DNA from: Mesohalobacter salilacus
Lineage (GTDB): Bacteria; Bacteroidota; Bacteroidia; Flavobacteriales; Flavobacteriaceae
Assembly (NCBI GenBank): GCA_003931895.1
Contig: RRZV01000007.1
Location: 1 to 34,057 of the forward strand
DNA length: 34,057 nt
Reading direction: 5' to 3'
Below, one piece after another: positions 1 to 34,057 of this stretch. The position numbers and the translations under genes were made by a program. Position 1 is the first letter of the stretch; every line of letters begins with the position of its first letter. Below the pieces are notes generated by a model that worked only from the letters and a program-made list of their open reading frames with translations, searched no databases and was not told the origin of the DNA.

Positions 1-176
1 GCTTTAATTTGATAAACTTAATAAAATTTTATGAAAAAATATTTGGAGGTTGAGATTTTAACAGTTTTTACTAGCTTACCTCTTATTATTTATGCAATTA
101 AAAATCGAACTTGAAATTTGAGCCTGTCATGGCTAAAAATAAAAACTTAAAACCTTTTCAAAATAAAATAAATTCA

Positions 177-184
177 TATATTTG
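177..184 (+). promoter_or_regulatory. -7 promoter element of rpsU
   Basis: TATATTTG is an exact match to the Bacteroidota TAnnTTTG -7 element, 24 nt before the rpsU start. No clear TTG -33 element is seen about 20 nt upstream. The leader between this element and the start codon has no GGAGG-like sequence. Confidence 0.6.
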
Positions 185-208
185 CAATTCAAAAATTTAA
201 AGTAAAAT

Positions 209-403
209 ATGTTAATAATAAAAGTAAAAGACGGCGAAAAAATTGACAGAGCTTTAAAACGTTTAAAGCGCAAGTTTAGAGATACTCAAGTGCTTCAAAA
301 CTTGAGAGACAAAAAAGAATTTACTAAGCCTTCTGTTGAGCGCAGACAACAAATTAAGAAAGCGCAATACGTTCAGTCTTTAAAAGAGAAAGAGGACTTT
401 TAA
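209..403 (+). CDS. rpsU: 30S ribosomal protein S21 (bS21)
   Basis: Small basic protein of the 30S ribosomal subunit, located near the 3' end of 16S rRNA where the anti-Shine-Dalgarno sequence lies. The 64-aa length, the N-terminal MLIIKVKDGEKIDRALKRLK stretch and the Lys/Arg-rich helical C-terminus are typical of bacterial S21. In Bacteroidota, S21 is known to help occlude the anti-Shine-Dalgarno sequence, which fits the absence of SD sites across this window. It stands alone, preceded by a TAnnTTTG promoter and followed by a hairpin terminator. The leader itself has no Shine-Dalgarno sequence, unlike the SD-dependent, autoregulated rpsU reported for Flavobacterium johnsoniae. Confidence 0.95.
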   Translation: MLIIKVKDGEKIDRALKRLKRKFRDTQVLQNLRDKKEFTKPSVERRQQIKKAQYVQSLKEKEDF

Positions 404-435
404 ATAAATCTTTTAATTCTTCATTATAAAATATT

Positions 436-459
436 AGCCAATTTTTCAATTGGCTTTTT
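436..459. terminator. Intrinsic terminator between rpsU and the DUF2797 gene
   Basis: AGCCAATT, a TTTC loop and AATTGGCT form an 8-bp perfect stem followed by TTTT on the plus strand. It lies between the convergent ends of rpsU and the minus-strand DUF2797 gene, so it can terminate rpsU and possibly both. Confidence 0.75.
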
Positions 460-463
460 GTTT

Positions 464-1258
464 TTATGATATATTAAAGTCCACAACAAAACCACTGTGA
501 CTTCTCACATTAAATACAGTTTGATCTTCAAACAAAAGATATTGTCCTTTGATACCTATCAATTTGCCTTTATAATCTTTAATCTTGGATAAATTGAGAC
601 TTTTTACCTTTTGAGGATATTGTTTAACAGGAAACTCAATATTATATTCTTCTTCATCAGTTTTAAAAAATTCTTGGGTTTCCTCTGGTAAATATTGCTT
701 TAAATCGTTTTTAATTTCTTTTAAATCTAAATCTTCTATCTCATTTTTAAGCATACTTCGCCATTTGGTTTTATCAGAAATATGTTCTTTTAAAGCCACT
801 TCAGCAATGCCTGCTAAGTAACGGTTTGGGGTTTCTAAAACCACAATAGCTTCGTGAGCGCCTTGGTCTATCCAGCGGTAGGGGACTTGTGTTTTTCTGG
901 TGACGCCAACTTTTACGCTACCTGTATTGGATAAATAGACGATATGGGGTTGGAGCTGAACGCGTTTTTCAAATGCTAAATCACGATCTTCTTCGTCGAG
1001 ATGAGCTTTACTCAATTCAGGTTTCATCACCCAATCTCCAACTTCTGGCGCTTTATAAAAACAATCGTAGCAATAACCCTGTCTAAATATCTTTTTGTCT
1101 TTATGGCAATTTAAACATTCAAAAGTTTTAAATGTTATACTTATGTTTTTGTCAATCAGCTGGTTTAAAATCACAAAGCTGTCTTTGAAGTTCAAGTAAT
1201 ATTGAACGGGTTTGTGGTTTTCGCTTTTCATTTTTTGTAAAACACCTGTATATTGCAT
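464..1258 (-). CDS. DUF2797 family protein with a zinc-binding cysteine cluster
   Basis: Conserved protein of unknown function, 264 aa, matching the DUF2797 family. Near the N-terminus C48-x2-C51 and C63-x2-C66 form a likely zinc site. The segment HIVYLSNTGSVKVGVTRKTQ (from about residue 106) resembles the core of a GIY-YIG-like fold, but I do not see a full nuclease active site. The gene is transcribed away from the GH3 gene, with only 35 bp between the two starts. The family assignment is firm from sequence pattern; its biochemical role is not known. Confidence 0.85.
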   Translation of the reverse strand: MQYTGVLQKMKSENHKPVQYYLNFKDSFVILNQLIDKNISITFKTFECLNCHKDKKIFRQGYCYDCFYKAPEVGDWVMKPELSKAHLDEEDRDLAFEKRVQLQPHIVYLSNTGSVKVGVTRKTQVPYRWIDQGAHEAIVVLETPNRYLAGIAEVALKEHISDKTKWRSMLKNEIEDLDLKEIKNDLKQYLPEETQEFFKTDEEEYNIEFPVKQYPQKVKSLNLSKIKDYKGKLIGIKGQYLLFEDQTVFNVRSHSGFVVDFNIS

Positions 1259-1280
1259 ATTTTTAATATTTTTACTGTTT

Positions 1281-1288
1281 AATATTTG
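1281..1288 (+). promoter_or_regulatory. Near-consensus -7 element of the GH3 gene
   Basis: AATATTTG matches TAnnTTTG at 7 of 8 positions (preceded by T, giving TAATATTTG). It ends only 5 nt before the GH3 start codon, so transcription would begin at or next to the ATG. Confidence 0.4.
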
Positions 1289-1293
1289 AGTTA

Positions 1294-2817
1294 ATGCCCA
1301 TCCAAATCATTCACAATGTCGCTTCTTGGTTTTTAAAAAAACGCATCCATCAAATGGAATTGTTTTTAAAGTATCCGCATGAAGTGCAAAACGAACTTTT
1401 ATTTCAGCTTTTAGATATAGCCAAAGATACAGAATACGGCAAAACCCACGATTTTAAATCCATTAAAACTTATAAAGATTTTAATGAGAGATTGCCAATT
1501 GTGACGTACGAAGATATCTATGACAAGATTGAACAAAGTCGTCAGGGCGTTTCTAATATTTTTTGGCCAACGCCCATTAAAATGTTTGCCAAATCCAGCG
1601 GTACAACCAATGCTAAAAGTAAATTTATTCCCTTAAGTCAAGAAGCTCTTGAAGACAATCACTACGCTGCGAGCAAAGATTTGTTGTGTATGTATTTAAA
1701 TAACAACAAAGACTCCAAATTGTTTGTAGGAAAAGGTTTACGGCTTGGTGGAAGCAAAGAAATTTATCACAACAACGGCACCTCTTTTGGCGATTTGTCG
1801 GCTTTACTTATAGATAATATGCCACTTTGGGCCAGTTTTTCAAGCACACCGAGTAATTCCGTTTCATTGATGGGCGATTGGGAACAAAAAATGCCTGCCA
1901 TTATTAACGAAACAGTTGAACAAAACGTCACAAGTTTAGCGGGTGTGCCATCTTGGATGTTGGTTTTACTCAATGAAATTTTAGAAAAAACTGGTGCCAA
2001 ACACATCAAAGAGATTTGGCCAGATTTAGAAGTGTATTTTCACGGTGGTGTGAGTTTTGATCCTTACCTCAACCAATATCAAAATATTATTCTTGACGAT
2101 AAATTTAAGTATTACGAAATCTATAACGCCTCTGAAGGTTTTTTTGCGGTACAAGATCAAAACGACAGTAAAGATTTGTTATTAATGCTGAATTATGGCA
2201 TTTTTTATGAGTTCATTCCAATGGATGTTTACGGTCGTGAAACAGAGAAAGCAATCGGTTTAGAAGCTGTAGAAATTGGTAAAAATTACGCCATGATCAT
2301 TACAACCAATTCGGGCTTATGGCGATATAAAATTGGTGATACTATAAGATTTACCTCAACAAACCCTTACCGTATAAGAGTTACTGGGCGTACAAAACAT
2401 CACATTAATGTTTTTGGAGAAGAACTCATTATTGAAAATGCAGAAGATGCGCTTAAAAAAGCAGCATTAAAACACGATGTTGAAATTGTAGATTACACCG
2501 TTGGCCCTATTTTTATGGATGGGAAAGATAAAGGTGCTCACGAATGGATCATTGAATTTAAAAAAATACCAAAATCATTAGACGACTTCAGACAATCTCT
2601 TGATGACAACTTAAGAAAAGTCAATTCTGACTATGATGCCAAACGCCATCAAGATACAACACTTAAAATGCTAAAGTTGCATGTGGCTAAATCAGGTTTG
2701 TTCTACACTTGGTTAAAAAACAACGAAAAATTAGGGGGTCAACATAAAATACCAAGACTGTCTAACGAACGAAAATATGTTGAAGAACTCTTGAGTTTGC
2801 AAAATAAAATGACTTAG
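1294..2817 (+). CDS. GH3 family acyl-adenylating enzyme
   Basis: 507-aa member of the GH3 family (PF03321), the ANL-type adenylating enzymes best known in plants for joining amino acids to jasmonate or auxin. The ATP/AMP-binding signatures are in order: SSGTT within FAKSSGTTNAKSKFIPLS near residue 103, YNASEGFFA near 278, YKIGDTIRF near 350 and the hinge region HHINVFGEELI near 370. These suggest an active adenylating enzyme that couples a carboxylic acid to an amine or thiol. The bacterial substrate is not known. A lipoprotein gene follows 1 nt after the stop, so the two are almost certainly cotranscribed. The start fits a -7 element immediately upstream. Confidence 0.9.
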   Translation: MPIQIIHNVASWFLKKRIHQMELFLKYPHEVQNELLFQLLDIAKDTEYGKTHDFKSIKTYKDFNERLPIVTYEDIYDKIEQSRQGVSNIFWPTPIKMFAKSSGTTNAKSKFIPLSQEALEDNHYAASKDLLCMYLNNNKDSKLFVGKGLRLGGSKEIYHNNGTSFGDLSALLIDNMPLWASFSSTPSNSVSLMGDWEQKMPAIINETVEQNVTSLAGVPSWMLVLLNEILEKTGAKHIKEIWPDLEVYFHGGVSFDPYLNQYQNIILDDKFKYYEIYNASEGFFAVQDQNDSKDLLLMLNYGIFYEFIPMDVYGRETEKAIGLEAVEIGKNYAMIITTNSGLWRYKIGDTIRFTSTNPYRIRVTGRTKHHINVFGEELIIENAEDALKKAALKHDVEIVDYTVGPIFMDGKDKGAHEWIIEFKKIPKSLDDFRQSLDDNLRKVNSDYDAKRHQDTTLKMLKLHVAKSGLFYTWLKNNEKLGGQHKIPRLSNERKYVEELLSLQNKMT

Positions 2818-2818
2818 C

Positions 2819-3343
2819 ATGCGGATATTAAAAATTTGTCTTTTATCAATTTTAATAACTCAACTGACATCTTGCAAAAGTGTGAGTAAAGCCATTGGTA
2901 ATCCTGATGTTTATCTATACAAAGATCAAGCTCACCTGATGAACGGAACCTATTTTGTAGATCCGTACAGTACAAACGGAGAGTTTAAACTTCTAACTGA
3001 GATTTTTGATTTAAAAGAAGCTGAAAATGTAGAAAAAGTTGAATTTAACTTTCTAGATAATGAACATCTACAAATCAATTATACCGATGGATTAAGAAAA
3101 TTTTCAAAAGTCATAGAAGGTAAAATGAAAAATGGGGCATTTAGGTATGATTATAAAAACCTGCCAATAGGTATTCCATTTATTCTATTTGCATATAATT
3201 TTAAGGTACACCATATCGCTTTAGGAAATGATGATAATATCATTATCACTGAATATGAATACGTTCACACCCAAAATTTCATTAATGGTTTTAATGAAAA
3301 TACCGTTGAAAACCGTTATTATTTTGATCGGCAATTAAAGTGA
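2819..3343 (+). CDS. Predicted lipoprotein of unknown function
   Basis: 174-aa protein with a lipoprotein signal peptide: basic start MRILK, hydrophobic stretch, then lipobox LTSC with the acylated cysteine at residue 19. The mature part is mixed alpha/beta and matches no family I recognise. It contains FNFLDNEHLQINYTDG and a hydrophobic patch IPFILFAYNF near residue 120. The start overlaps the downstream side of the GH3 stop by spacing of 1 nt, so it is coupled to GH3. Its stop codon abuts the minus-strand hemL 3'-end remnant, whose stop lies inside this gene's last codons. Confidence 0.8.
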   Translation: MRILKICLLSILITQLTSCKSVSKAIGNPDVYLYKDQAHLMNGTYFVDPYSTNGEFKLLTEIFDLKEAENVEKVEFNFLDNEHLQINYTDGLRKFSKVIEGKMKNGAFRYDYKNLPIGIPFILFAYNFKVHHIALGNDDNIIITEYEYVHTQNFINGFNENTVENRYYFDRQLK

Positions 3344-3399
3344 TGGCGTGATTTCATCTAATGCTTCAATTGTATAATCTAAATCTTTATAAGTTTACG
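3335..3399 (-). pseudogene. Remnant of a hemL 3' end
   Basis: Read on the minus strand, this stretch gives TYKDLDYTIEALDEITPSL then a stop at 3335-3337. The intact hemL C-terminus reads [15 protein letters not shown]. At DNA level 3351-3399 aligns to 4073-4121 without gaps at 41 of 49 positions. A stop codon (TAA, 3395-3397) and a 2-nt length change interrupt the reading frame further upstream, and similarity fades after GTTGAG at 3406-3411. It is therefore a decayed second copy of the end of hemL, lying on the far side of the toxin-antitoxin pair. The alignment is read directly; the history is inferred. Confidence 0.8.
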
Positions 3400-3418
3400 T
3401 ATAAGGTTGAGTGAAAAG

Positions 3419-3772
3419 TTAATCTTTTGAAGTAATAATGGTTGAAATGTTATTATATAATTTTAAAATATTCACAAGATTTTCATCAAGTAATTTCAAA
3501 TATTTTTGTTCAAGATTCCCTAATATCCCAATTATCAAACTTTTATCAATAGTGGCTATTTTGTTTAATCTTATTAATGATGTCTTTTTTAATCCATTTG
3601 TTTTTGATGGAGGTATAACTACATCAAAATTTGATTGCCATTTTAACTGGGTTGTAATAAAGCAAATTGTAACATCGTCTTCCGAATCAATTAAGACGGT
3701 TGCTGGTCTTTTTTTACTACCTGATAAATTGGTAAAAGGAAATGGAATAAGAACTATATCTCCTTTTTTCAT
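3419..3772 (-). CDS. PemK/MazF family toxin of a type II toxin-antitoxin system
   Basis: 117-aa protein of the PemK/MazF family, whose characterised members are ribosome-dependent or -independent mRNA endoribonucleases. The opening MKKGDIVLIPFPFTNLSGSK and the following KRPATVL (Arg22 is the usual conserved arginine) are diagnostic, as is the SLIRLNKIATIDK strand-helix segment near residue 85. Its start codon overlaps the antitoxin stop by one base (TAATG), giving translational coupling. The frame is intact, so the toxin may be active. It lies between hemL and a broken hemL 3' end, which suggests it was acquired. Confidence 0.9.
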   Translation of the reverse strand: MKKGDIVLIPFPFTNLSGSKKRPATVLIDSEDDVTICFITTQLKWQSNFDVVIPPSKTNGLKKTSLIRLNKIATIDKSLIIGILGNLEQKYLKLLDENLVNILKLYNNISTIITSKD

Positions 3773-3996
3773 TAAAATTTTTCTTTTAAATCACTCTCAT
3801 CATATAATTCTTCTTCTTCATTTAAAAAATTATAAGAATTTGATTTTGACGTAATGTCTTGAATATTTTCAAGAATAATTTTATCATCAATTTTACGAAG
3901 TAAAAAATCTACAAAATCATTTATTTCCTGAAGTTTCACATCAGGTAATTTATTGATTTTTTTAACTGCATCTTCTATTAATAGCTGTCTATTCAT
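3772..3996 (-). CDS. Antitoxin partner of the PemK/MazF toxin (DUF2281-like)
   Basis: 74-aa acidic protein directly upstream of the toxin in the same operon. The N-terminal half (MNRQLLIEDAVKKINKLPDV, then LQEINDFVDFLL) is the short amphipathic helical pattern seen in DUF2281-type antitoxins. The C-terminal half is acidic and probably unstructured (NEEEELYDESDLKEKF), as expected for the segment that wraps the toxin. No clear ribbon-helix-helix DNA-binding motif is visible. The function is inferred mainly from gene order and the 1-nt overlap with the toxin. Confidence 0.8.
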   Translation of the reverse strand: MNRQLLIEDAVKKINKLPDVKLQEINDFVDFLLRKIDDKIILENIQDITSKSNSYNFLNEEEELYDESDLKEKF

Positions 3997-4011
3997 CTAA
4001 ATCAATTTATT

Positions 4012-4039
4012 CAAAAATAATCAAATTAAATTTAATCAA
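4012..4039 (-). promoter_or_regulatory. Promoter of the toxin-antitoxin operon
   Basis: On the minus strand TATTTTTG (4012-4019) is an exact TAnnTTTG -7 element. A TTG -33 element lies at 4037-4039, 17 nt upstream. The -7 element ends 15 nt before the antitoxin start. The promoter lies downstream of hemL, so the pair can be expressed on its own. Confidence 0.6.
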
Positions 4040-4044
4040 AAAAT

Positions 4045-5343
4045 TCAGAAATTTGATTTTTTATTATTCAAAATTTTGTCCAATGCTTCAATAGTATGGT
4101 CTAAATCTTCATAAGTTAACGCCTCGTTGAGGAAGTAACTTTCAAAAGCACTTGGTGGCAAATACACGCCTTGTTCTAACATTCCGTGAAAATAATCTTT
4201 AAATTTTTGGTTATTGCCTTTGGCAGCACTTTCAAAATCGCTTACGGGTTCGTTAGTAAAATGAACTGACAACATTGAACCGAAACGGTTAATTTGATGT
4301 TCAACGCCGTGTTTGTTTAAAACCTTTTCTATTCCCTTATGCAGATACTTGGTTTTCTCTTCTAAGTTTTTGTAAATTTCAGGATGGTTATTCAAATGCT
4401 TTAATGTTTCGTAACCAGCCGTCATCGCAAGTGGATTTCCACTTAAAGTCCCAGCTTGATAAACTGGGCCTTCTGGGGCGAGATGAGACATGATATGCTG
4501 TGGTCCAGCAAAAGCACCAACAGGTAAACCGCCACCGATGACTTTTCCAAAACACACTAAGTCAGCTTTTATGCCTAAAGTTTCTTGAGCGCCTCCTTTT
4601 GCTAGTCTAAATCCAGTCATCACCTCGTCAAAAATTAAAAGAATATCGTGTTCATCACAGAGTTGTCTTAAACCTTTTATGAATGAATTTTCTGGTATAA
4701 TGCATCCCATATTTCCAGCAACGGGTTCAATGATAATGGCGGCAATTTCACCTTCATTAGCTTTTATAATCGACTTCACCTCATCTAAATTGTTGTAGGC
4801 TGCTAATAAAGTATCTTTTACTGTTCCTGGAGTAACGCCAGGACTATTAGGTGTTCCAAATGTTACAGCTCCACTCCCAGCTTGAATTAAAAATGCATCA
4901 CTATGACCGTGATAACAGCCTGCAAATTTTATGATTTTGTGCTTTCCAGTAAAACCTCTTGCTAATCTAACTGCACTCATGCAGGCTTCAGTTCCTGAAT
5001 TGACAAAACGAATTTTGTCAATATTGGGCACCATGTCAATAGCTAGTTTGGCGATTTTGGTTTCTAATTCAGTTGGTATGCCATAAGATGTTCCTTTTTT
5101 AGTCGCTTCAATCAGAGCTTCAACTACAGGTTCAAAAGCATGACCGAGAATCATTGGTCCCCAAGATGAAATATAGTCGATCAGTTTCCTGTCATCTTCA
5201 TCATAAAGATATGCACCTTTGGCACGTTTAACAAAAATAGGATCGCCACCAACTGCGGTAAATGCTCTTACGGGAGAGTTAACACCACCAACAATATATT
5301 GTTTAGCCTCATTAAAAAGTGCGCTACTGCGTTTATAAATCAT
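4045..5343 (-). CDS. hemL: Glutamate-1-semialdehyde 2,1-aminomutase
   Basis: PLP-dependent aminomutase that converts glutamate-1-semialdehyde to 5-aminolevulinate, the C5-pathway precursor of heme. It is 432 aa, the usual length. The PLP Schiff-base lysine is K267 in [15 protein letters not shown], and D239 in [10 protein letters not shown] is the aspartate that pairs with the pyridine nitrogen. [15 protein letters not shown] (from 115) and GCYHGHSD (from 142) are family signatures. The start follows a TAnnTTTG promoter. The last 16 or so codons have a diverged duplicate at 3351-3399. The C-terminus [10 protein letters not shown] may therefore have replaced an original DEITPSL-type end. Confidence 0.97.
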
Positions 5344-5359
5344 AAAATGAATTTTTTTG

Positions 5360-5367
5360 CAAATTTA
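5360..5367 (-). promoter_or_regulatory. -7 promoter element of hemL
   Basis: On the minus strand TAAATTTG is an exact TAnnTTTG match, ending 16 nt before the hemL start codon. No convincing TTG is seen at the -33 position. Confidence 0.55.
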
Positions 5368-5406
5368 GGAGATAATCAAAGAAAAGAACTTTTAAAGCTT
5401 TAATTT

Positions 5407-6219
5407 CTATTTTAATTTTAATTGTTGTCCAATACTGATTTCATTACTTCTAAGGTTGTTGAGTTTTTTTAAATCTTCAACACTAATACCATAACGATTT
5501 GAAATACTGTATAGCGTATCGCCTTTTTTAACGCTGTGATAATTTTCCTTTGGTAAATTTCTCTTTTTTCTTTTACGTTTCTTTTTTTCAGACTTAGCAA
5601 CCTCATCATCGTATTTGTCAAGATTATAGCGTTCAATAAGACTTATCAGTTTTTTAGGATATTTTGGATCAGTGGCGTATCCCGCTTTTTTTAGGCCTCT
5701 AGCCCAAGCTTTGTAATCAGTAACATCGTAATTAAATAAAAAAGCATACCGACTCCGGTTAAACAAAAACAAAGAATGATCGCGATAAGAATATTCTGCA
5801 TGCGTATATTTTCTAAAGCACTCTTGAGCTTTATCGTCGTCATGATATACCTTCGCTCCTTTCCAATCATTGCACTTGATACCAAAATGATTATTAGAGC
5901 GACGTGTGAGTTGTCCCTGTCCATTACCCGACTCTAAAATACCTTGTGCTAAAGTAATACTGGCGGGAATACCAAAAAGCTTCATTTCTTGTTTAGCAAT
6001 ATCGGCGTACTGATAAATATAAGATTCTGTTTGTGAAAGATTTTTAGGCGCTTTTTTGACTTGACCTACAGAATTATATACTTTAGAGCGCTCTGTGACG
6101 GCTTCATTTGTTTTTGCTTTAGTAGGTCTTGTAGTTTGAGCACTTTTTTTCTTTGATCCACATGAATGTAAAAAAAGAGCTATAAATAAAAATAAAAGGT
6201 AAAATTTTAGATGTTTCAA
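5407..6219 (-). CDS. Lipoprotein glucosaminidase with C-terminal LysM domain
   Basis: Peptidoglycan hydrolase of the glucosaminidase family (PF01832). The likely start is the TTG at 6217-6219, giving 270 aa that open with MKHLKFYLLFLFIALFLHSC, a clean lipoprotein signal peptide with acylated C20. An ATG at 6282 would add 21 residues that spoil the signal peptide, overlap the upstream gene and contain the promoter. The catalytic domain spans about 65-210. Its probable catalytic glutamate is E96 in AQGILESGNG, and NNHFGIKC follows. A basic linker with many Lys/Arg precedes a LysM domain (about 227-270) that binds glycan. It probably acts in cell wall remodelling at the periplasmic face of a membrane. 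Confidence 0.9.
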   Translation of the reverse strand: MKHLKFYLLFLFIALFLHSCGSKKKSAQTTRPTKAKTNEAVTERSKVYNSVGQVKKAPKNLSQTESYIYQYADIAKQEMKLFGIPASITLAQGILESGNGQGQLTRRSNNHFGIKCNDWKGAKVYHDDDKAQECFRKYTHAEYSYRDHSLFLFNRSRYAFLFNYDVTDYKAWARGLKKAGYATDPKYPKKLISLIERYNLDKYDDEVAKSEKKKRKRKKRNLPKENYHSVKKGDTLYSISNRYGISVEDLKKLNNLRSNEISIGQQLKLK

Positions 6220-6239
6220 GGTGACATATTTTGCGTGCG

Positions 6240-6270
6240 TAAATATACTTAATCGAGTTTTGATAACCAA
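6240..6270 (-). promoter_or_regulatory. Promoter of the glucosaminidase gene
   Basis: On the minus strand TTG (6268-6270) and TATATTTA (6240-6247, one mismatch to TAnnTTTG) are 20 nt apart. The -7 element lies 20 nt upstream of the proposed TTG start at 6219 and inside the extended reading frame. This supports the shorter protein. Confidence 0.55.
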
Positions 6271-6271
6271 T

Positions 6272-7201
6272 TTAAAACTCAATACAAGGTTTATTTTTTA
6301 AACTTTGCTGTTGATTAAATCCTATGATACCTTGCAAACCACCCGTGTGAATAATTAAAATTTTAGTATTGTTTTTAAAATGATTTTGTTCTATCATTTT
6401 AAAAAGCTGGTATAGCATTTTACCTGTATATATCGGGTCTAATTTGATGGATGTGCAACGATAAAAACTATTGATAAACTCTATTAATTGAGGGTTAGTT
6501 TTAGCATAACCTCCAAAATTATTGTCTTGAAAAATCGTCCAGTTGTCACGTTTTACCCATTGTTTAATTTCAGCGTGATTGTGATTTTTTAAAGCAGAAA
6601 ACCCATAGACATGTTGATGCTTACAGGTGGAGTTGATAATTCCCGCAAGTGTTCCTCCAGTACCAACACAACAAGCAATTACATCATATTTTTTGTCAGA
6701 GGCTGATAAAATTTCTTCACAGCCTTTAACCGCTAGTGCATTTGTTCCACCTTCAGGTATGCGATAAAACGAGCCAAACCTTTGTTGAAGTTTTTTAATT
6801 TCATTCGTATCATCCTTTTTCTTATAATCTTTTCGGCTGATAAAATGCAGTTGCATATCTTGCTGTTGAGCATAGCTTAAAGTTGGATTGTGGTTTGGAT
6901 TTTCTTCTAACTTGTGTTTAAGTTCTTCACCTCTAATAACACCAATACTTTTTAACCCGCAAATGTTAGCAGCAGTTGCTGTTGCTGCAATGTGATTTGA
7001 AAAAGCGCCACCATAAGTCAATATAGTATGATTTTTCTCTGAAAAAGCTTGTATAATATTGTACTTTAGTTTTCTAAATTTATTCCCTGAAACTAATGGG
7101 TGAATTTGATCTTCGCGTTTAATATCAACAGAAATATGGCGAGTTTTGTCACAATATACATTTTGTATTGCACTATCATATGAAGCGTCAAAAAACGACA
7201 T
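6272..7201 (-). CDS. PLP-dependent ACC deaminase/D-cysteine desulfhydrase family protein
   Basis: 309-aa fold-type II PLP enzyme related to 1-aminocyclopropane-1-carboxylate deaminase and D-cysteine desulfhydrase. K41 in SGNKFRKLKYN is the PLP lysine. YGGAFSNHIAATA (from about 63) is the conserved Ser-Asn substrate loop. CCVGTGGTLAGI near 175 binds the PLP phosphate, and IIHTGGLQG closes the active site near the C-terminus. Which amino acid it deaminates cannot be decided from sequence; D-cysteine desulfhydrase-type activity is more common than true ACC deaminase in bacteria outside the rhizosphere. The gene is transcribed toward the glucosaminidase gene in the same direction. Confidence 0.88.
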   Translation of the reverse strand: MSFFDASYDSAIQNVYCDKTRHISVDIKREDQIHPLVSGNKFRKLKYNIIQAFSEKNHTILTYGGAFSNHIAATATAANICGLKSIGVIRGEELKHKLEENPNHNPTLSYAQQQDMQLHFISRKDYKKKDDTNEIKKLQQRFGSFYRIPEGGTNALAVKGCEEILSASDKKYDVIACCVGTGGTLAGIINSTCKHQHVYGFSALKNHNHAEIKQWVKRDNWTIFQDNNFGGYAKTNPQLIEFINSFYRCTSIKLDPIYTGKMLYQLFKMIEQNHFKNNTKILIIHTGGLQGIIGFNQQQSLKNKPCIEF

Positions 7202-7222
7202 ATTAGATTTTTAAAAGTCTCA

Positions 7223-7230
7223 CAAAATTA
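7223..7230 (-). promoter_or_regulatory. -7 promoter element of the PLP enzyme gene
   Basis: On the minus strand TAATTTTG matches TAnnTTTG exactly, 21 nt before the start at 7201. It is divergent from the promoter of the DUF5522 gene 35 bp away. Confidence 0.5.
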
Positions 7231-7264
7231 AGATTAATCAAATTACATAAACCTACTAAATATG

Positions 7265-7272
7265 TATTTTTG
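7265..7272 (+). promoter_or_regulatory. -7 promoter element of the DUF5522-hutU operon
   Basis: TATTTTTG is an exact TAnnTTTG element ending 5 nt before the DUF5522 ATG. Transcription would start at or beside the start codon, so the mRNA is probably leaderless. Confidence 0.55.
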
Positions 7273-7277
7273 TAAAC

Positions 7278-7430
7278 ATGAAGAAAATAATTCCATTAGA
7301 AGAAGGCGATTATTATATCACAGATGAAGGTTACCGCTGTTTTACAGAGCAATACCATTTAAAACGAGGCTATTGCTGTAAAAGTGGATGTCGGCATTGT
7401 CCTTATGGATTTAATAAAAATATTGAATAG
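7278..7430 (+). CDS. DUF5522 family small cysteine-rich protein
   Basis: 50-aa protein beginning MKKIIPLEEGDYYITDEGYR and ending with CCKSGCRHCPYGFNKNIE. The closely spaced cysteines and histidine (GYCCKSGCRHCPYGF) look like a metal-binding knuckle and fit the short DUF5522 family found in Bacteroidota. The start follows a TAnnTTTG element, and the stop is 2 nt before the urocanate hydratase start, so the two are cotranscribed. Its function is unknown. Confidence 0.8.
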   Translation: MKKIIPLEEGDYYITDEGYRCFTEQYHLKRGYCCKSGCRHCPYGFNKNIE

Positions 7431-7432
7431 TT

Positions 7433-9472
7433 ATGGTTGAAGCTCAATTAGATTTCCAAACAAGCATTAAGACAGGTATTCCTAAAGATTTACCTGAAAT
7501 TAAAACTTATGATGATAGTATCAATCATGCGCCGAAACGAAAAGACATTCTGAATACAGAAGAGAAAAAACTGGCACTTCAAAATGCCTTGCGCTATTTT
7601 GAGCCAAAGCATCACGAGACTTTAGCTAGAGAATTTTTAGATGAATTGAATACTTATGGTCGAATATACATGTATCGTTTTAGACCAGAATATGAAATGT
7701 ATGCCAGGCCGATAGACGAGTATCCTGGACAATCTGAGCAAGCTAAAGGCATTATGTTGATGATTCAAAATAATCTTGATCCCAAAGTGGCTCAACATCC
7801 TCACGAATTAATCACTTATGGAGGTAATGGCGCTGTTTTTCAAAATTGGGCACAGTATCTGTTAACCATGCAATATCTTTCTGAAATGACAGACGAACAA
7901 ACCTTGGTAATGTACTCTGGTCATCCCATGGGGTTGTTTCCTTCTCATCCTGAAGCACCGAGAGTTGTAGTTACCAATGGCATGATGATTCCTAATTATT
8001 CTAAACCTGACGACTGGGAAAAATATAACGCACTCGGTGTAACTCAATATGGCCAAATGACGGCTGGTAGTTATATGTATATCGGTCCACAAGGCATCGT
8101 ACACGGGACGACAATTACCGTTTTAAATGCATTTAGAAAAATAAATAAATCGCCTGAAGGTGGATTGTTTGTTACCGCTGGACTTGGTGGTATGAGTGGT
8201 GCTCAACCAAAAGCAGGAAACATTGCAGGTTGCGTAACTGTTTGTGCAGAAGTTAACCCAAAGGCTATAAGAGTTAGACATAAGCAAGACTGGGTTGATG
8301 AAGTTTATGAAGATTTAGATGATCTTTGCGCTCGAGTAAAAGAAGCAAAGACAAATAAAGAAGCGGTCTCTATAGCTTTCGCAGGTAACATAGTTGACGT
8401 ATGGGAAACGTTTGATCAAGAACAAATCAAAATAGATATTGGGAGCGATCAAACATCTTTACATAATCCTTGGGCTGGAGGCTATTATCCTGTAGGTTAT
8501 TCTTATGAAGAATCTAACAAATTAATGGCAAATGAGCCGGAAATATTCAAAAGAGCAGTACAACAGAGTTTAAAAAAACATGTTGATGTCATCAATGCTC
8601 ACACAGCTAAAGGAACCTATTTTTTTGATTATGGTAATGCATTTTTATTAGAAGCTTCAAGAGCTGGGGCTAAAATTTATAAAAATGAGAAGGGAAAAAT
8701 GGTTGATAAATCTGAATGCGGTAATCCTGATAAATTTGCTTATTCAAGTTATGTACAAGACATTATGGGACCCATGTGTTTCGATTATGGATTTGGACCA
8801 TTTAGGTGGGTTTGTGCTAGTGGTAGAGACGAGGATTTAGACAAGACTGATGAATTAGCCTGCAAGATACTTCAGCAGCAATCTGAAAATGCCCCTGATG
8901 AAATAAAACAACAAATGCAGGATAATATCACTTGGATACAAGGTGCTAAAGCTAATAAACTCGTCGTTGGTTCTAAAGCAAGAATTTTATATGCTGATGC
9001 CGAAGGTCGAATGAAAATTGCCAAAGCATTTAATGACGCTATAAAAAATGGAGAAATAGGCTCTGTGATATTAGGAAGAGATCATCACGATGTTTCGGGC
9101 ACCGATTCGCCATATCGAGAGACGTCTAATATTTATGATGGAAGTCAGTTTACAGCGGACATGGCTATTCAAAATGTGATAGGCGATAGCTTTAGAGGAG
9201 CAACCTGGGTTAGTATTCACAATGGCGGTGGCGTTGGCTGGGGCGAAGTAGTTAATGGTGGATTTGGCATGGTACTTGATGGTAGTATAAATGCGGAGCG
9301 CCGATTAAAAAATATGTTGCATTGGGATGTTAATAATGGCATTTCTCGACGAGCTTGGGCAAAAAATGATGGAGCTGTTTTTGCCATAAAGCGTGCAATG
9401 GAAGAAGAACCTTTACTCAAGGTAACACTAGCTCAACAAGTCAAAGAAGATGAAATAAATAAATTGTTATGA
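7433..9472 (+). CDS. hutU: Urocanate hydratase (long form)
   Basis: Second enzyme of histidine degradation: it adds water to urocanate to give 4-imidazolone-5-propionate, using tightly bound NAD+ as an electrophile. ITYGGNGAVFQNW, SGHPMGLFPSHPEAPRVVVTNG and TAGLGGMSGAQPKA (NAD site) are diagnostic. The active-site cysteine is C461 in FRWVCASG, and GATWVSIHNGGGVGWGE lies in the C-terminal part. At 679 aa it is about 120 residues longer than the roughly 555-aa Pseudomonas/Bacillus type. The extra length is mainly an N-terminal extension and insertions around residues 370-520. No other hut genes are nearby. It overlaps the next gene by 4 nt (ATGA). Confidence 0.95.
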   Translation: MVEAQLDFQTSIKTGIPKDLPEIKTYDDSINHAPKRKDILNTEEKKLALQNALRYFEPKHHETLAREFLDELNTYGRIYMYRFRPEYEMYARPIDEYPGQSEQAKGIMLMIQNNLDPKVAQHPHELITYGGNGAVFQNWAQYLLTMQYLSEMTDEQTLVMYSGHPMGLFPSHPEAPRVVVTNGMMIPNYSKPDDWEKYNALGVTQYGQMTAGSYMYIGPQGIVHGTTITVLNAFRKINKSPEGGLFVTAGLGGMSGAQPKAGNIAGCVTVCAEVNPKAIRVRHKQDWVDEVYEDLDDLCARVKEAKTNKEAVSIAFAGNIVDVWETFDQEQIKIDIGSDQTSLHNPWAGGYYPVGYSYEESNKLMANEPEIFKRAVQQSLKKHVDVINAHTAKGTYFFDYGNAFLLEASRAGAKIYKNEKGKMVDKSECGNPDKFAYSSYVQDIMGPMCFDYGFGPFRWVCASGRDEDLDKTDELACKILQQQSENAPDEIKQQMQDNITWIQGAKANKLVVGSKARILYADAEGRMKIAKAFNDAIKNGEIGSVILGRDHHDVSGTDSPYRETSNIYDGSQFTADMAIQNVIGDSFRGATWVSIHNGGGVGWGEVVNGGFGMVLDGSINAERRLKNMLHWDVNNGISRRAWAKNDGAVFAIKRAMEEEPLLKVTLAQQVKEDEINKLL

Positions 9473-10008
9473 AAAAGATTTTAATTTTATGTTTAACAGG
9501 TTTATTGCTCAGTTCCTGCGCGACAATAGATGTGGCAACAGATTATGATAAAGAAGTCAATTTTAATCAATACCAAACTTATGCTTTTTTTAAACCTGGT
9601 ATTGATAAAGCTGAAATTTCTGATTTAGACAAAAAGAGAATTCTAAGAGCTATAGATTTTGAACTGTCTCAAAAAGGGATGACCAAATCTGAAAATCCAG
9701 ATGTATTGGTTAGTATTTTCACTCAAACTAAAGAGAAAGTCAATGTGTATCAAAACAACTTTGGCTATGGTTGGGGTTGGAGTCCTTATTACTGGGGTGG
9801 AGCCGGACAAGTTAGTTCCTATACAAGTATTGAAGGTACCTTATTTATAGATTTGATTGACGCTGAACGAAATGAACTTGTTTGGCAAGGACTTGGCACT
9901 GGTGTTTTATCACAAAAAATGGAACGTAAAGAAGAAAAAATTAGGGAAATCGTCAAAGAAATTTTAAATAAATATCCGCCTGAAAAAGACGATAAAAAGA
10001 AAAACTAA
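9469..10008 (+). CDS. DUF4136 domain lipoprotein
   Basis: 179-aa lipoprotein: signal peptide MKKILILCLTGLLLSSC with acylated C17. The DUF4136 domain follows, recognisable by NQYQTYAFF near residue 37, the Gly/Trp/Tyr-rich loop FGYGWGWSPYYWGG (about 100-113) and the final LVWQGLGTG strand. The start overlaps the hutU stop by 4 nt, so translation is coupled to a histidine-degradation enzyme with no obvious functional link. The role of DUF4136 proteins is unknown; they are envelope proteins. The C-terminus is Lys-rich. Confidence 0.88.
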   Translation: MKKILILCLTGLLLSSCATIDVATDYDKEVNFNQYQTYAFFKPGIDKAEISDLDKKRILRAIDFELSQKGMTKSENPDVLVSIFTQTKEKVNVYQNNFGYGWGWSPYYWGGAGQVSSYTSIEGTLFIDLIDAERNELVWQGLGTGVLSQKMERKEEKIREIVKEILNKYPPEKDDKKKN

Positions 10009-10026
10009 ATTGCAATTTAGTTTTTT
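10005..10026 (+). terminator. Terminator of the hutU operon
   Basis: CTAAATTGCAATTTAG (10005-10020) is a 16-bp perfect palindrome overlapping the DUF4136 stop codon and followed by TTTTTT. This is an intrinsic terminator with a very short or collapsed loop. Confidence 0.65.
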
Positions 10027-10034
10027 GTTGCAAG

Positions 10035-10074
10035 AAAGACCTTCAGGTGAAATTAATATCTTCTGAAGGTCTTT
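10035..10074. terminator. Bidirectional terminator between the hutU operon and the photolyase gene
   Basis: AAAGACCTTCAG (10035-10046) pairs with CTGAAGGTCTTT (10063-10074) in a 12-bp stem with a 16-nt loop. The stem has A and T flanks on both sides. It sits between convergent genes, ending at the photolyase stop codon, and can serve both. Confidence 0.75.
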
Positions 10075-11375
10075 TAATTTAAAGCCGATTTATAAGTTTC
10101 TAAACATCGTTCTCTAGCTTCTTTATGGTTGACCATTGGTTTTGGATAATCTTCAGTATCAAATTCTGGTACCCATTTTTTAATGTAGGTTTTATCTTTA
10201 TCAAATTTATCGGTTTGACTGTAGGGATTAAAAATTCTAAAATACGGTGCAGCATCAACTCCAGACCCTGCAACCCATTGCCAACCACCAACGTTTGAAG
10301 ACATCTCGTAATCGAGTAATTTTTCTGCAAAATAAGCTTCGCCCCAACGCCAATCTATCAACAAATGTTTACATAAAAAACTGCCAACAATCATTCTCAC
10401 TCGGTTGTGCATCCAACCGGTTTCATTGAGTTGACGCATTCCTGCATCTACTATAGGATAACCCGTTTGGCCTTTTCTCCATTTTTCAAACTCTTCTTCA
10501 TCATTTCGCCATTGGATTCGATCGTATTTTTTCTTAAAAGCATGGTCAACCGATTGGGGATAATGAAATAAAATCATCATATAAAACTCACGCCATATTA
10601 GCTCGTTGAGAAAAGTTTCATTTTTGGCAGACAAAGCTTTTGACATGACTTCTCGATAACCCACTAAACCAAACCTTAAATAAGGACTTAATCTGGAAGT
10701 GCCATCTATTGAAGGTTTATCCCTGTTTTCTTCGTAATTTTCGATTAAATCTTTAGATAAATTATAATCTGGAACTTTTACAGATGAGGGTTTGAAGCCC
10801 ATTTCTTCCAAAGTTAAATGTGGTAAATTTTTATCTTTTATCAAGTTATCAAGATGATTTTCTGATGGATATTTTGGCAAGTCAACATCTTTAAAAGTTT
10901 TCTTCCATTTCTTCATGTAAGGCGTAAAAACCAAATAGGGCTCACCGTCATTTTTAACCACTTCACTTTTTTCAAACACCACTAAATCCTTAAATGTATG
11001 AAATGAAATATCATTTTGGTCTAAAATGCTTTCAATCTGGCTATCACGTTTTTTTGCATAAGGCTCGTAATCACGATTAGTATAAACAGCATTGATATCG
11101 AACTCTTTAATTATTTGTTTAAAAACCTCATCTGGTTTTCCGTGATAAAAAGCTATTGAAGAATTGTGCTCTTCTTTTAAAGTCTCATTGATCTTTTGAA
11201 GTGCATTAAAAATAAAGGTCAGTCGCGCATCATCTTTTGGCAATTCGTCTATGATATCTCTATCATAAATAAAAATAGATAAAACAGGATGATCTGACTT
11301 CAAGGCTTGATAAAGTCCAACATTGTCGTGTAATCTCAAATCTCTTCTAAACCAAAAGACATTAACTTTACTCAT
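10074..11375 (-). CDS. Cryptochrome/deoxyribodipyrimidine photolyase family protein
   Basis: 433-aa FAD enzyme that repairs UV-induced pyrimidine dimers with blue light. The N-terminal Rossmann-like antenna domain (about 1-130) starts MSKVNVFWFRRDLRLHDN. The FAD domain contains WREFYMMILFHYP, TGYPIVDAGMRQL, GWMHNRVRMI and WQWVAGSGVDAAPYFRIFNP. The last motif is typical of class I CPD photolyases. The tryptophans needed for electron transfer to FAD appear present. It is the last gene of a photolyase-SDR-SRPBCC cluster; the SDR stop is 3 nt upstream of this start. Repair of CPD rather than 6-4 products is likely but not proven. Confidence 0.93.
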   Translation of the reverse strand: MSKVNVFWFRRDLRLHDNVGLYQALKSDHPVLSIFIYDRDIIDELPKDDARLTFIFNALQKINETLKEEHNSSIAFYHGKPDEVFKQIIKEFDINAVYTNRDYEPYAKKRDSQIESILDQNDISFHTFKDLVVFEKSEVVKNDGEPYLVFTPYMKKWKKTFKDVDLPKYPSENHLDNLIKDKNLPHLTLEEMGFKPSSVKVPDYNLSKDLIENYEENRDKPSIDGTSRLSPYLRFGLVGYREVMSKALSAKNETFLNELIWREFYMMILFHYPQSVDHAFKKKYDRIQWRNDEEEFEKWRKGQTGYPIVDAGMRQLNETGWMHNRVRMIVGSFLCKHLLIDWRWGEAYFAEKLLDYEMSSNVGGWQWVAGSGVDAAPYFRIFNPYSQTDKFDKDKTYIKKWVPEFDTEDYPKPMVNHKEARERCLETYKSALN

Positions 11376-11378
11376 AAT

Positions 11379-12077
11379 TTAGCTCACATTTAAACTCGAC
11401 ATTCCACCATCAACACCTAAAATTTGACCTGTCATCCAAGAGCTATCATCGCTAAGCAAAAACGCAGCCATAGATGCTATATCATGACTTGTACCGACAC
11501 GCTTTAGTGGGTGGCGTGCATCCATTTTTTCTTTTTTCTTGTCATTGCCAAGCAATTTTGAAGCTAATGGCGTATCCGTTAAGGATGGTGCTATAACATT
11601 GACTCTAAATTTTGGAGCATATTCTGCAGCCAACGAACGCGCAAAACCTTCAATAGCCCCTTTTGCTGCCGCCACACTTGTGTGAAATGGCATTCCCATT
11701 TGCACGGCAACAGTGCTAAAATAAACAATACTGGCTTGTTCAGACTGCTTTAGTTTATCTAATAATTTGTGTGTAATTTTGACTAAGGCCATAAAATTAA
11801 GCGAAATGTCTTTTTCAAAATCTGATGGTTTTAGCATTTTGAAAGGTTTCAAGTTGATACTTCCTGGACAAAATACTAAACCGTCTAATTGGTCTGGTAA
11901 GTCTAATTCTGAAATATCATCTTCTAAAACATCAAATGTAAAATGATTGATATCTTTTCCTTCTAAATTGTCTTTACTTCTTGAAGCGACATAAAGGTTG
12001 TGCTTGCCTTCAAGCAAATTAACAGTTTCTAAACCAATGCCTTTACTACCTCCAATAACTAAAATATTCTTTTTCAT
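11379..12077 (-). CDS. SDR family protein lacking the catalytic tyrosine
   Basis: 232-aa short-chain dehydrogenase/reductase fold. The dinucleotide-binding loop GGSKGIG (9-15) is intact, as are the Asn of the NFMAL helix and the Ser at 121 (YFSTVA). In the normal YxxxK motif the lysine is K139, but the tyrosine position (135) is valine: SVAAAKGAIEGF. It also has a normal C-terminal substrate region ending GQILGVDGGMSS. Loss of the tyrosine means it may not be a classical oxidoreductase, or it uses another proton donor. It lies 8 nt after the SRPBCC gene and 3 nt before the photolyase gene, so it is cotranscribed with both. Confidence 0.85.
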   Translation of the reverse strand: MKKNILVIGGSKGIGLETVNLLEGKHNLYVASRSKDNLEGKDINHFTFDVLEDDISELDLPDQLDGLVFCPGSINLKPFKMLKPSDFEKDISLNFMALVKITHKLLDKLKQSEQASIVYFSTVAVQMGMPFHTSVAAAKGAIEGFARSLAAEYAPKFRVNVIAPSLTDTPLASKLLGNDKKKEKMDARHPLKRVGTSHDIASMAAFLLSDDSSWMTGQILGVDGGMSSLNVS

Positions 12078-12085
12078 AATCTTTT

Positions 12086-12553
12086 TTATTTTTTTATAAT
12101 TCCAAAAATTGATTCTAAGTTTTTTTCTCTGGCTTCAAATATGCTATCGAGTTTAGGTTGAATAACACTTGGACGCAAGGCTCTGCCAAGCAAACCAAAC
12201 GGGACTCTATAATGAACCAAGTCTTCTACCAAAACGCCGTCATCAACTTCTGTAAAGAAATGTTTGTGATGCCACAATTTATAAGGTCCGTGAAGTTGAA
12301 TGTCTACGAAATATTTTAAGCGCTCTACGTGGGTTATTTCTGTAACCCATTTGGTATTAAATCCTTTAAAAGGCGACACCATATATTCTATCAATTGTCC
12401 TGTATAAATTTCATCAGGCAGTTCTGACTTCACTTCAAATTTCATATCATCAGGCATCAATTTTTGAAGATTGTTTGGATTAGAAAAAAAAGCCCAAGCT
12501 TCTTTTAAACCTATAGGCAAAATGTTTGATTTGTTTATGGTGTATAATTTCAT
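12086..12553 (-). CDS. SRPBCC (START-like) family protein
   Basis: 155-aa helix-grip (START/Bet v 1-like) protein that would bind a hydrophobic ligand in an internal cavity. The opening ILPIGLKEAWAFFSNPNNLQKLMP is the usual first strand and helices. LHGPYKLWHHKHFFTEVDDG and VEDLVHYRVPFG are the later strands, and a long C-terminal helix follows. It is first in the cluster with the SDR and photolyase genes, a combination I recall from other bacteria with light-responsive photolyase operons. The ligand is unknown. The promoter's -7 element ends 4 nt before the start. Confidence 0.85.
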   Translation of the reverse strand: MKLYTINKSNILPIGLKEAWAFFSNPNNLQKLMPDDMKFEVKSELPDEIYTGQLIEYMVSPFKGFNTKWVTEITHVERLKYFVDIQLHGPYKLWHHKHFFTEVDDGVLVEDLVHYRVPFGLLGRALRPSVIQPKLDSIFEAREKNLESIFGIIKK

Positions 12554-12557
12554 ATTT

Positions 12558-12565
12558 CAAAAATA
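12558..12565 (-). promoter_or_regulatory. -7 promoter element of the SRPBCC-SDR-photolyase operon
   Basis: On the minus strand TATTTTTG is an exact TAnnTTTG element. Only 4 nt separate it from the SRPBCC ATG. One copy of the TTGTTTAA repeat lies in the region between this element and where the -33 element would be. Confidence 0.55.
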
Positions 12566-12574
12566 TTATCTATT

Positions 12575-12620
12575 TTGTTTAACCTAAAATTTATATAGTT
12601 AAACAATTGTTATTGTTTAA
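12575..12620. promoter_or_regulatory. Candidate operator: three TTGTTTAA repeats in alternating orientation
   Basis: TTGTTTAAC (12575-12583), GTTAAACAA (12598-12606) and TTGTTTAA (12613-12620) form two overlapping inverted repeats. The second pair has 9-bp perfect arms (TTAAACAAT / ATTGTTTAA) around TGTT. The first copy sits within the promoter spacer of the photolyase operon, an appropriate place for a repressor. A MerR-type light- or B12-dependent regulator is a reasonable guess, because such proteins control photolyase operons elsewhere. No regulator gene is in the window. Confidence 0.5.
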
Positions 12621-12651
12621 AATAAGTAATTTAATAAATCACATTAATCTT

Positions 12652-12659
12652 TAGTTTTA
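12652..12659 (+). promoter_or_regulatory. Possible -7 element of the lipoprotein gene at 12677
   Basis: TAGTTTTA matches TAnnTTTG except for the last base and ends 17 nt before the start codon. The upstream inverted repeats could influence this promoter too. Confidence 0.3.
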
Positions 12660-12676
12660 CTTAAAAATTTAGAAAG

Positions 12677-13165
12677 ATGAAATATTTAATTGTTGTATTG
12701 CTTTCTCTAATGTCTTGTAAAAGCACTAAAACCATAGAAGCAAAACCAGAATGTCCTAAAGGTTACGAATGTGATACAGAAATTCTAAAAAATCAATCTA
12801 TAAAATTAAAAGAAGATAGTATTGGCAAAACTTATATGAACACTATTCCTGATGATGATTATCACATCATAAAATATACTTATAAGTATTCTGGTCAACC
12901 TGATATCGCTGATGATACTTATGTAGAAACTTTTTATTTTCAAATATCAAAAGATACTAAAAATCTATCTTTAGGCGGTAAAGAGCTGTCAAATGCCAAA
13001 GTCTTAGCTCAAAAATCTTGTTTTTGCAGAGATGCAGGATATGAACTTATTAAACAAGGTCATCTTGACATTCAAAAACAAAAAGAAAGCTATTATCTCA
13101 AGTTCAATTACGAACCTGATAGAAATATGAAAGTTAAAACTATTGAAACTCAGGTTAAGCTTTAA
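12677..13165 (+). CDS. Predicted lipoprotein of unknown function
   Basis: 162-aa protein with a short lipoprotein signal peptide MKYLIVVLLSLMSC (C14 acylated). The mature part has cysteines at PECPKGYECD near the N-terminus and SCFCRDAGYE near residue 115, which could form disulfides. I recognise no family. The gene is divergent from the photolyase operon and shares its intergenic region with the operator repeats. Its end overlaps the convergent nucleoside phosphorylase gene by 4 nt, within a 16-bp palindrome. Confidence 0.78.
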   Translation: MKYLIVVLLSLMSCKSTKTIEAKPECPKGYECDTEILKNQSIKLKEDSIGKTYMNTIPDDDYHIIKYTYKYSGQPDIADDTYVETFYFQISKDTKNLSLGGKELSNAKVLAQKSCFCRDAGYELIKQGHLDIQKQKESYYLKFNYEPDRNMKVKTIETQVKL

Positions 13166-13171
13166 AGCTTA
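13156..13171. repeat. Palindrome over convergent stop codons
   Basis: TAAGCTTTAAAGCTTA is a 16-bp perfect palindrome covering the overlapping stop codons of the lipoprotein and nucleoside phosphorylase genes. It has no T-run, so a terminator role is uncertain. Confidence 0.4.
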
Positions 13172-14037
13172 CAAAGTCTATCGAGCGTAAACTGAATTAA
13201 ATTGTCAATGACTGCCTTGGGGTTTTTGCTAAATTCACCTGTACTTCTGTTAGCAACAATCGCATTCATTGATAAAGCATGATGCCCAAGCATTTTAGCT
13301 AAAGCGTAAATGGCACTGGTTTCCATTTCTAAATTAGTGACTTTAAAATCATTGTATTCAAACGATGTCAATCTATCTAAAAAGCCTTCATCTTGTAACT
13401 TTAAACGTAAAGTTCTGCCTTGCGGCCCATAAAAACCAATATTAGTTGCGGTTATTCCCGAAGTGACTTGAATTTCGTGTTCAAATAACTCTGACAATTT
13501 ATCGCTACATTCTACAATATAGGGTTGAGGTTTTAAATCCGATAATTTTAAATGTTCAATCAATCGTTTTGTGGCTTTGGAGTGGGTAATTTCATTTTCA
13601 TAATAATAAATTAAACCATCAAAGCCTAATCCTGCTTTTCCCATCACAAATTTATCAAGCTCCACAAAATCTTGAATCCCACCAGAAGTTCCAATTCTAA
13701 TAATATCAAGCGATTTGAGTTTATCTCTGACTTGTCGGGTTTTTAAATCAATATTAACCAAAGCATCAAGTTCGTTCATGACAATATCGATATTGTCAAT
13801 ACCAATACCGGTTGAAATGACCGTGAGTTTTTTGCCTTTATAAAACCCGGTGTGGGTTTTAAATTCACGCTTTTGGGTTTCAAACAAAACGCTATCAAAA
13901 TACTGAGAAACTTTTTCAACACGGTCTTGATCGCCTACAGTAATTATAGTATCTGCAATATCTTCAGGTTTAAGATTAAGATGGTAAACACTACCATCAG
14001 AATTCAATATGAGTTCTGATTCTTTTATTTTTTTCAT
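13162..14037 (-). CDS. Nucleoside phosphorylase (uridine phosphorylase-like)
   Basis: 291-aa member of the PNP/UDP phosphorylase family (PF01048), which splits nucleosides with phosphate to a base and (deoxy)ribose-1-phosphate. Visible signatures are TIITVGDQDRVEKVSQYF near residue 30 (phosphate site), STGIGIDNIDIVMNEL, RIGTSGGIQ near 116 and LEMETSAIYALAKMLGH near 235, the nucleoside-binding Met-Glu segment. The length and the N-terminal SELILNSDGSVYHLNLKPED stretch fit the Bacteroidota uridine phosphorylase-like group. Substrate specificity is not settled by sequence. It ends the operon with the dioxygenase and SUI1 genes; the spacing to SUI1 is 9 nt. Confidence 0.9.
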   Translation of the reverse strand: MKKIKESELILNSDGSVYHLNLKPEDIADTIITVGDQDRVEKVSQYFDSVLFETQKREFKTHTGFYKGKKLTVISTGIGIDNIDIVMNELDALVNIDLKTRQVRDKLKSLDIIRIGTSGGIQDFVELDKFVMGKAGLGFDGLIYYYENEITHSKATKRLIEHLKLSDLKPQPYIVECSDKLSELFEHEIQVTSGITATNIGFYGPQGRTLRLKLQDEGFLDRLTSFEYNDFKVTNLEMETSAIYALAKMLGHHALSMNAIVANRSTGEFSKNPKAVIDNLIQFTLDRLCKL

Positions 14038-14046
14038 AATTTAATT

Positions 14047-14379
14047 TTATCCACCAACACGTTTTACTTTGAAGCCTAAGTCCTTGAGCATATCCATAAT
14101 TTCATCACGAAAATCGCCTTGAATTATAATGGTTTCATTTTTATGACTACCGCCTACACCGCAAGCTTTTTTGAGATGCTTTGTCAGCTTTTTAAAATCA
14201 TTTTTAGCGCCGTTATAATTTTCAATAATGGTATTGGGTTTGCCTTGTCGTCTTTCATATTTACAGATTAAAGGCTCGTCTTGTATCCAAACCTCTATTT
14301 CTGGCTCAGGTCTAAATTCGTGATCTTTTTCAGGTTCGTGATCTGGAAAGAGGTTCTGTAATTGATCTTTTAAATCCAT
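14047..14379 (-). CDS. SUI1/YciH family translation factor-like protein
   Basis: 110-aa homologue of eukaryotic eIF1 (SUI1 domain), called YciH in bacteria. The domain is at the C-terminal half: RRQGKPNTIIENYNG, then KKACGVGGSHKNETIIIQGD, then the terminal FKVKRVGG. Archaeal and eukaryotic relatives monitor start-codon selection on the small subunit; the bacterial role is poorly defined. The gene starts 3 nt after the dioxygenase stop and precedes the nucleoside phosphorylase. In a genome that rarely uses Shine-Dalgarno sites, such a factor is of particular interest, although no link is shown here. Confidence 0.9.
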   Translation of the reverse strand: MDLKDQLQNLFPDHEPEKDHEFRPEPEIEVWIQDEPLICKYERRQGKPNTIIENYNGAKNDFKKLTKHLKKACGVGGSHKNETIIIQGDFRDEIMDMLKDLGFKVKRVGG

Positions 14380-14382
14380 AGG

Positions 14383-15339
14383 TTATTTTTTGGCTAAACC
14401 AATTTCAGCTAAGCGTTGATTAAGGAATTCTCCCGCCGTTATATCGTCGTAATGTTTTGGATTATTTTTATCAATACATTGGGGTAAGCAATCAAGTTTC
14501 ATATCGCTTCGAGGATGCATAAAAAATGGAATCGAATATCGTGGTTTGTCCCATTCTTCTCGCGGTGGATTAACTACACGGTGTATTGTTGAACGCAATT
14601 TATTATTGGTATGTCGTTCGAGCATATCACCTACATTGATGACTAAATCGCCCTCATCAGGTTTAGCATCAATCCATTCGCCATCTTTACGCTTAACTTG
14701 TAACCCGCCAGTAGAAGCACCCATAAGCAAAGTGATGAGATTAATATCACCGTGAGCTCCAGCTCTTACTGCGCCTTTAGGTTCTTCTGTAATTGGTGGG
14801 TAATGAATAGGTCTTAAAATAGAATTGCCATTTTTTGCCCAATAATCAAAGTAAGTTTCTTCTAAACCAATATATATGGCAAGTGCTCTTAATACGTAAA
14901 TTCCAGTTTTTTCAAGTGCCCGATAAGCTTTCATTCCAGTAGGATAAAAGTTGGGTAATTCTTCAACTTTTAAATTCTCAGGGTAAGTTTCAGATAAATT
15001 TGCATCCGCTTCTGGTTCTTGACCAAAATGCCAAAATTCTTTTAAATCGCCTTTTGTTCGACCTTTGGCGTGTTCCTTTCCAAAAGATACATAGCCACGT
15101 TGACCAGCAAGTTCTTCTCGTTCGTATTTAGATTTTGTAGGTTCAGGTAAATCAAAAAACGCTTTGACTTCTCGGTATAAATCAGACATTAATTGTTCAT
15201 CCAAAAAATGACTTTTTAAAGATACAAAACCGATTTCTTCATAAGCTGAGCCAATTTCATTGACAAATGCTTGTTTTTGTTGAGCGTCATCTGAAAGAAA
15301 TTTCTTTAAATCGACACTTGGTATATTGGTCATTGACAT
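14383..15339 (-). CDS. Isopenicillin N synthase-like 2-oxoglutarate/Fe(II) dioxygenase
   Basis: 318-aa oxygenase of the isopenicillin N synthase-like family. The iron ligands are H196-x-D198 (AHGDINLITLL) and H253 (RSTIHRVVNPP). The R267-x-S269 motif (PRYSIPFF) would bind the 2-oxoglutarate carboxylate. The N-terminal DIOX_N-like region (about 6-120) is present. The substrate is unknown; such proteins are widespread in bacteria without any antibiotic cluster, so a beta-lactam role is not implied. First gene of the operon with SUI1 and nucleoside phosphorylase. A second in-frame ATG lies two codons in. Confidence 0.9.
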   Translation of the reverse strand: MSMTNIPSVDLKKFLSDDAQQKQAFVNEIGSAYEEIGFVSLKSHFLDEQLMSDLYREVKAFFDLPEPTKSKYEREELAGQRGYVSFGKEHAKGRTKGDLKEFWHFGQEPEADANLSETYPENLKVEELPNFYPTGMKAYRALEKTGIYVLRALAIYIGLEETYFDYWAKNGNSILRPIHYPPITEEPKGAVRAGAHGDINLITLLMGASTGGLQVKRKDGEWIDAKPDEGDLVINVGDMLERHTNNKLRSTIHRVVNPPREEWDKPRYSIPFFMHPRSDMKLDCLPQCIDKNNPKHYDDITAGEFLNQRLAEIGLAKK

Positions 15340-15456
15340 ATATAAATTTTAAAATGACTAATTTAATAAATTTTGAGCATAAAGCTTTAAAAGCTTAATT
15401 TTTCCTACGTTTTTAATTTTATGATTTATTTGATAATCTTCTAATAGCTATACCTA

Positions 15457-15464
15457 TACATTTG
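15457..15464 (+). promoter_or_regulatory. -7 promoter element of the nitroreductase gene
   Basis: TACATTTG is an exact TAnnTTTG element ending 13 nt before the ATG. A TTG at 15430-15432 is 24 nt upstream, somewhat longer than usual spacing. Confidence 0.5.
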
Positions 15465-15477
15465 CAAAAAAATAATT

Positions 15478-16113
15478 ATGGATATATTAAAGGCTCTTAA
15501 TTGGCGATATGCAACAAAATCTTTTGACGACAAAAAGCTTTTGCCTGAAGAGAAAATTTTAAATTTAAAAAGAGCTTTTAATCTAACACCAACTTCTTAT
15601 GGGTTGCAGCCCTTGAAACTTGTTGTCCTTTCTGATAAAACTGTTCAAGAAAAACTTTATAAAGCAAGCTTTAATCAAGAGCAAGTTAAAACCGCTTCAC
15701 ACGTATTTGTGTTGTGTGTTGAAAAAAACATCGATCAATTGTTTATAGAGAATCACTTTGAGTTGGTTAAACAAACCCGTCGAACCCCTGATGAAGTTTT
15801 AAAGCCTTTTAGAGATTTTTTAATTGAAGATTTTTCAAAAAAAAATAGTAAACAACTTAAAGAATGGGCAACCAATCAGGCTTATTTAGCTATTGGCAAT
15901 ATGCTTACCGTATGCGCTTTAGAAAAAGTTGATGCCTGCCCTATGGAAGGATTTGATGCTAAAAGTTACGCTTCAATATTAGGTTTAAATACGTCTAAAA
16001 TTGAACCAGTTTTAGTTATGCCTGTAGGCTATCGGGCTCAAAACGACGAATTTTCGAAGTTTAAAAAAGTACGTCGGCCTTTAGAAGATGTCATTATTGA
16101 AATTAATAATTAA
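15478..16113 (+). CDS. Nitroreductase family NAD(P)H-dependent oxidoreductase
   Basis: 211-aa flavoprotein of the nitroreductase family (NfsB-like), which uses FMN and NAD(P)H to reduce nitroaromatics, quinones or similar compounds. RYATKSFDDKKLL near residue 10 is the FMN phosphate/ribityl site. LTPTSYGLQPLKLVVLSD near 36 is the flavin loop. GNMLTVCALEKVDACPMEGFD near 142 and the closing PVGYRAQNDEFSKFKKVRRP are also typical. The natural substrate is unknown. It converges with ribBA, overlapping by 11 nt at the 3' end. Confidence 0.9.
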   Translation: MDILKALNWRYATKSFDDKKLLPEEKILNLKRAFNLTPTSYGLQPLKLVVLSDKTVQEKLYKASFNQEQVKTASHVFVLCVEKNIDQLFIENHFELVKQTRRTPDEVLKPFRDFLIEDFSKKNSKQLKEWATNQAYLAIGNMLTVCALEKVDACPMEGFDAKSYASILGLNTSKIEPVLVMPVGYRAQNDEFSKFKKVRRPLEDVIIEINN

Positions 16114-17248
16114 CGTAATCTATAATTTCTAATCCATAGCCAATCATACCGACGCGTTTGGTTTGTTTGGTGTTTGACATTAATCTGATTTTATGCACAT
16201 TAATATCGTGCAAAATTTGAGCACCTATACCAAAATCTTTATTGTCCATTTTTAATTGTGGTGCTTTGACAACACCATCTTTTTGTTGCTCTTTTAAAGT
16301 TTTTAATCTCGATAAAACATTTAAACTTTGAACGTCTTGATTGATAAAAACAATAGCACCTCGACCTTCAGTATTAATCAGTTTAAACATATCGTCTAAC
16401 TTTTTGTCAGCATTGTTGGTTAGTGTTCCTAGAATATCATTATTAACTAAAGTCGAGTTAACTCGCACTAAAACAGGCTCATCAGCCTTCCATTCGCCTT
16501 TGGTTAATGCCAGGTGAATATGGTTATTTGTGGTTTGTTGATAAGCTCTTAATCTAAATTGACCAAATCGCGTTTGCAAGTCAAAATCTTCTTTTTTCTC
16601 AATAAGGGAATCGTGTGACATTCTGTAAGCCACCAAGTCTTCTATGGATACAATTTTAAGATCGTGTTTTTGTGCAACCTCAACAAGTTGAGGCAATCTC
16701 GCCATACTACCATCTTCATTCATGATTTCTACGATAACCCCGGCAGGTTTAAGCCCAGCCAATCTGGCAAAATCGATAGCAGCTTCGGTGTGACCCGTTC
16801 TGCGCAAAACGCCACCTTCTTTAGCTTTTAATGGGAAAATGTGTCCTGGCCTATTCAATTGGTGAGGCTTGGTTTCGTTGTTGCACAAAGCTTTAATGGT
16901 TTTTGCTCGATCTGCGGCTGAAATACCTGTAGTTACGCCCTCGCCATTCAAGTCAACAGAAATAGTAAAAGCCGTTTCCATAGGATCGGTATTGTTACCA
17001 ACCATCATATCTAGTTTGAGTCGTTCGCAGCGTTTTTCAGTTAGTGGACAACAAATTAGACCGCGACCATGCTTAGCCATAAAATTGATCATTTCAGGGG
17101 TTACATTTTCAGCTGCAGCTACAAAATCACCTTCATTTTCTCTGTTTTCGTCATCGACGACAATGATCACTTTACCAGCTCTAATATCGGCAATGGCTTC
17201 TTCTACAGTATCTAATTTTATATCTTGTTGACTAGTCGTTTTCGTCAT
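16103..17248 (-). CDS. ribBA: 3,4-dihydroxy-2-butanone-4-phosphate synthase with degenerate GTP cyclohydrolase II domain
   Basis: 381-aa RibBA-type protein of riboflavin synthesis. The N-terminal DHBP synthase domain (about 12-210) looks active: DDENRENEGDFV, CPLTEKRCERL, GVTTGISAADRAKTI and RRTGHTEAAIDFARLAGL are all intact. It makes the four-carbon unit of the xylene ring from ribulose-5-phosphate. The C-terminal GTP cyclohydrolase II region (about 212-381) lacks the three zinc cysteines and the arginine-rich GTP motif; its equivalent region reads LVRVNSTLVNNDILGTLTNN. Another gene must therefore supply GTP cyclohydrolase II. Its start overlaps the LptF/G-like gene by 17 nt. Confidence 0.9.
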   Translation of the reverse strand: MTKTTSQQDIKLDTVEEAIADIRAGKVIIVVDDENRENEGDFVAAAENVTPEMINFMAKHGRGLICCPLTEKRCERLKLDMMVGNNTDPMETAFTISVDLNGEGVTTGISAADRAKTIKALCNNETKPHQLNRPGHIFPLKAKEGGVLRRTGHTEAAIDFARLAGLKPAGVIVEIMNEDGSMARLPQLVEVAQKHDLKIVSIEDLVAYRMSHDSLIEKKEDFDLQTRFGQFRLRAYQQTTNNHIHLALTKGEWKADEPVLVRVNSTLVNNDILGTLTNNADKKLDDMFKLINTEGRGAIVFINQDVQSLNVLSRLKTLKEQQKDGVVKAPQLKMDNKDFGIGAQILHDINVHKIRLMSNTKQTKRVGMIGYGLEIIDYVNY

Positions 17249-18773
17249 TTGGTTTAATCAATTTTAATTTTCTAAATAATTTTTTAATCGGGTCTGTTAT
17301 CACATCGGTATTGATAAAGCCTTGATCTGTGGTGGCTCTATAGGTTAAATATATGCCTAGCGGTAGCATAACTAAAGTTGCTATCCAAGCGCCTAAAAAC
17401 GGGCTAAGCCCTCCAGATTCAGCACTGTTTCCTGCAAATATTCCAAAGAAATGATAGGCTAAAAACAGGAGAATAGAAACTACTAAGGGCAATCCTAAAC
17501 CGCCTTTTCTGATAATTGCACCAAGCGGAGCACCAACAAAAAACAAAACAATACAACTGATACCTATGGCATATTTCCTATGAAGTTCAAGCTCAACTCG
17601 ATTTAAAATTCGAGCTTTGTTAGCAAAGACTTTTTCTTTAGACTTTACTTGTTGAATAATGGTTCCAACTGAACTGGTTGGTAAACTGAATATTTGATTG
17701 TGAATATGCCTTGGTTGAACTAAAATTAAACTATCAATATGGTAATAGCCCTTGGGGTTTATGACCTTAGCTTTAATACTATCAGATACTTTTGTTGTAT
17801 TAGAATTATTTTTAGGAATATTCCTTTTGGTATTGGGTACTGAATTATTTTCTTTCGAATCTTTAAATAAATTTAAATAACCGTTTCTTTGATTCATTAG
17901 ACGGTTATATATTCTAATATTTTTGACATAATTTCGAGAAAATGAATCTAAATTTTCGCTTAATTCATTCGTGTTTAAAGCCTTATAAGGATGGGTTGCA
18001 CTTTCATCAGTTAAATCGGTATTGTTAAGTTCAGAGATATCAATATTTAATACGTATTCATCAAAAGATGTCTTTACAAAAGGACGACTTTGTCTTTCTT
18101 CATAGTTTTTGGGTGGAATTTCGTTGTAGTAATTACCATCTTTTAGTATTAAAGAAATGAGGTTAGGATTTGCTCCAGGCACCAATTCTCCTGTTTTAGA
18201 TTTAATAACAGTATGGTTTCCACTTCTTTTGTTGTTTTTTTCGTGAATGATGACATCGTTTAAAATTTCTTGGTTTTCACCTGTTTTTTTATCAACCTTA
18301 ATCACATAAGAGGCGATATCGCTAAATCTATTTTCATCGATAGCCATAGCCGGTTTAACTTGCGCCAGATTTTTTCTCAAGTTAAGTGATTTGAATTCTG
18401 CCCAAGGAATTACCGTATTTGAAAATTGATAGGTTACATAACCTAAAACTACAATAAAAACAATCAAACTTCCCATAGCACGTTGCAGAGAAATACCCGC
18501 CGATTTCATAGCCGCAAACTCATAATTTTCAGAAAAATTTCCAAAAGTCATAATCGAGGTCACCAAAATAGTTAAGGGCAGGATTAGCGGCACTAAGCTC
18601 GGCAGCATATAAAAAATAAACTTGGCTATAATAACGATATCTAGTTCTTTTCCAGCCAAATCTTTAATGAAAGCCCATACTATATATAGCGTAAATATGA
18701 GAATCAAAATCATAAACACCGATACGAAAGTTCTTAGAAAAGAAAAAAGAATATATCTATCAAGAGTTTTCAA
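17232..18773 (-). CDS. LptF/LptG family permease
   Basis: 513-aa inner-membrane permease of the YjgP/YjgQ family, the transmembrane part of the ABC exporter that extracts lipopolysaccharide and hands it to LptC and LptA. Three N-terminal membrane helices (about 10-30, 55-78, 100-122) are followed by a large periplasmic beta-jellyroll region. At least three helices follow at the C-terminal end (from about 405). FGNFSENYEFAAMKSAGIS is the cytoplasmic coupling segment that contacts the ATPase. The periplasmic region has an Asn/Ser/Lys-rich insert near 300-330. It cannot be told whether this is LptF or LptG. It sits 6 nt after the LolA-like gene. Confidence 0.9.
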   Translation of the reverse strand: MKTLDRYILFSFLRTFVSVFMILILIFTLYIVWAFIKDLAGKELDIVIIAKFIFYMLPSLVPLILPLTILVTSIMTFGNFSENYEFAAMKSAGISLQRAMGSLIVFIVVLGYVTYQFSNTVIPWAEFKSLNLRKNLAQVKPAMAIDENRFSDIASYVIKVDKKTGENQEILNDVIIHEKNNKRSGNHTVIKSKTGELVPGANPNLISLILKDGNYYNEIPPKNYEERQSRPFVKTSFDEYVLNIDISELNNTDLTDESATHPYKALNTNELSENLDSFSRNYVKNIRIYNRLMNQRNGYLNLFKDSKENNSVPNTKRNIPKNNSNTTKVSDSIKAKVINPKGYYHIDSLILVQPRHIHNQIFSLPTSSVGTIIQQVKSKEKVFANKARILNRVELELHRKYAIGISCIVLFFVGAPLGAIIRKGGLGLPLVVSILLFLAYHFFGIFAGNSAESGGLSPFLGAWIATLVMLPLGIYLTYRATTDQGFINTDVITDPIKKLFRKLKLIKPNDEND

Positions 18774-18779
18774 ATCGCC

Positions 18780-19427
18780 TTAATCTAATTCATTGATATA
18801 GTAGCCAGGATATTTGCTTTTATCAAATTTAAAAATGTTTTCTGATAAAGGCTCGTTAGGCTTAAAACTTGAAATTTTGATTTCAGTTCGCGTGCCATTA
18901 TTCATTGAGTAAATCAAGTTTGAAATGTTTTTGGTGTATTTATCAACACCAAGTAAAATATTTTTATACTCCGCATTAGAATCAATAGGAATAAGTTTGA
19001 TATACTGAATTTCACGGCCATTTTGATTTTGCTGAATATCCCATTTGTACAAATAACCATCTTCAAAAAAGGTCAACATTTTAGAAGGTGTTATTGTCGT
19101 ATCATCTTGAGAGTTTACGGAAGAAATATTAATTTCCTCATCGGCTGGGATAATAGTATATAATTTAGAACCATCAAATATTTGGGTCGTTCCCATTAAA
19201 TTAAGCCGGTATTTATTGCCTTCCACATAAACTTCACCGCGCGTTTCTTCTTTGAGCTGCTCAGAAATATTTTCTAAAGTATAAGAAAAGTTAATACTGA
19301 TGTTATCGTAACTTTTTACTTTATCTAAGACTTCATTAGCTAATTTCTCGGCTTTAGGGTCATTTTGAGCTTGAACAATAAAAGGGTTAAAACTCACAAA
19401 TAGAATAATATAAAAAATAGTTTTCAT
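18780..19427 (-). CDS. LolA-like outer-membrane lipoprotein carrier
   Basis: 215-aa exported protein of the LolA family, a periplasmic chaperone that ferries lipoproteins from the inner to the outer membrane. The start at 19427 gives a clean signal peptide, MKTIFYIILFVSFNPFIVQAQ. An upstream ATG at 19481 would add 18 residues encoded by a promoter and a palindrome, so it is unlikely. The mature part has the alternating strand pattern of the unclosed beta-barrel: NISINFSYTLENI, RGEVYVEGNKYRLNLMGTTQIFDGSKLYTIIP and LIPIDSNAEYKNILLGVDK. Position between ftsK and an LptF/G gene is conserved in flavobacteria. Confidence 0.88.
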   Translation of the reverse strand: MKTIFYIILFVSFNPFIVQAQNDPKAEKLANEVLDKVKSYDNISINFSYTLENISEQLKEETRGEVYVEGNKYRLNLMGTTQIFDGSKLYTIIPADEEINISSVNSQDDTTITPSKMLTFFEDGYLYKWDIQQNQNGREIQYIKLIPIDSNAEYKNILLGVDKYTKNISNLIYSMNNGTRTEIKISSFKPNEPLSENIFKFDKSKYPGYYINELD

Positions 19428-19451
19428 TAAAAATTGTGTATTAAATTGTTT

Positions 19452-19459
19452 CAAAAGTA
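19452..19459 (-). promoter_or_regulatory. -7 promoter element of the LolA-like gene
   Basis: On the minus strand TACTTTTG is an exact TAnnTTTG element. It is 24 nt upstream of the start at 19427 and 2 nt downstream of an 18-bp palindrome. Confidence 0.5.
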
Positions 19460-19461
19460 AG

Positions 19462-19479
19462 GGTATCAAATTTGATACC
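19462..19479. promoter_or_regulatory. 18-bp perfect palindrome, candidate operator or terminator
   Basis: GGTATCAAATTTGATACC is fully self-complementary. It lies 2 nt upstream of the -7 element of the LolA-like gene and 7 nt after the ftsK stop. A T-run does not follow it in the ftsK direction, so an operator is more likely than a terminator. Confidence 0.45.
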
Positions 19480-19486
19480 ATTTATT

Positions 19487-21850
19487 TTATTCATTTTTTA
19501 ATAATTCGTTCAAGGCATTCATATCAGAAACTAAAACTTGACGCGCCTTGCTGCCTTCAAAAGGTCCAACAATTCCAGCAGCTTCAAGCTGATCGATAAT
19601 TCGTCCAGCACGATTATACCCTAACTTCAGTTTTCGTTGAAGCAAAGATGCAGAGCCTTGTTGTGCGGTAACGATGACTTCTGCAGCATCATTAAAGAGT
19701 TTATCACGATCTTCAATACTATCTTCAAGCGCCGATTTTGACTCTTCACCAACATATTCTGGCAATTGATAGGCTTCAGGATAAGCTTTTTGGGAGCCGA
19801 TAAAGTCTGTGATTTTTTCTACTTCTGGCGTATCTACAAATGCACATTGCAAACGTATAACTTCATTGCCTTGAGTAAATAGCATATCACCACGACCGAT
19901 GAGCTGGTCTGCACCACCGGCATCTAAAATGGTTCTTGAGTCAATTTTTGACGTGACTCTAAACGCAATTCGTGCAGGGAAATTGGCCTTTATCATACCT
20001 GTAATAACATTCACCGAAGGACGTTGCGTAGCTATAATGAGGTGAATTCCAATGGCTCGAGCCAATTGTGCTAATCTCGCTATAGGCGTTTCAACTTCTT
20101 TTCCAGCGGTCATTATCAAGTCTGCAAACTCATCAACAACTAAAACAATATAAGGTAAAAAGCGATGACCATTTTCTGGGTTGAGTTTTCGGGCTTTAAA
20201 TTTAACGTTGTATTCCTTGATATTGCGCACCATAGCTTTTTTCAAAAGCTCGTAACGGGCATCCATTTCGATACACAATGAATTTAAAGTATTGATAACC
20301 TTTGTATTATCTGTAATAATAGCTTCTTCTGTATCAGGAAGTTTGGCTAAATAGTGGCGTTCAATCTTATTAAATAGCGTCAGTTCAACTTTTTTAGGGT
20401 CAACTAATACAAATTTGACTTCAGCAGGATGCTTTTGATAGAGTAAAGAAGTTAAAATCACATTAAGCCCAACTGATTTCCCTTGACCTGTCGCTCCTGC
20501 CATCAGTAAATGCGGCATTTTAGCCAAGTCAACGACAAAGGTTTCATTAGAAATATTTTTACCAAAAGCAATAGGAAGCGCCATTTCAGCATTTTGAAAT
20601 TTGCTGGAAGCAGCCACAGATTTCATAGAAACAATAGAAGGTTTTTGGCTTGGCACTTCAATACCGATGGTCCCTTTGCCTGGAATTGGCGCAATGATCC
20701 GAATACCAAGAGCTGATAACGAAAGTGCAATATCATCTTCTAAGTTTTTAATTTTGGAAATTCGGATACCTGCTTCTGGAATAATTTCGTACAATGTTAC
20801 TGTAGGCCCGACAGTTGCTTTGATTTGAGCAATACCAATTTTATAATTATTAAGGGTTTCAACAATTTTGTTTTTGTTTTGCTCGAGTTCTTTTTCATTT
20901 ATAGTGATACCTGTGCCTTCACTATAATCATTCAGCAAATCAAGACTTGGAAATTTAAAGTTTTTCAATTCTAAGGTTGGATCGAATTCACCAAAATTTT
21001 CTACAATTTTTTGTGATTTTTCATCAATTTCTTCATCTTCATTTGTGGTTTCTACTTCCATTTTTACTTCATCGCTCTTGGCATCAGAAGTTTTTGTATC
21101 GGCAGACTTTTCCTTATTATCACTATTATTATTTAAAACAAAAGAATTTTCTATATCAGCATCATTATCTGATTCAGAAGAAGAATTATCTTTTTCACTA
21201 AAATTAGACTCGACTTGTAACTCTTCAATATCTTTTTCTTCTGGTTTTGATTTTAAATCATTTAAATCTTCAGCTACACTTTTTGATTTAAACAAGTTTG
21301 CAACGTGCTGTGGAGTTACTTTAAGTCTAACAACAAGATAAACAATAAACAAAAAACTTATCGTGAGGATTGTGCCTGTTTTACCTATAAAATCAGCTGC
21401 AATATCGTTGAGTTCATAACCTACCATACCACCAAGAATGGGGTGAGAATTAGCAAAAAAACCAAAACCAATACTTAAAACTAACATCAAATACAGACCC
21501 CAAAACCACCTATTGGCAAGCTGAGATTGTTTTAAATTCAAAAATAAATTTAATCCACTCATCATCACTAAAACCGAGAAATTAAGCGCTGCAATACCTA
21601 TGCCTTTGTAAATAAAAAAATGACCTAAAGTTGCTCCAAATTTACTTAACAAGTTTTTTGAAGGTATGTCACGGTTAAAAAAATGCCCAATTGTACTTTG
21701 ATCAGCTTGCCAGGTCCACAAAAATGAAACAAAAGAAATGAATAACGCCAATCCTACAAAAAAGAAGAAACTGCCTAAAACAATTTTTTGTCTTTGGTTT
21801 AAAGAAAGTTGGAATGATTTTGATTTAGACTTTAATTTAGTTTTGGCCAT
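19487..21850 (-). CDS. ftsK: FtsK/SpoIIIE family DNA translocase
   Basis: 787-aa membrane-anchored DNA pump that coordinates chromosome dimer resolution with division. The start MAKTKLKSKS (21850) is preferred over an ATG at 21886, because an exact promoter lies between them. The N-terminal part has four membrane helices, followed by an acidic Ser/Asp/Glu-rich linker (about 215-290). The motor domain has Walker A AGATGQGKSVGLN (about 450) and Walker B YIVLVVDEFADLI (about 570). The C-terminal gamma winged helix (about 715-787) includes SASLLQRKLKLGYNRAGRIID. The linker is short compared with E. coli FtsK. Confidence 0.95.
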   Translation of the reverse strand: MAKTKLKSKSKSFQLSLNQRQKIVLGSFFFFVGLALFISFVSFLWTWQADQSTIGHFFNRDIPSKNLLSKFGATLGHFFIYKGIGIAALNFSVLVMMSGLNLFLNLKQSQLANRWFWGLYLMLVLSIGFGFFANSHPILGGMVGYELNDIAADFIGKTGTILTISFLFIVYLVVRLKVTPQHVANLFKSKSVAEDLNDLKSKPEEKDIEELQVESNFSEKDNSSSESDNDADIENSFVLNNNSDNKEKSADTKTSDAKSDEVKMEVETTNEDEEIDEKSQKIVENFGEFDPTLELKNFKFPSLDLLNDYSEGTGITINEKELEQNKNKIVETLNNYKIGIAQIKATVGPTVTLYEIIPEAGIRISKIKNLEDDIALSLSALGIRIIAPIPGKGTIGIEVPSQKPSIVSMKSVAASSKFQNAEMALPIAFGKNISNETFVVDLAKMPHLLMAGATGQGKSVGLNVILTSLLYQKHPAEVKFVLVDPKKVELTLFNKIERHYLAKLPDTEEAIITDNTKVINTLNSLCIEMDARYELLKKAMVRNIKEYNVKFKARKLNPENGHRFLPYIVLVVDEFADLIMTAGKEVETPIARLAQLARAIGIHLIIATQRPSVNVITGMIKANFPARIAFRVTSKIDSRTILDAGGADQLIGRGDMLFTQGNEVIRLQCAFVDTPEVEKITDFIGSQKAYPEAYQLPEYVGEESKSALEDSIEDRDKLFNDAAEVIVTAQQGSASLLQRKLKLGYNRAGRIIDQLEAAGIVGPFEGSKARQVLVSDMNALNELLKNE

Positions 21851-21870
21851 AATGTTGACAAGATAATTCG

Positions 21871-21902
21871 CAAAGTTACAAAACAAAGTGATTTTTTATC
21901 AA
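21871..21902 (-). promoter_or_regulatory. Promoter of ftsK
   Basis: On the minus strand TTG (21900-21902) and TAACTTTG (21871-21878, exact TAnnTTTG) are 21 nt apart. This is one of the best promoter matches in the window. It ends 20 nt before the start at 21850. Confidence 0.65.
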
Positions 21903-21973
21903 ATAAATTAAAATCTCTAAAAACTCAATAGCTATATTTTTTAACAAAAAATTAAAATTTAATTTATTTTTAT

Positions 21974-21981
21974 TAAATTTG
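21974..21981 (+). promoter_or_regulatory. -7 promoter element of the anchor-L protein gene
   Basis: TAAATTTG matches TAnnTTTG exactly and ends 16 nt before the ATG at 21998. No TTG is found at the -33 position. Confidence 0.5.
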
Positions 21982-21997
21982 ATGAAATTAACATGTG

Positions 21998-23578
21998 ATG
22001 AAATATCTCTACCTCGCTTTTTTAAGTATTTTATTTATTCAGTTTTCTTTTGCTCAAACGGCTACGTCAAACGATTCTCTTACTTTAAATGAAGTTTTAG
22101 AATTTATGGTTGAAGATTTGGATTGCGCAAGCATTAGCAATATTACTTCACCAAACAACGCCCAAATGCATAATCAAGGTTTTAGTTCTTATGGCTCTTT
22201 TCAGGTTCAAAATGAACCTAATTTTCCTTTTGACAGTGGTATTGTTCTCTCTACCACAAGCGTTTCTGATCTTGAAAATATAACAAATAACGGAGATTCG
22301 CAATGGCCTGGAGATAGCGATTTAGCAGCCTTAATACAAGAACCTGGAAATACACATAATGCTACGGTTATAGAGTTTGATTTTATACCTTTTAGAGAAG
22401 AATTAAAAGTTGATTATCTACTCGCCTCAGACGAATATCCAGTATTTGTCTGTGATTTTGCAGATACATTTGCCTTTATCATATCTGGACCTGGCATATC
22501 TAATGTTAATCCTTACGATCATGACGCTAATCCTAATACACCAGAAGTCAATTTAGATTTAGGTGGGTTAAATATTGCCACATTACCTGGTACGACTATT
22601 CCAGTCAACCCAACAAATATTCATGATATGACAACAGATTGCACTGGATCTATGGGAGAATTTGCTGTTCCCCAGTTTTTTGATGCACAAGCCTTTGATA
22701 ACAATATTATAAGCTTTACGGGACAAACATTACCTCTAACCGCAAAGGTTGACTTAATACCTGGACAAACCTATCATATTGAATTGAAGATTGCAGACCG
22801 AGGTGATACAGTTTTAAATTCAGCTGTTTTTATAGATGCCGATAGTTTTGAAATGGGTACTATTCCGGAAGATTTACCCTACGAACCAGGTCTGCCGGTT
22901 GAATTACCTGAATGTTGGACCACATCTGACACAGCAAGTTTTGATATTTTAAACACATGTTCTGAGACCTCAGAGAATTATCTTCAATTATATGGCGGTA
23001 ATTATAGCCTACAAACAGCTGCTGTAGATACTGACGGCGTGGCTGGCGTGAATATTTCTTGGGATATGCTTAACGGCTGTAATGATATTGCAGAAGCTGG
23101 TAAAAACTTGCTCGTAGAATATTTTAATGGCAACGATTGGCAACTTCTAGCTGATATTGACCCGATAAGCATTCCTGTGGCTAATAGCAATAGCAGCGAC
23201 AATTGGATGACTGTCAATTATACGGTCACGAGTGGAATGAATAAAAATTTTACACTGCGATTTTCAAGACAAAGTGGCAACAATCAGCAGGATGATATTA
23301 GTATTGCCAATTTAAGTATAACAGAACAAACTTTATCTAATGAAGAGTTTAGCGTAGATACTTTTAAAATTTACCCTAATCCAGTATCAGATATTTTGAC
23401 GATTGAAACTTTAAATTCTACACAAATTGATCAAATTGAAATAATTGATATTCAAGGGAAAATTTTAAAAACAACCAATCAATTAGAAATTGACGTTCAA
23501 AGTTTAAGCACTGGATTATATTTTGCTAAAATTAGCCGTCAAAACAGCTACATCATCAAAAGATTTATTAAGAAATAA
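21998..23578 (+). CDS. Choice-of-anchor L domain protein with T9SS type A sorting domain
   Basis: 526-aa secreted protein. The signal peptide is MKYLYLAFLSILFIQFSFAQ; the preceding GTG at 21995 is an alternative start. The choice-of-anchor L domain (about 20-290) is recognisable from FDSGIVLSTTSV, VIEFDFIPFREELKVDYLLASDEYP, DTFAFIISGPG and the long VDLIPGQTYHIELKIADRGD strand. A beta-rich jelly-roll-like region follows (about 300-440). The last 80 residues (KIYPNPVSDILTIET, IDIQGKIL, LSTGLYFAKI) are a type A C-terminal signal for export by the type IX secretion system and attachment to the cell surface. The function is unknown; adhesion is possible. Confidence 0.9.
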   Translation: MKYLYLAFLSILFIQFSFAQTATSNDSLTLNEVLEFMVEDLDCASISNITSPNNAQMHNQGFSSYGSFQVQNEPNFPFDSGIVLSTTSVSDLENITNNGDSQWPGDSDLAALIQEPGNTHNATVIEFDFIPFREELKVDYLLASDEYPVFVCDFADTFAFIISGPGISNVNPYDHDANPNTPEVNLDLGGLNIATLPGTTIPVNPTNIHDMTTDCTGSMGEFAVPQFFDAQAFDNNIISFTGQTLPLTAKVDLIPGQTYHIELKIADRGDTVLNSAVFIDADSFEMGTIPEDLPYEPGLPVELPECWTTSDTASFDILNTCSETSENYLQLYGGNYSLQTAAVDTDGVAGVNISWDMLNGCNDIAEAGKNLLVEYFNGNDWQLLADIDPISIPVANSNSSDNWMTVNYTVTSGMNKNFTLRFSRQSGNNQQDDISIANLSITEQTLSNEEFSVDTFKIYPNPVSDILTIETLNSTQIDQIEIIDIQGKILKTTNQLEIDVQSLSTGLYFAKISRQNSYIIKRFIKK

Positions 23579-23659
23579 AATAGGAGTTGAAAATTGTTTT
23601 TTTAACAAACTTTGAAACCCGTTTAGGCTAATTTATTATACACATCAGGACAGTTTGAC

Positions 23660-23667
23660 TATCTTTG
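23660..23667 (+). promoter_or_regulatory. -7 promoter element of ccsBA
   Basis: TATCTTTG is an exact TAnnTTTG element ending 19 nt before the start codon. No TTG is found at the expected -33 position. Confidence 0.55.
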
Positions 23668-23686
23668 CAAACTGAATTATTCGACT

Positions 23687-26600
23687 ATGTCAAAATCTGA
23701 AAATCAGCCTGTTTTTTTTAAAATTATAGAACAAATAAAGTCTGTTTTGTTTTCAACAAAGCTCATGGCGACCTTGTTTATTGTATTTGCTCTCGCCATG
23801 GCCATTGGTACATTTGTTGAAAATTCTTATACAACACTAACTGCAAGAGAATGGATTTACAATGCTTGGTGGTTTGAAGCCATTATGGTGTTTTTTGTCA
23901 TCAACTTTTTAGGTAATATAGCCCGCTTTAAATTATGGCGAAGAGAAAAGTGGACGACTCTACTTTTTCACTTGTCTTTTATTTTGATTTTAGTTGGTGC
24001 TTTTGTGACGCGCTATATTGGATTTGAAGGCATAATGCCAATAAGAGAAGGTGAAGTTGAAAATACCATGCTGTCTAGAGATGTTCATTTAACCACATAT
24101 ATTGATGGCGAAATTAACGGTCAACCCAGAAGACGCAGCCAACAATTTCCTTTGGTATTATCTTATGGTCTAAACAATAATAAAACCATTGAAACCAACT
24201 ACAATGGTATTCCCGTTACATTTGAAGTTTTAGAATTTATTCCAGACGCCAAAATGGGAATTGTAGAAAACCCCAATGGCAAAAAGCATCTCAAAATAGT
24301 TGAATCTGGTGATGGTCAACGTCACGAACATTATTTAAAAGAAGGCGAAGTCGCAAATATTCACAATACGCTATTTGCTTACAACAAACAAACTGATGGC
24401 GCCATCAATATCATTGAAGATGCGTCTGGTAACTTTAGTATAGAAAGTCCATTTGAAGGCAAAGTGATGCGAATGGCAGACCAACAACAATTTGATTTTT
24501 TAAAAGATTCTTTGCAAAACTTAAAATTCAGATCGCTTTACACCATTGGTCAAATGCAGTTTGTTATTCCTGATATGCCGATTAAAGGGGAAGAAGGCAT
24601 CGTAAAATCTGACATCCAAAATAAAGACCAGCCTGATGGAATTATTTTAAAAGTTTCTACACAGAGTGAAGCCGATACGCTTAACCTCATTGGTGGTCGC
24701 GGAATGTTAGAGCCTATGACACCAACTTCAATAGGCGATTTTGATATCAGTGTGCGTTATGGTAGTAAAATTTTAGAATTGCCTTTTGCTTTAAAACTTG
24801 ATGACTTTATTGCTAAAAAACACCCTGGCACAGAAGATAGACCCAATCCGAGTTATGAATCGTTCAAAAGTAAAGTGCAAGTCGTAGATGGCAGTCAATC
24901 TTACCCTTACGAAATATATATGAATCACGTTTTAGACCATAAAGGTTATCGCTTCTTTCAGTCCTCTTTTGACCCTGATGAGTTAGGAACAGTTTTATCA
25001 GTCAATCACGACTTTTGGGGCACTTGGATTACCTATGTTGGTTATTTTTTATTGTATCTCGGTATGATGCTTATTTTGATAGATAAAGGTTCTCGATTTG
25101 GAAAACTAAGGCAACAACTTGAAAAAATCAAAGCCAAAAAAGCCAAAGTTTTAGGTGTTTTGTTGTTCTTTTTTAGCCTTTCTGGTTTTGCTCAAACTAC
25201 AGACAGCATTCATCAAACACCTACAGAAAACACACAAACAAATCATACAACAAGCCAATCGCCTATTGATTTAAACGCAAAGAAGTTTGATTCACTCATT
25301 TTGGCTAATGCGGTAGATGCTGAACACGCAGAAAAATTTGGAAAGTTGGTTATACAAGATATGGGTGGCAGAATGAAACCCGTAAACACTTTTTCATCTG
25401 AATTACTGAGAAAACTCAGCCAAAAAGATACCTATGAACCCTTAAATTCTGATAAGACTTTAAATTCTGATCAGGTTTTATTGTCAATGATAGAAAACCC
25501 TGTGATTTGGTACACCACGCCTTTAATTTATTTAAAATCGAGAAACGATAGTTTACACAATGTTCTCGGTATTGAAAAAGGAAAAAAATACGCCACTTTA
25601 ACTGATTTTTTCAATCCTGATGGCAGCTATAAATTAAGTCCCTTTTTAGATGATGCTTATCGAGCTAAGGTCAGAAATCAATTTGAAAAAGATTATGTCA
25701 AAGCTGACCAGCGCGTGAATTTATTTTACGATGCATTACAAGGCGAGCTTTTAAAAATATTTCCAATCCCTGAACATCCCAATAACAAATGGGTTTCAAG
25801 AAATGAAGCTATCCAAGAGAACTACTTTACAGGAATGGATTCAGTATATACACTTCAAATTTTACCCATTTATGTTCAACGTTTAAGAGAAGCCAGAGAA
25901 ACCGGTGACTATACAAAAGCTGAAGAAGTTTTAGTCGGTATGAAAAACTTTCAAAAACGTTTTGGGAAAGACGTAATGTTGTCTGACCGAAAAGTTGAAG
26001 TTGAAGTGCTTTACAATAAAGTCGATATTTTTAATCGCCTTTACAAATACTATTTACTGGCTGGCGTGTTGATGATTATTGTGGTTCTGTATCGTATTTT
26101 TAAACAAAACAAACTAAATCTTGGCTTACTCAATGTGTTTAAAGTCACTTTACTTTTACTTTGGATAGCTCATACACTTGGCTTGATAGCACGTTGGTAT
26201 ATTTCTGGGCACGCGCCTTGGAGTAATGCTTACGAAAGTATGATTTATGTGGCTTGGGCGTCTATGTTTTTTGGTTTGGCCTTTGGGAGAAAAAGCGATT
26301 TAACTATGGCATCAACCGCTTTTGTAACGTCAATTATTTTGTGGGTGGCTCATATGAATTGGGTTGATCCTTCAATTGCTAACCTTCAACCTGTTTTAGA
26401 TTCGTATTGGTTAATGATTCACGTGGCGGTGATTGTTGCCAGCTACGGGCCTTTTACCTTAAGTATGATTATTGGTTTGGTAGCTTTGATTTTAATGCTT
26501 TTTACAAATAAGAAAAACAAGAAAAAATTAGATTTAAATATTAAAGAGCTCACCGTCATTAATGAAATCTCTTTAACCGTTGGCTTAGTGATGCTGACGA

Positions 26601-26950
26601 TTGGTAATTTTCTGGGCGGTCAATGGGCAAATGAAAGTTGGGGACGCTATTGGGGTTGGGATCCTAAAGAAACTTGGGCGCTCATCAGTATTATCATTTA
26701 CGCTTTTGTTATTCATATGCGATTTGTGCCAGGTTTACGAGGAAGATTTGCCTTTAACTGGGCTTCTGTTTTAGCTTTTGGTTCAATTTTAATGACCTAC
26801 TTTGGCGTGAATTTTTATTTAACCGGTTTACATTCTTATGCCAGTGGCGACCAAATTATAAGTTATCAATTTATCATTATAACGCTTGTTGTTTTGTTAA
26901 TTTTAGGTTACTTTGCAAGACAGCAATACATTAAACACTATAAAAAATAA
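23687..26950 (+). CDS. ccsBA: Fused CcsB-CcsA cytochrome c maturation protein
   Basis: 1087-aa membrane protein joining ResB/CcsB and CcsA, the system II machinery that exports heme and attaches it to apocytochrome c outside the membrane. The ResB-like part is N-terminal: helices near 25-45, 60-80 and 90-110, then a large periplasmic region and a helix near 450. The CcsA part (from about 795) holds several helices and the heme-binding WWD region near 985-1000 (WGRYWGWDPKETWALIS). Candidate histidine heme ligands occur in WIAHTLGL, LMIHVAVIV and GLHSYASG. A signal-peptide-like segment at about 485-506 (LGVLLFFFSLSGFAQ) marks the junction. It probably leads an operon with the next two genes. 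Confidence 0.93.
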   Translation: MSKSENQPVFFKIIEQIKSVLFSTKLMATLFIVFALAMAIGTFVENSYTTLTAREWIYNAWWFEAIMVFFVINFLGNIARFKLWRREKWTTLLFHLSFILILVGAFVTRYIGFEGIMPIREGEVENTMLSRDVHLTTYIDGEINGQPRRRSQQFPLVLSYGLNNNKTIETNYNGIPVTFEVLEFIPDAKMGIVENPNGKKHLKIVESGDGQRHEHYLKEGEVANIHNTLFAYNKQTDGAINIIEDASGNFSIESPFEGKVMRMADQQQFDFLKDSLQNLKFRSLYTIGQMQFVIPDMPIKGEEGIVKSDIQNKDQPDGIILKVSTQSEADTLNLIGGRGMLEPMTPTSIGDFDISVRYGSKILELPFALKLDDFIAKKHPGTEDRPNPSYESFKSKVQVVDGSQSYPYEIYMNHVLDHKGYRFFQSSFDPDELGTVLSVNHDFWGTWITYVGYFLLYLGMMLILIDKGSRFGKLRQQLEKIKAKKAKVLGVLLFFFSLSGFAQTTDSIHQTPTENTQTNHTTSQSPIDLNAKKFDSLILANAVDAEHAEKFGKLVIQDMGGRMKPVNTFSSELLRKLSQKDTYEPLNSDKTLNSDQVLLSMIENPVIWYTTPLIYLKSRNDSLHNVLGIEKGKKYATLTDFFNPDGSYKLSPFLDDAYRAKVRNQFEKDYVKADQRVNLFYDALQGELLKIFPIPEHPNNKWVSRNEAIQENYFTGMDSVYTLQILPIYVQRLREARETGDYTKAEEVLVGMKNFQKRFGKDVMLSDRKVEVEVLYNKVDIFNRLYKYYLLAGVLMIIVVLYRIFKQNKLNLGLLNVFKVTLLLLWIAHTLGLIARWYISGHAPWSNAYESMIYVAWASMFFGLAFGRKSDLTMASTAFVTSIILWVAHMNWVDPSIANLQPVLDSYWLMIHVAVIVASYGPFTLSMIIGLVALILMLFTNKKNKKKLDLNIKELTVINEISLTVGLVMLTIGNFLGGQWANESWGRYWGWDPKETWALISIIIYAFVIHMRFVPGLRGRFAFNWASVLAFGSILMTYFGVNFYLTGLHSYASGDQIISYQFIIITLVVLLILGYFARQQYIKHYKK

Positions 26951-26956
26951 ATCATC

Positions 26957-27268
26957 ATGAAATCATTCATTATCAAAAGTTTGTCCGTTTTAAGTTTAGT
27001 TTTATTTGTGTCATGTGGTCAATCAACTGATGTTGTTGAGTCTGGCACTTACACCGGAACAGTTATTGAGGTTGAAGCCGATAAATCAGAAATTTACGTC
27101 AAAACTGAAGATGGCAAAACATTAGAACTTTACTTCATTGAAGACACCAAGTTAACACAAGACGGAAAAGAAGTTCCATTTTCAACTTTAAAGACCGATC
27201 AAAGCGTTGAAGTTGAAGTTGAAAAAGTCGGCAAACGTTTAGATCCACTTAGTGTTAAGATACAATAA
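26957..27268 (+). CDS. Small predicted lipoprotein
   Basis: 103-aa protein with signal peptide MKSFIIKSLSVLSLVLFVSC and acylated C20. The mature part is a single small beta-domain (YTGTVIEVEADKSEIYVKTE, then LELYFIEDTKLTQDGKEVPF), which resembles an OB- or DUF5666-like barrel without being clearly assignable. It begins 6 nt after ccsBA and ends 2 nt before the DUF2231 gene, so it belongs to that operon. A role near cytochrome assembly is suggested only by position. Confidence 0.75.
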   Translation: MKSFIIKSLSVLSLVLFVSCGQSTDVVESGTYTGTVIEVEADKSEIYVKTEDGKTLELYFIEDTKLTQDGKEVPFSTLKTDQSVEVEVEKVGKRLDPLSVKIQ

Positions 27269-27270
27269 AC

Positions 27271-27747
27271 TTGCAAGATTTTTTTGACATCCAAACTTGG
27301 CATCCGCTTACGGTTCATTTTCCGATTGCGTTTTTGAGCCTTTCCGGATTGTTAAGTATTTATCTCCTATTTAAATTTCAAAAAACAATAGCCCAATTCA
27401 ATTTGGGCTTGTTGTTTTTGGGTGTTATTACGGCATTGATTTCGCTCTATACGGGCGATATAGAAGATGGTAAAGTCTCGAGAACACTTTGCGATCCCAC
27501 GATTTTAAAAGATCATGAAAACTTTGCTTACTACAGCGTTTATGCTTTTTCAGCCTGCCTTGTCTTGTGGTCAGTTAAGCTTTTTGCATCTTATAAAAAA
27601 TTTAAAACCCTTTTTATCAGTCTGATTTTCATTTTAAATCTTGCTGGATTGGCTGGTTTAGTTTACGTTGGTCATCTTGGAGCCTCATTAGTTTATGAGC
27701 AAGCTGCTGGAGTTGATGTGCCAAGTGAAGATTGTTCTGATTTTTAA
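27271..27747 (+). CDS. DUF2231 family membrane protein
   Basis: 158-aa membrane protein with four predicted helices (about 16-36, 42-60, 85-105, 112-135). The family signature is the N-terminal WHPLTVHFPIAFLSLSGLLS, which carries two histidines often suggested to bind heme or metal in DUF2231. It starts with TTG at 27271, 2 nt after the lipoprotein stop, so translation is likely coupled. C-terminal cysteine and acidic residues follow (PSEDCSDF). The position after ccsBA suggests a redox or cytochrome-related role, but this is inference. Confidence 0.85.
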   Translation: MQDFFDIQTWHPLTVHFPIAFLSLSGLLSIYLLFKFQKTIAQFNLGLLFLGVITALISLYTGDIEDGKVSRTLCDPTILKDHENFAYYSVYAFSACLVLWSVKLFASYKKFKTLFISLIFILNLAGLAGLVYVGHLGASLVYEQAAGVDVPSEDCSDF

Positions 27748-27809
27748 TCTCAATTAGCTTTTTTATTTTTCACATCATTCAGTTTTTAAGTTTATTATTT
27801 TAAAAAATT

Positions 27810-27817
27810 TATATTTG
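27810..27817 (+). promoter_or_regulatory. -7 promoter element of the PaiB-like gene
   Basis: TATATTTG is an exact TAnnTTTG element. It would give a leader of about 45 nt, long for this window. No function is visible in the leader. Confidence 0.45.
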
Positions 27818-27869
27818 ACTTTTAGCAAAAGATTTCAAAACTCATTTTTATAAATATTTTTTAAAGTAG

Positions 27870-28484
27870 ATGTACACTCCAAAACCTTATAAAAATGACG
27901 AAATTCAGGATATAAAGGAATTTATACGTGATCATAGTTTTGGGATTTTACTCAATCAAACTGGAAATAAAATAGTTGGAACTCACATTCCTCTAGAAAT
28001 TGACAAAGATGAATTTGGAAAAGATATTTTGTTTGGTCATATCTCAAAAGCAAATCCACAGGCTGATGCATTAAAAAACGAAAGTGAAGTTTTAGCAATA
28101 TTTAATGGCCCTCATTCTTACATCTCTTCTTCTTGGTATAAAAAAGAAGACGCACCAACTTGGAATTATATCGCCGTTCACATCTATGGAAAAATACGAT
28201 TAATAGATGACAAAACTTTAATGACCTGCTTAGATAAACTTGTTAATAAGTATGAAAAAAAATCTGAACATCCTGTTTCTATTAAAGGAATGTCAAAAGA
28301 AACATTAAGTCAAATGCAAGGTATTCTTGGGTTTTATATTGAAATCAATAATATCGAATCGACTTACAAATTATCACAAAATAAAAATGATAAAGATTAT
28401 AAAAACATTATAGCTAATCTTCAAAAGAATAAAAATCCTAAGCCTAAAACTGTTGTTGATTATATGAAATTACTGAGGCCATAA
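27870..28484 (+). CDS. PaiB-like FMN-binding protein
   Basis: 204-aa member of the PaiB family, annotated as FMN-binding negative transcriptional regulators after Bacillus subtilis PaiB. The split-barrel flavin fold is visible: SFGILLNQTGNKIVGTHIPL near residue 25, FGHISKANPQADAL near 55, AIFNGPHSYISSSWY near 72 and PTWNYIAVHIYGKIRL near 92. The C-terminal helix pair includes QMQGILGFYIEINNIES. No classical DNA-binding domain is present, so regulation of transcription is doubtful; an oxidoreductase or heme-related role is possible. It stands alone between two intergenic regions. Confidence 0.88.
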   Translation: MYTPKPYKNDEIQDIKEFIRDHSFGILLNQTGNKIVGTHIPLEIDKDEFGKDILFGHISKANPQADALKNESEVLAIFNGPHSYISSSWYKKEDAPTWNYIAVHIYGKIRLIDDKTLMTCLDKLVNKYEKKSEHPVSIKGMSKETLSQMQGILGFYIEINNIESTYKLSQNKNDKDYKNIIANLQKNKNPKPKTVVDYMKLLRP

Positions 28485-28556
28485 CTTAATTGTAACCTTT
28501 GATAAACTTATGGCTATAACTCGTAGTGCATTATGATAAATTATAAAACAAAATCT

Positions 28557-28674
28557 GTCAATTCGAGTGGTTTTTTTTTATGCGAAAGCGAAAAAAATTG
28601 TATCGAGAATAAGATTTTGGAACAAAGACCTTGTTCTCGATACAAATTTCTTGCAGAAATTCACTCGAACTGAC
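28557..28674. repeat. 118-bp intergenic foldback repeat that can form a cloverleaf
   Basis: The 306-bp gap between the PaiB-like gene and dnaX holds one folded element. Outer arms 28557-28569 and 28662-28674 pair at 12 of 13 positions. Central arms 28598-28613 and 28630-28645 pair at 15 of 16. A left mini-hairpin (T-run, GCGAAAGC, A-run; 28571-28597) and a right one (ATTTC-TTGCA-GAAAT; 28646-28660) fill the flanks. Together they make a four-way junction. I recall similar TTCGAGTG/TATCGAGAAC repeats as common in Flavobacteriaceae, which I could not verify. No protein is encoded. Confidence 0.7.
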
Positions 28675-28778
28675 TTGTTTTTTAGATAATGTACTACGGA
28701 TGACTATAATATTTAAATACCTATTTCACTAAAACTGATTTTAATTGAGTATTATTCTTAGTTAAAGCTGGCTTTATT

Positions 28779-28786
28779 TATATTTG
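28779..28786 (+). promoter_or_regulatory. -7 promoter element of dnaX
   Basis: TATATTTG is an exact TAnnTTTG element with only 4 nt before the dnaX ATG, so the transcript probably starts at the AUG. Confidence 0.55.
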
Positions 28787-28790
28787 TGGT

Positions 28791-30509
28791 ATGAATCATT
28801 TTGTAGTTTCGGCAAGAAAATATAGACCTGAAACCTTTGACGAGGTTGTTGGGCAAAAGGCAGTCACGAGTACGCTAAAGAATGCCATTGACAATAATCA
28901 TTTGGCTCAAGCATTATTGTTTACTGGCCCGCGAGGCGTTGGTAAAACATCTTGCGCCCGAATTTTGGCTAAGACTATAAATCAATCTGAAGTTGAAAAA
29001 AATTCTGATTTTGCATTTAATATTTTTGAGCTTGATGCGGCATCAAACAACTCGGTAGATGATATCAGAAATTTAAACGACCAAGTGCGTATACCACCAC
29101 AGGCAGGAAAGTTTAAGGTTTATATTATTGATGAAGTTCATATGTTATCACAATCGGCATTTAATGCCTTTTTGAAAACGCTTGAAGAACCACCAAAACA
29201 CGCTATTTTTATTTTGGCTACAACAGAAAAACATAAAATTATTCCAACAATTTTATCACGTTGTCAAGTTTTTGATTTTAAGCGAATCACGGTTCAAGAC
29301 ATTAAAGAACACCTTAAAACTATAGCTACTAAAGAAGGCGTTGAGGCTGAAGATGGAGCATTACAAATCATTGCTCAAAAATCTGATGGTGCTATGCGTG
29401 ATGCACTTTCTACATATGATCGTGTGGTGAGCTATTGCGGGACTCATTTAACACGACCTGCCGTTGCTGAAAACTTAAATGTCTTAGATTTTGAAACATT
29501 TTTAAAAACCACAGATTTACTTCTAGAAGCTGATATTCCTGGTGTTTTAATGTATTTTAATTCGGTGCTGTCAAAAGGATACGACGGGCAGCATTTTATT
29601 TCTGGTTTGGCTTCTCACTTTAGAGATCTTTTAATTTGTAAAAACCCTTCTACTATTGAACTGCTCGAGGTTGACGAATCTACTCAAACGGCTTACAAAA
29701 ATCAAGCTAAAGCAATTAGCATGAAACAATTATTGAACTGTGTAGATTTAGCGAACAGATGTGATTTTAATTACAAATTAAGTCAAAATAAACGCCTTCA
29801 CGTCGAGTTATGCTTAATGAAACTGGCCTCTATTGAAGACGCAAATCTACAAAAAAAAAAGTCTCATAGCATAAATCCCCCTCAATCTCAAGAGAATAAA
29901 CAACCAGAATCAAGCATACCGAAAACAGAAACTCCAACGGCTGATCAAGAAAATAATACTAAGATTGAAGGAGTCTCTGAATATGCTGATTCTGAAAATT
30001 CTAAAGAGGCTTTAAACCCCTCTGAAAGTGATCAAGGTTTAAAACCTAAACCAACTAAAAAAAACGGACTTTCTTTAAAAGCCATTAAATACAAAAAGGA
30101 ACACGAAAATAAAACAAACGCTAACGATACACCTGAAGAAGTTCTAAGTAAAGATTACACGCTTGAAGACATTAAGTCTACTTGGATAAATTTTGCTGAG
30201 ATTATTGACAAAAAAGGAGAAAAACTCTTAGCCTCTACTCTACTTTCAGATATTCCCAAGTTAAACAAAAACTGTATTGAAATACAGATGCCAAACGAAA
30301 CTATGAAGATAGAAATTGTACAAAACAAAGGTCGTATTCTCAAGTACATTCAAAATTCACTTCAAAACACTCAGATAGACCTTAAGGTACATGTCAATGC
30401 TGCTCAGGAAAAGAAATATGTTCATACCAAAGAAGAAAAATACTTGCGATTAAAAGAAATCAACCCCAAAATAGAATTGCTTAAACAAAAGTTAGATTTA
30501 GATTTTTAA
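28791..30509 (+). CDS. dnaX: DNA polymerase III subunit gamma/tau
   Basis: Clamp-loader ATPase of 572 aa that links polymerase cores. Domain I starts MNHFVVSARKYRPETFDEVVGQ, with Walker A GPRGVGKTS (46-54), Walker B VYIIDEVHML (about 113-122) and the ILSRCQVF SRC motif. The usual zinc module after the first helices is missing: TINQSEVEKNSDFAFN (62-77) has no cysteines. Domain III ends about residue 350. A charged, probably disordered linker follows, then a C-terminal tau domain (about 440-572). An A10 run covers codons 354-357; slippage in either direction meets a stop almost at once, giving a gamma-like form near 359 aa. miaE follows after 2 nt. Confidence 0.95.
   Translation: MNHFVVSARKYRPETFDEVVGQKAVTSTLKNAIDNNHLAQALLFTGPRGVGKTSCARILAKTINQSEVEKNSDFAFNIFELDAASNNSVDDIRNLNDQVRIPPQAGKFKVYIIDEVHMLSQSAFNAFLKTLEEPPKHAIFILATTEKHKIIPTILSRCQVFDFKRITVQDIKEHLKTIATKEGVEAEDGALQIIAQKSDGAMRDALSTYDRVVSYCGTHLTRPAVAENLNVLDFETFLKTTDLLLEADIPGVLMYFNSVLSKGYDGQHFISGLASHFRDLLICKNPSTIELLEVDESTQTAYKNQAKAISMKQLLNCVDLANRCDFNYKLSQNKRLHVELCLMKLASIEDANLQKKKSHSINPPQSQENKQPESSIPKTETPTADQENNTKIEGVSEYADSENSKEALNPSESDQGLKPKPTKKNGLSLKAIKYKKEHENKTNANDTPEEVLSKDYTLEDIKSTWINFAEIIDKKGEKLLASTLLSDIPKLNKNCIEIQMPNETMKIEIVQNKGRILKYIQNSLQNTQIDLKVHVNAAQEKKYVHTKEEKYLRLKEINPKIELLKQKLDLDF
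29851..29869 (+). promoter_or_regulatory. Candidate dnaX slippage/frameshift site making the gamma form
   Basis: The frame reads CAA AAA AAA AAG TCT, containing ten A then G. A -1 shift on A-AAA-AAG continues GTC TCA TAG (stop 29867-29869). A +1 shift reads AGT CTC ATA GCA TAA (stop 29872-29874). The site lies just after domain III, the same place as the E. coli A-AAA-AAG frameshift and the Thermus A9 slippage site. Whether it slips is inferred. Confidence 0.6.
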
Positions 30510-30511
30510 AT

Positions 30512-31093
30512 ATGTTAGGACTAAAACTACCAACAGATCCACGATGGGCCAATATTGCTGAAAAGAATATTGAAGAAATTTTAATCGATCATGCTTATTG
30601 TGAACAAAAAGCAGCCTCTACAGCTATTTCGCTGATTGTGAGTTTTCCTGAATATCAAGAATTGGTCACTAAAATGACAGATCTAGCGCAAGAAGAAATG
30701 AGTCATTTTAAAATGGTGCATGAATTAATGCTATCACGAGGTATTAAAATGGGACGAGATCGAAAAGATTACTACGTTGTAGAATTAACATCTTTTTTTC
30801 CAAAAGGTGGAAGTCGAACACATCAACTTGTTCACCGACTTCTTTATGCAGCATTGATTGAGGCGAGAAGTTGTGAACGATTTAGGTTGCTATCAGAGGA
30901 ATTGCAAGATGAAAATTTAAGGAAATTCTACAGAAAATTAATGATTTCTGAAGCCAATCATTACACCATGTTTTTAAAACTGGCTAAGCAATATGGCAAT
31001 GAAGCAGAAGTTGACCAAAAATGGCAGGATTTATTGGAGTTTGAGGCTAAAATTATGAAAGGTTTAAGTCAACATGAAAGTATACATGGCTAA
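30512..31093 (+). CDS. miaE: tRNA-(ms2io6A37) hydroxylase
   Basis: 193-aa non-heme di-iron hydroxylase that oxidises the prenyl group of 2-methylthio-N6-isopentenyladenosine at tRNA position 37. The ferritin-like four-helix bundle carries the iron ligands in ILIDHAYCEQKAAS, AQEEMSHFKMVH, LIEARSCERF and ISEANHYTMF. The length and these motifs match MiaE. It starts 2 nt after dnaX and is expected to be cotranscribed. Its end overlaps the convergent aroB stop by 4 nt. Function needs oxygen, so it fits an aerobic organism. Confidence 0.93.
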   Translation: MLGLKLPTDPRWANIAEKNIEEILIDHAYCEQKAASTAISLIVSFPEYQELVTKMTDLAQEEMSHFKMVHELMLSRGIKMGRDRKDYYVVELTSFFPKGGSRTHQLVHRLLYAALIEARSCERFRLLSEELQDENLRKFYRKLMISEANHYTMFLKLAKQYGNEAEVDQKWQDLLEFEAKIMKGLSQHESIHG

Positions 31094-32160
31094 TCTACAA
31101 TGTGATAATATTTAAAAGCTTTGTAAATTAAATCGTGTTCTACCACACAATCTAGAGCAGGTTTACCGAGAGACTTGAGCAATACAAAATTAACTTGGTT
31201 ACTCACGTTTTTCTTATCGTATTTCATCAACTGAATGATTTTATCAATATCTGCTCTACTGAACTTTTCAAATGGAAAGTACTTATGTACAAAAGATTTC
31301 AGTTGTTTCAAATTTTCTATAGAAAAATCATACATTTTATGAGAAATATAAGTTTCTAACACTAAGCCTATCGCTATAGCTTCACCGTGAAGTAAATGTT
31401 TAGATTGATCCTTAGACATTCTGAAAGACTCAATGGCGTGGCCAAGTGTATGACCATAATTTAAAACTTTTCTTAGGCCTTTTTCTTCAATATCACTACT
31501 TACAACATCTTGTTTAATGGTAATAGATTCATCAATAAGATGACGAATTTGAACATGCCTAAGTCGCTCAACCGCTAGGCAATCCTCAAAATATTTTTGG
31601 TTTTTAGAATTGATTAGACCGTGTTTTAGCATTTCTGCAAACCCACTAACAACTTGTTCGTAGGGCAGAGTCTTTAAAAAATCTTTTTCTATAATAACAA
31701 TTTCGGGGTTGCGAATAACACCAATTTGATTTTTTAGGTTTTTGAAATCTACACCATTTTTACCGCCAATAGCAGCATCAACCATACCTAACAAAGAAGT
31801 TGGAATATGAATAAAGGAAATCCCTCTTTTAAAACAAGAGGCAGTAAATCCGCCAATATCAGTTATTACACCGCCGCCTAGATTAATCAATAAAGATTTA
31901 CGGTCTGCTCCGCTATTAGATAAAGTTTCCCAAATATAAGCGCAAGTGTCTAGAGTTTTAAACTCTTCTCCAGCTTGAATGCTTATCACTTTAAAATCAA
32001 AATCAATGCGGTACTTTAAGATTTCTAAACAGTATTTTTCTGTGTTTTGATCAACTAAAACAAATAAAGAAGAAGGATTTGTTTTTTTTAAAAATTTATT
32101 TAAAACTTTAAAGGCATTTTTATCATAAAAAACTTGACCTTCTGAACTTGAAACTTTCAT
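31090..32160 (-). CDS. aroB: 3-dehydroquinate synthase
   Basis: 356-aa NAD- and metal-dependent enzyme that converts DAHP to 3-dehydroquinate, step 2 of the shikimate pathway. The NAD loop GGGVITDIGGF (about 92-102), IPTSLLGMVDAAIGGKNGVDF (about 120-140), GFAEMLKHGL near 177, NYGHTLGHAIES near 233 and HLLHGEAIAIG near 250 (metal histidines and glutamate) are all intact. It is divergent from the proline dehydrogenase gene and convergent with miaE, so it is probably transcribed alone. Confidence 0.96.
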   Translation of the reverse strand: MKVSSSEGQVFYDKNAFKVLNKFLKKTNPSSLFVLVDQNTEKYCLEILKYRIDFDFKVISIQAGEEFKTLDTCAYIWETLSNSGADRKSLLINLGGGVITDIGGFTASCFKRGISFIHIPTSLLGMVDAAIGGKNGVDFKNLKNQIGVIRNPEIVIIEKDFLKTLPYEQVVSGFAEMLKHGLINSKNQKYFEDCLAVERLRHVQIRHLIDESITIKQDVVSSDIEEKGLRKVLNYGHTLGHAIESFRMSKDQSKHLLHGEAIAIGLVLETYISHKMYDFSIENLKQLKSFVHKYFPFEKFSRADIDKIIQLMKYDKKNVSNQVNFVLLKSLGKPALDCVVEHDLIYKAFKYYHIVD

Positions 32161-32179
32161 AAAACATTGTGTTAAGATG

Positions 32180-32187
32180 CAAATATT
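32180..32187 (-). promoter_or_regulatory. Near-consensus -7 element of aroB
   Basis: On the minus strand AATATTTG (within CTAATATTTG) matches TAnnTTTG at 7 of 8 positions and ends 19 nt before the aroB start. The same sequence precedes the GH3 gene. Confidence 0.4.
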
Positions 32188-32224
32188 AGTGTTGTAAAAT
32201 TAAGCAAATACAATAACTAATAAT

Positions 32225-32232
32225 TATCTTTG
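32225..32232 (+). promoter_or_regulatory. -7 promoter element of the proline dehydrogenase gene
   Basis: TATCTTTG is an exact TAnnTTTG element. Its last three bases form a TTG that would start the longest possible reading frame, so the true start is the ATG 18 nt downstream. Confidence 0.55.
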
Positions 32233-32250
32233 GTAAAAGAAAACACACCT

Positions 32251-33444
32251 ATGTTAGATACCAAAATTTTTAATAACACTAAACGCGCATTTGTTTTAAA
32301 ATCTAAAAAAGATCTTAATCGATCCATTTTTATATTCCGGTTAATGAATATTCCTCTTTTAGTACCAATCAGTATTTTTTTTACAAAAATAGCCTTAAAA
32401 CTTAATCTACCTATTGAATGGTTAATCAAAAAAACCATTTTTGAACAATTCTGTGGTGGTGTAACACAAAAGGATTGTTTACCGCTTATAAAATTAATGT
32501 ATTCAAAGCACGTATTTAGTGTTTTGGATTATTCCGTGGAAGGCAAAAGTGATGAAGAGGAATTTGATAAGGCAACACAAACTAAAATAGATATTATAAA
32601 ATTTGCAGCAGAACAAAAAGAAATTCCTTTTGCAGTAGCTAAGCCTACAGGTTTAGGACGTTTTAAAATATGGGAAAAAGTTAGTCAGAAAGAAACATTG
32701 AACGAGTCCGAACAAGGCGAATGGAAACGAATAAAAGAACGTGTAAAAAGGTTATGCCAAGCTGCAGTTGATTATGACACTAGGTTAATGTTTGATGCCG
32801 AAGAATCATGGATGCAAGACGCCGCAGACGATTTGATAGAGGAAATGATGAAAATTTACAATAAAGACAAAGTTTTAATTTTAAATACTATACAGTGTTA
32901 CAGGTGGGATAGATTAAAATATGTAAAAAAACTTCACCAAAGAGCCCAAAAAGAAAACTTTATGTTAGGCTTTAAGGTTGTAAGAGGTGCTTATATGGAA
33001 AAAGAAAATGCTAGAGCCAAGCGGAAAGGCTATCCAACACCAATATGTGAAGACAAAGAAGCAACCGATGTTAACTTTAATGCAGTTATGTGCTTTTGCA
33101 TTAACAACATAAATGATATATCTGTTTTTATAGGAACCCATAATGAAGTATCCAGTTATATGGCCTTGCAACTTATGGATCAAAAAGGGATAAAATTAGA
33201 CGATGATCGGGTATGGTTTGGACAACTATATGGAATGAGTGATCACATTAGTTACAATCTTGGAATTGAATGTTCTAATGCCATTAAGCTTTTGCCATTT
33301 GGCCCTGTAAAAGACGTTGTACCTTATTTATTTAGAAGAGCACAAGAAAACTCTTCAGTTCAAGGACAGTCTACTCGTGAGCTTTCATTACTTAAAGAAG
33401 AGAAGCAACGCCGTGATGGTCAATACGTTAAACGCGTAGATTAA
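32251..33444 (+). CDS. Proline dehydrogenase
   Basis: 397-aa FAD enzyme (PRODH) that oxidises proline to 1-pyrroline-5-carboxylate, the first step of proline use as carbon and nitrogen source. The start at ATG 32251 is chosen because the only upstream option is a TTG inside the promoter. The (beta-alpha)8 barrel motifs are visible: MFDAEESWMQDAADDL, ILNTIQCYRWDRL, FKVVRGAYMEKENARA, IGTHNE and the closing YLFRRAQENSSVQGQ, whose arginines bind the proline carboxylate. It is a stand-alone PRODH, not fused to P5C dehydrogenase. A DinB-family gene follows 14 nt later. Confidence 0.92.
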   Translation: MLDTKIFNNTKRAFVLKSKKDLNRSIFIFRLMNIPLLVPISIFFTKIALKLNLPIEWLIKKTIFEQFCGGVTQKDCLPLIKLMYSKHVFSVLDYSVEGKSDEEEFDKATQTKIDIIKFAAEQKEIPFAVAKPTGLGRFKIWEKVSQKETLNESEQGEWKRIKERVKRLCQAAVDYDTRLMFDAEESWMQDAADDLIEEMMKIYNKDKVLILNTIQCYRWDRLKYVKKLHQRAQKENFMLGFKVVRGAYMEKENARAKRKGYPTPICEDKEATDVNFNAVMCFCINNINDISVFIGTHNEVSSYMALQLMDQKGIKLDDDRVWFGQLYGMSDHISYNLGIECSNAIKLLPFGPVKDVVPYLFRRAQENSSVQGQSTRELSLLKEEKQRRDGQYVKRVD

Positions 33445-33458
33445 TTAAACTTATAGGT

Positions 33459-33980
33459 ATGAAATTACAAGAAAGTAGAAAAGAATATAATCCTTATTAT
33501 GATTTATATTTAAAAAATCTCAGTTCAAATGACGAATGTTTTGAACGTTTGAATCTAAACCTCAAATCCGTTTTTCAATTCTTCAAAGATATAAATGAAG
33601 ATAAAATGGGTTATACTTATTCAGCTGATAAGTGGAATATTGCTCAAATTTTACAACATATTATTGATACCGAACGTATTTTTTGCTACAGAGCATTAAA
33701 AATAGTTAGAGAAGTACAGCCTGAAATACAATCATACGACCACGAAGCATATGCGCAAAACGCCACATATAAATCTAAAGCTAGTCTATTAAACGACTAT
33801 AAGAATAACAGGAACGCAAGTATAAGTTTATTTCAAACATTTGCTGACGAAGATCTATTAAAATCTGTTAATTTTGGAAACTATCAATTTAAAGTAGGTC
33901 TAATACCCTTTATTTTTTGTGGTCATGAATTGCACCACCTGCAAGTTATTAAAGACTTTTATTTAGAAGAAAACAATTAA
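33459..33980 (+). CDS. DinB family protein
   Basis: 173-aa four-helix-bundle protein of the DinB/YfiT-like superfamily. The three metal histidines are visible: H58 or so in ILQHIIDTERIF, and two in GHELHHLQVIKDFY near residue 150. Members are metal-dependent transferases or of unknown role, often bacillithiol-linked where studied. It lies 14 nt after proline dehydrogenase, so probably cotranscribed, and is followed by a strong terminator. Specific function cannot be assigned. Confidence 0.88.
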   Translation: MKLQESRKEYNPYYDLYLKNLSSNDECFERLNLNLKSVFQFFKDINEDKMGYTYSADKWNIAQILQHIIDTERIFCYRALKIVREVQPEIQSYDHEAYAQNATYKSKASLLNDYKNNRNASISLFQTFADEDLLKSVNFGNYQFKVGLIPFIFCGHELHHLQVIKDFYLEENN

Positions 33981-34011
33981 GCTTCAAGATTAACCTCCCT
34001 TTTATAAATAA

Positions 34012-34043
34012 CAAAAGCCACTTCAATTACGAAGTGGCTTTTG
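34012..34043. terminator. Intrinsic terminator after the DinB gene
   Basis: CAAAAGCCACTTC (34012-34024) and GAAGTGGCTTTTG (34031-34043) form a 13-bp perfect stem with a 6-nt loop. A and T tracts on both ends make it bidirectional. It closes the proline dehydrogenase-DinB operon. Confidence 0.88.
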
Positions 34044-34057
34044 ATTTAAAGAAGGCG

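Follow-up and report, generated by a model that had tools for sequence, protein, structure and literature searches.

A run of ten adenines in flavobacterial dnaX as a putative transcriptional slippage site for the tau and gamma subunits

Slippage-prone dnaX genes and the locus in Mesohalobacter salilacus

Among the closest described systems is dnaX of Thermus thermophilus, in which transcriptional slippage takes place at a run of nine A residues (A9) (Larsen 2000, as cited in PMC5009743 and PMC1088944). In that system tau is encoded in one frame, the A-homopolymer is followed closely by stops in both other frames, and a truncated gamma results. The field has been reviewed (Atkins 2016, PMC5009743). 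The GeneTack dnaX cluster comprises 17 genes from 12 genera, nine of them with a run of ten A residues (A10) at the tau/gamma junction, for which production of tau by recoding was predicted and transcriptional realignment was proposed (Antonov 2013, PMC3711429). Slippage at an A10 in dnaX is thus a prediction that already exists. In Escherichia coli the same product logic is served by a −1 shift of the ribosome at A_AAA_AAG. Slippage involving a stem-loop in the nascent RNA has been described at T5C5 in an IS630-type transposase of Roseiflexus (Penno 2015, as cited in PMC5009743), where, by the proposed mechanism, a hairpin forming at the hybrid edge melts the upstream end of the hybrid and pushes the RNA forward (PMC5009743). 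In IS1447 an A9 follows a predicted stem-loop, and measurements put slippage in either direction at about 16% (PMC6211511). In the RNA polymerase of Thermus the RNA–DNA hybrid varies between lengths of 9 and 10 bp (PMC5009743).

Here, we report on dnaX in a 34,057-nucleotide stretch of contig RRZV01000007.1 of M. salilacus, the whole of which is referred to as the window, and on the dnaX genes of its relatives. The features of the locus are the following, all on the forward strand.

28791..30509, forward strand: dnaX, tau frame, 572 aa, 64.6 kDa (TIGR02397, 389.6 bits, above the cut-off)
29454..29843, forward strand: domain III of gamma/tau, residues 222–351 (Pfam PF12169)
29826..29850, forward strand: place corresponding to the upstream hairpin of related genera (18.6 bits, E 0.034 for the window alone)
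29851..29860, forward strand: putative A10 slippage tract (seen in the sequence, conserved in relatives)
29855..29861, forward strand: A_AAA_AAG in frame, a possible ribosomal −1 site under a rival mechanism (seen in the sequence)
29862..30509, forward strand: tau-specific linker and C-terminal region (from the sequence)
29867..29869, forward strand: TAG, stop of the −1 frame (one extra A), predicted gamma of 359 aa and 40.2 kDa
29872..29874, forward strand: TAA, stop of the +1 frame (after loss of one A or gain of two; seen in the sequence), predicted gamma of 360 aa

An earlier note on this DNA had placed ten A residues and a G at codons 354–357, directly after domain III, with a −1 shift ending at TAG 29867 after about 359 aa and a +1 shift ending at TAA 29872, and all of this proved exact. 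Codons 354–357 read CAA AAA AAA AAG, the run is followed by G29861, and PF12169 stops at residue 351, just 5′ of the site. Downstream of the run the −1 frame reads GTC TCA TAG, and the product of the +1 frame, reached with one A fewer, was computed from the window as 360 aa and 40.3 kDa. The two stop codons end 9 and 14 nt past the run. Exact A10 runs are scarce in the own genome, with 14 in 2.84 Mb (both strands) against about 42 expected from the base frequencies of the window alone.

The window thus displays two features of the Thermus kind of site, namely a run of at least nine A residues at the gamma/tau junction and close stops in both other frames. It differs in that the run is ten long and lies at codon 354 of 572, just after domain III, whereas the Thermus site is placed seven-eighths through the gene; moreover, most of the related flavobacterial genera examined carry an upstream hairpin. 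The GeneTack cluster corresponds to relatives in which tau is out of phase in the DNA, and some of the out-of-phase genera found here may be among its 12. The window gene is, in contrast, in frame, and the available portions of that paper treat −1 cases only, with neither a hairpin nor a selected double stop nor repeated switching. The E. coli heptamer sits in the correct frame inside the A10 of the window; however, the 30 nt upstream hold neither GGAG nor AGGA as a Shine-Dalgarno-like stimulator, strong downstream structure is lacking, and selection in this lineage extends to a run of ten and to a +1 stop. Judging from sequence comparison, we consider it quite probable that transcriptional slippage at the A10 is programmed and that tau and gamma are both obtained from one gene in this way. 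By itself the window site would be a further example of known dnaX slippage, and it is the hairpin of related genera and the repeatedly switched frame that would be new; a search of titles and the starts of abstracts, with most subscription papers outside its reach, returned no prior report of a flavobacterial dnaX hairpin, a selected double stop or repeated switching.

The run and the two stops in related genomes

Matches to dnaX were obtained in 26 of 27 Psychroflexus genomes, the own genome of the window included, in 392 of 395 searched genomes of the family, in 57 of 59 of the order and in 97 of 99 of the phylum, the last two sets being read in part. Among the 150 family matches listed, 12 had an open frame of only 360–376 aa, and 110 were read (30 loci, partly overlapping with the genus set, together with 80 stretches), with closer relatives favoured. 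Altogether 304 loci, including 80 named records, were reduced to 266 by dropping those at least 98.5% identical over domains I–III. The 186 regarded as flavobacterial consist of the searched family together with named records of at least 72% identity, for which family was assigned by identity. The compared sequences are related to one another and the fetched set is weighted towards closer relatives. Run length was measured as the longest stretch of A's in an interval that starts 30 nt before the expected place and ends 150 nt beyond it.

A long A-run was kept in all 26 Psychroflexus genes (23 A10, two A11 and one A9). The strict arrangement of the window, with A10 in the same phase, G next and the heptamer A_AAA_AAG, occurred in 18 of them, and the base before the run, the base after it and the phase vary within the genus. 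The 186 flavobacterial representatives comprised 171 with A10, nine with A11, two with A9, two with A13 (one of which, L248, has its run end at the contig end), one with A12 and one with A14, so that at least A10 was present in 184. Neither A7 nor A8, the lengths to which a synonymous G beside the heptamer would reduce the run, was seen among the 186. The earlier note had raised the question whether the run persists despite divergence, and it does; interruption of the run by a synonymous G in relatives, which would have spoken against it, was not encountered, the shortest runs being the two of A9. In other families of the order at least A9 was found in 37 of 42 dnaX genes, and outside the order (class and phylum) in 29 of 38 representatives, the remaining nine having no run of A9 or more. 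Four loci of family f24 are examples of loci without the run. A10 is present even in loci of 62–64% GC. These distributions indicate that the A-run is under strong selection.

Codon usage in the Lys-rich linker of an AT-rich genome could in principle produce such a run as a by-product, with a single protein made, and the linker peptide is indeed partly conserved while AAA accounts for about 75% of the Lys codons in these genes. We regard this as very unlikely. At 11 conserved Lys columns elsewhere in domains I–III the AAA share is only 46–89%, and the run is retained in GC-rich loci and where the linker peptide changes. For the 174 genes that are in frame and in phase 1 with a run of at least A10, which were preselected for that run, codon use in the same genes (GAA 75%, AAA 75% and CAA 68% of the codons for their amino acids) predicts an all-A E/Q-K-K in 42%; the unselected figure is the run-length count of the 186. 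Codon usage also leaves aside that the stops beyond the run are placed by synonymous choice, that out-of-phase genes would make no intact tau, and that a comparable coding A10 elsewhere is not conserved. The latter lies in dinB, encoding DNA polymerase IV (L313:303-1364, contig C11 of the own genome; peptide LKKKS). It was considered as a second slippage gene and rejected, since none of the 25 congeners readable at this place has the run or anything longer than A8; dinB matches were found in 27 of 27 genomes, one being too short to read at the site. The use of GAA at the start of the run (153 of 153 Glu codons) was likewise dropped as evidence, because it follows by construction once the start of the run is set by its A's.

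Stops in the two other frames were compared with expectations obtained by resampling the downstream codons synonymously from the usage of each gene, in 165 in-frame flavobacterial genes (167 minus two with fewer than 40 codons downstream). A −1 stop within 12 nt was found in 160 (89 expected) and a +1 stop within 20 nt in the same number (46 expected); 157 genes had the two together within 21 nt (about 25 expected). After thinning to less than 80% identity both stops were found in 13 of 14 genes (2.7 expected), and in Psychroflexus alone in 23 of 24 (4.5 expected). The stops, like the run, are therefore kept despite divergence, which the earlier note had also asked about. Within 12 codons after the run, 127 of 167 in-frame genes encode an I[IV]P motif, and all but one of the 127 (126) use ATA for the first Ile of the motif, against a background of 981 in 4614 Ile codons (21%; domains I–III of the 167 genes). 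ATA followed by A creates a TAA in the +1 frame. Psychroflexus forms its +1 stop by means other than the ATA of I[IV]P, which argues that the stop itself, and not one peptide, is held by selection. The double stop thus appears to be selected through synonymous codon choice. Stops in both frames favour transcriptional slippage over −1 ribosomal frameshifting, since a +1 stop is useless to a −1 shift alone; it would be of use where the polymerase inserts one or two extra A's or skips one.

Programmed −1 ribosomal frameshifting at A_AAA_AAG would make gamma in the manner of E. coli dnaX, and we judge it rather unlikely as the route used here. It can draw on the heptamer lying in frame in the window and in the 18 strict Psychroflexus genes, and on a first sample in which downstream windows were slightly structured (mean z −0.5, 7 of 60 below −2; 200 nt further on, −0.07 and 0 of 59). 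However, it leaves the selected +1 stop unexplained, as well as the absence of A7 and A8, which the heptamer would allow, and in 96 of the 174 genes in frame and in phase 1 the run finishes within an AAT codon. Downstream structure is also weak: the window has −2.0 kcal/mol over 60 nt (z −0.4), and the mean z of −0.33 in 82 thinned genes falls within that of other gene windows (−0.05 to −0.44), with a small effect being possible. With regard to tRNA-Lys, which was considered for its bearing on ribosomal shifting and is counted neither for nor against it, an anticodon-arm pattern gave 39 matches in 12 genomes, and ARAGORN, applied to 30 of these, returned one tRNA-Lys(CTT), in genome G472, while the rest look like chance; a tRNA family search of the own genome had no tRNA-Lys among its 30 matches, with 150 of 279 candidates scored.

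In a side observation on the protein, the four-Cys zinc module of clamp-loader ATPases (residues ~60–85; window 28791–29828) is missing in flavobacterial DnaX. No Cys was present at these residues in 160 of 160 other flavobacterial sequences or in 25 of 25 readable Psychroflexus DnaX (26 in all). Outside the family, 22 of 52 readable DnaX had four Cys and 30 had none.

Genes with tau out of frame

Tau is out of frame in 19 of the 186 flavobacterial dnaX genes, and the frame of the DNA then ends a few codons after the run; for one of the 19 (L073) the contig ends too soon for certainty. Annotation would show all 19 as truncated or frameshifted genes, even though each encodes tau across the run. 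Several of them are found in genomes assembled as a single contig (G274, G245 and G401). Outside the family, tau was out of phase in seven of seven loci read in family f4 and in three of three in family f8. The whole set held 48 out-of-phase genes with at least A9, of which 44 had a C-terminus of at least 150 aa in the tau frame, and all 44 of these testable C-termini matched that of an in-frame tau. Among 31 out-of-phase representatives with exactly A10, tau continued in the −1 frame in 28 and in the +1 frame in three. The −1 bias fits insertion-prone slippage, as reported for Thermus, and fits −1 ribosomal shifting as well, to whose credit it must be counted; the +1 cases fit slippage only, unless they are sequencing errors, and tau in the +1 frame is left unexplained by ribosomal frameshifting.

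The frame has switched repeatedly. The single best FastTree tree of domains I–III, built on 233 rows with at least A9, requires a minimum of 22 changes between the in-phase and out-of-phase states for all rows, 15 for exact-A10 genes only when scored in three states, and eight for the flavobacterial exact-A10 genes. A change of run length during replication, which would turn tau off in some cells, is an alternative that a few relatives with other run lengths (A9, A11–A14) bring to mind, and congeners can differ. We find this phase variation exceedingly improbable. Tau is expected to be essential and would be silenced by it; the length is held tightly at ten in 171 of 186 genes; the A10 is retained in 12 of the 19 flavobacterial genes with tau out of phase, and genus g112 includes five species that are out of phase with an unchanged A10.

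Taken together, the selected +1 stop, a run longer than the heptamer needs, tau in the −1 or the +1 frame of relatives and little downstream structure make transcriptional slippage the likelier route, as had been suggested from the window alone.

Some of the out-of-phase genes call for individual mention. Those with A9 or A11–A14 in draft genomes may owe their state to homopolymer sequencing errors and are given no weight in the argument. L230 (Bizionia argentinensis), L032, L068/L266 (Neptunitalea) and L069 carry A9, A12 or A14 with tau out of frame, each in single draft genomes, and are either real or sequencing errors. In two order relatives of family f6 (L298 and L299) tau is out of frame while the longest nearby A-run is only A8 or A6; other loci of the same family carry A10, and a switch to ribosomal frameshifting is possible. 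Two loci of family f15 (L310 and L311), from 0.6-Mb genomes, have a dnaX with A11 whose longest continuation is in the +1 frame, which in such AT-rich sequence could be due to chance.

The upstream hairpin and the proposed mechanism

Directly upstream of the run, a stem of at least seven pairs within 2 nt of it was found in 125 of 160 flavobacterial dnaX genes outside Psychroflexus, where 12.1 would be expected (G–U pairs allowed, expectation by synonymous resampling). The stems have seven pairs in 28 genes, eight in 95 and nine in two, and in 122 there is no gap to the run. One example reads CTCTATCA-CTTT-TGATGGAG, then A10, with the 3′ arm ending at the first A. The codons that shape the hairpin are skewed in 155 phase-1 genes: GCC makes up 120 of 143 Ala codons (background 29%), ATC 109 of 121 Ile codons (background 19%) and GGA 127 of 136 Gly codons (background 30%). 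Covariation was assessed in 48 of 71 distinct sequences, 21 of which were picked for a weak, broken or offset-looking stem. Cells changed on both sides numbered 25 against 7.3 in shuffles, and the covariation score was 0.324 against 0.192 (0 of 500 shuffles as high in either case); one of the five covariation measures, the number of pairs with change on both sides, was not above shuffles (4 against 3.5). Slid versions of the alignment were all lower in score and in percentage paired. RNAalifold recovered four of eight pairs at −0.77 kcal/mol with rows lacking a clean stem retained. With a covariance model, dnaX was recovered in 11 of 12 genomes at E values no higher than 5e-5, and no other match fell below 0.7; some of the target sequences are inside the model, and 150 of ~5000–9400 first-look candidates were scored per genome, so that other places may be missed.

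Scoring by folding energy was less telling. Upstream windows had z below −2 in 20 of 61 genes of the first sample, while in the thinned set windows of 50 nt reaching up to the run averaged a z of only −0.42, with 10 of 84 below −2, and the upstream signal was clear only when scored as a stem adjoining the run.

The genus of the window stands apart. None of the 26 Psychroflexus dnaX genes, the window included, has such a stem (at least seven pairs within 2 nt of the run; 0.3 expected). At 29826–29850 of the window the letters of the 5′ arm remain while the 3′ arm is changed, and no stem adjoins the run; a covariance search of the own genome, with 150 candidates scored, did not have dnaX among its matches, although the site reaches its 18.6 bits when the window is searched alone. 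Beyond Flavobacteriaceae a stem was found in four of 66 other Bacteroidota dnaX genes (2.3 expected), and the hairpin is not claimed there. In flavobacterial genes a G follows the run more often where the hairpin is absent (38 of 61) than where it is present (20 of 125, one of these being cut off at the run), which would suit a ribosomal shift in the hairpin-less genes. Phylogenetically independent pairs do not, however, support the association, with only 6–7 on supported branches and a median p of 1. A link between the out-of-phase state and the hairpin was likewise not supported (nine independent pairs).

A hairpin followed directly by a homopolymer also recalls a transcription terminator or attenuator. 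This reading of the relatives is extremely unlikely, since the RNA tail would be A and not U, the opposite strand has its T-run before the hairpin, so that the order of a terminator is found on neither strand, and the hairpin is absent in the genus of the window. A resemblance to the Roseiflexus transposase concerns the relatives of the window only: a short stem with a 4-nt loop and a 3′ arm adjoining the run, in the same place and of similar size. It differs in that dnaX is a housekeeping gene with an A10 homopolymer and stops in both wrong frames, and in that the window itself has no hairpin. IS1447 is similar in that a hairpin precedes an A-run and slippage goes in both directions, but it is an insertion sequence, two A's of the run are in the stem, and its hairpin comes from structure prediction (PMC6211511).

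Given the conserved run, stops and hairpin and the switches of frame, we propose that over the run an RNA–DNA hybrid of 9–10 bp would consist entirely of rA–dT pairs, such that the RNA could re-register and gain or lose A's. If the 9–10 bp of Thermus hold here, the hybrid would fit inside the ten A's and a re-registered RNA would still be fully paired. Messenger RNAs with 10 or 10+3n A's would give tau. With any other number of A's, translation would reach a stop after a few codons, whichever of the two wrong frames is entered, and yield a gamma ending just after domain III. In most Flavobacteriaceae examined, a hairpin in the nascent RNA that extends with its 3′ arm to the first A would make re-registering easier, and Psychroflexus, which has no hairpin, would rely on the run alone. 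The lack of a hairpin and the strict heptamer of most of its genes leave room for a ribosomal share in that genus; nevertheless the run alone is the likelier explanation than a ribosomal contribution at A_AAA_AAG, because the +1 stop is kept there too. That slippage occurs, that it does so in transcription and with what efficiency, and that gamma is made and used, we infer from the pattern of conservation. Since one gene would yield both products either way, it may be tau or gamma that the DNA templates, and the templated frame has changed repeatedly among lineages.

A broader proposition, held with less assurance but still favoured, is that in Flavobacteriaceae, and probably in much of Bacteroidota, tau and gamma are split at an A10, led by the terminator-like hairpin in most flavobacteria, with slippage so frequent that either product may be the one encoded. 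The A10 and the double stop would be held while the frame of the DNA is switched often, and Psychroflexus would have lost the hairpin or never had it. If this is true, the DNA frame of a presumably essential gene is nearly neutral, and selection holds the ten A's and the double stop instead. The importance of gamma to cells has long been argued. In this large family a two-product signal is held that includes synonymous codons for which no use is evident other than closing off a wrong frame, and selection on such a signal suggests that gamma, or a set ratio of gamma to tau, has probably been useful for a very long time. The natural pairs of in-phase and out-of-phase genes, and of genes with and without the hairpin, allow direct tests of what determines the efficiency of slippage.
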